A stretch of 51,060 bases of DNA from Vineibacter terrae (GTDB lineage: Bacteria; Pseudomonadota; Alphaproteobacteria; Reyranellales; Reyranellaceae): assembly GCF_008039615.1 (NCBI RefSeq), contig NZ_VDUZ01000062.1, forward strand, positions 1 to 51,060, read 5' to 3'. Shown here in pieces: positions 1 to 51,060 of the stretch. The notes beneath the pieces are model-generated. The model did no database searches. It was not told the origin of the DNA and saw nothing but the letters and a program-made list of their open reading frames with translations. Made by a program: the position numbers and the translations under genes. Every line of letters begins with the position of its first letter. The stretch's first letter is position 1.

Positions 1-342
1 GATTCGGAACTTGCCCGCACAAGCCACACCGGATTCGAATCTGTCGCCACCAAACCCTCAGCCCCCGCCCGCGAGCCGACTCGCGCTGCAACATCTGTGC
101 TCAAATTAGCCCGCTTGCGGGAGAGGGGTTATGGTTTCGCGTCGCGGACCCTTGTGCAGCGGCTCGAAATCGGGTTTCGCGGACCGAAGGGACGATTCAC
201 GCAGCCAAAAATGATCGTTCATATGGCCGGGCGAACGGCCTACAGTCGCGCGCGGCGAGACAGAGGCATTGGCCGGGGCCTGCCCATCGGGGGCGGGCCG
301 GGCGGCGTCGGCCAGACGCGCCAGAAAGAGGAGACGGAAACG

Positions 343-1572
<1,230 letters not shown>

Positions 1573-1595
1573 GCTATCCGGCTTCGCATCAACGC

Positions 1596-1622
1596 GAAAG
1601 GGCCGCCACGAGCGGCCCTTTC
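1596..1622 (+). terminator. Rho-independent-type terminator of the acyl-CoA dehydrogenase gene
   Basis: Perfect 11-bp inverted repeat GAAAGGGCCGC / GCGGCCCTTTC around a 5-base loop (CACGA), starting 23 bases after the stop codon. The T run after the stem is short (TTTC), so termination strength is uncertain. Confidence 0.75.
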
Positions 1623-1780
1623 TTCGTATGGGCTCCTGCCTTGACAGAAACGACAGAAACCGGTTTTGGCCCTGATTGCAGCGGCTTGGCCGCATCCGTC
1701 GTGCCCGACAGGAACTGACAGAAACCGACAGAAACCCTGTCGTCGTTGGCGCCCAGTCACCAGCAGCACAATGTCCTGCA

Positions 1781-3277
1781 TCAACACCCCACATGAACGT
1801 CCGGCCGATGCAGCTCCGGATTGACGGCCCATCGCAACGGCGGCCGACCGCCTGAGCTGCTCGAGGCGATCTCGACGGGGCGTAGCCAGCCGCCCGTCAC
1901 GAGCGACTCGGCGATGCGCTGGGTCTCCGCTGCGCTGCAGCTCAGGCCGAGCGCCTTGCGGCGCAACGTCGTGCGCGAGATCTCCGCCGTGCCCTGCCGC
2001 TGCAGCCAGCGCAGCGCCCGCTGGGCCTTGCTCTCGCGTGCATCGCCACCGGCCGTCCGGAACGCCGCCTGCGCATGCGACCAGAGATAGCCCTGCCATA
2101 AAATGGATGCCGCCTCGACCGCCCAGGCGGGCACGCTGTCCGGCTCCGCCGTGCCGGACGGCCTGCCGGCCCAGTCGAGGAACGTCAGCACGCCGGCGAG
2201 ACGCAACACCAGACCAGCGCCTTTCCCCCACCAGCCGGCCTCACGTCCTTCGCGCTCGCCGGCTTCAGCATGGTGCATGCGCCTGAAGCCGTCGAAGGCG
2301 GCCAGCGCGCTGGGCGCCAGCGGCAGATCGCGTCTCTCCTCCGGCATGTCGCGCAGGCGCGACAGCGCCTTGAGAACCGCCGTGCCGTCGGGCAGCACCA
2401 TGTCGGTCAACGCGTGAAATGGCGGCGATTGTGGCCAAGTGAACAGGAATCGCGCCGCCAGGCTGTCCGTGTCGTCATCGCCGTCGAGGCTCGACGACAG
2501 GGCTTCCGGCCGGATCGTGCCCAGGATCGACACGGCAGGATGAACGAACTCGTCATCGAGCCACTGGTGGCTGCGGTCGGCCCTGAAGGCCGTCGCCGAC
2601 CATGCCGCCAGCCAGAACGGGCGGTCACGACGGGTTGCAGCGCTGCGCACCATGTCGACGAGCCAGGGGCCGTGCTGGTCGCGCGCCAGCAGAGCACCGC
2701 GCGGCGTGCCGGTCATGACGTCGACCACTGCCCGGATGGCCACATCGCTGATGGTGATCCTGCGCGGCACGAACGGTGGCGGCAACGATTCAACGCGGCT
2801 CCCGGGCTTCATCCAGCCATCTACTATGGCTTTCGCTTCGGCCGCGTGCCGCTTGCGCGCCGCTGCGTTGATCGACTCCAGCTGCTGCTCCAGCACCGCC
2901 ATCAGGCGCAGCGCCGTCTGCGCAGCCGGCGTCTTGCCGGACGACGCCGACCCGACCAGGACCGTCCACAGGATGCACGGCTCCGCCCAGGACGGCACGG
3001 GCGCTACATACCGGGCAACCCCGATCAGGCTGGCGGCCGCCGTCGCCAGCGACAGCGCGACATGATCGACCGACGCGCCCGCAGCGCGCGCAGCCGCCTC
3101 GACCCAGGCGCGCCAGAAACCAGGCAGCACGTCTGCCGGGAACGACGGCAGGTCGCCACGTCGGCTGTCGAGCAGCGACAGGTCCGGCTCGGGCCATGTC
3201 TTGTCGACGCCACCGGCACTGGAACCCGGCGCCAGTGGCGGTTCGGCCGACTGCTCATCCACCGGCACCGCAATCAT
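1781..3277 (-). CDS. DUF3987 family protein (primase/helicase-like, mobile-element associated)
   Basis: 498-residue protein with the layout of DUF3987 proteins, which are found mainly in phages, plasmids and integrated elements and are related to DnaB/primase-type ATPases. A Walker A-like stretch, VGSASSGKTPAAQTAL, lies near residues 106-121, followed by an ARDQHGPWLVDM segment and a C-terminal winged-helix-like tail. The frame is open to 3337, but GGAGG eight bases before the ATG at 3277 decides the start. There is no integrase, primase partner or att site nearby, and an SMP-30 gene relic lies just upstream, so it looks like an orphan left by an old insertion. The function is inferred only. 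Confidence 0.75.
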   Translation of the reverse strand: MIAVPVDEQSAEPPLAPGSSAGGVDKTWPEPDLSLLDSRRGDLPSFPADVLPGFWRAWVEAAARAAGASVDHVALSLATAAASLIGVARYVAPVPSWAEPCILWTVLVGSASSGKTPAAQTALRLMAVLEQQLESINAAARKRHAAEAKAIVDGWMKPGSRVESLPPPFVPRRITISDVAIRAVVDVMTGTPRGALLARDQHGPWLVDMVRSAATRRDRPFWLAAWSATAFRADRSHQWLDDEFVHPAVSILGTIRPEALSSSLDGDDDTDSLAARFLFTWPQSPPFHALTDMVLPDGTAVLKALSRLRDMPEERRDLPLAPSALAAFDGFRRMHHAEAGEREGREAGWWGKGAGLVLRLAGVLTFLDWAGRPSGTAEPDSVPAWAVEAASILWQGYLWSHAQAAFRTAGGDARESKAQRALRWLQRQGTAEISRTTLRRKALGLSCSAAETQRIAESLVTGGWLRPVEIASSSSGGRPPLRWAVNPELHRPDVHVGC

Positions 3278-3417
3278 CCGCTGTACCTCCGCGTCCGCGT
3301 GGTGGCTGCCAGCGCCACGACTCGACCACGCATGCACAGGTATATAGCTCGTTCCCGTTTCAAGAACAAGAACAATTCGTAAACGAGCGTTATGTTATCG
3401 GGGCAGCTTCAGTTGCG

Positions 3418-3489
3418 GTCCGCATCCATGCGCCGACAGGCGATCTCATCGGCCAGATCCACATCCGCAGACTTGCACCATCCGGCTAA
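3418..3489 (+). pseudogene. Relic of an SMP-30/gluconolactonase-family gene (3' fragment)
   Basis: The frame reads VRIHAPTGDLIGQIHI and then a stop. This matches VRIYAPTGDLIGKIHI of the intact SMP-30 protein encoded at 16600-17634. A 21-base run is identical between 3433-3453 and 17485-17505. Nothing upstream or downstream continues the similarity, so this is a short remnant of a paralogue, probably cut by the event that brought in the neighbouring DUF3987 gene. Confidence 0.7.
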
Positions 3490-3608
3490 CACCGCCCGCC
3501 GGGCCGCCAGCCGCACAGGATGGTGCCGATCGGCAAGGCAATGGTGATCGGCAACATGTCCAGAGGCTCAGCACCGGCGCCCTGCAACACTGATGGATTG
3601 TCAACCAG

Positions 3609-4040
3609 TCAGGCCGGCAGGATGCTCGTGCTTTCGCTGGCCGCAGACAGCCCACAGCACCATGCTTTGGCCGCCGCGAGATTCGCCCTCAGGCCGAGGT
3701 ATCGCCCATCGCAGTAGCAGCCATACTTGCCCGCGAGGGGAGAAGCGCTTGGATATGCGACAATCCGGTAGGTTTCGCCGCTCATGACTGCCGTTTGATC
3801 ACCGTACTGGTCAGCCCAGGCGACGGAGGGCCGAGCAGCATTGCTATCGCTCGATGACAGCATCTTCGTGTCGTCGCCGCGGTCGAGCACGGTCTCAGCA
3901 GAGCATACCGTGCAAACAAAGGTCTGCAGTTCCCACGGCATACCTCTCCTGGGATGTGTATGTCGGCCAGCAAACATCGTTTTGGCGCCGCACCGCTCGC
4001 AGGCCGGGCGGATTGGAGTAACGCCGATAGGAAGTCGCAT
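3609..4040 (-). CDS. Hypothetical protein with a zinc-ribbon-like CxxC pair and a C-terminal YP/SPLAG/YGCY domain
   Basis: 143 residues from the ATG at 4040; the frame stays open to a TTG at 4229, but that extension looks non-coding. Two CxxC pairs (CERC at 14-17 and CTVC at 43-46) suggest a zinc ribbon, of a sort seen in many small rhizobial proteins. Residues 91-130 hold a second module, YRIVAYPSASPLAGKYGCY, ending in a Cys pair. The same module forms the core of the protein at 6083-6355, so the two are paralogues over about 40 residues. The ribosome-binding site before 4040 is weak (GGGAA), so the start is uncertain. No function is known to me; a nucleic-acid or stress role is only a guess. 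Confidence 0.55.
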   Translation of the reverse strand: MRLPIGVTPIRPACERCGAKTMFAGRHTHPRRGMPWELQTFVCTVCSAETVLDRGDDTKMLSSSDSNAARPSVAWADQYGDQTAVMSGETYRIVAYPSASPLAGKYGCYCDGRYLGLRANLAAAKAWCCGLSAASESTSILPA

Positions 4041-4848
4041 GTGTTTCCCGTCCGTGCCGGCAGGTGAGAGCGTGTGGTCTCTCAGCCGCAGCACCAGTTT
4101 CCGTCGTTGCCAATAACACCCCGGACCGCGGTGGATAGCGATCGCAACATCAGGTTGAAGCTTCCAGTCAGACTGCTTCCCGCCGCGCGCGTCGGTCACC
4201 CGGATAGCCAGCTGTCCCGACCGCAGCAAGCGCCGCTCGAAAGCTCACGAACAGACTGGCTGGCGAAGAACAGGCGTGACGTCGACTGTATCAGCAGACA
4301 TGGGGACGAATCTGCGCATTGCGAGGATTATTCGTTCAATATTCTGCATTGGCTCGGCCTATTCGCTCGTGCCGTCTACACCGCGTTGTCGACCGTTCAT
4401 GGTGCCCCGCTTTAGGCGGAGGGTTCAGAGACGAGATACGATGCCTCGAATTTGAGACATGGTGGGCATGGTTCCTCCGGTTGGCAGTGTTCAAAACGGT
4501 ACAGCGCGAGCGCCGCTCATCCCTCATTCTCGCAAGGAGAGGTGAGGCCGGCAGGCGTACTGTCCCCGTGCGACGACGAGATTCCGATGCACGCAACGAC
4601 TGACAATCTCGCTGGTGTTAGGGCTGATGCTGGGGTCCGGTCTCCTTGGCCTACATTTGGCGGAACAGGCCGCGGCTCGCTGGCCAGACCCGCATCAGCT
4701 GCCAATCATGATCCGCAGGTGACCCTCGCTCGCAGGCTTGCTGAATGTCGGACCACCGTCTCACGACGACCTAGAGCACGTTGCGCGAATGTCACGAATA
4801 ACCATCCGGGCCTTGCCTCGCGGGTGATTGGCTTGCATGCTGAGCCAC
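4041..4848. other. Gene-poor intergenic stretch
   Basis: About 800 bases with no open frame showing convincing codon use or a recognisable family. One short frame near 4615-4725 reads like a membrane anchor (LVLGLMLGSGLLGLHLAEQ) but lacks a start codon, so it may be a decayed gene end. Base composition is lower in GC than the flanks. Confidence 0.5.
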
Positions 4849-5601
4849 CTAGCGCCGCTGGCCCAGGAAGCTCATCAGGAACTGGAACAGGTTCACGAAA
4901 TCCAGGTAAAGGCTGAGCGCTCCGAAGATCGCGACCTTCTGGGCCGCCTCGTTGCCCAAGGCCTCCGCATACTGTTCCTTGATCTTCTGAGTGTCGAAGG
5001 CAATCAGGCCCGAGAAGATCAGGACGCCGGCGGCCGAGATGACGAAGCTCACTATGCCGGACGGCCAGATCATGTTGACGATGCTGGCCAGGATCAGCCC
5101 GACCAAGCCCATGAAGAAGAACTTACCTACGGCCGTGAGATCACGCTTGGTAGTGTAACCATAGAGGCTGAGCGCACCGAACGCGGCGGCCGTCACGAAG
5201 AACGTCCGGGCGACCGAGGCCCCCGTGTAAGTAAATAGCAACAACGACAGGCTGACGCCCATCAGGGCCGTGATCGCCCAGTAGACTGCCTGCACCGATG
5301 TCACGCCCATCTGAGGGGCGCGGAAGGAGGTCAACAGCAAGAGGCCGAGTGGCGCGAAGATTGCGACCCACCCCAGCATGTTGAGACCGACGACGCGATT
5401 GCCCGGAGCTACCTGGAAGAACACATCCGCCAAGTCGGGCAAGCTGAACAGCGCGTACGCCACGGCGCCCGAGAGCGCCAGCCCCGCGGCCATGTAGTTG
5501 TAGACGCGCACCATGTGGGCGCGCAGGCCGGCATCGAACGTGGCCTGATTGGCCGTGTCCGATCCGCCGCGACTGGAGATTTTGATGTTTTCGTTCGCCA
5601 T
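4849..5601 (-). CDS. Bax inhibitor-1/YccA family membrane protein
   Basis: 250-residue integral membrane protein with about seven hydrophobic helices, matching the length and order of BI-1/TMBIM family members such as YccA, which act in the inner membrane on ion leak and on membrane protein quality control. The family-like segments GYTTKRDLTAVGKFFFMGL and IAFDTQKIKEQY are present. The start is MANENIK at 5601, with GGAGG seven bases before it; the frame runs further to 5658 without reason. It is monocistronic in its surroundings. The sequence does not say whether it is a leak channel or a protease modulator here. Confidence 0.93.
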   Translation of the reverse strand: MANENIKISSRGGSDTANQATFDAGLRAHMVRVYNYMAAGLALSGAVAYALFSLPDLADVFFQVAPGNRVVGLNMLGWVAIFAPLGLLLLTSFRAPQMGVTSVQAVYWAITALMGVSLSLLLFTYTGASVARTFFVTAAAFGALSLYGYTTKRDLTAVGKFFFMGLVGLILASIVNMIWPSGIVSFVISAAGVLIFSGLIAFDTQKIKEQYAEALGNEAAQKVAIFGALSLYLDFVNLFQFLMSFLGQRR

Positions 5602-6082
5602 GCGCTCGCCTCCGAGGGCCTCGTTGAGGATCGACGACGAGGGCAACCACCGCAGCACAAGTGGGCATGCACATCGCCCGAATCAACGATAGAGCCGCAT
5701 TGCGCATGTGAAATCGGCCGACCAGCTGCAACGCGCCCGACGTGAACCGTTTCGCCATCCACGGCTGCCGCACAATGCGCCGCGCCTCGAGCGACGCCTG
5801 CCACGGGACAGATTTCTCATCCGCCCACGGTGATCCAGGAAGGACGACGTGCAACGCCGTGCCATCACGATGGCTTGATCGAAACGCGCAACAGGGCCCG
5901 ACAACCTCGTCGCCCGGCACCGTTCCATCCATGTCAACCGAGGCACGCAACCACCCGCGCTTGCATGATCTGCCGGCGTATGCGAGCACCCGTGCCCGGT
6001 GACCCACTCGTGCCGGCCGACCGCACAAGGACAAGCCATGGTAGCGGTTGGCAGTGCGAGAACAACTCAGGCACCGACGCAG
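5602..6082. other. Intergenic stretch, possible decayed coding sequence
   Basis: No complete gene. On the minus strand between about 5690 and 5880 one frame reads plausibly (ending MAKRFTSGALQLVGRFHMRN) but has no start with a ribosome-binding site and runs into the BI-1 gene in another frame. I regard it as upstream sequence of the BI-1 gene, possibly with an old gene relic. Confidence 0.35.
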
Positions 6083-6355
6083 CTAACCTGTTGGCGGGGA
6101 TGACATTGAGCGCGACTGCCAAGTTCTCAAATTGGTCCGCTCACGCGCCGTGCTGGCAAAGCTGGTAAGGGTGCGGCATCGCGATCTGGCTGTGTCGATG
6201 CTGTTCGCGACACCCTTGTACTGACCATCCAGGTAGCAGCCATACCTACCCGCCAGCGGCGAACTGGCCGGATACAGGACAATACGGCATCGTCGTCCAT
6301 TGAGGATGGCATTGTGGGTGCCGTGCGCAACTTTCCAGCGGATGGTATCAGCCAT
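6083..6355 (-). CDS. Small hypothetical protein with YP/SPLAG/YGCY domain
   Basis: 90 residues. Residues 22-60 (RCRIVLYPASSPLAGRYGCY, then LDGQYKG) match residues 91-130 of the zinc-ribbon protein encoded at 3609-4040: the IV.YP..SPLAG.YGCY..DG.Y.G pattern is shared although the rest of the two proteins differs. The ATG at 6355 has GAGGT five bases upstream, which supports real translation. There are no membrane helices and no signal peptide. It lies next to the cold-shock gene on the same strand, with about 60 bases between them, so co-transcription is possible. I do not recognise the family. Confidence 0.6.
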   Translation of the reverse strand: MADTIRWKVAHGTHNAILNGRRCRIVLYPASSPLAGRYGCYLDGQYKGVANSIDTARSRCRTLTSFASTARERTNLRTWQSRSMSSPPTG

Positions 6356-6418
6356 GACACCTCAACCCGTCGGCGTGTCGACTGTTCATGGAGCGCGGTG
6401 CAATCGACCTGCCGCGGC

Positions 6419-6622
6419 TTACGCCAATTGCAGGTTCACCGCCGCCAAGTTTCCGTCCTCGGTATTCACGTCGAAGCTCACCCTCTGGCCTTCGTCGAGC
6501 GCTCCCACGGCCGCCCCTGCCACGGCGCTGATATGGAAAAAGACATCGGCCGATCCATCGGCAGGCTGGATGAACCCATAGCCCTGTTGAGCATTGAAGA
6601 CCTTCACTGTTCCGGTCGTCAT
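6419..6622 (-). CDS. Cold-shock domain protein (CspA-like)
   Basis: 67-residue single cold-shock domain, the standard length; such proteins bind single-stranded RNA and DNA and melt RNA structure. RNP1 is present as QGYGFIQP and RNP2 as VFFHISAV, with TGTVKVFNAQQ at the start. The frame is open to 6811, but AGGAG before the ATG at 6622 and the family N-terminus fix the start. A long leader is possible: about 390 bases separate it from the divergent desaturase gene. Its neighbours, a desaturase and a DUF6481 gene, fit a membrane and RNA response to cold. Confidence 0.95.
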   Translation of the reverse strand: MTTGTVKVFNAQQGYGFIQPADGSADVFFHISAVAGAAVGALDEGQRVSFDVNTEDGNLAAVNLQLA

Positions 6623-7008
6623 AGCGATCTCCTGAGGCAAGAAGCAATCCAGGCCGGCCCGACGATGGGGCGGCCCGAAACAATCCGTATGCTTAGGAAC
6701 TCGGAGAACAGGCCCGCGAACGGCGAGACCGACAGAACCGGCCGAAGCGCCGATTGTCAGCAGGGAGAACATGGCTATCGCATTGTCAATGTTCAATGGC
6801 AGAAGTAGCAACCCGCCGCTCAGCGCGTGTAATTTTCCGGGCCCGGCGTATTTATTTTCTGATTTCTACTGCGGGATGCGGCAGTAGTGACTATCTACGC
6901 TGTGGGCTTCTGCTGCTTGACATCAAAAATTCAAGATTGATGGTCGTCATCAGCCTTTGAGCGGCAGCTTCAACGCCTGGCTGAAGACCGCCCGTCGAAA
7001 GCAACTCG
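6623..7008. promoter_or_regulatory. Divergent control region between cold-shock and desaturase genes
   Basis: 385 bases without a gene, holding the leaders of both divergent genes. It includes an AT-richer core (about 6830-6945) and a TTGACA at 6917-6922 pointing towards the desaturase, but no convincing -10 box at normal spacing. Cold-shock genes often have long structured leaders; no specific cold-box motif could be assigned by eye. Confidence 0.4.
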
Positions 7009-8118
7009 TTGACTGACATCGCCACAACACCCCCGCCGTTGGCGGCCGCCCCTTCCCCACGACCGGTCACGACCGGCCCTACCACCGATGCAGTGGCCAA
7101 GGCCACTGATCTTGCGGCGCTGCGACAAACGTTATCGTCCCACCAGACGGCCAGTCCGGCACGCAGCCTGGGTCAGATCGCCTCGTCATTCCTGCCCTTC
7201 CTCGGGCTGTGCGGGGTGATGTACGCCACCCTTGGCGTCTCGTTCTGGCTGACGCTGGCGCTTTCGGTGCCGGCCGCCGGGTTCCTGGTCCGCATCTTCA
7301 TCATCCAGCACGATTGCGGGCACGGCGCGTTCTTCCGCTCCCGTACCACCAACGACTGGGTCGGCCGCCTGTGCAGCCTCGCGACACTGGCGCCCTACGC
7401 GAACTGGCGGCGCCAGCACGCAGCCCATCACGCCAACTGGAACAACCTCGACCGGCGGGAAAGCGGTGAAGACATCTACTCGGCTTGCCTGACCACGCAC
7501 GAGTACCGGCGACTCAGCCCGTTGCGGCGCGTCCGGTACCGTTTCCTCCGGCACCCGGCCGTCGCGCTGATCATCCTGCCGCCGCTGGTGTTCCTGCTTG
7601 TCTACCGCTTTCCGTTCGATACGCCAGCGCACTGGCGGCGAGAGCGCCTTTCGGTTCACGCCACCAACCTCGTGCTGGCGGCGGCCATCGTCGGGCTCGG
7701 TCTCGTTGTCGGTTTCGGGGCCATGGCGCGGGTCCAGCTTCCGATCATGGTCATTGCCTCCGTCATCGGCGTCTGGCTGTTCTCGGTGCAGCATCGCTTC
7801 GAGGCGGCGCACTGGTTCGTGCGCGACGAGTGGTCAGTCGCCGGGGCGTCGCTGCGCGGCACCTCCTATCTGCGCCTGCCCGCCATCCTGCAGTGGTTCA
7901 CCGGCAATATCGGGTTCCATCATGTACATCACCTCAATCCGCGGATTCCCAATTACCGCCTCGCGGCCTGCCATGCGGCGAGTCGCCAGCTGCAGCAGGC
8001 ACCGACCCTGACACTGCGCGATGCGCTCAAGGCCGCGGCCTACTGGCTCTGGGATGATGCGCAGGGACGCATGGTGCGGTTCCGCGACTGCCCGACCAAT
8101 GGAGATCGACAGCGATGA
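7009..8118 (+). CDS. Fatty acid desaturase (membrane di-iron)
   Basis: 369-residue membrane desaturase that would introduce a double bond into acyl chains, using a di-iron centre and reduced ferredoxin or a similar donor. The three histidine boxes are clear: HDCGH (101-105), HAAHH (137-141) and HHVHH (304-308), with hydrophobic pairs between them, an arrangement like bacterial delta-12/omega-6 DesA types. The start is a TTG at 7009 with only a poor GAAAG upstream; no ATG lies in frame before residue 71, so this is the best candidate. Its stop overlaps the next start (ATGA), showing translational coupling to the DUF6481 gene. Divergent pairing with a cold-shock gene suggests induction in the cold. 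Confidence 0.92.
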   Translation: MTDIATTPPPLAAAPSPRPVTTGPTTDAVAKATDLAALRQTLSSHQTASPARSLGQIASSFLPFLGLCGVMYATLGVSFWLTLALSVPAAGFLVRIFIIQHDCGHGAFFRSRTTNDWVGRLCSLATLAPYANWRRQHAAHHANWNNLDRRESGEDIYSACLTTHEYRRLSPLRRVRYRFLRHPAVALIILPPLVFLLVYRFPFDTPAHWRRERLSVHATNLVLAAAIVGLGLVVGFGAMARVQLPIMVIASVIGVWLFSVQHRFEAAHWFVRDEWSVAGASLRGTSYLRLPAILQWFTGNIGFHHVHHLNPRIPNYRLAACHAASRQLQQAPTLTLRDALKAAAYWLWDDAQGRMVRFRDCPTNGDRQR

Positions 8119-8462
8119 GGGACAGAGAAACGAGCCTGGCCGAGCGGTTGACCACGGCGGCCACGGCAACGCAGGCCCGCCTCCTCAGGGCACGTGCCGG
8201 CGATCCGTCTACAAGCCCCGGCTTCGCGCGACAGCAGGAAGCCCGCCGCGCAGCAGCGATGGCACGCGACGTCCGTATCGCTGAACGCAAAGCCGCCAGA
8301 CGCGCCGCTGAGGCGCTCGCGGCGGCGGCGCGCGCCGCCGCGACAGCGGCGCAGCGGGCGGCGCACGACGCGGAAGCGAAAGCCCGCGATGCCGCGCTCG
8401 AGGCCGAGCACAAGGCAGCAAGGGACGCCCGCTATGCGGCGCGCAAGGCGCGCGGAAAATAG
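8115..8462 (+). CDS. DUF6481 family protein, Ala/Arg-rich helical
   Basis: 115 residues, almost all Ala, Arg, Lys, Glu and Gln, predicted to be one long charged helix or coiled coil. This matches the short alphaproteobacterial DUF6481 proteins, which often sit near cold-shock genes. Its start overlaps the desaturase stop by four bases (ATGA), so the two are translated together. The highly basic, extended helix suggests RNA or ribosome contact, but this is inference. There is no signal peptide and no membrane segment. Confidence 0.75.
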   Translation: MRDRETSLAERLTTAATATQARLLRARAGDPSTSPGFARQQEARRAAAMARDVRIAERKAARRAAEALAAAARAAATAAQRAAHDAEAKARDAALEAEHKAARDARYAARKARGK

Positions 8463-8552
8463 TGCGGCGGGCTCCGGAGGAACGTGTCGCCCCAATTGCC
8501 TCCGTGACTGCCCGGATACTTCCGTTGGCTGTCATCCCGAACGCGGCGGGCG

Positions 8553-9233
8553 TCAGAAGATCGCGATGCGCGGGGACGGCGTGTAGGTGTGCGTCTGCCG
8601 GCGCCCCTGGGTCAGGGCGGCGCGCAGGGCGCGCATCTGGTTGTTCTTGACCGGCACGCCGCGGCTCTTGGGATTGCCCATGTCGGAGGGCTTGATCCTG
8701 GCGTAGAGCGGCATGCGGTGCACGTCGGTGGCCAGCTTCCAGATGTCGAGGTCGCTGATGCTCACGCCAAGACCCGTCGGCTGGTGCAGGCTGTATTTCT
8801 GGATGACCTCGCCCATGGCGACGACCAGCCGGCCCAGGGGACCGGCGCCCTTGGCCGAGGCCGGGAACGGCCCCGGGTTGGCGAGGTGCATGTAGGTGAG
8901 CTGGGCGAGGTAGCCCGCGACCTCGTCGTTCAGGCGCGGCACGGCCAGCGCGTTGATGTCGGCAATGGCGTGCGTGCATTCGTGCAGGATCTGGGCGCGG
9001 TCGGCGAGGCCGAGGGGCCCGTTCCCCTGCTGGGTCTCGATGGTGTTGAGACGCCCGTCATAGTACGCGACCGGGTCCTTGCCGGGAATGACCCCGATGT
9101 CACCGTCGCGGATATACTCGGCGACCTTGCCGTACTCGCGCGCGTTCACGAAGATCTCGCCGATGGAGAAATTCATCCGGCTGAGAAGCGGGTCCGCAAG
9201 GACCGCGAGGACATCGTCCCTGGTGATCGGCAT
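8553..9233 (-). CDS. Hypothetical protein with HExxH zincin-like motif
   Basis: 226-residue protein without a signal peptide. ILHECTHAIADI (HECTH at 84-88) is a classical HExxH zinc-protease signature, preceded by a substrate-edge-like strand, and a later Asn/Glu-rich helix could give a third ligand. The frame is open to 9644, but the ATG at 9233 has GGGGAGG five bases upstream and everything above it is repeat sequence. I do not recognise the family; similar HECTHA motifs occur in effector- or toxin-associated metallopeptidase domains. Catalytic activity is inferred from the motif alone. It is divergent from the DUF1254 pair, with a REP-like element between. Confidence 0.65.
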   Translation of the reverse strand: MPITRDDVLAVLADPLLSRMNFSIGEIFVNAREYGKVAEYIRDGDIGVIPGKDPVAYYDGRLNTIETQQGNGPLGLADRAQILHECTHAIADINALAVPRLNDEVAGYLAQLTYMHLANPGPFPASAKGAGPLGRLVVAMGEVIQKYSLHQPTGLGVSISDLDIWKLATDVHRMPLYARIKPSDMGNPKSRGVPVKNNQMRALRAALTQGRRQTHTYTPSPRIAIF

Positions 9234-9482
9234 GCACGCCTCCCCTCGGCAGTGGTGAGGATCGCCGGCCTTCGGCGAGACACCATTGGAGACGACGGTG
9301 CTAACGAGCGCGTGCCCCACCCTATTCCGTGCGCCACGCGCAGCGTGCCATTTGTTCTGCTGATCGCGGCGATAAGGGTTTCTTTCGGCAGGGCTGCGGC
9401 TGTCCGCCTCCCTTCCCGCGCATGCGCAGGGCTGTCCGGGGAAAATGTCCGGTAGAATCTGGCACTTTCCGCTGCAGCAACG

Positions 9483-9567
9483 CTTCATGGTGAGCTTGTC
9501 GAACCATGAAGCGTCTCGCACCAGCCGCCGTGCGCGGCCTTCATGGTTCGACAAGCTCACCATGAAG
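9483..9567. repeat. REP-like inverted pair (copy 1)
   Basis: Two 29-base hairpin units in opposite orientation separated by about 27 bases. Each unit has 9-bp arms CTTCATGGT / ACCATGAAG around an 11-base loop (GAGCTTGTCGA in one orientation), and the second unit is the reverse complement of the first. Same family as 17788-17894, 32881-32965, 33271-33719 and 38185-38291. It lies between divergent genes. Confidence 0.9.
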
Positions 9568-9720
9568 GCTTTTTCCCCGGGCAGCCCTGCGTGCAGGCGG
9601 GGCCACGATCGGTTCGTGTTTCGGATAGTTCCGGACAGGCCCACCGCCTAGCGTCGAGCCGGTTCGGCCGCCGTTCCGCGGACCCGGATCCATCACACGG
9701 CGGTTCCGGGGGAGCGCTTC

Positions 9721-11124
9721 ATGAAACGACGACAGACGCTTCTCGGTGCGTCCGCGCTGCTGATCAGCCCATCCGTGGCGCCGGGAAGCGCCCGGGCCGT
9801 CACCCCGGACGAGGCCCGGGCCATTGCCAGGGACGCCACCATCTACGGCTTCCCGCTGGTGGACAGCTACCGCATCCAGCATTCCTACTTCGTGGACCGC
9901 GGCAATCCCGAATTCAAATCATCGTGGAACACGCTCACCAATACCGCGCGGGTCTACACGCCGCAGGACAAGGCGATCCAGACTCCCAACTCGGACACAC
10001 CCTATTCGTTCGTCGGTGCCGACCTGCGTGCCGAGCCGCTGGTGCTGACGGTGCCGGCCGTCGACAAGGGCCGGTACTATTCGCTGCAGTTCATCGACAT
10101 GTACACGTTCAACTTCGCCTATGTCGGCAGCCGCGCCACCGGCAACGATACCGGCAGCTATCTCCTGGCGGGGCCTCGCTGGAAGGGCACTGCCCCAAAG
10201 GGCGTCAAATCGGTGATCCGGTCGGAAACCGATTTCGTGTTCGTGCTCTACCGGACGCAGCTCTTCAATGCGGACGACATCGAGAACGTCAAAAGGATAC
10301 AGGCCGGCTACAAGGTCCAGGCCCTGTCGCAATTCCTCGGCCAGCCGGTGCCCGCTGCCGCGCCGGCGGTCGACTTCATCAAGCCGCTCAGCACCGAGCA
10401 GGAACGCACCTCACCCGACTTCTTCGCCATCCTGAACTTCATCCTCCAGTTCTGCCCCACGCACCCCTCCGAGCAGGCGCTGATGGCGCGCTTCGCGAAG
10501 CTCGATATCGGCGCAGGCAAGACCTTCGACGCCAAGGCTCTCCCCGCCGAGACGCGCAAGGCCGTCGAGGACGGCATGGCCGACGCGTGGAAGGCCTTCG
10601 GCGAATACAAGGCGACCCAGCTCGATACGGGAAAGCGCACCAGCGGCAGCGGCTTCGGCACGCGTGCCTTCCTGAAGAACGACTATATGAGCCGCATGGC
10701 CGGGGCCGCGCTCGGCATCTACGGAAACGCGCAGGACGAGGCGATCTATCCGGTCTACTTCGTCGACTCCGCAAAGCAGAAGCTCGACGGTGCCCATCGC
10801 TACACGCTGCGCTTCGCCCCGGGCCAGCTGCCGCCGGTCAATGCGTTCTGGTCCCTGACGCTCTATGAGCTGCCGGCGAGCCTTCTCTTCGCGAATCCCC
10901 TGAACCGGTACCTGATCAATTCGCCCATGCTGCCCACGCTCAAGCGCGATGCCGATGGCGGCATCACGCTCCACATACAGAACGAGGCGCCCGGCACCGG
11001 CAAGGAAGCGAACTGGCTGCCGGCGCCGAAGGGGCCGTTCTTCATGGCCATGCGCCTGTACTGGCCCAAGCCCGAGGCATTGAAAGGCACGTGGAAGGCA
11101 CCGGCGCTGCAGCGCTTGACCTGA
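9721..11124 (+). CDS. Exported DUF1254/DUF1214 protein
   Basis: 467 residues with an N-terminal export signal (MKRRQTLLGASALLIS, cleavage likely after SARA near residue 26). An N-terminal DUF1254 domain contains PNSDTPYSF and GRYYSLQFIDMYTFNF; a C-terminal DUF1214 domain contains NAFWSLTLYE and AMRLYWPKPE. These proteins are periplasmic or secreted; members are often called cell-envelope proteins, with no settled reaction. GGGGGAG before the ATG fixes the start. It is followed after 19 bases by a second protein of the same superfamily, so the two form an operon. Confidence 0.88.
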   Translation: MKRRQTLLGASALLISPSVAPGSARAVTPDEARAIARDATIYGFPLVDSYRIQHSYFVDRGNPEFKSSWNTLTNTARVYTPQDKAIQTPNSDTPYSFVGADLRAEPLVLTVPAVDKGRYYSLQFIDMYTFNFAYVGSRATGNDTGSYLLAGPRWKGTAPKGVKSVIRSETDFVFVLYRTQLFNADDIENVKRIQAGYKVQALSQFLGQPVPAAAPAVDFIKPLSTEQERTSPDFFAILNFILQFCPTHPSEQALMARFAKLDIGAGKTFDAKALPAETRKAVEDGMADAWKAFGEYKATQLDTGKRTSGSGFGTRAFLKNDYMSRMAGAALGIYGNAQDEAIYPVYFVDSAKQKLDGAHRYTLRFAPGQLPPVNAFWSLTLYELPASLLFANPLNRYLINSPMLPTLKRDADGGITLHIQNEAPGTGKEANWLPAPKGPFFMAMRLYWPKPEALKGTWKAPALQRLT

Positions 11125-11143
11125 CGTCGGCAGGGAGAACCGC

Positions 11144-12253
11144 ATGAATCTCGTACCCGGACGCGTCGCGATGACAGCGCCCAACCATCGGCGCGACCCG
11201 GCTCGATCGAAACACGCTCTCGCCGCTGTCGCCCTGTCCGCCGCCTTGATCGCGACCGGCGCCGCGACCGCGCAGCAGCCCGCCGCGCCGGCTCCGCCGG
11301 GCAATCCCCTGCCCGTCACCGTCGACAACTTCGTCCGCGCCGAATCCGATACGTATATCGCCCGGCTGGCTGGCGAGGCAGGCCTCGGCAAGCTCGCGCA
11401 TCGTCGCGAGCCCGCTTCGATCGACAACCAGACCGTCATCCGCCTCAACCGCGACACGCTCTATTCGTCGGCGGTGTTCGATCTTGACGCCGGACCGGTG
11501 ACGATCACGCTGCCCGACGCCGGCAAGCGCTTCATGTCGATGCAGGTGGTCAACCAGGACCATTATGTCCCCGAGATCGTCTACGGCGCCGGCAGCTACA
11601 CGCTCACCCGGGCCAAGGTCGGCACCCGCTACGCCTTGGTCGGCATCCGTACGCTGGTCGATCCGGCAAGCCCGGCGGATGTCCAGCAGGTCCACAAGCT
11701 GCAGGATCAGATCAAGGTCGCCCAGAAAGCCCCCGGCCGTCTGGAGCTGCCGGCATGGGATCCGGCCAGCCAGAAGAAGGTGCGCGACGCCCTGCTGGTC
11801 CTGGGATCGACGATGCCCGATTTCAAGAAGGCATTCGGCTCGAAGGCGCAGGTCGACCCGGTGCGGCACCTGATCGGGACGGCGCTGGGCTGGGGCGGCA
11901 ACCCCGACAAGGACGCCACCTACCTCAACGTCACGCCGGCGAAGAACGACGGCACCACCGTCTACCGGCTCAAGGTCAAGGATGTGCCGGTCGACGCCTT
12001 CTGGTCCATCAGCCTCTACAACGCGCTGGGCTACTTCGAGAAGAATCCCTACAACGCCTACACGCTCAACAACCTCACGGCGAAGAAGGATGGTGACGGC
12101 TCGATCACCATCCAGTTCGGCGGCTGCGACGGCAAGTCCGCCAACTGCCTGCCCACGGTCAGCGGCTGGAACTACACGGTGCGCCTCTACCGTCCACGTG
12201 CCGAGATCCTGAACGGCAAATGGAGCTTCCCGCAGCCGCAGCCCGTGCCGTGA
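11144..12253 (+). CDS. Exported DUF1254/DUF1214 protein, shorter paralogue
   Basis: 369 residues with a hydrophobic signal segment (AAVALSAALIATGAA) preceded by a basic stretch. The DUF1254 part (NRDTLYSSAVFDLDAGPVT) and the DUF1214 part (VDAFWSISLYNALGYF and the ending YTVRLYRPRAEIL) are both shorter than in the upstream paralogue. AGGGAG six bases before the ATG at 11144 supports the start; a second ATG nine codons on (11171) is an alternative that would shorten the basic region. It is the second gene of a two-gene operon that ends at a palindromic repeat. Function unknown; the pairing suggests that the products act together outside the cytoplasm. Confidence 0.86.
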   Translation: MNLVPGRVAMTAPNHRRDPARSKHALAAVALSAALIATGAATAQQPAAPAPPGNPLPVTVDNFVRAESDTYIARLAGEAGLGKLAHRREPASIDNQTVIRLNRDTLYSSAVFDLDAGPVTITLPDAGKRFMSMQVVNQDHYVPEIVYGAGSYTLTRAKVGTRYALVGIRTLVDPASPADVQQVHKLQDQIKVAQKAPGRLELPAWDPASQKKVRDALLVLGSTMPDFKKAFGSKAQVDPVRHLIGTALGWGGNPDKDATYLNVTPAKNDGTTVYRLKVKDVPVDAFWSISLYNALGYFEKNPYNAYTLNNLTAKKDGDGSITIQFGGCDGKSANCLPTVSGWNYTVRLYRPRAEILNGKWSFPQPQPVP

Positions 12254-12283
12254 GCCACAGGGATTCTGGCATACGGCTCTGCC

Positions 12284-12369
12284 GTCATCCCGAGCGCAGC
12301 GAGGGATCTCCCGCGGCAAGGCGCACGGTGCGCCATTCGCGGGAGATCCCTCGCTGCGCTCGGGATGAC
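12284..12369. repeat. GTCATCCCGAGCG palindrome, copy A
   Basis: Long inverted repeat whose arms begin GTCATCCCGAGCGCAGCGAG and continue GGATCTCCCGCG, with a ~20-base centre. It fills the gap between the convergent DUF1214 and MFS genes, so transcripts from either side would form the hairpin and it may serve as a bidirectional terminator. Copies B and C lie at 36598-36688 and 45906-45998. Confidence 0.9.
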
Positions 12370-12413
12370 AGAAAGGAGGGCGGCAGGGCGTTGCGACATA
12401 TGCGCAGGGACCA

Positions 12414-13649
12414 CTATGCAGCTCTCAGCACTGGCGGCGGCTGCGACGGGCGGATCAGCGCGAACGTGATCTGGATGATGCCGCCGGCCAGCCCCAGCGC
12501 GACGCCGATGCGCCAGGCCATCGTGTAGGAGCCGAGCGCGTCGTAGAGCAGCCCTCCCCCATAGGCGCCGAGGAAGCTGCCGAGCTGGTGAATCATGAAG
12601 GAGAGCCCCTGGATCATCGCCTGCCAGCGCAGCCCGAACATCTCGACAACCGCACCTGCCGTCAGCGGGCTCACGCCCATCCAGAGGAAGCCCATGAGGG
12701 CGCCGAACAGCAGCGTGGACCCGGGTGTCGCCGGCAGCATGAAGTACCAGGCGATCGTCAGCGACCGCAGGATGTAGATCGAGCCCAGCAGCGCAAGCTT
12801 GTTCCAGCGCTGGCCGGCCCAGCCGAAGAACAGCGAGCCCAGCACGTTGAAGCCGCCGATCATGCCGAGCGTCTGCGCGCTCAGCATCGGATCGAGGCCG
12901 CAGATCTCCAGATAGGACGGCAGGTGCGTGGTGAGGAACACGAGCTGCATGCCGCAGACCATGAAGGCGCAGCTCATCACCACGAAGGAGATGTTGCCGA
13001 ACGCGGTCTTCACGACCGTCGCCGCCGTGACGTCGCCGATATCGTTGGCCGTGGGCTTCGGCATCGGATTGCTGTCGATGCGACCGGCGTACCAGGCAGC
13101 GGGGATCATCAGCAGCGACAGGGCGACGAAGCCGGCAAGGCCTACGCGCCAGCCAAAGCCTTCGCTGAGCACCTGGCCGATCGGCGCCGACACCAGCGCG
13201 CCCAGCGAGCCCATGGCCGAAACGATGCCGAGCACGGTCGAGCGCACCGTCTCCGGCACCGCGCGCGCGGCCACCGACATCGAGACTGCCGTCGCCGTGC
13301 AGGTGAGCGAGGCGCCGATCAGCACGCCGCCGCCGACCATGACGCTCACGACGCCGTGCGCGCTCGCCATCAGGGCAAGCCCCGCGATATAGAGCAGCGA
13401 GCCGATCAGCATGAGCGGACGAAAGCCGTACCGCGCCACCAGGGCGCCGGCGAATGGCTGCAGAAATCCCCAGGTGAGATTCTGGACCGCAACCGCCAGC
13501 GTGAAATCGGACACCGAGATCTGAATGTCGCGGGTCAGCGGCTGCATGAAGATGCCCAGGCTCTGCCGCAACCCCATGCTCAGCGTCAGCATGACGGAAG
13601 CACCGATCAGGATCGGCAGCGCGGGACGCAGGACTTGCAGCAAGGGCAT
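12414..13649 (-). CDS. MFS transporter
   Basis: 411-residue major facilitator superfamily permease with about 12 hydrophobic helices and a central cytoplasmic loop. The start of the first half (TLSMGLRQSLGIFMQPLTRD) resembles the monocarboxylate/oxalate-formate antiporter-like branch. I place the start at MPLLQVL (13649), because the ten residues before it (MRTDKERRRT) are charged and unlike family N-termini; the ribosome-binding site is a weak GAGAAGAA. It is convergent with the DUF1214 genes and lies downstream of, and on the same strand as, the MBL-fold hydrolase, 142 bases away. The substrate is unknown, perhaps a small carboxylate. Confidence 0.9.
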   Translation of the reverse strand: MPLLQVLRPALPILIGASVMLTLSMGLRQSLGIFMQPLTRDIQISVSDFTLAVAVQNLTWGFLQPFAGALVARYGFRPLMLIGSLLYIAGLALMASAHGVVSVMVGGGVLIGASLTCTATAVSMSVAARAVPETVRSTVLGIVSAMGSLGALVSAPIGQVLSEGFGWRVGLAGFVALSLLMIPAAWYAGRIDSNPMPKPTANDIGDVTAATVVKTAFGNISFVVMSCAFMVCGMQLVFLTTHLPSYLEICGLDPMLSAQTLGMIGGFNVLGSLFFGWAGQRWNKLALLGSIYILRSLTIAWYFMLPATPGSTLLFGALMGFLWMGVSPLTAGAVVEMFGLRWQAMIQGLSFMIHQLGSFLGAYGGGLLYDALGSYTMAWRIGVALGLAGGIIQITFALIRPSQPPPVLRAA

Positions 13650-13791
13650 CGTTCTTCTTCTCTCTTTGTCAGTGCGCACAGCGATACGGCGGCGGCTTTG
13701 TTTCAGTCCTCACCCAGAGGCGAGGCGCCCCATCTTCCTCGACCGGGGCACGCAGCTTGTTTCGTGTTGTGTGAAGTGAAAGCAGCTTGGG

Positions 13792-14724
13792 CTATCCAAG
13801 CCGATAGATGCCTTGCTCGTCCGCGTGCACCCGCCCGTCGGCGAGGAGCTCGGCGAGATGCTGCGAAATCGTCCGCATTTCGGATGCCTTCACCCACGGA
13901 CTATCGAAGTTCGGCGGGTAGAGCAGCCGCTGCTCGGCCAACTGCTCAAGTGTCCTCGGCGCTTCGCCCAGGAGCGCCAGAAGGCGCTGCTCGCGTTCGT
14001 CGATCTTGGCCGCAAAGGCGGCGAGATCACGCATGAAGCGCTCGCGATCGGTATAGATGCCGCGGTGGTGAGACGTGACCCATACCTTGGCCGGGACGTC
14101 GGGCAGCCGCGCCAAGGTGCGGCGGAAGTCGTGCAGGCTCGAGGATGCGTCGCCGTAGTAAGGCCCGAAGCCGGTCAGATCGATGTCGCCGATGAAAACC
14201 ACGCCCTGCGGCTCGACGAGCAGAACACAGTGGCCAGGGGTGTGGCCGGGCATGTGGAAGGCGCGAACCTGCACCTGCCCGAGGTCCCAGGACGCACCAT
14301 CCTCGTAACCCTGTGCGTCGGGCCGCGGTGCGTAGAAGAAGTCGCGCCGGAATTGGGTCAGCATATCCTGGGCACGAGCCTCATCAGTCACACCGAAGGC
14401 GGCAAGCAGCCCATCCCAGCTACGGGCCGCCGGCAGATCGGCCTTGTGCACGTGGACAGGCGCATCGGGCAGGCGGTGCAGGCCAGCCATATGGTCCTCG
14501 TGGACGTGGCCCATGATCACCAGTTCAGTGGCGTCGAACTCAGGTCCGATGAAATTCGAGACGACCGGCGTGTCGAAGGCCGCGCGGGTGTCCGAGCCGC
14601 GGATGAGCACCTGGTTTCCGTCTGGATATTTCCCGTTCTTGGCGCCCATGAAGACCGAAACGCGGCCGAAGTCGACGCGTATGGGCTGTACGTTTGAACC
14701 AAGCTTGTTCTCAATGAATCCCAT
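13792..14724 (-). CDS. MBL-fold metallo-hydrolase
   Basis: 310-residue metallo-beta-lactamase-fold protein. The metal-binding HxHxDH motif is HVHEDH (73-78), the third histidine lies in PGHTPGH (161), the bridging Asp in FIGDIDL (about 180) and the last His in TSHHRG, so a two-zinc site is likely intact. The C-terminal ~80 residues look like the winged-helix tail seen in LACTB2-like hydrolases. Two ATGs compete: 14733 has its AAGG touching the codon, while 14724 has AAGGA at normal spacing, so I use 14724. The substrate is unknown (thioester, lactone or glyoxalase-like). It may be co-transcribed with the MFS gene downstream. Confidence 0.9.
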   Translation of the reverse strand: MGFIENKLGSNVQPIRVDFGRVSVFMGAKNGKYPDGNQVLIRGSDTRAAFDTPVVSNFIGPEFDATELVIMGHVHEDHMAGLHRLPDAPVHVHKADLPAARSWDGLLAAFGVTDEARAQDMLTQFRRDFFYAPRPDAQGYEDGASWDLGQVQVRAFHMPGHTPGHCVLLVEPQGVVFIGDIDLTGFGPYYGDASSSLHDFRRTLARLPDVPAKVWVTSHHRGIYTDRERFMRDLAAFAAKIDEREQRLLALLGEAPRTLEQLAEQRLLYPPNFDSPWVKASEMRTISQHLAELLADGRVHADEQGIYRLG

Positions 14725-14842
14725 ATCGATCATCCTTCGTCAGTCGAAATCCTGCCGCGCGTCGTGCCCCTGGACCCATGTCCGCCTTCCTCGCCGGCTC
14801 GCATCATAACGTCTGTTGCAATAAATGTAGCTGCGGCATGCA

Positions 14843-16348
14843 TCACGACGCGCGCAGCAAGGTTCGCCAGGTGCTGCCGGCCGGATCGCTCATCGGCGCG
14901 ATGTAGCGGTCGAACGTCATGGTCTGACGCGCCGGCTCCTCGTATCGCGGCCAGGCCAGCAGGCCGCCGGCATTCGGATCGCCGGTGCGGGCGAAGCCGG
15001 CCCAGTAGGCGCGCATGGTACGGCTGATGTGGCCGTAGTCGGCATCCGTCGCGCCGCGGAACATCGGGGCCTGCGCCCATGCCTCGCGGGCGCCGAACAG
15101 GAACGGCAGCTCGATGCAGTGGCTGGCGCCGAAGTCGGTGGCCGGCGACGGCCAGTTGAACTGGTAGACGAAGGCGGCACGGCCGGCCCGGGCCTGATGT
15201 CGCGCCAGCGCCAGGGCGGGCGCGATGAAGCGACGGTCGCTGGCGGCATCGGCATGCAGCGCGCCGGCATCGCGGTAGCCGCGCAGCGCCTCGTATTCGG
15301 CCATCAGGGCCTCGGCCCTGTCGCCGAACTCGGCGTGCAGGGCCGCGCGCAGCTGGTCGCGGGTCATGGCCTTGAAGGCAGGATCGATGGCCGAGAAGAC
15401 GCTGCACTCCTCGCGCGTGTAGCCCACGATCATGGGGCACCACGACGCCGCGCCGGCCGCCGTCGCTTCCAGCAGCGGCGCCTTCAGCAGATCGCCGTCC
15501 AGGCAGGGCACGAAGGGCGGCGTCGAATCGCCGGGGCCGCGCGCGAAATGCTGCGCCACGGCGCGCGCCGACACCAGCAGCCTGTCGACCGGCACGGCAC
15601 GCAAGGCCTCGGCCTGCGGCCTGACGCCCAGCGCATCGGCAAAGATGCGGCCGCGCTCCTCGGCGCGTGCCGGCGGCTCGGGCTCGAGCCCGTAGGGGCC
15701 GCTTTGCAGGATGGCGCGCCGGAACAGCGAGCGCCCCTCCTCCGACACGACCAGCGCCAGCACCGCGAAGGCGCCCGCCGACTGGCCGGCGATGCACACC
15801 GAGTCGGGATCGCCGCCGAACGCGGCGATGCAGCGCTGCACCCAGCGCAGGCTGGCGCGCTGATCGTGCAGGCCGAGATTGCCGTCGCTGACGCCGGCCA
15901 GCCGCAGATAGCCCAGCGCCCCCAGCCGGCTGTTGACCGACACCACGACGACGCGGCCGGTGCGCGCCAGCGCCGCGCCGGCATACCACGGCAGCGACCC
16001 GGCACCGCTCATGAAGGCGCCGCCGTGGAACCACACCAGCACCGGCACCTTCTCGCCGCCGAGGTCGGCGGGCGCCCAGACCGTGAGGCTCAGGCAATCC
16101 TCGCCCTGGGTGCCGGCGCTGGGCCCCATGGCGATCTCCAGCCGCGAGGGCAGCTGCGGCGGAATCGGGCCGTCGGCGCCGGCGTCGACGGTCTCGTCCG
16201 ACAGCGGCAGCGGCTCGGGCCGGGCAAAACGGCGCGGCCCGACCGGGGCTTGGGCGTAGGGCACGCCACGGAAGACGTCGAGATCGCCATCACGACGCCC
16301 GACGAAGCGGCCGAAGGGAGTCGTTGCCACGGGCTTCATGTACGTCAT
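14843..16348 (-). CDS. Carboxylesterase/lipase family protein (type B)
   Basis: 501-residue alpha/beta hydrolase of the carboxylesterase type B family, of normal bacterial length. The nucleophile elbow is GQSAGAF with Ser190 (the common form is GESAGG), and the oxyanion-hole stretch is WFHGGAF (106-112). DFGASHCIELPFLFG near the C-terminus holds the likely catalytic His. The family start motif TPFGRFVG follows the chosen ATG at 16348, which has AGAGGG upstream; the frame is open another 79 codons without coding character. There is no signal peptide, so it is probably cytoplasmic. It is divergent from the SMP-30 gene over a 250-base gap. It probably hydrolyses a carboxylic ester or lactone-like substrate; specificity is not visible. 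Confidence 0.92.
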   Translation of the reverse strand: MTYMKPVATTPFGRFVGRRDGDLDVFRGVPYAQAPVGPRRFARPEPLPLSDETVDAGADGPIPPQLPSRLEIAMGPSAGTQGEDCLSLTVWAPADLGGEKVPVLVWFHGGAFMSGAGSLPWYAGAALARTGRVVVVSVNSRLGALGYLRLAGVSDGNLGLHDQRASLRWVQRCIAAFGGDPDSVCIAGQSAGAFAVLALVVSEEGRSLFRRAILQSGPYGLEPEPPARAEERGRIFADALGVRPQAEALRAVPVDRLLVSARAVAQHFARGPGDSTPPFVPCLDGDLLKAPLLEATAAGAASWCPMIVGYTREECSVFSAIDPAFKAMTRDQLRAALHAEFGDRAEALMAEYEALRGYRDAGALHADAASDRRFIAPALALARHQARAGRAAFVYQFNWPSPATDFGASHCIELPFLFGAREAWAQAPMFRGATDADYGHISRTMRAYWAGFARTGDPNAGGLLAWPRYEEPARQTMTFDRYIAPMSDPAGSTWRTLLRAS

Positions 16349-16599
16349 GCCTGTCCCTCTCCGCTGCCGGCTGCTCATGGTTGTCCTCCGGTTGATCCCT
16401 AACCTTGCCGGGAAACCTGAAACGGTCCAGTCTGCGGCTGCGTTCATCCGTGAAAATGTCATCCGGGGCGCGGTCGCACGGATGTTTGCCCCGATCGCGT
16501 ACGGGCTACCTGAGCACGCTTGCGTGTCGTCCGGTCCTGAGGCCGGGCGGCGTCTGGCTGTTGGCAACCCAAGCCATCCAATCAAGGGAGGAACAGGCG

Positions 16600-17634
16600 A
16601 TGGAACGACGCGCTTTCCTGGCGGGCACGGCCGCGGCTGCTGCCGGCTTCATGGTCAGGACCGCACAGGCGGACACGCTTCCGCTCGGCGATCTTCCAAA
16701 CTGGCGCTACCCCGACCCTCGCGTCGAGGTGCTCGACAAGCGGTTCAAGGCCAAGGTCGGCAATGCCGCCATCGAACGGATCGCCACCGGATTCCGATGG
16801 GCCGAGGGCCCGGTCTACGTCCGCGACTATCGCTGCCTGATCTGGAGCGACATCCCCAACAACCGCATGATGCGCTGGAACGAGGAGGACGGGCATCTCA
16901 GCATCTTTCGCCAGCCGTCGAACTACACCAACGGCAATACGCGCGATCGCCAGGGCCGGCTGCTGAGCTGCGAGCACGATTCGCGCCGCCTCGTCCGCAC
17001 CGAGCATGACGGCACGATCACGGTGCTGATGGACAGCTTCGACGGCAAGAAGCTGAACGCCCCCAACGATGTCGTCGTGGCCTCCGACGACTCGATCTGG
17101 TTCACCGATCCGGGCTACGGGATCTTCGGGTTCTACGAAGGTCACAAGGACACATCCGAACAGCCGCCGCGCGTCTACCGCGTCGACGGCAAGACCGGCA
17201 AGGCGTCGATCGTGATCGACAGCTTCGACAAGCCCAATGGGCTTGCCTTCGCGCCGGACGAGAAGAAGCTCTACGTCATCGACACCGGCCTCACCCATGG
17301 CGGCCGCTCCAACATGCGCGTCCTGGACGTGGACATCGGCACCGGCAAGGTGACGGCCGACAAGGTCTTCGCCGAGAACTTCGCGCCGGGCTTCACCGAC
17401 GGCGTGCGAATCGATGTCGACGGCAATGTCTGGTGCAGCATGGGATGGGCCGATCCGAAGGAGGATGGGGTCCGCATCTATGCCCCGACAGGCGATCTCA
17501 TCGGCAAAATCCACATTCCGGAGACCTGCGCCAACCTGTGCTTCGGCGGACCGAAGCGGAACCGGCTGTTCATCTGCGGCAGCACCTCGGTCTATGCCAC
17601 CTACGTGGAGACCCAGGGCGCGCTCGTCCCGTAG
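16600..17634 (+). CDS. Exported SMP-30/gluconolactonase/LRE family protein
   Basis: 344-residue six-bladed beta-propeller of the SMP-30/gluconolactonase family, which hydrolyses sugar lactones with one bound metal. The N-terminus MERRAFLAGTAAAAAGFMV is a Tat-like signal, with cleavage likely after AQA. Metal-ligand motifs are visible: the Glu in RWAEGPVY, Asn in KLNAPNDVV and Asp in GFTDGVRIDVDGNVW. GGGAGG nine bases before the ATG at 16600 fixes the start; the open frame begins earlier, at 16405. A 13-bp inverted repeat follows the gene. A short relic of a related gene is found at 3418-3489. Divergence from an esterase suggests joint use of an ester or lactone substrate. Confidence 0.9.
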   Translation: MERRAFLAGTAAAAAGFMVRTAQADTLPLGDLPNWRYPDPRVEVLDKRFKAKVGNAAIERIATGFRWAEGPVYVRDYRCLIWSDIPNNRMMRWNEEDGHLSIFRQPSNYTNGNTRDRQGRLLSCEHDSRRLVRTEHDGTITVLMDSFDGKKLNAPNDVVVASDDSIWFTDPGYGIFGFYEGHKDTSEQPPRVYRVDGKTGKASIVIDSFDKPNGLAFAPDEKKLYVIDTGLTHGGRSNMRVLDVDIGTGKVTADKVFAENFAPGFTDGVRIDVDGNVWCSMGWADPKEDGVRIYAPTGDLIGKIHIPETCANLCFGGPKRNRLFICGSTSVYATYVETQGALVP

Positions 17635-17690
17635 TCGCCAACTTTGACCACAAGGGTCGAAGCGGCGCATGGTGGCGGGATCAGACGCTG

Positions 17691-17717
17691 GTGACGCGCC
17701 ACCTGGTGGCGCGTCAC
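17691..17717 (+). terminator. Perfect hairpin after the SMP-30 gene
   Basis: 13-bp arms GTGACGCGCCACC / GGTGGCGCGTCAC around a single T. It could be a terminator without a T run, or a cruciform or protein site. Confidence 0.45.
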
Positions 17718-17723
17718 ACTGTG

Positions 17724-17951
17724 TGATCTCTGTGTCTCTGTACTACTGACCTCAAGAATCTTCGCAAGCCGCGATGATTTTTGTAGCCTTCATGGTGAGC
17801 ACAGGTGAATGCGAAGCATTCACCGAGTCGAACCATGAAGGCGTCGCACGGGCAGTGGTGCGCCGCTTCATGGTTCGACAGGCTCACCATGAAGCGCTTT
17901 CCCCGCATTTGGTTGCGGCCAGAGCTGCGCTGTGTCTCTGTGGTTTGCCTT
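17724..17951. repeat. Long composite direct repeat, copy 1
   Basis: About 225 bases nearly identical to 38124-38350, in the same orientation. The outer part carries CTCTGTGTCTCTGTACTACT at the left and CTCTGTGGTT at the right; the inner part is the REP-like inverted pair described at 17788-17894. It fills most of the gap between the SMP-30 and Nudix genes. Confidence 0.9.
17788..17894. repeat. REP-like inverted pair (copy 2, with an extra inner hairpin)
   Basis: Same inverted pair as 9483-9567. The loop of the left unit holds an extra segment with its own hairpin GGTGAATGC / GCATTCACC (loop GAA). The identical enlarged form occurs at 38185-38291. Confidence 0.88.
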
Positions 17952-17987
17952 CCTGGCGCTGCAGGCGAGCGCACTGCCGCCTTGCTG

Positions 17988-18863
17988 TCAGCCCGGCGCG
18001 TCGCCGGGTCCGAACGGGTGGCGCCGCAGGCCGGCGACGATGGCGAAATAGTCGGGATCGTCGGCGGCGATCAGGCCGTGGCGCACGAAGAAGTCGATCA
18101 GCACCAGGTTGCAGTTGTACTTGAAATCGAACGTGTCGCGCACGCGCGCGATCACGTCGGCGACCGGCCACAGCTCGAAGGATTCGGCCTCGCCGTCGTT
18201 GCTGCGGCAGATGAAGCCTTCGGGCAGCTCCAGGTCGAAGACGTATTGCACGTCGGGCTTCAGCTCCATGCCTGACTGGTGGCAGTAGGTGATGGCGCCG
18301 ACGGCCTTCGCCTGCCGCGCGATCCCGACCGGGATCGAGGCCTCCTCGAAGCATTCCTTGACCACGTTCTGCAGCAGGCCCAGGCCCTCGGGATGGCCGC
18401 CGGCCACGGTGTTGTCGAGCATGCCGGGATAGGTCGGCTTGTCGCGCGCCCGGCGCGGCACCCAGACATGCAGGCCATCGGCGCGGCGGACATAGCCGGT
18501 GAGGTGCACGCCGAAAGCACGCACGCCGAAATACGGCACCGCCGCGCGCTCCATCGCCATCAGCGCCGGCCGCTTCAGGTCGGGCGTCACCGGGTAGCGC
18601 TCGTCGCGCCAGGCGGAGAACCAGCCCTCGCGTGCCAGATCGCGCAGGAAGGCGCCGACCGCTTCCGTGCGCCGCTGCGGCGCCGACAGAGCCTCGGACA
18701 GATGCCAGAAGTCGGCGCCCGGGGTGAAGAGATCCGGCCGCCTGCCCAGGACGGCGGCAAAATCGCGATGCACCCAGCCGGCGCGCGCCGCGCCAATCAG
18801 CCAGGGCTGAAACTGCGAGAGGTCATGCGCGTTGCAGCGCGCGATATGGTCAAGGAAGGACAT
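17988..18863 (-). CDS. Nudix hydrolase with DUF4743 N-terminal domain
   Basis: 291 residues: an N-terminal DUF4743-like region (about 1-115) and a C-terminal Nudix domain, the architecture of the thiamine pyrophosphokinase-associated Nudix proteins of the Tnr3/NUDT20 type. The Nudix box reads GGHPEGLGLLQNVVKECFEE. The three acidic residues of the KE..EE part are intact, but the first Glu of the consensus GX5E is Leu, as it is often altered in this subfamily. The family hydrolyses oxidised or damaged thiamine diphosphates and related pyrophosphates in the cytoplasm; activity here is inferred. The start at 18863 has GGTAAGGG upstream, and this ribosome-binding site lies inside a 40-base dispersed repeat (18871-18910). 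Confidence 0.88.
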   Translation of the reverse strand: MSFLDHIARCNAHDLSQFQPWLIGAARAGWVHRDFAAVLGRRPDLFTPGADFWHLSEALSAPQRRTEAVGAFLRDLAREGWFSAWRDERYPVTPDLKRPALMAMERAAVPYFGVRAFGVHLTGYVRRADGLHVWVPRRARDKPTYPGMLDNTVAGGHPEGLGLLQNVVKECFEEASIPVGIARQAKAVGAITYCHQSGMELKPDVQYVFDLELPEGFICRSNDGEAESFELWPVADVIARVRDTFDFKYNCNLVLIDFFVRHGLIAADDPDYFAIVAGLRRHPFGPGDAPG

Positions 18864-18870
18864 CGCCTAC

Positions 18871-18910
18871 CCTTACCAGCTGGCGGCGCCATCGTCTTCA
18901 CGGCGTGCGC
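18871..18910. repeat. 40-base dispersed repeat, copy 1
   Basis: Begins CCTTACCAGCTG and matches 22920-22959 at 37 of 40 positions. On the minus strand it overlaps the ribosome-binding region of the Nudix gene. Confidence 0.75.
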
Positions 18911-18929
18911 ACCGCCTCACGTGGACCAC

Positions 18930-18958
18930 TTGACAATGTAGCCACATGTGGCCACAAT
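18930..18958 (+). promoter_or_regulatory. Promoter and operator of the toxin-antitoxin operon
   Basis: TTGACA at 18930-18935 and CACAAT at 18953-18958 are separated by exactly 17 bases. The spacer holds a perfect 12-base palindrome, GCCACATGTGGC (18941-18952). A transcript would start near 18965, at or next to the ATG at 18966. Placing a palindrome between the promoter boxes is typical of antitoxin self-repression. Confidence 0.7.
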
Positions 18959-19235
18959 CATGACCATGAGGACCGTGTCCATTCGCGATGCCAAGAACCG
19001 CCTGACCGAGCTGGCCCGCGAGGTGGAACGCGGCGAGACGATTGTCGTTACCCGCAATGGCCGGCCGGTCTTCGATCTCGTGCCACACAGCAAGCGCGGC
19101 GGCTTGAACCTCGCCGCCGGCGAGGCTTATCTGAGGGCGAAGGGGATCAAGAGCCCGGTGCCCTTCATCGCGGAGGATTTCGATGCGCCGCTTCCGGAGG
19201 ACTTTCTTCTCCGCAAGCTGCCCCGCCCTCGATGA
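18948..19235 (+). CDS. Type II antitoxin, Phd/YefM family
   Basis: 95 residues at most. The N-terminal MRTVSIRDAKNRLTELAREV and GETIVVTRNGRPVFDLVP are the DNA-binding dimer fold of Phd/YefM antitoxins; the C-terminal tail (FDAPLPEDFLLRKL) would wrap the toxin. Three starts are possible: GTG 18948, ATG 18960 and ATG 18966. The promoter at 18930-18958 would give a transcript beginning at about 18965, so ATG 18966 (89 residues), as a leaderless or near-leaderless message, is attractive. The stop overlaps the toxin start by four bases (ATGA), so the pair is translationally coupled. It neutralises the PIN toxin and represses its own operon. Confidence 0.9.
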   Translation: MATIMTMRTVSIRDAKNRLTELAREVERGETIVVTRNGRPVFDLVPHSKRGGLNLAAGEAYLRAKGIKSPVPFIAEDFDAPLPEDFLLRKLPRPR

Positions 19236-19618
19236 GAGTCCTTCTTGATACGCATGTTGTCCTGGGACTGCTGCGGCGGAGCCTGGGAAAGCAGCATCCC
19301 GACATCGCGCGCCGCCTCGCCGATCCATCGATCACGGGCTTTGTCAGCGTCGCCAGCCTCTGGGAAGCTGCGATCAAGACTCGGCTTGGAAAGTTGGACC
19401 CTGGCATGCCGCTCCAGGACATCGCCGGGTATCTCGACGCGCTCGGGATTTCCATCCTGCCGATCCAGACGAGCCACGTGGTCGTTGCTGCTGTCCCCGA
19501 ACCGGATACCCGCGATCCGTTTGATCGCCTCCTGCTGGCTCAATGCCAGGTCGAAAACCTGAAGCTCGTGACGGTGGACCGCGCGCTGTTCACTCATCCC
19601 TTGGCATTGATGACCTAG
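19232..19618 (+). CDS. PIN-domain type II toxin (VapC-like ribonuclease)
   Basis: 128-residue PIN domain, the normal toxin size; PIN toxins cut RNA (often tRNA or rRNA) with Mg2+ when the antitoxin is degraded. The acidic site is present: Asp in MRVLLDTHV (residue 6), Glu in ASLWEAAIK, Asp in DTRDPFDRLL and Asp in LVTVDRALF. The start ATG at 19232 overlaps the antitoxin stop. In the branch with SLWEAAIK and DPFDRLL motifs, members are commonly paired with Phd-type antitoxins, as here. No frameshift is seen, so the system appears intact although the DNA to its right is full of relics. Confidence 0.92.
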   Translation: MRVLLDTHVVLGLLRRSLGKQHPDIARRLADPSITGFVSVASLWEAAIKTRLGKLDPGMPLQDIAGYLDALGISILPIQTSHVVVAAVPEPDTRDPFDRLLLAQCQVENLKLVTVDRALFTHPLALMT

Positions 19619-20235
19619 TGCTGATCGCGCTGGTGCGGATCATCAGTTAGTCAATCAGCCAGCCGTGGACCAATTCCAACGATCGACGCTGCACCGATCC
19701 GGGGCATGCTCCATGGCGCTTTTCCGGCGTGATCCTGATGCAGTACCTTCGCTCGTCACTCGTCGCTAGCAGGGGTGTCCCATGAAGTATGTGGTTAGAG
19801 GTCCGAGAGGATTTCTGGCGCCCCCACGCTGATGAAGTTCAGTGGACCAAGGACAAGCGATGGCGATGCAGTACGGCGAAGGCGTTCAGTTGCTGCCATA
19901 TGACAAGGCATGACCGAAGGTAGCCGCCGATGCGGTTCGTCCGATCCGTCGCCATCCACACCCTGTTGCCGCCAGCGCCGTTGCCTTCATCGCCGCTGCG
20001 GCAGCAGAGCCGCGCGTCATCACAGGCACTGTCACGCATGTGCGGAATGGTGACACCATCGTGGTCGGAACCACGGGCTGGGCCGCGACTGCCCGCACTT
20101 TCTCCCATGGCGGTTAGGCCGCTCTTTGATCAGTCGCGTGCGGTCGCGGCGATGTCGCTGCCGGCCTACTACTTCAGGCGCTGATGACTGTGGCCGGTTG
20201 ATCCGGTCGAACCATCAGTCTTTGCCTCGTCGGCT
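19619..20235. other. Relic-rich intergenic stretch
   Basis: About 600 bases between the toxin and a small membrane protein. It holds a 17-codon ORF with a good AGGGG site (ATG 19782, stop at 19830-19832) that seems to continue in another frame (ATG 19860 to stop at 19911-19913), and the nuclease relic listed separately. Both look like genes broken by frameshifts. Confidence 0.5.
19932..20117 (+). pseudogene. N-terminal relic of a secreted SNase-like (thermonuclease) protein
   Basis: This frame reads a hydrophobic signal-like run (AASAVAFIAAAAAEP) followed by VITGTVTHVRNGDTIVVG. That is the first beta-strand motif of staphylococcal-nuclease-like proteins (V.G.V..V.DGDT), with the usual Asp changed to Asn. 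It stops after about 62 codons, while the domain needs about 130, and no start codon with a binding site is in frame; the ATG at 19930 is in another frame. Hence a truncated, decayed copy. Confidence 0.6.
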
Positions 20236-20631
20236 TCAGCTTGCGGGAGTTGCGACGCTGAAAGGCGCTGGTACCAAGCCGGCGCCGATGGCCGCCTGAA
20301 GCCTTTGATGATCCAGCCGGCTGGTAACGCCGACCAGCCATCCCCCTACCAGCAGGATCACGGGAAGGGTGAGCGTGCGGGTGATGACGTACCAGATGAA
20401 TGTCCATCGGGCATCGATATACTGGGCTTCCTTGTCGATGGCGCAATCAGCCCACGTGTTGAAATCTGCCTTGCTGTCGTGGAGCGCGTCGCACCAAGCC
20501 ATGGCCCGTTGCTGGGTGGACTCGAACACATCGGACCACCCGGGTACGTCGCGACCCCCCCACAGGCTGAAGCCGACAAGGCAAAGGCTGACGATCAGCC
20601 AGAGCCGGAAAAAGCCGACTCGCCAGTTCAT
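20236..20631 (-). CDS. Small hypothetical membrane protein
   Basis: 131 residues with two hydrophobic helices: FFRLWLIVSLCLVGFSLWG near the N-terminus and TFIWYVITRTLTLPVILLVG near residue 90. Between them is an extracytoplasmic stretch containing two Cys (CDALHDSKADFNTWADC) that could form a disulfide. The general pattern (MNWRVGFFRLW, then a second helix ending VGGWLVGV) is seen in small uncharacterised alphaproteobacterial inner-membrane proteins. The Shine-Dalgarno-like AGGGGG lies rather far upstream (about 13 bases). No operon partner; it sits at the edge of the IS-relic island. Confidence 0.6.
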   Translation of the reverse strand: MNWRVGFFRLWLIVSLCLVGFSLWGGRDVPGWSDVFESTQQRAMAWCDALHDSKADFNTWADCAIDKEAQYIDARWTFIWYVITRTLTLPVILLVGGWLVGVTSRLDHQRLQAAIGAGLVPAPFSVATPAS

Positions 20632-20823
20632 GGATTGATCGGTACCCCCTCTGTCAGCGGGGCGATTGTATCACAGCTGCCAACCAAGATCGGCCGTGTG
20701 CTGCTCGCATTGGGGAATTTCCGCCTCTACTCGTTCCACGCGGTCGCGCGCACAGGAAGTCGATCGTGATTAGACCATGAGCCGGGCCGCAGAAATGGCG
20801 GAAAGTACGGGTTGTCGCGAGCT

Positions 20824-20973
20824 CTATAACGGCAGGAGTTCAAGTTTGGGCGCGCTGATCGGACCGGACTTGCGAACTTCGCCGCCGAGATAGCTTTCGG
20901 GCGATCTCCTTGAACCAGGCCTGCCCGACCGCGCCAGCGTGGTGGTGGTGGTGGTGGTGGTTTTCAGGCTCAT
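20824..20973 (-). CDS. Short ORF with an eight-Thr (or His) tract, possibly frameshifted
   Basis: 49 codons starting ATG AGC CTG AAA, followed by seven ACC codons and one ACG (poly-Thr). AAGAGAG lies about nine bases upstream. In the +1-related frame the same DNA reads seven His and then AGAVGQAWFKEIARK, which looks more protein-like; near the end the Thr frame again looks better (ESYLGGEVRKSGPISAPKL). This suggests one short His-rich gene with a frameshift near 20885-20905. I do not recognise it. It could be a metal-binding peptide or just a triplet-repeat expansion next to IS debris. Confidence 0.3.
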   Translation of the reverse strand: MSLKTTTTTTTTLARSGRPGSRRSPESYLGGEVRKSGPISAPKLELLPL

Positions 20974-21002
20974 AGGTCCGCTCTCTTGAGAATGTGCGCC
21001 TG

Positions 21003-21290
21003 CTATAGCAGGCGCTTGTTGAGCCGGGTGGCGATGTGGCGAAGGCTGGAGGGTGCTGATGCCAGACTTTGCCGTCGAGAGTGGCGCCGCCTTTCTCCCC
21101 CTCGATCTTTGCGCGGCCGGTTTTCGGATCTCGCACGATGCCGGCCTCGCGCTCGCCGCGGCGGATGGCGCGGCGCACGCGATCAATGTGCAGAGAGGCC
21201 TTGCTCTCGCGATAGAGCGGATTGTTGGTAAGCGCTGTTGTGAGCCCACCTTGGCTTAGGCCTGTCTGATTTCCGATGATGCCGGTCCTC
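21003..21290 (-). pseudogene. Decayed gene fragment of unknown family
   Basis: The minus-strand frame reads coherently (TGLSQGGLTTALTNNPLYRE, then RRAIRRGEREAGIVRDPKTG). It then seems to shift frame into SSLRHIATRLNKRLL followed by a stop. There is no start codon with a binding site; the left part is cut by the IS66 fragment. The first segment faintly resembles helix-turn-helix antitoxins, but I cannot assign it. Confidence 0.3.
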
Positions 21291-21526
21291 AAGGAGGCAT
21301 TGGGCATCATCTCTTCGCCGGCAGCGACGGCGGCGCCGAGCCCTGGGTCATCCTTGTGCCGCTCATTGAGACCTGCAAGCTCAACGCCATCGACCCCGAG
21401 GCCTATCTCGCCTGGCTCTTCGGCAAGCTCGCTCATCCGCGGCGCCTGGCCGACGTCGACGAGCTGCTGCCCTGGGCTTACGCGGCCCCTCTCAAAGCCA
21501 CCCGCGCTGTCTCGGCTGCCGCGTAG
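21290..21526 (+). pseudogene. IS66-family transposase, 3' fragment
   Basis: The frame reads LFAGSDGGAEPWVILVPLIE, then TCKLNAIDPEAYLAWLFGKL and ends near VDELLPWAYA. This is the characteristic C-terminal end of IS66 transposases (about 500 residues), of which only about 75 remain. The 5' four-fifths and the accessory genes are missing, so it cannot act. Confidence 0.85.
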
Positions 21527-21563
21527 GCCCGCGGCCGGCCTGTGGTGCCGGAACAACGCTTAC
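21290..21563. mobile_element. IS66-type insertion sequence remnant with right end
   Basis: Read inwards from 21563, the end is GTAAGCGTTGTTCCGGCACC, the usual IS66 terminal repeat. The left end is lost. The ISAzo13-like element begins within about 40 bases of this end, so one IS may have landed next to or in the other. Confidence 0.75.
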
Positions 21564-21599
21564 GCTTAGGGTCTGACGCGAAACGAACGCGTCAAGGTG

Positions 21600-22862
21600 G
21601 GGGTCGCTGCCGTGGCGCGATGATCTAGTTCCAGTCGCCGTGGAAGGCATGGTGCTGGAGGTTGAGGGTGGCCATCTCGGCGTCGCTGACCTCGATGCCT
21701 TTGGGGTAGCGGCCGCGGTCGATGTCGCAGGCGACGGTGAGGCCGGTCGCGGTGGTTGTGGCACTGATCAGCTGGATGATGACCTGATGGCTGACGAGCG
21801 GCTTGCCGCGCCAATTCTGCGAGATGTAGGCGAAGAGGCGATGCTCGATCTTGTTCCACTTGCTGGTGCCGGGCGGCAGATGAGCGACCGTCACGGCCAG
21901 CCCGGTCTCGTCGGCAAAGCGCTGCAGCTCGCGCTTCCAGAGGCGGACGCACACACCGTTGCTGCTGCCGCAGTCGGCGGTGATGGTGAGGCGCCGGGCC
22001 CGGGGATAGCGCGCCGTGCCCAGCCGCTGCCACCAGCGCCGGATGCTCTCGACCGCGAAGGCCGCGGTATCGGCATCGATCCCAACATTGATCCAGCCGG
22101 CATTGGCGGCGATGTCGTAGACCCCATAAGGGGCGACCCTTGCCCAAGCTCTTGATCTCGAAGTCGTGAACCCGCACCGCCTCGGGATCGCCGGCCCGAC
22201 GCAGCTCGCGACCGCCATTCTTGAAATCGCCGACCAACTCCTTCTTCTTGGTGTCGACCGAGATCGCCGGCTCGCCGGCGACGATCGTCGCCTTCACCAC
22301 GGCATTGATGTGCGCGAACTGCGCGTCGCGGTCGGGATGGTTGGTTCCCTCCCGGGTCTTGCGGTTCGCCTGACAGCTGTACTTCAGCTCGCGCAGCAAA
22401 AGCCCGACCAGCTTCTGGCTCACCTCGAAGCCTTGCCCGCGCAAGGCCGCCACAAGGTGGCGCTGGCTCCCCTGCGCTGGGTGAGCCGCAGCCAGCGCAG
22501 GGGAGCCTGCGGATCGCCGCGGATCGCGTCCTCGATCAGCCCTTCCAGGGCCGCCACCAGTCCCGGCTGGCGCTCCACCGCCCTCTTGCGCCCGGCGCCG
22601 CCACGACGCACCCGCCGACCAAGCGCGTTGCTCGCCGTCTTCAGCTCGGCAATACCCCGATTGATCGTGCTGCGCGCGATCCCCGTCGCCGCTGCACCGC
22701 CGTCACGCCGCCATACCCAAACGCGATCGCCTCGTTCGCCGCATACAACCGGCGCCCGCGCTCGTCGAGGAACGGCTCGATCCGCGCAAACTGCGCTTGA
22801 AGGCGGGCAATATCGATCACCCATCCAACATATCGCCATCGCACCGCCCACGGCAGCCATAT
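21600..22862. mobile_element. ISAzo13-like insertion sequence
   Basis: Bounded by imperfect terminal inverted repeats: GCTGCCGTGG at 21606-21615 and its complement CCACGGCAGC at 22848-22857, each followed inward by a GCGATG-containing stretch. The exact ends and target duplication could not be fixed by eye. It contains one broken transposase gene. Confidence 0.65.
21625..22820 (-). pseudogene. ISAzo13-like transposase, broken by three frameshifts
   Basis: Pieces in order form one ISAzo13 transposase of about 400 residues. They are IDIARLQAQFARIEPFLDER up to GYGGVTAVQR; then ATGIARSTINRGIAELKTAS up to LRWLRLTQR; then RGQGFEVSQKLVGLLLREL up to HDFEIKSLGKG; and finally VAPYGVYDIAANAGWINVGI to the stop at 21625. 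Reading must change frame near 22690, 22460 and 22140. DDE-type motifs (ITADCGSSNG, PPGTSKWNKIEHRLF) are present. Length and conservation show recent decay. The likely start is a GTG at 22820. Confidence 0.88.
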
Positions 22863-23486
22863 CTCGATTCCATCCTGGCGTTCTTACCGCCCGATCGATT
22901 CGACAATTTCGCGGCGGATCCTTACCAGCTGACGGCGCCACCGTCTTCACGGCGCGCGCCGCCCCGGCGACAGACAAAGCCTGTGGCAAAAGGATTCTTC
23001 GTTTCCAACCTGCGGCCTACAGGGCGTTGACGACGCAAAGCATGATGCAATCGACAGCATTGCAGGCTGCTGTATTTGCACACTCCAGAATCCTACCTGG
23101 AGAGGGCATGCTGCACCGGCCAAGAACGATTGGAAGATCTTCTGCGGCAGCGGTCCTATCAAGGATCCGATGGCGGCCGCCATCATTTCCACGGAGGAAA
23201 AAATACAACCGAAACCGGACGAAATGGCGCTGGCACCACTTGTTATCGTCATAGTATCTGCGGCAGTGGTGCCCTGGCACATCCCTGGATATGCAAGGGA
23301 AACGGTTCGTGTGAGTCTGGTTCGGTGCCGTCGCGTGCTCACCTCAAGCCTCCCCGATCACGCGCGCGAGCATCGCTCAGCGTCCCTGCCATCGATGACG
23401 TCCCGCCGCGGTTGGGCCGCGAAGAATTTCCGCACGCCCAAAAGCTGGCCGCGCGGCGGCCGGTGACAGTCGGGCCGTCCACCGCC
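22821..23486. other. Intergenic stretch right of the IS island
   Basis: Contains the second 40-base repeat (22920-22959) and an AT-richer segment around 23040-23290. One plus-strand frame from ATG 23170, preceded by a weak purine run, reads MAAAIISTEEKIQPKPDEM and then a hydrophobic run, but continues into unlikely sequence. On the minus strand the same DNA gives other open frames. I cannot support a gene. Confidence 0.4.
22920..22959. repeat. 40-base dispersed repeat, copy 2
   Basis: Matches 18871-18910 at 37 of 40 positions, same orientation. Lies just outside the ISAzo13-like element. Confidence 0.75.
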
Positions 23487-23834
23487 ATGCGAGCCGTGGC
23501 GCCGGAAAGATCGGAGCGGATCCGCGCCATGCTGCGCGAGCACAAGGTGCGCGCCCGCATCTTCGGCGGCAGCGCATTGAGCGATCCGGGCTGGACGATG
23601 CTGCTCGACCTCATGCTGTCGCATCTCGAGGGCCGGCAGACATACCTGACCAGCCTGTGCGTCGCCTCGGGCCTGCCGACGACCAACGCCAAGAGGCGCG
23701 TCACACAGCTGATCACTGACGGCCTGGTGCAGCGCGAGAACGACCGGTCCGACCGGCGACGGGTGCTGCTCACGCTGACGGACCGCGGCCTGGAAGGTTT
23801 GTCGGCGTATCTCGACCAGATCGAGCGCCGCTGA
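23487..23834 (+). CDS. Winged-helix (MarR-like) transcriptional regulator
   Basis: 115-residue winged-helix protein. GGSALSDPGWTMLLDLMLSH, SVASGLPTTNAKRRVTQL-like recognition helix (here CVASGLPTTNAKRRVTQLI) and DRSDRRRVLLTLTDRG (the wing) give the MarR pattern in a short form seen in alphaproteobacterial regulators that begin with an FGGSAL-type motif. The frame is open much further upstream, but the coding signal begins near the ATG at 23487; no strong ribosome-binding site was found, so the start is uncertain. It converges with the MFS gene, leaving only 14 bases between the stops. Its target is unknown. Confidence 0.75.
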   Translation: MRAVAPERSERIRAMLREHKVRARIFGGSALSDPGWTMLLDLMLSHLEGRQTYLTSLCVASGLPTTNAKRRVTQLITDGLVQRENDRSDRRRVLLTLTDRGLEGLSAYLDQIERR

Positions 23835-23848
23835 GGCCGTCGCGTCCG

Positions 23849-25042
23849 TCAGCGCCCGCCGGCCGCGACCGGCTTCGCCTCCCGGATCAGCAGCCCGCCC
23901 TGCCACCGTCGCGCCAGGACGACCGCCGCGACGAGCCCGATCACCGTCAGCACCGTCATCGCCAGGTAGGCCTGCGTGCCGACCCGCTCGTAGAGCACGC
24001 CCGACACCTGATAGATCAGCGCCACCGGCAATCCGTTGGCGAGGCCGTAGTAGAGGCTCTGGGCCAGGGTCATGGCGCCGGCCGGCACCGCACGCTGCAG
24101 GAACGTCATCGCCGCCAGATGCGTGGCGCCGAACGTGAGGCCGTGCAGCGCCTGCAGCACCAGCAGCGCCGGCAGCGATTCGCCCAACACCGGCATCAGG
24201 GTCCAGCGCACGATGCCGGCACCGGCGCCCAGCAGCATCATGCGCACCGCGCCCAGGCGCGCCGTCACCGCGGCGGCGAAGAAGAACAGCGCGATCTCGG
24301 CCAGGATGCCCTCGGCCCAGAGCACGCTGATCATGCCGTCGCTGATGCCGGCCGCGCGCCAGGCGATGGTGCCGAAGCTGTAGACGACGGCGTGGCTGGC
24401 CTGCGTGCAGCCCACCGCGATCAGGAACAGCACGAAGGCCGGCTGCCGCAGCAGGTCGCGCGCCGCAACCGCCCGCGGCGGCGCGCTTGCCGACGGCGGG
24501 TCCGGCCGCGCCGGCATCGGCAGCCACAGGATGCAGGGCGCCAGCAGCAGCGCGCCGATCAGCGACAGGTAGAGCACCCAGGGCACGCCGATGCCGGCCA
24601 CCGCGGTGCCGGCCGCGACGGCGCCGGCGATGAAGGCCACAGAGCCCCAGACGCGCACGCGGCCATAGTCGAGGCCGTGCTGGCGCGTGGCGTTGACGGC
24701 CACGCCCTCGCCCAGCGACAGCAGCGGATGCCAGGTCGCGCCCCACACCAGCGTCGCCAGCCACAGCGGCCAGAAGCCGTAGGCCCATTCCTGCGCCGCC
24801 AGCGCCGCCACGGCCGCGGCCAGCAGCGCCAGCATCAGCGGCCGCTGGCGCGCCATGCGATGCGCCAGCCAGCCGATGGCCAGGGTGGCCACGACCGTGA
24901 CCAGCTGCCGGCTCATGTAGATCGTGCCGATCTGGGCTGCATCGGCGCCGTGCGACTGCAGCCACACCGACCAGTAGCTCATGCCGACGCCGGCAACGAA
25001 GAAATAAGCGGCGCCGTATGAGGCCAGACGCAGCGCGATCAT
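23849..25042 (-). CDS. MFS transporter, HcaT/phenylpropionate-permease-like
   Basis: 397-residue major facilitator with about 12 helices. The N-terminus (GMSYWSVWLQSHGADAAQIG) and the MSRQLVTVVATLAIGWLAHR segment fit the 3-phenylpropionic acid transporter-like (HcaT, MFS_1-like) branch. The ATG at 25042 has GGGGAG just upstream. It follows the CoA-transferase gene on the same strand after 37 bases that hold a small C/G-rich palindrome, so the two are likely one operon. An aromatic or other organic acid imported here could be activated by the CoA-transferase; the substrate is inferred only. Confidence 0.88.
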   Translation of the reverse strand: MIALRLASYGAAYFFVAGVGMSYWSVWLQSHGADAAQIGTIYMSRQLVTVVATLAIGWLAHRMARQRPLMLALLAAAVAALAAQEWAYGFWPLWLATLVWGATWHPLLSLGEGVAVNATRQHGLDYGRVRVWGSVAFIAGAVAAGTAVAGIGVPWVLYLSLIGALLLAPCILWLPMPARPDPPSASAPPRAVAARDLLRQPAFVLFLIAVGCTQASHAVVYSFGTIAWRAAGISDGMISVLWAEGILAEIALFFFAAAVTARLGAVRMMLLGAGAGIVRWTLMPVLGESLPALLVLQALHGLTFGATHLAAMTFLQRAVPAGAMTLAQSLYYGLANGLPVALIYQVSGVLYERVGTQAYLAMTVLTVIGLVAAVVLARRWQGGLLIREAKPVAAGGR

Positions 25043-25079
25043 GGTCTCCCCCCGCCGCCCGCGAAGCGGGGGGGAGAGC
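25043..25079. repeat. Short CTCCCC palindrome between genes
   Basis: Arms GTCTCCCCCCG-like and CGGGGGGGAGAG-like with a CGCCCGCGAAG centre. It belongs to the same broad class of CTCCC/GGGAG palindromes as 28011-28165 and 30757-30960. Confidence 0.5.
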
Positions 25080-26204
25080 TCACGCCGCGAACTCGGCGCG
25101 GACCTTGGCGGTGTGCTCGCCCAGGGCGGGGACCTTGGCCAGGGGCTGGACAGCGCCGTCGACCGTGGCGGCCAGGGACGGCAGCGAGACCATGCCCTGG
25201 TCGGTCGCGATGGTCGTGCGCCGCACCTGCGGGTGCGTCGCCAGATCGCGCAGCGCGCTGACGCGGGCATAGGCGATCTGCGCCGCGTCGAGCCTGGCGG
25301 TGATGGTGTCCCAGGTGTGGCGGCGGAAGACCTCGCTCACGATGGCATTGGTCTCGTCGCGCACGGCGTTGCGGGCGGCATTGGTGGCGAAGCGCGGATC
25401 CTTCACCATGTCGGGCCGGTCGAGCACGCCGGTGCACAGGCGCAGCCACTCCTTGTCGTTCTGGATCGAGATCAGGATCGGCACCTCGTCGCCCGTCGGG
25501 TAGATGCCGTAGGGCGCGATGAAGGGATGCGTCAGCCCCAGCCGCGGCCAGTCGTAGGAATCGTATTCCCACGACATCAGCGGAATCGCCATCCACTCGG
25601 CCATCGACGAGAACAGCGACACGTCGATATGCCGGCCCTGCCCGGTGCGCGCCCGCGCCAGCAGCGCCTCCAGGATGGCGGCATGAGCGTACATGCCAGT
25701 GCCGATATCGGTGGCCGAGATGCCGACGCGGCCGGGCGCGTGCGGCGAGCCGGTGATCGAGGCCAGGCCCGATTCGGCCTGCACCAGGAGATCGTAGGCC
25801 CGCCTTTCGCGGTAGGGACCGAAATCGCCGTAGCCGGAGATGTCGACCGTGATCAGCCGCGGGTGGCGGGCGCGCATATCGGCGGCGCCGAAGCCGGCGC
25901 GCGACGCGGCGCCCGGCGCCAGGTTCTGGATCAGCACGTCGGCCTTGGCGATCATGCGCTGCAAAAGCGCCAGGTCGCCGGGCTGCTTGAAGTCGAGGCA
26001 GACCGACTCCTTGCCGCGATTGAGGAAGACGAAATAGGCGCTCTGGCCATGCACGTGATGATCGTAGCCGCGCGCGAAATCGCCCTCGGGCCGCTCGATC
26101 TTGATCACCCGCGCGCCGGCGTCGGCCAGGCGGGCTGCGCAATAGGGCGCCGCGACAGCCTGCTCGACCGAAATCACCAGGACGCCATCCAGCGCACCGG
26201 ACAT
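25080..26204 (-). CDS. Family III CoA-transferase (CaiB/BaiF type)
   Basis: 374-residue CaiB/BaiF CoA-transferase, which moves CoA between a donor thioester and a carboxylic acid through an aspartyl-CoA intermediate in the cytoplasm. GVLVISVEQAVAAPYCAARL is the usual N-terminus; IKIERPEGDFARGYD binds CoA; the catalytic Asp166 lies in GISATDIGTGMYAH; and RTGQGRHIDVSLFSSMAEWM follows. GGAGAG before the ATG at 26204 fixes the start. Downstream lies an MFS transporter on the same strand; upstream, divergent, is the aconitase X pair. Members of this class act on succinyl-, citramalyl-, mesaconyl- or carnitine-type acids; the pairing suggests a hydroxy- or unsaturated acid. Confidence 0.93.
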   Translation of the reverse strand: MSGALDGVLVISVEQAVAAPYCAARLADAGARVIKIERPEGDFARGYDHHVHGQSAYFVFLNRGKESVCLDFKQPGDLALLQRMIAKADVLIQNLAPGAASRAGFGAADMRARHPRLITVDISGYGDFGPYRERRAYDLLVQAESGLASITGSPHAPGRVGISATDIGTGMYAHAAILEALLARARTGQGRHIDVSLFSSMAEWMAIPLMSWEYDSYDWPRLGLTHPFIAPYGIYPTGDEVPILISIQNDKEWLRLCTGVLDRPDMVKDPRFATNAARNAVRDETNAIVSEVFRRHTWDTITARLDAAQIAYARVSALRDLATHPQVRRTTIATDQGMVSLPSLAATVDGAVQPLAKVPALGEHTAKVRAEFAA

Positions 26205-26312
26205 GATGGTACTCTCCGCCTGTAGGAAAAAATGCGATGCGGCCGGCACCATGCCGGCCGCGGGACGGTTTGACAATTGCCCCCGGCGCATGACCGAGGC
26301 CATAGTCGGCAC
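26205..26312. promoter_or_regulatory. Divergent promoter region of CoA-transferase and aconitase X genes
   Basis: 108 bases with a GC-rich inverted repeat (CGGCCGGCA / TGCCGGCCG, about 26237-26259) and a TTGACA near 26270. No clear -10 box. It likely holds a shared operator. Confidence 0.4.
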
Positions 26313-27575
26313 ATGGTACAGCTTACCGCCGAGGAGCAGGCGCTGCGTGACGGTCGCGAGGGACCTGCAGCGGCGCTGGCACTGCGGATTGTGGCCGAGG
26401 CTGCCCGCATGCTGGGCGCCGAGCGCCTGGTGCCGATCGAGTCGGCGCATATCGACGGCTGCCTGTACCATGGCGATTCCGGCACGCTGTTCGCAGAGCG
26501 GCTCGTCGCCGGCGACGGCCGGGTACGGGTGCCGACGACGCTCAATGTCGGCGCGCTGGACCTGCTGCATCCCGAACGGGCGCGCCTGGAGGCCCACCAG
26601 GCCGCCATGGCCCGGCGCATGATGGACGCCTACATGGATCTCGGCTGCCGGCCGACCTGGACCTGCGCGCCCTACCAGGCCGGCCACCGGCCGGCGCCGG
26701 GCACGCATGTCGCCTGGGGCGAAAGCAATGCCGTCGCCTTCTGCAATTCGGTGTTGGGCGCCCGCAGCGAACGCTACGGCGACTATCTCGACATCTGCGC
26801 CGCGCTGGCGGGACGCGCGCCCGACACCGGCCTGCACCGCGACGAGAACCGCCGCGCCACGCTGCTGATCGACACGGGCGGCCTCGATCCGCGCCTGATG
26901 GCGGAGGATGCGTTCTATCCCGTGCTCGGCGCCTGGCTGGGCGCCACCGCCGGCGCCACGATCGCCGCCATCGACGGCCTGCCCGCCGGGCTGTCCGACG
27001 ACCGGCTGAAGGCGCTGTGCGCCGCCGCGGCCACGACCGGCGCCGTCGGCCTGTTCCACATCATCGGCACCACGCCCGAGGCGCCCGACATCGCGACCGC
27101 CTTCGGCGGCGCGCCGCCGGCCGGGACGATCCGGCTGACCGGCGCGATGCTGCACGCCGCGCGCGACCGGCTGTCGACGGCCGAGCCGGCGCGCGGCGCT
27201 GCGATCGATGCCATCGCCATCGGCAGCCCGCATCTGTCGGTCGACGAGTTCTGGCGGCTGCTGCGGCTGCTGGACGGACGGCGCAGCCGGCTGCCGTTCT
27301 ATGCCTGCACCGGCCGGCACACCATCGACAAGCTGGAAGAGTTCGGCCTGATGGACGAGGTCAAGGCCGCCAACGTCACGGTGGTCGCCGACACCTGCGT
27401 GGTGGTGACGCCCATCCTGCCGCCGGGCGGCGGCGTGCTGCTGACGAACTCCGGCAAGTTCGCTCACTACAGTCGCCCCAACACGGGCTACGACGTCGTC
27501 TACGGCTCGCTGTCGGACGTCGTCGAGACGGCGGTGGCCGGCCGCCTGGTGCGCGACGAGGCGCTGTGGCGATGA
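26313..27575 (+). CDS. Aconitase X catalytic (large) subunit
   Basis: 420-residue AcnX large subunit (formerly DUF521), a dehydratase of the aconitase superfamily with an iron-sulfur or mononuclear iron site. Family motifs are clear: LVPIESAHIDGCLYHGDSG, VRVPTTLNVGALDLLHP, TCAPYQAG, WGESNAVAFCNSVLGAR and VVTPILPPGGGVLLTNSGKF. The Cys residues in CAPYQ, FCNSV and ADTCVVV are candidate metal ligands. Known members dehydrate cis-3-hydroxy-L-proline (bacteria) or mevalonate 5-phosphate (archaea). Its stop overlaps the small-subunit start by four bases. The ATG at 26313 has a weak GAGG site. There is no proline-racemase or imine-reductase gene nearby, so the substrate may differ from hydroxyproline. 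Confidence 0.92.
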   Translation: MVQLTAEEQALRDGREGPAAALALRIVAEAARMLGAERLVPIESAHIDGCLYHGDSGTLFAERLVAGDGRVRVPTTLNVGALDLLHPERARLEAHQAAMARRMMDAYMDLGCRPTWTCAPYQAGHRPAPGTHVAWGESNAVAFCNSVLGARSERYGDYLDICAALAGRAPDTGLHRDENRRATLLIDTGGLDPRLMAEDAFYPVLGAWLGATAGATIAAIDGLPAGLSDDRLKALCAAAATTGAVGLFHIIGTTPEAPDIATAFGGAPPAGTIRLTGAMLHAARDRLSTAEPARGAAIDAIAIGSPHLSVDEFWRLLRLLDGRRSRLPFYACTGRHTIDKLEEFGLMDEVKAANVTVVADTCVVVTPILPPGGGVLLTNSGKFAHYSRPNTGYDVVYGSLSDVVETAVAGRLVRDEALWR

Positions 27576-28006
27576 GCGGCAGCCGGGTCCTGGCCTTCCC
27601 CGTCGCGCGCGCCGATGTGGTGCAGCGCGGCGCCGCGGCGGGGCGCGCGCTGAAGATCGATACCCTGAGCTTCTGGGGCGGCGTCGACCCGGCCACCGGC
27701 CGGCTGAGCGACCCCGCCACCGCCCATCATGGCGAAGCCCTGGCCGGCCGTGTGCTGCTGGTGGCCGAGCCGCGCGGATCCTCGTCGTCCAGCGCCGTGA
27801 TGCTGGAGCTGCTGCGCACCGGCCGCGCGCCCGCCGCCGTGGTGCTGGGCCGCATCGATGCCATCCTCGGGCTGGGCATTGTCGTTGCCCGCGAGATGAG
27901 CTGGCCGACGATCCCGCTGTACCGCCTGCCCGCCGACGCGCAGGCCAGGATCCCGGACGGCGCCGCGCTGCGCATCAACGCCGACGGCGTGATACGGCTG
28001 GCGTGA
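27572..28006 (+). CDS. Aconitase X small (swivel) subunit
   Basis: 144-residue AcnX swivel domain (formerly DUF126). EPRGSSSSSAVMLELLR carries the serine-rich loop that positions the substrate, and LGIVVAREMSWPTIPLYRLP is typical of the C-terminal half. It overlaps the large-subunit stop (ATGA), giving fixed stoichiometry by translational coupling. Two-subunit AcnX is the bacterial type IIa-like form; in many other bacteria the two parts are fused. A perfect 26-base palindrome five bases after the stop probably ends the transcript. Confidence 0.92.
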   Translation: MSGSRVLAFPVARADVVQRGAAAGRALKIDTLSFWGGVDPATGRLSDPATAHHGEALAGRVLLVAEPRGSSSSSAVMLELLRTGRAPAAVVLGRIDAILGLGIVVAREMSWPTIPLYRLPADAQARIPDGAALRINADGVIRLA

Positions 28007-28010
28007 TTGC

Positions 28011-28036
28011 TCCCTCTCCCGCATGCGGGAGAGGGA
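28011..28036. terminator. Perfect 26-base palindrome ending the aconitase X operon
   Basis: Arms TCCCTCTCCCGCA / TGCGGGAGAGGGA with no loop. It is the left end of the composite repeat 28011-28165, which fills the gap between convergent genes. Confidence 0.6.
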
Positions 28037-28165
28037 GGGGCCCGTCGCGCGCAGCGCGATGGGAGGGTGAGGGGCACAAGTCGAGGTGATCGGCGTCGAG
28101 TCCGGACGCCCTCATCCGGCCGCCGCGTCGCGGCGGCCACCTTCTCCCGCAAGCGGGAGAAGGAA
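28011..28165. repeat. CTCTCCCGC/GCGGGAGAG composite palindromic repeat
   Basis: Begins with the palindrome at 28011-28036, then CGTCGCGCGCAGCGCGATGG, and ends with CTTCTCCCGC / GCGGGAGAAG (28141-28162). Related sequence occurs at 30757-30960. It occupies the convergent gap exactly, from the AcnX stop to the RidA stop. Confidence 0.8.
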
Positions 28166-28666
28166 TCACGGCCGCACGGCGGTCACCTCGATCTCGACCA
28201 GCCAGCCGGGATTGACCAGGCCGGCGACCTGCATCACCGAGCGCGCCGGCAGGTTGGGCTGCTCGGCGGTGCCGAAGAACTGCTTGTAGCCGTCCATGAA
28301 GCCGGCGAAGTCCATGCCGCCCTTGGCCGGATCGCCGACCAGGAACACCTGCATCTTCACGACGTCGCGCATCGACAGGCCAAGCCGCTTCAGCGTCCCT
28401 TCGATGGCCTTCAGCACGCCGACCGTCTGGGTCCTGGTGTCGCCATAGGCGGCGACCGTGTTGCGGGCCGCCTTGTCGTCGGCCACCGGCGGCACCGCGC
28501 CGCTGACATAGACCGTGGTCTTGCCGGCCGGCACCTCGACAGCGAGCGCGATCGGAAAATCCGAGCTCGGGATCTTGTGCCGCGTGATGTCCTGCGCGAC
28601 GGCGGGCAGCGCGCCGCACAGCATGGCGGCGACGACGGCGGTCCTGGCGAACGGGGCGATGGTCAT
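28166..28666 (-). CDS. Exported RidA family protein
   Basis: 166 residues: a cleavable signal peptide (FARTAVVAAMLCGALPAVAQ) followed by a RidA/YjgF domain. RidA proteins hydrolyse reactive enamines and imines to ketones plus ammonia. Most are cytoplasmic and about 130 residues; this one is longer because of its export signal. SMRDVVKMQVFLVGDP and PARSVMQVAGLVNPGWLVEI match the RidA fold; the final conserved region reads VEIEVTAVRP. It is the last gene of an operon with a cytochrome c (24 bases upstream) and an amine oxidoreductase. That context suggests that it clears the imine made by the oxidoreductase in the periplasm. Confidence 0.92.
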   Translation of the reverse strand: MTIAPFARTAVVAAMLCGALPAVAQDITRHKIPSSDFPIALAVEVPAGKTTVYVSGAVPPVADDKAARNTVAAYGDTRTQTVGVLKAIEGTLKRLGLSMRDVVKMQVFLVGDPAKGGMDFAGFMDGYKQFFGTAEQPNLPARSVMQVAGLVNPGWLVEIEVTAVRP

Positions 28667-28690
28667 GTCTGTCCTCGCAGGAGGTGAGCG

Positions 28691-29089
28691 CTATCGCACC
28701 GCCTTTACATCGTCGGGCGATACCTTGTCCTGGTAGTCGTTGCCCAAATGGCTGCGCACGTAGTTGACGACGGCGGCAACCTGCTCGTCGTCGAGGTACG
28801 GGCCGAAGGGCGGCATGCCCCGCAGGCCGTTGAGGACGACAAAGACCGGATAGCCGCTGGCTTCCAGCTTCTCGTTGCGCGCCAGCGCCGGGTACTTGCC
28901 GGCGCCGGTGGCGCCCTGCCCCTCAGGCATATGGCAGCCCTGGCAGATGCTGCGGAACAGCACCTCGCCATCCTTTGGCAGGAAGCGCTGGTTGCTGGCG
29001 AAGGTGCCGTCGGACGGCTGGGCCATGGCGTCCGATGCCAGGACGAGCGCCAGCAGCGCCGAGGATACCGGTGGAACGACGCGCGGCAT
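28691..29089 (-). CDS. Exported monohaem cytochrome c
   Basis: 132 residues with a signal peptide (SSALLALVLASDAMAQ) and one haem site, CQGCH at 49-53. The sixth ligand is probably the Met in LRGMPPFGPYLDDEQVAAVV, a class I cytochrome c arrangement. It lies between the amine oxidoreductase (10-base gap) and RidA genes on the same strand. In the nicotine oxidoreductase NicA2 system a dedicated cytochrome c, CycN, takes the electrons from the flavin enzyme. By analogy this protein is the likely electron acceptor and would pass electrons to the respiratory chain. Confidence 0.92.
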   Translation of the reverse strand: MPRVVPPVSSALLALVLASDAMAQPSDGTFASNQRFLPKDGEVLFRSICQGCHMPEGQGATGAGKYPALARNEKLEASGYPVFVVLNGLRGMPPFGPYLDDEQVAAVVNYVRSHLGNDYQDKVSPDDVKAVR

Positions 29090-29099
29090 GGTGGGTCTC

Positions 29100-30701
29100 C
29101 TACCGGCTTGCCATCACGCGCTGGTGCAGGCGCGTGACCGTGTCGATGGCGGACAGCACGGCGCCCTCCTGCCAGGCCGGCAGGTAGGAGGCGTGCTCGC
29201 CGGCAAGCGCGATGCGGCCATCGATCTGGCACAGGTTCTGGTAGTGGATCTTGCGCGCCGCATCGCTCCACTGCCCGTAGCAGCCGAGCGTGCCCGGCAC
29301 GCGGTGCCACGCCACGGCCATGCCGCTGTCGAACTCGTCGCGGTATTGCGGGTGGATCTGCGCACCCCACTCGACCGCCTTCCTGACCCGCTCGGCCGGC
29401 GGCAGCGCGGTGAACTCGTAGGCGAAGGGCGCGTCGAAGACATAGGCGCCCAGCACCACGGCCTTGCCGCGATCGCCGTAGCCGTGGTTGGGATAGCCGA
29501 TCAGCCCGATCGGCAGGTCGGTGTAGCTGATGCCGCCGTAGATCGCGTCGTCCTGCTCCCAGAAGCGGCGCTTGAACTGCAGGCCGATCTTGATCGCGGA
29601 GCCATAGGGCACGGCGCTGATGGCATCGGCCATCGCGGCGCCGACATTGATCTCCATCTGGCTGAGGATCGACAGCGGGATGGTGCAGATGCACCACTGC
29701 GCGCTCGCGGTCCGCGGGTTGTCGCCCGTCCTGCTGTCCCGGTAGCGGACGGTGACCTGCCCGTCATCCTGTCGGATCGAGGTGACCTTGGCGTTGAGCT
29801 GGATGACGTCGTCGCCCACCGCGCGGGCGAAGGCCTTGGCGATCATGTCCATGCCGCCGACCGGCTGGAGCAAGGTGGTGTGGAACTCGTAGAGATTGCC
29901 GGTCGCCAGATAGCGCCACAGGCCCGATTTCAGGAGGTCGCCCAGCCCGACGGGCTGCGACACCTCCGGCTCCGCCGACAGTCCGCCGCCCGGGTCGCGG
30001 GCATAGCCGCGCCGGTCGCTGGTGCGCAGGCTGGCCCGGTAGGTGAAGTTCTGGTTCAGCGCGCCCCAGCGACGCAGCGCCTCCAGCAGGATCTCCTTGT
30101 CCTCGCGCGAGACCATGTCGTCGAGCTTGTCCTGGCTGACGGCCTTGCCGAGCAGCTCGGCGACATGGCCGTGGAAGTCGGACAGCACATGGCGCAGGCG
30201 CTGCTTCTGGCCGCCGAAGGCGCGCTGGCCGTGCAGCCAGGCGTTGTAGTTCACCTGCACGAAAGGCTCGAGCGCCACGCCCAGGCGATGGCAGTAGTCG
30301 AGAAGCGCGTAATGGTGATAGGGGATCCGCCACGGACCGGGATTGAGGTAGAGGTCCTTGTCGAAGTCGCAGCGCTGCTCGGCGCCGCCCAGCTCGGTGT
30401 AGCGGTCGCCGCCGCGCAGGCTCCAGCAGCGGCCGCCGATGCGGTCGGCATACTCCAGCACCTGGACCTTGTAGCCTGCCTTGCGCAGCTCCAGCGCCGC
30501 GGTCAGGCCGGCCAGGCCGGCGCCCAGGATAAGCACCGATGCGCCTCTGGGATCGCCGTCGAGCTTGAGCGGCCCCTTGTGCGGCGAGTCGGCCGCGAAG
30601 CCCAGGCTCGCCATCGCCTGGTACATCACGGCGCTGCCGGCCAGCGTGCCGATCAGGGTCAGCAGGTCGCGCCGGCTGACCGGTGGTTCCGTGTCGCTCA
30701 T
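29100..30701 (-). CDS. Tat-exported flavin amine oxidase family protein (probably a dehydrogenase)
   Basis: 533-residue FAD-dependent amine oxidase family protein. The N-terminus SRRDLLTLIGTLAGSAVMYQ is a twin-arginine signal (RR at 10-11), so the folded, FAD-loaded enzyme is exported. The dinucleotide fold is VLILGAGLAGLTAALELRKA (GxGxxG at 60-65), followed by YADRIGGRCWSLRGGD and, at the end, GRIALAGEHASYLPAWQEGA. GGGGAG eight bases before the ATG at 30701 fixes the start. The cytochrome c and RidA genes follow in the same operon, suggesting amine oxidation to an imine with cytochrome c rather than oxygen as acceptor. The amine is unknown. Confidence 0.92.
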   Translation of the reverse strand: MSDTEPPVSRRDLLTLIGTLAGSAVMYQAMASLGFAADSPHKGPLKLDGDPRGASVLILGAGLAGLTAALELRKAGYKVQVLEYADRIGGRCWSLRGGDRYTELGGAEQRCDFDKDLYLNPGPWRIPYHHYALLDYCHRLGVALEPFVQVNYNAWLHGQRAFGGQKQRLRHVLSDFHGHVAELLGKAVSQDKLDDMVSREDKEILLEALRRWGALNQNFTYRASLRTSDRRGYARDPGGGLSAEPEVSQPVGLGDLLKSGLWRYLATGNLYEFHTTLLQPVGGMDMIAKAFARAVGDDVIQLNAKVTSIRQDDGQVTVRYRDSRTGDNPRTASAQWCICTIPLSILSQMEINVGAAMADAISAVPYGSAIKIGLQFKRRFWEQDDAIYGGISYTDLPIGLIGYPNHGYGDRGKAVVLGAYVFDAPFAYEFTALPPAERVRKAVEWGAQIHPQYRDEFDSGMAVAWHRVPGTLGCYGQWSDAARKIHYQNLCQIDGRIALAGEHASYLPAWQEGAVLSAIDTVTRLHQRVMASR

Positions 30702-30756
30702 CGTGTCGCTCCCCTCTTCCTCCCCGTCTAGCCGAGGGCTATCGCATATGCTGCCG

Positions 30757-30960
30757 TTCACCCCTCGCCCCGCGGCAGCGGGGAGAGGGAGGGGCCCATC
30801 GCGAAGCGATGGGACGGTGAGGGGTACGAGCGATCAGTCCCTGTTTTTGCCGCATGGCTTGATCGTTCCCACCCCTCACCTTCCCATGCCTTCGGCATGG
30901 GCCCCTTCCTCTCCCCGCTCTCGCGGGGCGAGGAGACATGCATCGCCCTGCCATCTAGCC
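30757..30960. repeat. CCCTC/GAGGG composite palindromic repeat
   Basis: Inverted segments such as CCCATCGCGAAGCGATGGG (30796-30814) and CCCATGCCTTCGGCATGGG (30884-30902), flanked by CACCCCTC...GAGGGGT arms and CCCGC/GCGGGG ends. Same broad class as 28011-28165 and 34516-34650. It lies between the amine oxidoreductase start and the aldolase stop. Confidence 0.75.
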
Positions 30961-30980
30961 GGAGGGGGCCGGTTCGGGTG

Positions 30981-31766
30981 TCAGTGCCGCCAGTGCGGAT
31001 CGGTCTTGTCGAGCTTGCGCAGCAGGGCGGCGAACTCGAGGTCGCCGATCCCGATTTTCGATTCGCGCTGCGAGAACGCATCCATGTCGGCGCCCGAGCG
31101 GCGTGCCGCCTGATCGTCGAGCACGCGCAGGCGGCCGGCGGCGGCGGCATCGATCTGGATCTGGCAGGCGCGCTCCAGGCGCCACAGGCGCAGGAACGCC
31201 TCGGGCACGCTGCTGCCGGTCACCAGCAGGCCGTGGTTGCGCAGCAGCATCGCCTGGTTGTCGCCGAGATCGGCCTGCAGCCGCGACCGCTCGTCGAGAT
31301 CGAGGCTGGGTCCTTCGTAGTCGTGGCTGGACAGACGGCCGGTGAAGCCGGTCGACACCATCGAGATCGGCAGCAATCCCTCCTCCAGCGCGCAGACGGC
31401 CATGCCGGCGCGCGTGTGGGTGTGCATCACCACCTTGTGGCGCGCGGCATTGGCCATGTGGATCGCCGAGTGGATCACGAAGCCGGCATGGTTCACGGGA
31501 TAGTTGGTCGGCTCGACGGCGGTGCCGTCGACATCGATCTTCACCAGGTTCGAGGCGGTGACCTCGTCATAGTTCAGGCCGTAGGGATTGATCAGGAAAT
31601 GCAGCTTGTCGCCCGGCACGCGCGCCGTGAGATGGCCGTAGATCAACTCGGTCCAGCCGAGCTGGTCGACCAGGCGGTAGGCGGCGGCAAGCTGCCGGCG
31701 CAGCACCCACTCGCCCTGCTCCGGCGGCAGGGCATAGACATCGATTCCGGTCAGCGGCAGGTCCAT
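30981..31766 (-). CDS. Class II aldolase/adducin family protein
   Basis: 261-residue class II aldolase/adducin domain protein, a zinc enzyme class that includes fuculose-phosphate and other aldolases and some decarboxylases. Zinc ligands appear in VMHTHTRAGMAV (His115, His117) and LLRNHGLLVTG (His178); the usual Glu/Asp position is occupied by the segment NHAGFVIHSAIHMAN. RLVDQLGWTELIYGHLTARV at the N-terminus fits the family. The start at 31766 has a G-rich binding site; the open frame runs up to 31865. Family members of this form often act on hydroxy-acid or ulosonate substrates, but the substrate is unknown. Confidence 0.9.
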   Translation of the reverse strand: MDLPLTGIDVYALPPEQGEWVLRRQLAAAYRLVDQLGWTELIYGHLTARVPGDKLHFLINPYGLNYDEVTASNLVKIDVDGTAVEPTNYPVNHAGFVIHSAIHMANAARHKVVMHTHTRAGMAVCALEEGLLPISMVSTGFTGRLSSHDYEGPSLDLDERSRLQADLGDNQAMLLRNHGLLVTGSSVPEAFLRLWRLERACQIQIDAAAAGRLRVLDDQAARRSGADMDAFSQRESKIGIGDLEFAALLRKLDKTDPHWRH

Positions 31767-31954
31767 CGAATCCCCCCAGCGCCAGCATGTCCGGCGTGAT
31801 CGTACGCCCAACCCGAGCACCCGTACATGGGCTGGGCAGGCCAGGACGGTCCTCTGGGACTTCAAGATGCTGCGGTTTGATGGTATAAAGACCCCACGTC
31901 ATGGTGGTCTACAACAATGCCGGCCGACCGGCTTCCGAGATGAGTCCCGCCCCG

Positions 31955-32866
31955 ATGCATCGACGCTCCTTCATGCTTTCGTCGCTGGCGACGGCCGGCA
32001 GCCTGCTGCCCGGCATGGCCGCCGCGGTGCCCGCGCCGCCCGCCAAGGGCTGGGGCTACGACTCCTATCTCGCGGCAATGAAGGCCTGCGACCGGCCCAC
32101 GACGCTGACCCGCGAGCAGTTCGATGTGGTGCGCGGCCGGCGCAGGGGCGCGCTGGCCACGATCGAGAGCGTGCTCAAGGCGCATTTCGGCGAGGCCGAC
32201 CCCAACGTGCTGCGCGCCTTCGACGAGGTGCCGCGCGAGTTCTACCACTACGATTTCGCGGCCCGCTCGGCCTTCGCCACCGTCGCCTACGAGCAGACGT
32301 CCAAGCCCTGGCGCATCGGCTTCGGCTCGGCGCTGTCGGATTATCGCGGCCAGGCCTACATGACGCAGCTGTGCAAGCCGACGGCCGACAGCGTGGCGCT
32401 GGAGGTCGGCACCGGCTCGGGCTTCCAGATCTCGGTGCTATCGCGCATCGTGAAGAAGGCCTGCTCGATCGAGATCGTCGAGCCGCTGGGCAAGGAGGTC
32501 GGCCGCATCTTCGCGCCGCTGGGCTACGACAATGTGCAGACCCGCATCGGCGACGGCTTCTTCGGCTGGCCGGAGGAGACCGGCGGCTTCGACCTGATCA
32601 TGGTGACCTGCGCCGCCCAGTTCGTGCCGCCGCCGCTGCTGGCCCAGCTCAAGCCTGGCGGGCGCATGGTCATCCCGATGGGCCAGCCCTTCAAGCGCGA
32701 GCAGTTCCTCTACGTCTTCACCAAGGACGAGGACGGCAAGGTCCACTCGCGCAAGGATGTCGGCGTCTATTTCGTGCCCATGACCGGCAAGATGATGGCC
32801 GACAAGAAGCCGGCCGCCGCCGACAAGCCCGCCACCGGCGGCGAGAAGCCGTCGGCGCCGCAGTAA
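31955..32866 (+). CDS. Exported protein-L-isoaspartate O-methyltransferase-like protein
   Basis: 303 residues from the ATG at 31955. The methyltransferase core has SAM motif I (VALEVGTGSGFQISVLSRIV), GDGFFGWPEETGGFDLIMVT and LLAQLKPGGRMVIPMG, the PIMT pattern, which methylates isoaspartyl residues for repair. Unusually, the N-terminus MHRRSFMLSSLATAGSLLPG is a Tat-like signal, which predicts a periplasmic location. The C-terminus is a Lys/Ala/Pro-rich tail (ADKKPAAADKPATGGEKPSA). In-frame ATGs also occur at 31901 and 31940; none has a clear binding site, and 31955 gives the cleanest signal peptide. Whether it is active outside the cytoplasm, where SAM is absent, is open. Confidence 0.82.
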   Translation: MHRRSFMLSSLATAGSLLPGMAAAVPAPPAKGWGYDSYLAAMKACDRPTTLTREQFDVVRGRRRGALATIESVLKAHFGEADPNVLRAFDEVPREFYHYDFAARSAFATVAYEQTSKPWRIGFGSALSDYRGQAYMTQLCKPTADSVALEVGTGSGFQISVLSRIVKKACSIEIVEPLGKEVGRIFAPLGYDNVQTRIGDGFFGWPEETGGFDLIMVTCAAQFVPPPLLAQLKPGGRMVIPMGQPFKREQFLYVFTKDEDGKVHSRKDVGVYFVPMTGKMMADKKPAAADKPATGGEKPSAPQ

Positions 32867-32880
32867 TAGCAGGACGTAGC

Positions 32881-32965
32881 CTTCATGGTGAGCCTGTCGA
32901 ACCATGAAGGCTACGCACGAACCGTGGTGCGCCCCGCTTCATGGTTCGACAAGCTCACCATGAAG
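32881..32965. repeat. REP-like inverted pair (copy 3), upstream of the GIY-YIG gene
   Basis: Inverted pair of 29-base hairpins as at 9483-9567; it ends 17 bases before the GIY-YIG start codon. Confidence 0.9.
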
Positions 32966-32982
32966 CTATCCTGAGATCTCCG

Positions 32983-33273
32983 ATGCCATTCTGGGTCTAC
33001 ATGGTGCGCTGCGCCGACGCGAGCTACTACGTCGGCGTTGCGCAGATTGACCTTGAGCAGCGCATCGCCGAGCACAACGCTGGAAAGTACGAGGGCTATA
33101 CCTACAAGCGACGTCCCGTCGAACTCGTCTGGTCGGAGGAGTTCCAGAGGGTGACGGACGCGATCGCCTCCGAGCGCCAGATCAAGAAGTGGTCACGCGC
33201 GAAGAAGGAAGCGCTGATCGCCGGTGACTGGGAAAGGCTCAAGCAGCTGGCGCGGTCCCGAAGCGCCCAATAG
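32983..33273 (+). CDS. GIY-YIG nuclease family protein, single domain (UPF0213-like)
   Basis: 96 residues, just one GIY-YIG nuclease domain. The signature is VYM (5-7, for GIY) and YVG (16-18, for YIG). Catalytic-site residues are present: Tyr6, Tyr16, Arg27 and His31 in EQRIAEH, and Glu64 in ASERQIKKW. Family enzymes cut DNA with one metal ion; single-domain members have been reported to be structure-selective or of unknown role. The frame is open through the upstream repeat from 32941, but MPFWVYMVRC at 32983 is the family start. The stop codon TAG (33271-33273) is formed by the first bases of the tandem repeat array. The gene is thus enclosed by REP-like elements on both sides, which suggests a link with their movement or upkeep. 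Confidence 0.93.
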   Translation: MPFWVYMVRCADASYYVGVAQIDLEQRIAEHNAGKYEGYTYKRRPVELVWSEEFQRVTDAIASERQIKKWSRAKKEALIAGDWERLKQLARSRSAQ

Positions 33274-33719
33274 CCTTCATGGTGAGCTTGTCGAACCATG
33301 AAGGCCTCGCACGGAACACCGGGCGTCGCTTCATGGTTCGACAGGCTCACCATGAAGCTGTTCTTGAGAGCGGCTGATACCCCTGCCCAATGGCCTTCAT
33401 GGTGAGCTCGTCGAACCACGAAGGCCTCGCACGGACCAACCGTGCGGCGCTTCATGGTTCGACAGGCTCACCATGAAGCTGTTCTTGAGAGCGGCTGATA
33501 CCCTGCCAAATGGCCTTCATGGTGAGCTCGTCGAACCACGAAGGCCTCGCACGGACCGACCGTGCGGCGCTTCATGGTTCGACAAGCTCACCATGAAGCT
33601 GTTCTTGAGAGCGGCTGATACCCTGCCCAATAGCCTTCATGGTGAGCTTGTCGAACCATGAAGGCCTCGCACGGAACACCGAGGGTCGCTTCATGGTTCG
33701 ACAGGCTCACCATGAAGCT
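33271..33719. repeat. Tandem array of four 120-bp units, each with a REP-like inverted pair
   Basis: Units begin at 33271, 33391, 33511 and 33631, exactly 120 bases apart; the last lacks the spacer tail. Each holds the inverted pair CTTCATGGTGAGC...ACCATGAAG and its reverse complement, then a spacer TTCTTGAGAGCGGCTGATAC and CCCAA. Units 1 and 4 resemble each other (TAGCC start, GAACACCG), as do 2 and 3 (TGGCC start, ACCGTGCGGC, and an A-C mismatch in the first stem). It fills the gap between the convergent GIY-YIG and rpsD genes. Confidence 0.97.
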
Positions 33720-33725
33720 ACAGGC

Positions 33726-34340
33726 TTAGCGGCTGTAGAACTCGACCACCATCGAGGGTTCCATCTGCACCGGGTAGGGCACGTCCGAGAGGCTCGGGGT
33801 GCGCAGGAACTTGCCCTTCATGTCCTTGTGGTCGACCTCGACATAGCCCGGCACGTCGCGCTCGGCGAGCTGGGTGGCCTCCAGCACGACGGTGAGCTGC
33901 TTGGCCGAGGCGGTGAGCTCGATCGTGTCGTTGTCGCGCACCTGATAGGAGGCGATGTTGACGCGCCGGCCGTTGACCTTGACGTGGCGGTGGCTGACGA
34001 GCTGGCGCGCGGCGAACACGGTGGCCGCGAACTTCATGCGGTAGATGACCGCATCCAGCCGGCGCTCGAGCAGGCCGATCAGGTTCTCGCCGGTGTCGCC
34101 CTTGCGGCGGATGGCTTCCTGGTAGTAGCGGCGCATCTGGCGCTCGCTGACGTTGCCGTAGTAGCCCTTGATCCGCTGCTTGGCCATCAGCTGCTTGCCG
34201 AAGTCGGTCGGCTTGGTGCGCTTGGCGCCATGCTGGCCGGGGCGGGTCTCACGCTTGTTGATGGGGCTCTTGGGCCGGCCCCACAGGTTCACGCCCAGGC
34301 GGCGGTTGATCTTGTACTTCGAATTCTCGCGCTTGCTCAC
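33726..34340 (-). CDS. rpsD: 30S ribosomal protein S4
   Basis: 204-residue S4, a primary 16S rRNA-binding protein that nucleates 30S assembly and helps decoding fidelity. The N-terminal [40 protein letters not shown] and the S4 RNA-binding fold [20 protein letters not shown] followed by [19 protein letters not shown] are all present. This is the usual alphaproteobacterial type without the zinc-binding Cys cluster. The start codon is GTG (34338-34340) with AAGGA upstream. As in many alphaproteobacteria it stands apart from the main ribosomal protein operon. The stop lies seven bases from the REP-like tandem array, whose hairpins may act as its terminator. Confidence 0.98.
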
Positions 34341-34654
34341 GCTCGGTCTTCCTTAGCCATGTATGTCCGGATAGGCCGTGATCGGGCGCGGCTGCGCCCG
34401 GGCGGGAACGATGCCTTGCGGCATCCATCCACGTTCTCCGGAAGGAGGCGCGACTATACGCATCGCCGCCATGAAGTCAAACGGCGATATTACTGGAAGA
34501 TCAATGAGTTAGGCACATATACCCTTCCTCACTTTGCCGGGAAGGTGGCCCGAAGGGCCGGATGGGGAGCGCTCGTGGTGCTGACCAAGAGACCACGTCG
34601 GCTCCCCTCCGGCCCTTCGGGCCACCTCCCCAACTTCGTCGGGGAGGATTCTGC
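34341..34654. other. Intergenic stretch with palindromic repeat between rpsD and the Bug gene
   Basis: About 310 bases: the upstream region of rpsD and, at 34516-34650, an inverted repeat with CTTCCTCACTTTGCCGGGAA, GGCCCGAAGGGCC and GGCCCTTCGGGCC segments of the same general class as 30757-30960. No gene. Confidence 0.6.
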
Positions 34655-35647
34655 TTAATCGACCTTGGCGCCCGCCTTTCGGATGATCCCGGCCAGCCGC
34701 GCCTCCTCGCTGGCGCGGTAGGCGGTGACATCTTGCGGCGTCGACCACCACGCGGTGGCGCCGAGGTCGATATAGGCCTTGACCAGGTCGGGGCTTTCGA
34801 GCGCCTTCCGGCTGACGGCCGACATGCGCTCCACGACCGGGCCCGGCAGCTTCGCCGGGCCCACCAGGCAGGTCCAGGAGCGGATATCGAAGCCGGGCAG
34901 GAACTCGGCCAGGGTCGGGATATCGGGGGCGGCGGCGCTGCGCTGCAGGCTGGTGACGGCGAAGCCGCGCACCTTGCCCGGCCGGTACTGCGCCAGCGCG
35001 CCCGGGATGTTGTCGAAGATCATGTGCACCTGGCCGGCCATCAGGTCGACCATGGCCGGCGCCGCGCCGCGGTAGGGCACATGCAGCATGTCGACCTCGG
35101 CCAGCTGCTTGAAGAGCTCGCCCGAGAGATGCAGCGTCGTGCCATTGCCGGCCGAGGCGTAGGAGTACTTGCCGGGGTTCTTCTTCAGGAGCGCGATCAG
35201 CTCCGGCACCGTCCTGGCCGGCAGGTCCAGGTTGGCCACCAGCATGTTGGGCAGCCACCAGAGATTGGTGACGAAGGTGAAGTCCTTCTCGGGATCGAAG
35301 GTCAGCTGGCCCTTCTTCAAGGTCGGCGAGATCGCGTGCGAGGCGATGCCGCCCAGGCCGATCGTGTAGCCGTCGGGCGCCGCCTTGGCGACGACGTCGA
35401 CACCGACATCGCCGCCCGAGCCGCCGCGGTTCTCGACGACGAACTGCTGGCCGGTCAGCTCCGTCATCTTCTGACAATAGAGCCGCGACAGGGTGTCGGT
35501 GGCGCCGCCGGCCGGGAACGGGTTGATGTAGCGCACCGGCCGCGTCGGCCATGCATCCTGGGCGCGTGCCACCAAGGGAGCCGCAAGCGCGCCGCCCAGC
35601 GCGGCCAGCGCCGTGCGGCGGCGGATGGTGGCATGATCAGTCTTCAT
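34655..35647 (-). CDS. Bug-type tripartite tricarboxylate transporter substrate-binding protein
   Basis: 330-residue periplasmic solute-binding protein of the Bug/TctC family, with a Tat-like signal (TIRRRTALAALGGALAAPLV, then ARAQ). Family features: WPTRPVRYINPFPAGGATDT, VVENRGGSGGDVGVDVVAKA, DGYTIGLGGIASHAI and HVPYRGAAPAMVDLMAGQV. Such proteins bind carboxylates (citrate, glutamate, phthalate and others). GGGGAGG seven bases before the ATG at 35647 fixes the start. No TctA/TctB membrane genes are nearby, so it is an orphan that must share a permease encoded elsewhere or act as a sensor. Confidence 0.94.
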   Translation of the reverse strand: MKTDHATIRRRTALAALGGALAAPLVARAQDAWPTRPVRYINPFPAGGATDTLSRLYCQKMTELTGQQFVVENRGGSGGDVGVDVVAKAAPDGYTIGLGGIASHAISPTLKKGQLTFDPEKDFTFVTNLWWLPNMLVANLDLPARTVPELIALLKKNPGKYSYASAGNGTTLHLSGELFKQLAEVDMLHVPYRGAAPAMVDLMAGQVHMIFDNIPGALAQYRPGKVRGFAVTSLQRSAAAPDIPTLAEFLPGFDIRSWTCLVGPAKLPGPVVERMSAVSRKALESPDLVKAYIDLGATAWWSTPQDVTAYRASEEARLAGIIRKAGAKVD

Positions 35648-35813
35648 CAGCTGTCCTCCCCAACCGGCGGCGTCACGCCGGTACTTCGTGCTTGGCCGCA
35701 AGGGTCGAGCCGCCGGCAGCGCAAGTCAATGGCGCCGTCGCCCTCGGCGCGCGCGCTTTCGCGCTATGACGCGACGCCGGCCAATGGCATCGTGGACCAT
35801 GCGAGGATTGCCC

Positions 35814-36185
35814 ATGATCAAGCTCACCTTCTGCCTGCACCGCCTGCCGCATCTGAGTCCGGCGCAGTTCCACGACTACTGGCTGAACAGCCACGGGCCG
35901 CTGGTGCGCAGCCACGCCGCGGCGCTCGGCATCTGCCGCTACGTGCAGACGCATGCGATCGAGTCGCCGTTCAATGCCGGCCTGCGCCAGTCGCGCCAGG
36001 CGCCGGAGCCGTTCGACGGCATCGCCGAGCTGTGGTGGCAGGACGCGGCGGCGTTCGAGCGCGCGATGAGCGCGCCGGCCGCGCGTGCCGCCGGCAAGAT
36101 CCTGCTGGCCGACGAGCAGACCTTCATCGACCTGCCGCGCTCGCCGATCTGGCTCAACCACGAGCACACGATCGTCAGCGCCTGA
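35814..36185 (+). CDS. EthD domain-containing protein
   Basis: 123-residue ferredoxin-like alpha/beta-barrel of the EthD type. IKLTFCLHRLPHLSPAQFHD, then YWLNSHGPLV are the family hallmarks; a second HEHTIV lies at the end. EthD is needed with the EthABC ether-degrading cytochrome P450 system, while many homologues are small dimeric enzymes or of unknown role. GAGGA before the ATG at 35814 supports the start. The next gene (rhodanese) starts 16 bases later on the same strand, so they are probably co-transcribed. No P450 is present, so the role is open. Confidence 0.88.
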   Translation: MIKLTFCLHRLPHLSPAQFHDYWLNSHGPLVRSHAAALGICRYVQTHAIESPFNAGLRQSRQAPEPFDGIAELWWQDAAAFERAMSAPAARAAGKILLADEQTFIDLPRSPIWLNHEHTIVSA

Positions 36186-36201
36186 CACCGAGGGCTGCCG
36201 C

Positions 36202-36570
36202 ATGTGGTCGACACTCAAACGCCTGCTGCGCCCCACGCCGCCGATCACCTGGGTGGCGTGCGCCGACCTTGCCGGCCGCGCCGGCGGCACGCCGCCGGCC
36301 GTGGTCGATATCCGCGGGCCCGACGAGTTCGACGGCCCGCTGGGCCATATCGCGGGCGCGCTCAACGTCCCGGTCGACACGATCATGGACGGCACGGCCG
36401 ATCTCGCCGCCCTGCGCAGCCGCGAGGTCGTGCTGGTGTGCCGCACCGACAAGCGCTCGGCGCGCGCCGCCGACAGCCTCGCCGCATCCGGCTTCACGCG
36501 CGTGTCGGTCCTGCGCGGCGGCATGGAGCAGTGGAACGCGCTCGGCCTGCCGGTGGCGCGCGGCAGTTAG
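36202..36570 (+). CDS. Rhodanese-like domain protein
   Basis: 122-residue single rhodanese domain. AVVDIRGPDEFDGPLGHIAG and the active-site loop VLVCRTDKRSARAA with Cys80 are intact, followed by VLRGGMEQWNALGLPVARG. The loop has six residues (CRTDKR), the size of sulfurtransferases. It could carry persulfide sulfur for thiolation or cyanide detoxification. There is no signal peptide: cytoplasmic. GAGGG lies upstream of the ATG, and the gene follows the EthD gene closely. Palindrome copy B lies downstream and may end the transcript. Confidence 0.9.
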   Translation: MWSTLKRLLRPTPPITWVACADLAGRAGGTPPAVVDIRGPDEFDGPLGHIAGALNVPVDTIMDGTADLAALRSREVVLVCRTDKRSARAADSLAASGFTRVSVLRGGMEQWNALGLPVARGS

Positions 36571-36597
36571 CACCTGGAATCGCTGGCCGCTGATACA

Positions 36598-36688
36598 CCT
36601 GTCATCCCGAGCGCAGCGAGGGATCTCCCGCGAATGACGCACCGTGCGTTCCTCGCGGGAGATCCCTCGCTGCGCTCGGGATGACAGG
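36598..36688. repeat. GTCATCCCGAGCG palindrome, copy B
   Basis: Inverted repeat with arms starting CCTGTCATCCCGAGCGCAGC and running about 36 bases on each side of a ~19-base centre. It lies between the rhodanese gene and the ABC substrate-binding gene, both on the plus strand, so it could end one transcript before the next starts. Confidence 0.92.
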
Positions 36689-36790
36689 GTGTCAGTGACA
36701 GAATCGCCCGATAATGTAAATAACTTGACGTATCTCGGGCGGCGTGAAACTCTCCGGCCGCCTCAGGCAAGCAGCAGATATCAGGGAGTG

Positions 36791-38005
36791 ATGAAGATGG
36801 TGCGTGGACTGGCGCCGGCCTTGGCCGGACTGCTGGCATCGATCGCCGTGGCCGGCAGCGCAGCCGCCCAGGATAAACCCGTCAAGATCGGCGTCCTCAA
36901 CGATCAGGCCTCCGTGTACTCGAGCATCACGGGCCCGGGATCGGTCGCCGCCGCGCGCCTGGCGATCGAGGATATGGGCGGCTCGATGTTCGGCAAGCCG
37001 ATCGAGCTGGTGCATGCCGATCACGGTCACAAGCCGGATGTCGGCTCGACGATCGCCCGGCGCTGGTTCGACGTCGAAGGCGTCGGCGCGATCTTCGATA
37101 TCTACAGCTCCGGCGTCTCGCTCGCCGTGCAAGGCATCGCCGAGCAGAAGAACAAGATCCTCGTGGTCTCCATGGCGTCGAGCCGTGACATCAGCGGCAA
37201 GTCCTGCTCGCCCAACGGCATGCAATGGGGCAACGACGGCTACGAGGTCGCCAACCTGACCGTCAAGGGCGCGTCCGACGGCAAGCCGGCCTCGTGGTAT
37301 TTCATCACCGTCGACTACACCGCCGGGCATTCGATCGAGAAGGATGCCCGCGCGATGATCGAAGCAGCCGGCGGCAAGTTCATGGGCGCCGCCAGGTTCC
37401 CCCTCAACACGCTGGATTTCAGCTCCTTCCTGCTGCAGGCGCAGAGCTCCGGCGCCAAGAATATCGGCTTCATCGGCGGCGGCGCGGACATGAGCAACGC
37501 CGTCAAGCAGGCCGCCGAGTTCGGCGTCGGGCGCACCGGCCAGCGCTTCGTGCCGTTCTCGCTCACGACCGTCGACGTCGAGGCGCTGGGCAACGCCGCG
37601 ACGCAGGGCATGCCCCTGGTGCTGAGCTACTATTGGGACGAGAACGACAAGACCAAGGCCTGGGCCGAGCGGTTCAAGAAGGCGTTCGGCAAGATGCCGA
37701 GCGATCCGCAGGCCAATGTCTACAGCGCCGTGCTCCACTACCTGAAGTCGGTGAAGGCTGCCGGCACGACCGATACCGATGCGGTCCTCGCCAAGATGAA
37801 GGGCACGCCGGTCGAGGATTTCTTCACGAGCGGCGCGCGGATCCGGGCCGACGGCCGGCTGATGCGCGACATCTACTATGCCGAGGTGAAGAAGCCGGAC
37901 GCGATGAAGGGGAAGACCGACCTCATCACGCTGGTGCGCAAGATGCCCGGCTCGGAGGCCTTCATCCCGGCCGCCGACAGCGACTGCAAGCTGCTGAAGA
38001 ACTGA
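36791..38005 (+). CDS. ABC transporter substrate-binding protein (branched-chain amino acid/amide type)
   Basis: 404-residue periplasmic-binding protein type 1 (LivK-like, Leu/Ile/Val-binding family). Signal peptide: LAPALAGLLASIAVAGSAAA. The mature part begins DKPVKIGVLNDQASVYSSIT and includes AARLAIEDMGGSMFGKPIEL and GYEVANLTVKGASDGKPASW. This subgroup is often linked to aromatic or other organic compounds rather than amino acids. AGGGAG is three bases before ATG 36791 and eight before ATG 36797, so either could start it. No permease or ATPase genes are adjacent, so it is an orphan. Confidence 0.93.
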   Translation: MKMVRGLAPALAGLLASIAVAGSAAAQDKPVKIGVLNDQASVYSSITGPGSVAAARLAIEDMGGSMFGKPIELVHADHGHKPDVGSTIARRWFDVEGVGAIFDIYSSGVSLAVQGIAEQKNKILVVSMASSRDISGKSCSPNGMQWGNDGYEVANLTVKGASDGKPASWYFITVDYTAGHSIEKDARAMIEAAGGKFMGAARFPLNTLDFSSFLLQAQSSGAKNIGFIGGGADMSNAVKQAAEFGVGRTGQRFVPFSLTTVDVEALGNAATQGMPLVLSYYWDENDKTKAWAERFKKAFGKMPSDPQANVYSAVLHYLKSVKAAGTTDTDAVLAKMKGTPVEDFFTSGARIRADGRLMRDIYYAEVKKPDAMKGKTDLITLVRKMPGSEAFIPAADSDCKLLKN

Positions 38006-38038
38006 GGCGGCTGACGACCGTGGCGACATGAAAGCTAA

Positions 38039-38350
38039 CCACAGAGACACAGAGGCACAGAGACAACACAGAGAACAAGGAGTTGCGCGCCTTCGGCGCG
38101 CCGTGGCGTCTTCCTCTGTGTAACCTCTGTGTCTCTGTACTACTGACCTCAAGCATCTTCGCAAGCCGCGGTGATTTTTGTAGCCTTCATGGTGAGCACA
38201 GGTGAATGCGAAGCATTCACCGAGTCGAACCATGAAGGCGTTGCACGGACAGTGGTGCGGCGCTTCATGGTTCGACAGGCTCACCATGAAGCACTCCTCC
38301 GCCATTTGGTTGCGGCCAACGGCTGCGCTGTGCCTCTGTGGTTCGCCTTC
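38039..38350. repeat. Long composite direct repeat, copy 2, with ACAGAG arms
   Basis: The part from 38124 is nearly identical to 17724-17951. On its left this copy has an extra arm, CCACAGAGACACAGAGGCAC (38039 onward), which pairs with CTCTGTGTAACCTCTGTGTC near 38110-38134, enclosing a GCGCGCCTTCGGCGCGC hairpin. The inner inverted pair lies at 38185-38291. Confidence 0.88.
38185..38291. repeat. REP-like inverted pair (copy 5, with an extra inner hairpin)
   Basis: Same enlarged form as 17788-17894, including the GGTGAATGC / GCATTCACC inner hairpin. Confidence 0.9.
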
Positions 38351-38435
38351 TGACGGCTCGGCCGATAGTGCCATATGCGATAGCCCTGCCCCGTAGGGGG
38401 AAGGATTACGTCAGACGCCCGGCTCCCACGGCCTG

Positions 38436-40169
38436 TCAGGCATACAGCGCCGCAAGCTCTTCCTTCTTGACCTTGCCTGTCGCGGTCATCGGCAAGGTGT
38501 CGACGATCCTGATCTCCGGGATCTTGTAGACGGCCAGCCGCTCGCGGCAGAACGCCGCCAGCGCCTCCTCGGTCGCCTTCGACCTGTGCTCCGGCAGCAC
38601 CGTAACGAAGGCCACGGGGACCTGCCCGCGCGCCTCGTCGGCGCGCCCGATCACGCCGCTGCCCGTCACGGCCGGATGCTGACCGAGCGCCGCCTCGATC
38701 TCGGACGGGAAGACGCTCATCCCCTTCACCTTCAGCATCTCCTTGCGCCGGCCCAGGAAATGGACCGTGCCGCGCTCGGAGATCATGCCGATATCGCCGG
38801 TGCGCAGCCACCCGTCGACAAGGCTTTCGGCGGTCGCGGCCGGCTTGTTCCAATAGCCCCTGAGCAACGACGGGCTGCGCACACAGAGTTCCCCCTCCTG
38901 CCCAAGGGGAAGAAGCCGGTCGGAGCCGAATTCCAGGATCTTGAAATCGGTCTGCGGCACGGGAATGCCGCAGAATATCTGCTGCTGCTTCAGGTCCGTG
39001 TCACCCTCCTGCCAGCCGCGGGTGAACGTATCGTAGGAGTGCGTCTCGGTCATTCCCCAGGCAGCTTCCCGCAAGGTCGTGCCCGTCAGCTTGCGCCAAT
39101 TCTGGCGAAACGTCGGATTGAGCTTCTTGACGAAGGACGCGACCATGACCTCGCGCAGGGACGTCAGATCATGCTGCTGCGCGTCGCGCCGGCCCATGAT
39201 CTCGACGGCGTTGTCGACGACCATGTTCGAGACCGTGACGCGATGGCGCTGGACCGCAAGCATGTAGGCGGCCGGATCCCAGCGCGCGAGCAGCACGCAG
39301 GTCGCGCCCGTCACCACGGGAAGGATGATGCCGACATCCTCGCCCGCGACCCAGAAGACCGGCCAGTAGTTGATGATCACGTCGTTGGCGGTCACGGCCA
39401 TCGAGATCGATGCCATGACGGCGCCCGTGAAGAGCATGTCGAACTGGGTATGCACGCAGCCCTTCGGCATGCCCGTCGTCCCGCCCGTGTAGTTGAGCGC
39501 CGCGATGTCATCGAGCGCCACATCCACCTGCGGAGCGGTATCAGGCTCCTGCGCCAAGGCGCTCATCAGGTCGATCGACTGAGGCACCGGCACGCGCGGC
39601 GCTGTCAGCGCCGGCGGCAAGGGACCTTCCGCCTCCTGCGGCAGCATGTCGTGGAAGCTGGTGACGATCACCTGCTCGATGCCGCATTCGCCGCGGATCT
39701 CCGCCACGAGGTGCGCCACCTGGTCGTGCGCGATCACGATGCGCGCCTGCGTATCGTTGACCTCGTACGCCAGCTCGTGACGGGTGAACATCGGGTTCAC
39801 CGGCACATGCACGCAACCCGCCTTCAGGATGCCGAAGAAACAGACGTGAAATTGCGGGCAGTTCGGCAGGAACACCGCCACGCGATCACCCTTGCGGGCA
39901 CCGAGGCGCAACAGCAGATTGGCAAAGCGATCGCTGAGACGGTCGAGCTCGGCGTAGCTGACGGCCCGGCCATAGAACAGAACCGCCGCCTTGTCCGGCT
40001 GGCGGCGCGCCCATTCACGCAGATAGTCCGTGAGAGGACGGCGCCCCAGCGGGAACACAGGGTCGCGTGGCGCATCCGCCGGCCACAAGGCGCCCTGCAA
40101 GGCGCGGACATGCGCCAGATAGCTTTGCTCGTCGCGCATGTAGTCCGGGCTCGGCCCTTCCTGATTCAT
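38436..40169 (-). CDS. AMP-dependent acyl-CoA synthetase/ligase
   Basis: 577-residue ANL superfamily ligase: ATP plus a carboxylic acid plus CoA gives acyl-CoA, AMP and pyrophosphate. The P-loop-like A3 motif is NYTGGTTGMPKGC (226-238); A5 is WGMTETHSYD; the hinge region is WLRTGDIGMI followed by GRRKEMLKVKGMSVFPSEIE; and the final catalytic Lys lies in PMTATGKVKKEEL. Length and motifs are normal. AGGAG eight bases before the ATG supports the start. The carboxylase gene lies 22 bases upstream on the same strand, so the two form one operon: activation of an acid followed by biotin-dependent carboxylation is a sensible pair. The acid is unknown, probably medium- or branched-chain. Confidence 0.94.
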   Translation of the reverse strand: MNQEGPSPDYMRDEQSYLAHVRALQGALWPADAPRDPVFPLGRRPLTDYLREWARRQPDKAAVLFYGRAVSYAELDRLSDRFANLLLRLGARKGDRVAVFLPNCPQFHVCFFGILKAGCVHVPVNPMFTRHELAYEVNDTQARIVIAHDQVAHLVAEIRGECGIEQVIVTSFHDMLPQEAEGPLPPALTAPRVPVPQSIDLMSALAQEPDTAPQVDVALDDIAALNYTGGTTGMPKGCVHTQFDMLFTGAVMASISMAVTANDVIINYWPVFWVAGEDVGIILPVVTGATCVLLARWDPAAYMLAVQRHRVTVSNMVVDNAVEIMGRRDAQQHDLTSLREVMVASFVKKLNPTFRQNWRKLTGTTLREAAWGMTETHSYDTFTRGWQEGDTDLKQQQIFCGIPVPQTDFKILEFGSDRLLPLGQEGELCVRSPSLLRGYWNKPAATAESLVDGWLRTGDIGMISERGTVHFLGRRKEMLKVKGMSVFPSEIEAALGQHPAVTGSGVIGRADEARGQVPVAFVTVLPEHRSKATEEALAAFCRERLAVYKIPEIRIVDTLPMTATGKVKKEELAALYA

Positions 40170-40191
40170 CGTCGTCTCCTGATTGGGTGCA

Positions 40192-43100
40192 TCACCACAC
40201 GTCGACGCGCGTCACTTTCCGGTTGCTGAAGCGATTGGGCGCGGCCGTGGCCTTCAGGCCGCGAACGATCCAGCGGCGGGTCTCGAACGGATCGATCACG
40301 TCATCCACCTCGAGGAAGGTCGCGCCGCTCAGCGCCTTGTTCTCCTCGTAGGACTTGGCAACCATCTGATCGAACCACGCCTTGCGGGCCGCCGCATCCT
40401 CTATCGCCATGAGCTCCTTGCGGTAGGCGAGCTTGACCGCGCCTTCCAGCCCCATCGCACCGAACTCGGCGCTGGGCCACGCCAGGACAAAGAACGACGC
40501 ATGGCTCGAGCCACCCGCCATGGCCAGGGCACCGAGCCCATATCCCTTGCGCAACACGACCGTGAAGTGAGGGACGCTCGCCCTCGAGGTCGCCACGAGC
40601 ATGCGCGAGACATGCCGCACCTGCGCGACTTTCTCGATCTGCGGCCCCACCATCATCCCCGGCGTATCGCAAAGCGAGACGATGGGAATGTCGAACGCAT
40701 CGCACAGCTGGATGAAACGTGCCGCCTTGTCGCCGCCATCCGCGTCGATGGCGCCGCCGAGATGCCGCGGGTCGTTCGCGATCAGGCCCATCGGCCTGCC
40801 CTCGATCCGGATCAGCGCGGTGATCATGCCCTTTGCGAAGGCCGGCCGCAGCTCGAGCACGGAGCCCTCGTCGGCCAGGGTCTCGATGATCGGGCGGACG
40901 TCGTACGCGCGCAGCCGGTTCTCGGGCACGGCATGGCGCAGCAGGCGCTGGTCGGCACAGGACCAGCCGTCGACACGGCCCTGGAAATAGCCGAGATACT
41001 TCTTGGCGACGGCGACGCCTTCGGCCTCGTCCGCGACCAGGACGTCGATCACCCCATTCGGGGCCTGCACATCGACCGGCCCGATATCCTCGGGCCGGAA
41101 GGCGCCGAGGCCGCCGCCTTCGATCATCGCCGGGCCTCCCATGCCGATGTTCGATGTCCTGTCGGCGATGATGACGTCGCAGGCGCCGAGCAGCGCCGCG
41201 TTTCCGGCGAAGCAGCGTCCCGAGACAATGCCCACCAGCGGCACCTGGCCGTTGAGCTTGCCGAACCGTGCGAAGGTCGTGGTTTCGAGCCCGGCGGGCG
41301 TCGGCCATTCGTCGCCTGGACGCCCGCCACCGCCTTCCGCGAACAGGACCACGGGCAGCGCCCATTTGTCGGCAAGCGTGAGCAGGCGATCCTTCTTCTT
41401 GTGATTGACGACCCCCTGCGTTCCGGCAAAGACCGTGTAGTCGTATCCCATGATGGCGCAGCGCGACGCCTCGTCGCCGAACAGCGCGCCATTGACGGCG
41501 CCGACCCCAGTGATCATGCCGTCGGCCGGGCTGAGGCGGCGCAATTCATCGGGCGTCCGCCGCTGGCGCTGCGCCGCCAGCGCCAGCCCGCCATACTCCA
41601 CGAACGAGCCTCGATCGCACAGATCCGCGATGTTCTCGCGAGTGGTCCGCTGATTGGTCTTGCGCCGGCGGGCCACCGCATCGGGCCGGCTGTCGTCGAG
41701 CAGCTCGGCGTGGCGTGCGATGACCTCGGCGAGATCACCGCGAATATGGTCGAGATCGATGGCCTGCGCGGCGGCCGCGCTGGCGCCGGCATCCTCCGAA
41801 GGCGACACGTGCAGCAGCGTTTCCCCTTCGAAGATCGTGTCGCCGGGGGCGGCGAGAATGTCCTCGACGGTGCCCGCCACCGGCGAGACGACGAGGTGCT
41901 CCATCTTCATGGCCTCGATGACGAGCACAGGCTGGCCGGCATGGACCCGCTCGCCGCGCGCCACGGAGCAGGCAACGATCGTGCCCTGCAGCGTGGCCGG
42001 CACGGCCACGATCCCTTCCGGGACCGGTGCGGCCTGACGAGGCTTCGGGGCATCGGCCCGAGGCGGTGCGATGGCCGAGGCTGCATCGAAAATGCCGAGT
42101 GGGTCGATCTCGCGAACATCCCGTGACCTGGGCGGCGCGGCCTCAGGCTCGTATCCCGCGGCCACCGCGAGGATCGGCCCGATATGCGCCTCCAGAAAAT
42201 TCGTCGAGATGCGATCGGCGATAAAGTCGTCATTCTCGACGATGGCGCGCAGGACCGGGATGTTCGTCGCGACACCTTCGATACGAAACTCCTCCAGCGC
42301 CCGACGGCCGCGGCGGATGGCGTCATGCATCCCTTCCGATGAATAGGCGATGACCTTCGCGAGCAGGGAATCGTAGCGCGGGCTGGAGCGATAGCCCGCA
42401 TATCCATACGTATCGACGCGTATGCCGGGCCCGCCCGGCGGCGCGAAGCTTGTCAGGATGCCGCCGCTCGGCCGCGCGCTGCCGTCGGCGGCCATCTTCT
42501 CCATGTTGACGCGAAACTGGATCGCCGCGCCGCGCGAAACAGGCGGGCGGTCAAGGCCGAGGTCGGCGAGACGCGCGCCGGCAGCGATGCGAAGCTGTGT
42601 CTTGACCAGATCGACCCCGTAGATCTCCTCGGTGACGGTGTGCTCGACCTGCAGACGCGGATTGGCCTCGATGAACACGTAGCCGCGTCCCTCGGACGGC
42701 ACCAGGAACTCGAATGTGCCCAGCCCGCGATAGGCTATCCTGGCCGCCATGCGGGTGGCCGCGCCATAGAGCGCTTCGCGGAGCTTGCCGGGAATGCTCC
42801 GGCTCGGCGCCATTTCCACGACCTTCTGGTGGCGCCGCTGGATCGAGCATTCGCGTTCCCCGAGATGAACGACGGATTGCCCGTCGCCGACGACCTGCAC
42901 CTCGATATGACGCGCGTTCGGCAGGTAGCGCTCGACGTAAAGCCCGTCGGCACCGAATGCCGCCTGGGCCTCGGAGCGGCATCTCTCCCAGGCGCCGGCG
43001 AGATCGGCTTCGGCCGGGACCACCCGCATTCCCCGGCCGCCGCCGCCCGCGACCGCCTTGATCATGATCGCGCCGCCGGCTCCCAGCCCGGCGAGGAAGG

Positions 43101-43533
43101 CGGACGCCTGCGCCATCGTGACCGCGCCATCCGATCCTTCGAGCACCGGAACGCCGTTGGCGCGGGCAAGCGATATCGCTGCCGACTTGTTTCCGAACAG
43201 CTCGAGCGTTTCCGGCGCCGGTCCGACGAAGGTCATGCCGGCGTCGGTCACGGCCCGCGCAAACTGCGGATTTTCCGACAGGAAGCCGTATCCCGGGTGC
43301 ACCGCATCGCAGCCGGTCTCGAGCGCCGCCTGGACGATCGCCTCGATGTCGAGATAGGCCGCAGCACCCGCACCCGGCAGCTCCCGTGCCTTGTCGCCGG
43401 CCTGCGCATGCGCGGATCCCGCGTCGTCAGCAGGAAAGACGGTGACGGTCGCAATATCGAGCTCGAAAGCCGCGCGCGCGATGCGCAGGGCGATCTCCCC
43501 CCGATTGGCGATCAGAATCCTACGCAATGACAT
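40192..43533 (-). CDS. Single-chain acyl-CoA carboxylase (biotin carboxylase - biotin carrier - carboxyltransferase)
   Basis: 1113 residues, three parts in one chain. Biotin carboxylase, about 1-450: RILIANRGEIALRIARAAFE, the ATP-grasp loop AVAGGGGRGMR (160-170) and FIEANPRLQVEHTVTEEIYG. Biotin carrier, about 505-577: VIEAMKMEHL with biotinyl Lys543. Carboxyltransferase, about 600-1113: GYDYTVFAGTQGVVNHKKKD, then CDTPGMMVGPQIEK and GGSSHASFFVLAWPSAEFGA. The order is that of the single-chain long-chain acyl-CoA carboxylases; most acyl-CoA carboxylases have separate alpha and beta chains. AAGGA precedes the ATG at 43533. An AMP ligase gene follows in the operon, and a MarR gene is divergent. 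The substrate acyl-CoA is not evident. Confidence 0.94.
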   Translation of the reverse strand: MSLRRILIANRGEIALRIARAAFELDIATVTVFPADDAGSAHAQAGDKARELPGAGAAAYLDIEAIVQAALETGCDAVHPGYGFLSENPQFARAVTDAGMTFVGPAPETLELFGNKSAAISLARANGVPVLEGSDGAVTMAQASAFLAGLGAGGAIMIKAVAGGGGRGMRVVPAEADLAGAWERCRSEAQAAFGADGLYVERYLPNARHIEVQVVGDGQSVVHLGERECSIQRRHQKVVEMAPSRSIPGKLREALYGAATRMAARIAYRGLGTFEFLVPSEGRGYVFIEANPRLQVEHTVTEEIYGVDLVKTQLRIAAGARLADLGLDRPPVSRGAAIQFRVNMEKMAADGSARPSGGILTSFAPPGGPGIRVDTYGYAGYRSSPRYDSLLAKVIAYSSEGMHDAIRRGRRALEEFRIEGVATNIPVLRAIVENDDFIADRISTNFLEAHIGPILAVAAGYEPEAAPPRSRDVREIDPLGIFDAASAIAPPRADAPKPRQAAPVPEGIVAVPATLQGTIVACSVARGERVHAGQPVLVIEAMKMEHLVVSPVAGTVEDILAAPGDTIFEGETLLHVSPSEDAGASAAAAQAIDLDHIRGDLAEVIARHAELLDDSRPDAVARRRKTNQRTTRENIADLCDRGSFVEYGGLALAAQRQRRTPDELRRLSPADGMITGVGAVNGALFGDEASRCAIMGYDYTVFAGTQGVVNHKKKDRLLTLADKWALPVVLFAEGGGGRPGDEWPTPAGLETTTFARFGKLNGQVPLVGIVSGRCFAGNAALLGACDVIIADRTSNIGMGGPAMIEGGGLGAFRPEDIGPVDVQAPNGVIDVLVADEAEGVAVAKKYLGYFQGRVDGWSCADQRLLRHAVPENRLRAYDVRPIIETLADEGSVLELRPAFAKGMITALIRIEGRPMGLIANDPRHLGGAIDADGGDKAARFIQLCDAFDIPIVSLCDTPGMMVGPQIEKVAQVRHVSRMLVATSRASVPHFTVVLRKGYGLGALAMAGGSSHASFFVLAWPSAEFGAMGLEGAVKLAYRKELMAIEDAAARKAWFDQMVAKSYEENKALSGATFLEVDDVIDPFETRRWIVRGLKATAAPNRFSNRKVTRVDVW

Positions 43534-43665
43534 TTTCAATCCTTCAGGCTCGACGGCGGCCGGACCGCATCTGCGCGTTGCCATGGACCCAAACGCGGAT
43601 GTCGCTAAAAAACTATGGACCCAGGGAAATTATGTCAATATCATTACTCAATAGGCGGAGCCCAG
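43534..43665. promoter_or_regulatory. Divergent control region, carboxylase and MarR regulator
   Basis: 132 bases. A direct repeat ATGGACCCA occurs at 43583-43591 and 43615-43623, 32 bases apart (about three helical turns, same DNA face), in the AT-richer middle of the region. It could be a regulator site, perhaps of the MarR protein itself. Confidence 0.4.
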
Positions 43666-44169
43666 ATGAAACGGCAAGCGACGGTCAAGAGCGGCGAGGC
43701 AGGATCGGGCATAGATGGCCGAAGCGACGCCGGTCAGCGCCATGACCTGAACAACCGGCTGTTCTTCAGGCTCTTCCAGGCCGCCAACATCTACGAGGCG
43801 CAAGCCGTGCGGCAGCTGAACCTGTCCGCCGTGCAAGGCGCCACGCTGGGCGCGCTGTCGCGCGACGCCAACGGCATGCCGTTCTCGGATCTGTACACCT
43901 ACCTCTCCGTCAGCCGGCAGAATCTCGACGCCGTGCTGAAGCGGCTGGAGCAGGCGGGCCTCGTCGAGCGGCTCGAAGGCAAGACCGATCGTCGCCAGAG
44001 GGTGGTGCGGTTGACGCCGGCGGGCGTCGACGCCTGGGCCGATATCCGGCAGCGCACGATCGACTTCTACCGCCAGGGAACGAAGGGCCTTTCGGCAGAA
44101 GAGGTGTCGACCTGCGCCGAGATGCTGTCGCGCATCGGGCGCGCGCTGAAGACCATGCAGTTGAAATGA
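43666..44169 (+). CDS. MarR family transcriptional regulator
   Basis: 167-residue MarR regulator with a winged helix. LFFRLFQAANIYEAQAVRQL is the dimer helix; LSVSRQNLDAVLKRLEQAGL is the recognition helix; and VERLEGKTDRRQRVVRLTPA is the wing with the DRR signature. Members usually repress neighbouring operons and release DNA on binding a phenolic acid or acyl-CoA. The position between a divergent carboxylase/ligase operon and a co-directional second ligase (65 bases downstream) makes it the likely regulator of the whole locus. GGAG before the ATG at 43666 supports the start; the frame is open from 43615. Confidence 0.92.
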   Translation: MKRQATVKSGEAGSGIDGRSDAGQRHDLNNRLFFRLFQAANIYEAQAVRQLNLSAVQGATLGALSRDANGMPFSDLYTYLSVSRQNLDAVLKRLEQAGLVERLEGKTDRRQRVVRLTPAGVDAWADIRQRTIDFYRQGTKGLSAEEVSTCAEMLSRIGRALKTMQLK

Positions 44170-44234
44170 AGCGGGGCCGTCAGCGCGGCGCGACGCCGCG
44201 ATGATTGCCCGAAGATGAAATGGGAAGCCGGAGA

Positions 44235-45860
44235 ATGACGACCCAAGCAGATACGACCGACACGCGCATTCCCCCTCGCGAAGAGTGCGTGCTGCGCTAC
44301 GTGCTGGAAAGGCGGGCGGCGGCGCATCCCGATCGCCCCTACCTGAAGCTGCCGGACGGCAGCGCGGTCAGCTACGGCGCGTTCTGCGATGCCGTGCGCC
44401 GCACCGCGGCGGGCCTCGCCGCGCTCGGAGTCAAGCAAGGCGACTATGTCAATGTCTGGCTGCCCAACACCGTCGATATGGTACGCGTCTGGTTTGCCAT
44501 AAACTGGCTCGGCGCCGTCTACGTGCCGATCAACACGGCCTACCGCGGCGGCGTCCTGGCGCATGTGATCGCCAATGGCAACGCCGAGGTCATGATCGTC
44601 GCCGCCGATCTCGTCGGACGCCTCGGCGACATCGATCGGTCGCGGCTGCGCACCCTCGTCATCGCCGGCACGATGCCGCCGGCCATTCCCGGCCTCGCGT
44701 ACACGCCACTCGAGAAGCTCGACGCCGATCCCGCGACCCTGCCGCCGCTCGGGCAGCCGATCGAGCCCTGGGACACGCAATCGATCATCTACACGTCGGG
44801 CACGACCGGCCGCTCCAAGGGCGTGCTCAGCTCCTACGCCCATCTGTGGCACATGAGCGGCGCGCAGGCCTTCCCGATGCTCGCCGAGAGCGACTGCTAT
44901 CTCGTCTATCTGCCGTTCTTCCATGTCGGCGGCACGCTGCCCGTCGTCGCCATGCTCAACCGCGGCGGCGCGATCGGCATGGGCGGCGATTTCACCACCG
45001 AGGCGTTCTGGCCCACGGTCCGCGCCACCGGCGCGACCTACACGATCCTGCTCGGCGTCATGTCCACCTTCCTGTCGAAGCGTCCGCCGCAGCCGGACGA
45101 CCGCGACCATTCGCTCGCAAAGGTGACGATGATCCCGCTTCCCGACGACTCCCAGGCGTTCGGCAGCCGCTTCGGCTGCACGATCTACACGCTGTTCAAC
45201 ATGACGGAAGTGAGCGTGCCGATCGTCTCGGAAGCCGACCCGCAGACGATCGGCACCTGCGGCAGGCAGCGTGAGGGCGTCGATCTGCGTATCGTCGATG
45301 CCCATGACCGCGAGGTTCCCGTCGGCCAGGTCGGCGAACTGATCGTGCGCACCGACGCGCCCTGGGCGCTGAACTCCGGCTATCACAGGAACCCGGAAGC
45401 GACGGCGCCGGCCTGGCGCAACGGCTGGTTCCATACCGGCGATGCCTTCCGCAAGGACGATCAGGGCAACTATTTCTTCGTCGACCGCATGAAGGATGCG
45501 ATCCGGCGGCGCGGCGAGAACATCTCCTCGTTCGAGGTCGAGGCCGAGATCCTCGCCTATCCGAAAGTGCGCGAATGCGCCGTGGTCGCGGTGCGCAATG
45601 AAATCGCCGAGGACGACGTCCTGGCAATCATCGCGCCGGCGCCGGGCGAGACCATCGATCCGCTGTCCCTGCTCGAGTTCCTCAAGCCGCGGCTCGCGCA
45701 CTTCATGCTGCCGCGCTACTTCCGGATCATGACCGACCTGCCCAAGACGCCGACACAGAAGGTCGAGAAGTACGTCCTGCGCCAGCAGGGGCTTACCGCC
45801 GAGACCTGGGACCGGGAGAAGGCGGGCGTCACCATCAAGCGCGAGAAGATCGGCGGCTAG
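44235..45860 (+). CDS. AMP-dependent acyl-CoA ligase, CaiC-like
   Basis: 541-residue ANL ligase. A3 motif IIYTSGTTGRSKGVLSS (with the YTSGTTGRSKG core at 186-196), A5 LFNMTEVSVP, hinge region RNGWFHTGDAFRKDDQGNYF and DRMKDAIRRRGENISSFEVE. The C-terminal PKTPTQKVEKYVLRQQG resembles crotonobetaine/carnitine-CoA ligase CaiC and related enzymes, and differs from the ATGKVKK ending of the other ligase in this locus. GGAAG seven bases before ATG 44235 favours that start over ATGs at 44205 and 44220. Two distinct ligases around one MarR gene suggest two related acids, or successive activation steps in one pathway. Confidence 0.92.
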   Translation: MTTQADTTDTRIPPREECVLRYVLERRAAAHPDRPYLKLPDGSAVSYGAFCDAVRRTAAGLAALGVKQGDYVNVWLPNTVDMVRVWFAINWLGAVYVPINTAYRGGVLAHVIANGNAEVMIVAADLVGRLGDIDRSRLRTLVIAGTMPPAIPGLAYTPLEKLDADPATLPPLGQPIEPWDTQSIIYTSGTTGRSKGVLSSYAHLWHMSGAQAFPMLAESDCYLVYLPFFHVGGTLPVVAMLNRGGAIGMGGDFTTEAFWPTVRATGATYTILLGVMSTFLSKRPPQPDDRDHSLAKVTMIPLPDDSQAFGSRFGCTIYTLFNMTEVSVPIVSEADPQTIGTCGRQREGVDLRIVDAHDREVPVGQVGELIVRTDAPWALNSGYHRNPEATAPAWRNGWFHTGDAFRKDDQGNYFFVDRMKDAIRRRGENISSFEVEAEILAYPKVRECAVVAVRNEIAEDDVLAIIAPAPGETIDPLSLLEFLKPRLAHFMLPRYFRIMTDLPKTPTQKVEKYVLRQQGLTAETWDREKAGVTIKREKIGG

Positions 45861-45905
45861 GCCTTTCCTTCTCCCCGCCTGCGCCTACGGTATTCACACA
45901 TTTTC

Positions 45906-45998
45906 ACTGTCATCCCGAGCGCCAGCGAGGGATCTCCCGCGAATGGCGCACCGTGCGTCTTTCGCAGGAGATCCCTCGCTGGCGCTCGGGATGACAGT
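45906..45998. repeat. GTCATCCCGAGCG palindrome, copy C, with compensated insertion
   Basis: Same family as 12284-12369 and 36598-36688, but the left arm reads GAGCGCCAGCGAGG (one extra C) and the right arm CCTCGCTGGCGCTC (one extra G), so full pairing is kept. It lies between the convergent ligase and leucine-rich-repeat genes. Confidence 0.92.
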
Positions 45999-46020
45999 CC
46001 TATTTTTCGGGACTGCCCCG

Positions 46021-47196
46021 TCACCGGGCGATGCGCAGCTTGGGGAGCGCCTTCTTCGCCGCGTCGATGCCGGCTTCGGTGAACCGGGCCTTGCGCGCGC
46101 TGATCGCCACCAGGGTGGGAATGCGGCTCAGCATCGCCAGCCCCGCGTCGCCGACCTGGGTCTCGTCCAGCGTGATGCGGCTCAGCGGCAGGTCGACCAG
46201 GGCCGCCATGCCGGCATCGCCCACGGCGGTCTCGCTCAGCCACAGGGTCTTGAGCTGCTTGAGGTTGACGAGCGCCTCCAGCCCCTTGTCGGTGATCCGG
46301 GTGCGGTTGAGGTAGAGCGTCTCCAGGTTCACCAGCGCGCCGATCGATGGCATCGCTGAGTCGGTGATCGAGGTGCCCCAGATGAAGAGGCGCCGCAGCG
46401 ACGTGATCTCCGCGAGCGACGCAGCGCCCCTGTCGTCGACGGCGCTGTTCATCAGGCTGATCTGCTGCAGGTTCTTCAGCGAGACAAGGTAGGCAAGGCC
46501 GGTGTTGATGCGCGTGAAGTTCAGGCCCAGCGCGCGCAGGTTCGCGAGCGCCGCCAGCGGCCGCAAGCCCTCGTCGGTGATGTTGGGCATCTGCTGCAGC
46601 GACAGGACCTCCAGTCCGGCGGCCGGAGCCAGCGCCGCCAGGCCTGCATCGCTGATCTCGGCGCGATCGAGGATCAGCGACTTCAGGTTCCGGATCCGGG
46701 CGACATGCGCCATCCCTGAATCGGTCCAGCCCGTGGTGCTGCCGAGGTTGAGCGCCGCCAGCCTGGGCGCCGTCGCCAGCACCTCCAGCAGCCTGTCGTC
46801 GATGGCCAGGCCATAGAGGCTGAGGCTGCGCAGCTCCGGCAGCCGCACAAGCGCGGCGATGCCCTTGGTGGTGACGCGGCCACGCCCGACATCGATGCTG
46901 GCCAGCCGCGGCAGCAGCACGAGCTGGGCCATGTCCTCGTCGGTGAGATGCTGCCAGGCGCGGCTGTCGATGTTCAGGCTGGTGGCACGCAGCGCGTTCT
47001 CGACCGTGAGCGGCTGGTTGCCGCTCTTCACGCCCAGGTCGTTCAGACGCCGCACCAGCGCCTCCAGCGCCGCGCTGGCGGGCGGCGCCGCCTCCGTCGG
47101 GGGCCGGCCCGGCTTGGCCTGGACCGCCGACGCGATCCCGGCCGCCGCCATGACAACGGCCGCGCAGATCCCGGCCCATCGCCGCACTTGCTGCAT
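46021..47196 (-). CDS. Exported leucine-rich-repeat protein
   Basis: 391 residues with a signal peptide (AGICAAVVMAAAGIASAVQA) and then about twelve leucine-rich repeats of 23-24 residues, for example ITDKGLEALVNLKQLKTLWL and ISDAGLAALAPAAGLEVLSL. The repeating 'D.GL..L..L..L..L.L' consensus is the cysteine-free, RNI/GALA-like type found in secreted or periplasmic bacterial proteins. Such solenoids bind proteins; no catalytic domain is attached. GAGGA lies before ATG 47196; the open frame continues to 47235. It converges with the CaiC-like ligase through palindrome copy C. The partner is unknown. Confidence 0.9.
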   Translation of the reverse strand: MQQVRRWAGICAAVVMAAAGIASAVQAKPGRPPTEAAPPASAALEALVRRLNDLGVKSGNQPLTVENALRATSLNIDSRAWQHLTDEDMAQLVLLPRLASIDVGRGRVTTKGIAALVRLPELRSLSLYGLAIDDRLLEVLATAPRLAALNLGSTTGWTDSGMAHVARIRNLKSLILDRAEISDAGLAALAPAAGLEVLSLQQMPNITDEGLRPLAALANLRALGLNFTRINTGLAYLVSLKNLQQISLMNSAVDDRGAASLAEITSLRRLFIWGTSITDSAMPSIGALVNLETLYLNRTRITDKGLEALVNLKQLKTLWLSETAVGDAGMAALVDLPLSRITLDETQVGDAGLAMLSRIPTLVAISARKARFTEAGIDAAKKALPKLRIAR

Positions 47197-47283
47197 CCCT
47201 ATCCTCGGCCTGTGCCGGGCGCCCGACATGGTCACGATATCCCACGCCGGCCATGCCGGTTCAACCGCAGCGCTGCCGCAGCG

Positions 47284-48120
47284 TCACCGCCCCGTGAACC
47301 GGGGGGCGCGCTTCTCCATGAAGGCGGCAATGCCTTCCTTCATGTCCTCGGTGCCGAACAGCGGCAGCAGCTGCAGGAAGACATGATGCACGTGCTCGGT
47401 GAAAGGCTCGTTCCAGCCCATGCGCATCATGCGCTTGGCGGCCTGCACCGCCAGCGGCGCGTTGGCGGCGATCTCGGCCGCGATCTCGCGTGCCGCCGCC
47501 ACGGCGCCGCCGTCGTCGACGACACGCGACACCAGGCCCAGCGCCAGGCTCTCCTCGGCCGAGAGCGTGCGGCCGGTGAAGATCAGCTCGGCCGCCTTGG
47601 ACCAGCCCAGCAGGCGCGGCAGATACCAGGTGCCGCCGGACTCCGGCAGCACGCCGCGCCTTGCGTAGCTGGCCGCCAGCTTGGCCGATCGCGTCATGAC
47701 TCTGATATCGGCGCCCAGGGCGATGTCCAGGCCATAGCCGGCCGCCGAGCCGTTGAGCGCGCAGATCACCGGCTTGTCGATGTTGTGCAGCACCGTCGGC
47801 GGCGTGTTGCGCAGGTCGATGGTGGTGCGCATGAAGCCCTGGCCCAGGCCGATGCTGTCGGTGCCGGTCTTCTGCGCCTCCAGGTTGAGGCCGGCGCAGA
47901 AGGCCTTGTCGCCGGCGCCAGTCAGGATCACGGCCCGGACGGCGGCATCGTCGCCGGCGCGCACCAGGGCAGCCGACAGCGCATCCAGCATCGGCCGCGA
48001 GATCGTGTTCATGCGCTGCGGGGCGTTGAGCGTGATGGTCGCGATCGCGCCGTCGGCGGTGTAGACCACCTCGTTGGCGGCCGCGGCGGCCGTCGCGTCA
48101 AGGGCGTCAGGCGGGGCCAT
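47284..48120 (-). CDS. Enoyl-CoA hydratase/isomerase family protein
   Basis: 278-residue crotonase-fold protein. The oxyanion-hole region is AFCAGLNLEAQ, and ALNGSAAGYGLDIALGADIR plus ARRGVLPESGGTWYLPRLLG hold the usual catalytic Glu region: one Glu (LPESGG) is present, while the other position is Ala/Gly-like (SAAGYG). This may favour isomerase- or hydrolase-type chemistry over classical hydration. AGGAG before the ATG at 48120 supports the start. It is divergent from the threonine aldolase gene over 99 bases. It would act on acyl-CoA intermediates such as those made by the ligases and dehydrogenase in this window. Confidence 0.9.
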   Translation of the reverse strand: MAPPDALDATAAAAANEVVYTADGAIATITLNAPQRMNTISRPMLDALSAALVRAGDDAAVRAVILTGAGDKAFCAGLNLEAQKTGTDSIGLGQGFMRTTIDLRNTPPTVLHNIDKPVICALNGSAAGYGLDIALGADIRVMTRSAKLAASYARRGVLPESGGTWYLPRLLGWSKAAELIFTGRTLSAEESLALGLVSRVVDDGGAVAAAREIAAEIAANAPLAVQAAKRMMRMGWNEPFTEHVHHVFLQLLPLFGTEDMKEGIAAFMEKRAPRFTGR

Positions 48121-48219
48121 GCGGAACTCCTATGGAAGCAAGCCGGTTGCGTCTATTGTTCGCCCCGCGGCCGGCGATGTTCAATGGCGCCGTCATCCTC
48201 TTCGCGACCCGGGTCCACC

Positions 48220-49260
48220 ATGCAGAACCGCTTCATCGACCTCTACAGCGACACCAAGAGCAAGCCGACGCCGGGCATGCGCAAGGCGATGGCCGAGGCC
48301 GAGGTGGGCGACGAGCAGAAGTTCGAGGACCCCACGGTCAACCGCCTGCGCGAGACAGTCTGCACCCTGCTGGGCAAGGAGGATGCCGTCTTCCTGCCGT
48401 CGGGCACGATGTGCAACCAGATCGCGATCCGCGTCCATTGCCGGCCCGGCGAGGAGATCATCTGCGACAAGCAGGCGCATATCATCACCTCCGAAGGCGG
48501 CGGGCCGGGCGCGAACTCGGGCGTGGTGTTCCATCCCCTCGACGGACCGCGCGGCACCTTCAGCGGCGCCATGGTCGATGCCGCGGTCAAGGACCCCGCC
48601 AACCGCTATGCGCCGCGCTCACGCCTGGTCGAGGTCGAGCAGACGTCGAACCGCGGCGGCGGCGCGGTATGGCAGCTGGCCGCGATCGAGGACGTCGCGG
48701 CGGCGGCACGGCGGCACGGGCTGGCGCTGCATATGGATGGCGCGCGCCTGCCCAATGCCTGCGTCGCGTCGGGCGTGGCGGCAGCGAGCTTTGCCGCCCC
48801 CTGCGACACGCTGTGGCTCGACTTCACCAAGGGACTGGGCGCGCCGGTGGGCGCCATCCTGGCCGGGCCGAAGGATTTCATCCATGAGGCGTGGCGCGTG
48901 AAGCAGCAGCTCGGCGGCTCCATGCGCCAGTCGGGCATCATCGCCGCCGGCGCCCTGCATGCGCTCGCCCACCACTGGGACCGGCTGGCCGAGGACCACG
49001 ACAACGCCAGGCGCCTGGCCGCGGGACTGGCCGAGATCAAGGGCATCGGCCTCGATCCTGCCGGCATCGAGACCAACATCATCTACTTCAACGTCACCAA
49101 GCCCGGCTGGACGGCGCCGCGGCTGATGCAGGCGATGAAGGCCGAGAATGTCGGCATCGGCGCCTTCTCGCAGAGCATGATCCGCGTCGTGACGCATCTG
49201 GACATCACGCGCGAGGACATCGACGCCGCGCTCGCCGCCTTCCGCCGTGCGCTGGCGTGA
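48220..49260 (+). CDS. Threonine aldolase family protein (PLP-dependent)
   Basis: 346-residue fold-type I PLP enzyme of the low-specificity L-threonine aldolase family, which splits threonine or allo-threonine into glycine and acetaldehyde. [20 protein letters not shown] and [17 protein letters not shown] are the typical N-terminal parts; [14 protein letters not shown] contains the PLP-pairing Asp; and [18 protein letters not shown] holds the Schiff-base Lys204. The family's DTxTxPT motif is here [11 protein letters not shown]. No clear ribosome-binding site precedes ATG 48220, so the exact start is less sure, although the family begins here. Related enzymes act on beta-hydroxy-aspartate or phenylserine. 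Confidence 0.92.
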
Positions 49261-49365
49261 GGGCAAGCCTGCCCCGCCTCATCCGATCGGGTGACGCCGC
49301 CGCACGGGCCGCCTAGTAAGATAGCCGGCGACGGTGGTCACCGTCGACAGGGGGGGGTTGAGCTC

Positions 49366-49890
49366 ATGTCAACGATGCGCGAGGCGGCACGCGTCTTGAT
49401 GACCGTTGCCGTCCTTCTGGGCCTGGACGGCCCGGCCCTGGGGCAGGTCCTTGCTCCGACGGCACGGGAAATCGTCCCGGCGACACCGGTCCGATCGGAC
49501 CAGACCTTCATCGCCAGGTCGAACCATTGGACCGCCTGGCTCGTGGACGGCAAGCTGGTCTTCATCGAGGACGATGGCGGTGGCTTCAACTCGGCCATCA
49601 TCGTGAACCCGGACACGATTGATTTCGGCATCACCAGCGAGGCCTGGCAGGTGACTCCCGGCGCGTCCTACGACATGCAGATCAGCATCGATGGCCAGGT
49701 CTTCTCGGGAACCGCCATCGGGACCAACAACACGACCGTGCAGATGCGCAACATCAACCGGGCCTTCCTGCAGAACCTGTACTGGGGCCGCAGCGCCCTC
49801 ATCCGCGTCAACCAGCACGACCTCGTGCTGTCGCTGACCGGATCGAAGGCCATCATCGACGCCGGGCTGCGCTATCTGCGCGGCGGCTGA
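49366..49890 (+). CDS. Small secreted hypothetical protein
   Basis: 174 residues with a signal peptide (ARVLMTVAVLLGLDGPALGQ) and a mature part rich in beta-strand patterns (WLVDGKLVFIEDDGGGFNSA, TVQMRNINRAFLQNLYWGRS). The Trp/Tyr and Asn-rich strands suggest a small beta-sandwich exported to the periplasm. The G-run GGGGGGG about eight bases before ATG 49366 acts as binding site; the frame is open from 49291. I do not recognise the family. It is followed by a large GC-rich palindrome. Confidence 0.65.
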   Translation: MSTMREAARVLMTVAVLLGLDGPALGQVLAPTAREIVPATPVRSDQTFIARSNHWTAWLVDGKLVFIEDDGGGFNSAIIVNPDTIDFGITSEAWQVTPGASYDMQISIDGQVFSGTAIGTNNTTVQMRNINRAFLQNLYWGRSALIRVNQHDLVLSLTGSKAIIDAGLRYLRGG

Positions 49891-49914
49891 CCAGGAAGAA
49901 GCTTGGCCTTTGGC

Positions 49915-49989
49915 CGGGCCGCGGCGCTCCAGCGCCGCATCCGGCGCGCAGCGCCGGACATATGAGCGGCGCTGGAGCGCCGCGGCCCG
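49915..49989. terminator. Large GC-rich double hairpin after the secreted protein gene
   Basis: Outer 24-base arms (49915-49938 and 49966-49989, beginning CGGGCCGCGGCGCTCCAGCG) enclose an inner hairpin TCCGGCGC / GCGCCGGA (49940-49959). It has no T run; it could be a terminator or a dispersed palindromic repeat. Confidence 0.55.
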
Positions 49990-50138
49990 ACCACAGGACA
50001 TGCAGGAAGGCCGCCTTCATGCCCGTTCGCTCGCCATTGTCGCCCCGCGGGCGGGATTGTAGGCTGGGCGCCTGTTTTCCCGCCAATGGAGGCCTTGCTC
50101 GGGAGGGCAGAGATATCCCCTACCCGCGAAGGCCAGGC

Positions 50139-50990
50139 ATGCCCGATACAGCTCCTGTCGGACTCGGCGCTCCCGTCAAACGCCTGGAGGACGCCCGGCT
50201 GCTCACCGGCCAGGGCCGCTTCACCGACAATCTCGCGGCGCGCGACGCCCTGCACGTCTACTTCCTGCGCTCGCCCCACGCCCACGCGCGGCTGGCGCGG
50301 ATCGACACGCAGGCGGCAACCGCCGCGCCGGGCGTGGCCGCTGTGCTGACCGGCGCCGACGCCGCTGGCGAGGTCGGCCACCTGCCCGCGATCAGCGAGA
50401 TCAAGGGCCTCGACGGGCTGCGCCATCGCGAGCCGCTGCGGCCATCGTTGGCCTGTGGCCGCGTGCGCTATGCCGGCGAGATCGTGGCCATGGTGGTGGC
50501 CCGGTCGCTGGCGCAGGCGCGCGATGCCGCCGAGCTGATCGCGGTCGACTACGAGGCGCTGCCCGCCGTCGTGGCCGGCGACGATGCGCTCGCGCCCGGC
50601 GCGCCGCTGCTGCACGATGACGTGCCCGGCAACCTGATGTGCGCCTGGGGCAAAGGCGACGCGGACGCGGTTGACCGGGCGTTCGCCGGCGCCGCCCGCG
50701 TGGTGTCGCTGTCGCAGCGCTTCAACCGCATCCTGGCGAACTACCTGGAGCCGCGCGCCATCGGCGCCACGCACGACGCCGCCTCGGACGTCACGACCGT
50801 GACGTTCGCCTCCCAGAGCGCCCATATCCCGCACAAGCTGCTGTGCGATCGCGTGCTGAAGCGGCCGCGCGACAAGCTGCGGCTGGTGACGCCCGATGTC
50901 GGCGGCGGCTTCGGGCCCAAGTTCACGCTCTATCCCGAAGTTACCCCTGAGGGAATTGAGCAAGTTGTTGTGATCGCAGGGATTTGTTGA
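50139..50990 (+). pseudogene. Molybdopterin-binding (large) subunit of a xanthine dehydrogenase-family enzyme, broken by insertion
   Basis: The first ~265 residues match the large subunit of molybdenum hydroxylases (xanthine/aldehyde/CO dehydrogenase family, about 770 residues). GAPVKRLEDARLLTGQGRFT, FLRSPHAHARLARIDTQAA, RVRYAGEIVAMVVA and LRLVTPDVGGGFGPKFTLYP are all in place. After LYPEV the frame turns into unrelated sequence (TPEGIEQVVVIAGIC) and stops at 50990. The GGFGPK motif shows that the coding part is intact up to the break, so the gene was cut recently by an insertion starting near 50941. The 3' part may lie beyond the window. The gene for the [2Fe-2S] or FAD subunit is not adjacent. 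Confidence 0.85.
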
Positions 50991-51060
50991 CTGCGAAGTG
51001 TTTCGTGCTGCCTACAGCGAGGGTGTCAGGTCGAGCAGATCGAAGGCGCGTTGCTGGACA
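50941..51060. mobile_element. Probable left end of an insertion sequence (runs off the window)
   Basis: From about 50941 the DNA changes to lower-GC sequence (TTACCCCTGAGGGAATTGAG onward) that interrupts the molybdenum hydroxylase gene. On the minus strand a frame ends VQQRAFDLLDLTPSL at a stop (51012-51014), resembling a transposase C-terminus. The IS family could not be identified. Confidence 0.55.
51012..51060 (-). CDS. Possible transposase C-terminus, partial
   Basis: Fifteen codons and a stop (QQRAFDLLDLTPSL) read from the window edge. It is too short for certain assignment; the call rests on its place inside the sequence that interrupts the neighbouring gene. Confidence 0.35.
   Translation of the reverse strand, partial: VQQRAFDLLDLTPSL

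Follow-up and report, generated by a model that had tools for sequence, protein, structure and literature searches.

The CGTC class of REPs was defined by Di Nocera et al. (2013; PMC3733652) as units with the tag CGTC and a stem of 8–9 bp that starts with AT and encloses a loop of 4–5 nt. According to the cited passages of that survey, the GTAG class alone had an enzyme, i.e., the RAYT, and the CGTC REPs apparently lacked a dedicated transposase, with no associated enzyme reported; the RAYTs of CGTC-positive species, among them Caulobacter crescentus, are described there as not flanked by or linked to CGTC units. The cited part of another study (PMC1839093) lists three small COG2827 endonuclease genes in C. 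crescentus, one of which has an SOS box and was read as having a possible role in repair. The main text of a 2025 REP survey (PMC12306157) uses none of the terms RAYT, nuclease, GIY, UvrC and transposase. A search of open-access titles and the beginnings of abstracts, with bioRxiv and most subscription journals outside its coverage, gave no link of GIY-YIG nucleases to REPs or REPINs among the matches listed.

The locus described here has the arrangement of a REP/REPIN system with a nuclease unrelated to RAYT. Like REPIN/RAYT systems, it consists of a nuclease gene flanked by inverted REP pairs, has many pairs without a gene, and shows repeats specific to each paralog. It differs in that the nuclease is of the GIY-YIG rather than the HUH/Y1 type, in that the element common to the repeats is not a GTAG tag but a GAG...TCGA core, and in that the RAYT genes of its own genome and of sphingomonads are without the window-type repeat. 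The encoded protein resembles the single-domain GIY-YIG proteins of UPF0213/COG2827 (YazA, YhbQ, BH0048) in fold, size and sequence; in contrast, yazA of Bacillus subtilis and a yazA-like gene of Radiobacillus lie among other genes without bracketing repeats. GIY-YIG is also a classic class of homing endonuclease. Free-standing members of that class share the nuclease type and the position of the gene within putative target repeats, but the window gene is a very small single domain with no intron or intein seen, and its targets would be multicopy REP hairpins.

The window, i.e., the whole 51,060-nt stretch analyzed, is contig C62 of an 8.76-Mb genome (G000). Between a protein-L-isoaspartate methyltransferase (PCMT) gene on one side and rpsD on the other lies the GIY-YIG gene, enclosed by ten copies of a 29-nt unit that form one inverted pair upstream and four pairs downstream, the latter in a tandem array with a period of ~120 bp (Table 1). 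A first-pass annotation had described a 96-residue gene between one inverted pair and a four-pair array, starting 17 bases after the former and ending in a stop codon at the beginning of the latter; the coordinates of the start and of all ten units agree with this, and the TAG at 33271–33273 falls on the TAGCC directly ahead of the first array unit. An alternative in-frame ATG at 32941, within the repeat, would give a 110-aa ORF; the start at 32983 agrees with an alignment to the nearest relative (L043). The nearest relatives that carry a name are alphaproteobacterial. Two further inverted pairs in the window, GTCATCCCGAGCGCAGCGAGGGATCTC at 12292–12361 and 36609–36677, belong either to a variant of the REP family that brackets a second GIY-YIG paralog, on contig C10, or to a third family; no gene was seen to accompany them.

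Table 1. Positions, strands and particulars of the features located in the window.
Feature	Position	Strand	Remarks
Gene plus repeats; no matching stretch in sister genomes G002 or G003	32822..33727	.	Borders approximate, from G003 alignment
Single-domain GIY-YIG nuclease gene, 96 aa + TAG	32983..33273	+	KKWSRAKK motif; catalytic-type Y6, Y16, R27, H31, E64
REP unit, upstream inverted pair, left half	32881..32909	-	GAGC..GTCGA readable on + strand
REP unit, upstream inverted pair, right half	32937..32965	+	Gene start 17 bases further on
REP unit, array pair 1, left	33275..33303	-	TAG stop of gene in bases directly preceding
REP unit, array pair 1, right	33329..33357	+	
REP unit, array pair 2, left	33395..33423	-	
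REP unit, array pair 2, right	33450..33478	+	
REP unit, array pair 3, left	33515..33543	-	
REP unit, array pair 3, right	33570..33598	+	
REP unit, array pair 4, left	33635..33663	-	
REP unit, array pair 4, right	33689..33717	+	
Further inverted pair of window REP family, dispersed	9483..9567 (9483-9511 + 9539-9567)	.	
Dispersed lone unit, window REP family	17866..17894	+	
Dispersed lone unit, window REP family	38263..38291	+	
Inverted pair of second REP family (TCATCCCGAGCGCCAGCGAGGGAT)	45910..45994	.	Family bracketing the C10 GIY-YIG paralog

Folding with DNA parameters turned each of the five window pairs into one long hairpin of -36 to -40 kcal/mol, compared to shuffle means of -10 to -12 kcal/mol (z = -10.5 to -12.6). 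A lone unit folded into a stem of 9 bp closed by an 11-nt loop, GAGCTTGTCGA, and the conserved GAG...TCGA core is exactly this loop. We ran the genome-wide count of the unit that had been suggested in the first-pass annotation: there were 165 matches (87 + 78) to a 27-nt unit pattern at up to 3 mismatches and none to the reversed control, and the window repeat is therefore not a product of chance. Many of the 100 genomic places listed are opposite-strand neighbors ~55 bp apart. With short palindromic units, inverted pairs and many dispersed copies, the repeat has the properties of a REPIN (paired REP). No paper was found to contain a 14-nt core string when we looked for it.

The window protein matches the Pfam GIY-YIG profile (PF01541) above its cut-off, with 68.4 bits (E = 6.5e-19) over residues 3–75; this match and the catalytic-type residues place it in that family, with DNA cleavage as its predicted activity. 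By their roles in GIY-YIG proteins, we take Y6, Y16, R27, H31 and E64 to be catalytic-type. Their earlier description as intact is borne out by 32 aligned sequences, i.e., that of the window and 31 relatives, in which Y6, Y16, G18, R27 and H31 never vary and conservation of E64 reaches at least 90%; one relative (L099) lacks a Glu at the latter position. The motif KKWSRAKK is also invariant in the 32 sequences, an invariance that was partly selected for because the peptide seeds used to gather the relatives included it. The AlphaFold model of the protein is confident (pLDDT 92), and its best fold matches are two UPF0213 NMR structures followed by Slx1. NCBIfam and PHROGs named no family for the protein.

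Comparison with sister genomes showed that the gene and its repeats occupy different places in two congeneric genomes. PCMT and rpsD adjoin in G003 and G002, with 16 and 140 bp respectively between the matched ends, so that the 0.9 kb of gene plus repeats is missing at this site in both; in G001 and G004, 3.9 and 2.7 kb of other sequence separate the two genes and the window gene is unmatched there. G003 and G050, to which the nearest relative L043 belongs, are apparently one assembly (identical coordinates); G003 has the gene at another place, where it encodes a protein 86% identical and has same-type units on both sides. The site in the window's own genome that matches this location (C14:83705-83890) is without the gene and has a pair of the second REP family. 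G000 and G003 hence have reciprocal empty sites for gene plus repeats; a target duplication could not be defined, and the difference may reflect gain or loss. No DNA-level orthologue of the gene was present in G001 (87% complete) or G002, and G002 has copies of the window repeat in at least two listed places.

We surveyed the flanks of related genes in the best 80 of 337 loci, gathered with peptide seeds that included KKWSRAKK; 56 are from Alphaproteobacteria, 16 from Bacteroidota and eight from elsewhere, mostly single MAG records of other phyla. Up to 250 bp from the gene, 13–16% of the sequence falls in inverted repeats, compared to about 1–3% further out. Hairpins with arms of at least 16 nt occur on both sides of 13/73 GIY-YIG genes (7/80 loci with incomplete flanks were left out), in contrast to 4/863 other genes of the same loci and 1/178 of those shorter than 500 bp. 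The flanks share a recurring core, GAGC-N2/3-GTCGA, which takes a split form in Bradyrhizobium (GAGGAG...GTCTCGA), and the stems around it vary between taxa. Counted with outward pairing required, REP units around the 80 genes reach 5.74 per kb at 0–150 bp and 1.82 at 150–300 bp, falling to 0.07–0.20 from 300 bp to 7 kb and 0.14 at 7–10 kb; past 500 bp the density is about 0.1 per kb. A unit lies within 300 bp in 71/80 loci under the same pairing rule and in 75/80 with the looser GAG...TCGA core. A locus in a record titled Frankia sp. RB7 (L076) has Bradyrhizobium-like flanking repeats, and the title may be wrong.

Since these core motifs had been picked after inspection of the flanks, we added a motif-free test that takes the longest stretch in one 250-bp flank of a gene with an exact inverted match in the other, with a threshold of 14 nt; this test and a set of plasmid genes mitigate the post hoc choice. 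The threshold was reached by 45/77 GIY-YIG genes (3/80 loci were dropped for short flanks) and by 0/500 control genes drawn from 845, in line with the earlier expectation that GIY-YIG genes of this clade would be flanked by such repeats more often than other genes. In sphingomonads, where we examined 67 of the 70 main-clade places (≥75 bits), 48/67 genes passed the test and 64/67 had GAGC-N2/3-GTCGA within 250 bp, pairing not being required; the nearest cores pointed toward each other, as + gene -, in 42 of the 52 loci with a core on both sides. Among the more distant sphingomonad paralogs, taken as the best 20 of 46 low-scoring GIY-YIG places with one 56-bit place in G058 left out, 12/20 passed and are bracketed by sequences resembling REP hairpins, and the GAG...TCGA core is absent beside all 20.

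The plasmid set was independent of the seeds and comprised 11 of 22 plasmid matches. Inverted matches of at least 14 nt bracketed 5/11 genes, namely both from Methylobacterium and those from Sphingomonas parapaucimobilis, Shinella and Rhizobium; no bracketing repeats were seen in this comparison at the genes of S. paeninsulae, Radiobacillus, Acetoanaerobium and Salinivibrio or at B. subtilis yazA. Given these passes and failures, the repeat association is limited to some GIY-YIG clades rather than universal. Bracketing is found above all in Alphaproteobacteria and Bacteroidota. A GIY-YIG gene on a Planktothrix plasmid (L292) has as its neighbors one gene for a type IIL restriction enzyme and one for a DISARM helicase and shows, by eye, REP-like repeats similar to GTCATTCTGAGTGAAACGAAGAATC on both sides. 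Phage matches are also among the GIY-YIG search results.

Within the window's own genome, three of the four GIY-YIG matches are single-domain, and each of these three is bracketed by a different repeat. Besides the 165 copies of the window repeat, there are 97 copies of the repeat around the C10 paralog, TCATCCCGAGCGnnAGCGAGGGAT (≤2 mismatches; control 0), and the repeat of the C26 paralog is a long-loop form with just 3 exact copies, two of which bracket the gene. The fourth match (C91) is UvrC-like by its 679-aa frame; no REP was apparent there by eye, and a hairpin detector reported three GC-rich inverted repeats of 14–16 nt directly ahead of the domain. Among the sphingomonad loci, the 2-nt and 3-nt core types are mixed in only 3, and core type (A2/A3) requires 5 changes on the protein tree (58 labelled rows; 3 ‘mixed’ and 3 ‘none’ rows uncounted; L184, L205 and L217 left out), whereas 500 shuffles averaged 16.9 and never needed fewer than 10. 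Core type tracks the gene tree, and species relatedness has a part in this agreement.

Gene and repeat also co-occur across 149 sphingomonad genomes, of which 48 have the gene clade (≥75 bits) and 101 do not. Repeat excess, defined per genome as the count of GAGC-N2/3-GTCGARR over its reversed control, had a median of 85.5 in genomes that have the gene clade and 23 in those that do not (p = 2.7e-7, phylogeny ignored) and reached at least 200 in 11/48 and 0/101 genomes, respectively; at least 5 copies of a 16-nt core were present in 19/48 and 8/101. The expectations set out beforehand, that repeat abundance would go with the gene and that genomes lacking the gene would lack the repeat, are thus upheld in their general trend in sphingomonads and contradicted in particular genomes: G102, G099 and G152 have the gene with no repeat excess (-25, -9 and 0), and the repeat is frequent in G173, G061, G159, G191 and G130, where the gene clade is missing. 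G002, with no DNA-level orthologue, also has the repeat. In a separate count, four sphingomonad genomes from the survey of 80 loci had 86, 56, 17 and 6 copies of the flank core TCGAGCGNAGTCGAGA, and four Bacteroidota genomes had 33, 25, 8 and 6, with all controls at 0; G041 and G051 are the two with only 6 copies each, and the count was 0 in three genomes that have other kinds of repeat beside the gene. In a Flavobacterium genome (G046, that of L094), the flank core forms local tandem clusters at three places.

Canonical CGTC REPs do occur beside some of the related genes, among them two from Rhizobiaceae. The Shinella gene has two such units, 20 bp before its start and 125 bp after its end, and the Rhizobium gene has six, one 20 bp ahead of it, one 31 bp behind it and the other four arrayed downstream; with a stem of 9, a loop of 5 and a CCA tail, these units fit the published definition. 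The Rhizobium locus (L291 1451-2388, plasmid of Rhizobium sp. CIAT894), with one CGTC unit before the gene and five after it, has an array like that of the window. CGTC units that fit the definition also lie beside 3/20 distant sphingomonad paralogs, one of which is among the 12 that passed the motif-free test, and beside 0/23 RAYT genes, a contrast too small to weigh. In contrast, strict CGTC units within 300 bp were found at 0/67 sphingomonad main-clade genes and 0/80 relative loci, with 45 such units elsewhere in the 80 loci. We considered and rejected the identification of the window repeat as a CGTC REP: no window unit (stem 9, loop 11 nt, no CGTC tag) fits the definition, nor do the repeats of the C10 and C26 paralogs, and as the strict definition also fails at the main clade, we do not use that name. 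The window repeat's tie to CGTC REPs is one of analogy in arrangement.

Several other explanations of these observations were weighed. One is that a RAYT elsewhere, i.e., an HUH tyrosine transposase, mobilizes the repeats and that the GIY-YIG link is incidental. Y1_Tnp matches exist in 19/41 genomes searched, and the first-pass annotation, which had seen no RAYT, was right as to the surroundings of the gene and incomplete as to the genome, which has two weak matches elsewhere. RAYT presence (25 genomes) also goes with the sphingomonad repeat excess (median 88 compared to 31; p = 0.0017, phylogeny ignored). However, in genomes without a RAYT the GIY-YIG effect persists (median 74 with the clade and 17 without; p = 8e-6, phylogeny ignored), and no repeat unit lies within 500 bp of any of 23 sphingomonad RAYT domains (23 of 29 listed stretches examined), the one unit seen being further off in L180. 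The two RAYT-like Y1_Tnp genes of the window's own genome, L123 (G000:C74) and L124 (G000:C23), sit between terminal hairpins of their own that by eye are unlike the window repeat, and the 29-mer is absent from the 9- and 14-kb stretches examined at these genes. Inverted matches of unrelated sequence bracket 5/23 RAYT genes (400-bp flanks). A RAYT matching the distribution of the repeat had been named as an observation that would speak against a GIY-YIG role; in the stretches examined of the own genome and of sphingomonads, we found no HUH/Y1 transposase gene flanked by the window repeat, in agreement with the RAYT flanks devoid of CGTC units in CGTC-positive species reported in the cited passages of Di Nocera et al. 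(PMC3733652). On these flank tests we rejected RAYT as the mobilizer of the window repeats and regard this explanation as scarcely credible. A passive link, in which REPs accumulate between genes wherever small, dispensable ones lie, would fit with REPs being mostly intergenic, as stated in the cited part of the same survey. It is opposed by the rarity of two-sided hairpins at other genes of the same loci, small ones included, by the control genes, none of which had a 14-nt inverted-match bracket, and by the agreement of core type with the gene tree; after the comparison with other genes of the same loci we rejected passive accumulation as the main cause, and it is very improbable.

Two further explanations were weighed. 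As a selfish homing endonuclease, the GIY-YIG protein would cut REP sites and copy itself between units by break repair, with the repeats being targets that spread by other means. This would suit the nuclease class, the gene's position, with an inverted unit on either side as if it had been inserted into a REPIN (+ gene - in 42/67 sphingomonad loci), and its differing location in G000 and G003. However, only one of the four own GIY-YIG matches is associated with the window repeat despite 165 targets, and a larger repeat excess goes with the gene, an outcome not expected if the repeats were purely targets; we consider homing unlikely. A host structure-selective nuclease, similar to Slx1 or UvrC, could instead remove REP cruciforms, with the nearby REPs regulating the gene as terminator, mRNA hairpin or titration feedback. 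The fold matches to UPF0213 proteins and Slx1 point in this direction, as does the reading of Caulobacter COG2827 genes, one with an SOS box, as possible repair nucleases in the cited part of PMC1839093. Against hairpin repair stand the different private repeats of paralogs in one genome and the concordance of core type and gene tree, and feedback does not need bracketing on both sides; this explanation is distinctly doubtful.

We put at roughly 0.55 the probability that the GIY-YIG protein of the window is dedicated, as a nuclease, to a REP/REPIN family of its own. The best-supported account of such dedication is a RAYT-like role played by a different nuclease class, in which we infer cleavage and mobilization of the repeats from the genomic pattern. 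When the first-pass annotation proposed this role, it led to genomic predictions that have mostly turned out favorably, with the reservation that gene and repeats are each also found without the other. In the mechanism we propose, the nuclease would recognize its cognate hairpin, by the loop or as a cruciform, and would nick or cut it, after which repair or replication would copy the repeat pair to new sites. REPINs would then be the gene-less, non-autonomous form of a unit–gene–unit element, standing to it as REPINs stand to RAYTs, with an unrelated nuclease. A broader proposal, to which we give even odds, is that these loci represent a bacterial mobile-repeat system, present in several phyla and powered by single-domain GIY-YIG nucleases, that would supply the missing enzyme of GAG...TCGA and CGTC-type REPs; each nuclease lineage would recognize its own hairpin, and REPINs would be gene-less derivatives.

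Small GIY-YIG genes bracketed by REP-like hairpins thus occur in Alphaproteobacteria and Bacteroidota, with single records from other phyla. A protein of 96 aa and a hairpin of 29 nt make the question of the REP enzyme directly testable. REPs are widespread in bacterial genomes, and the GIY-YIG gene is a candidate for the missing enzyme of a large REP class.
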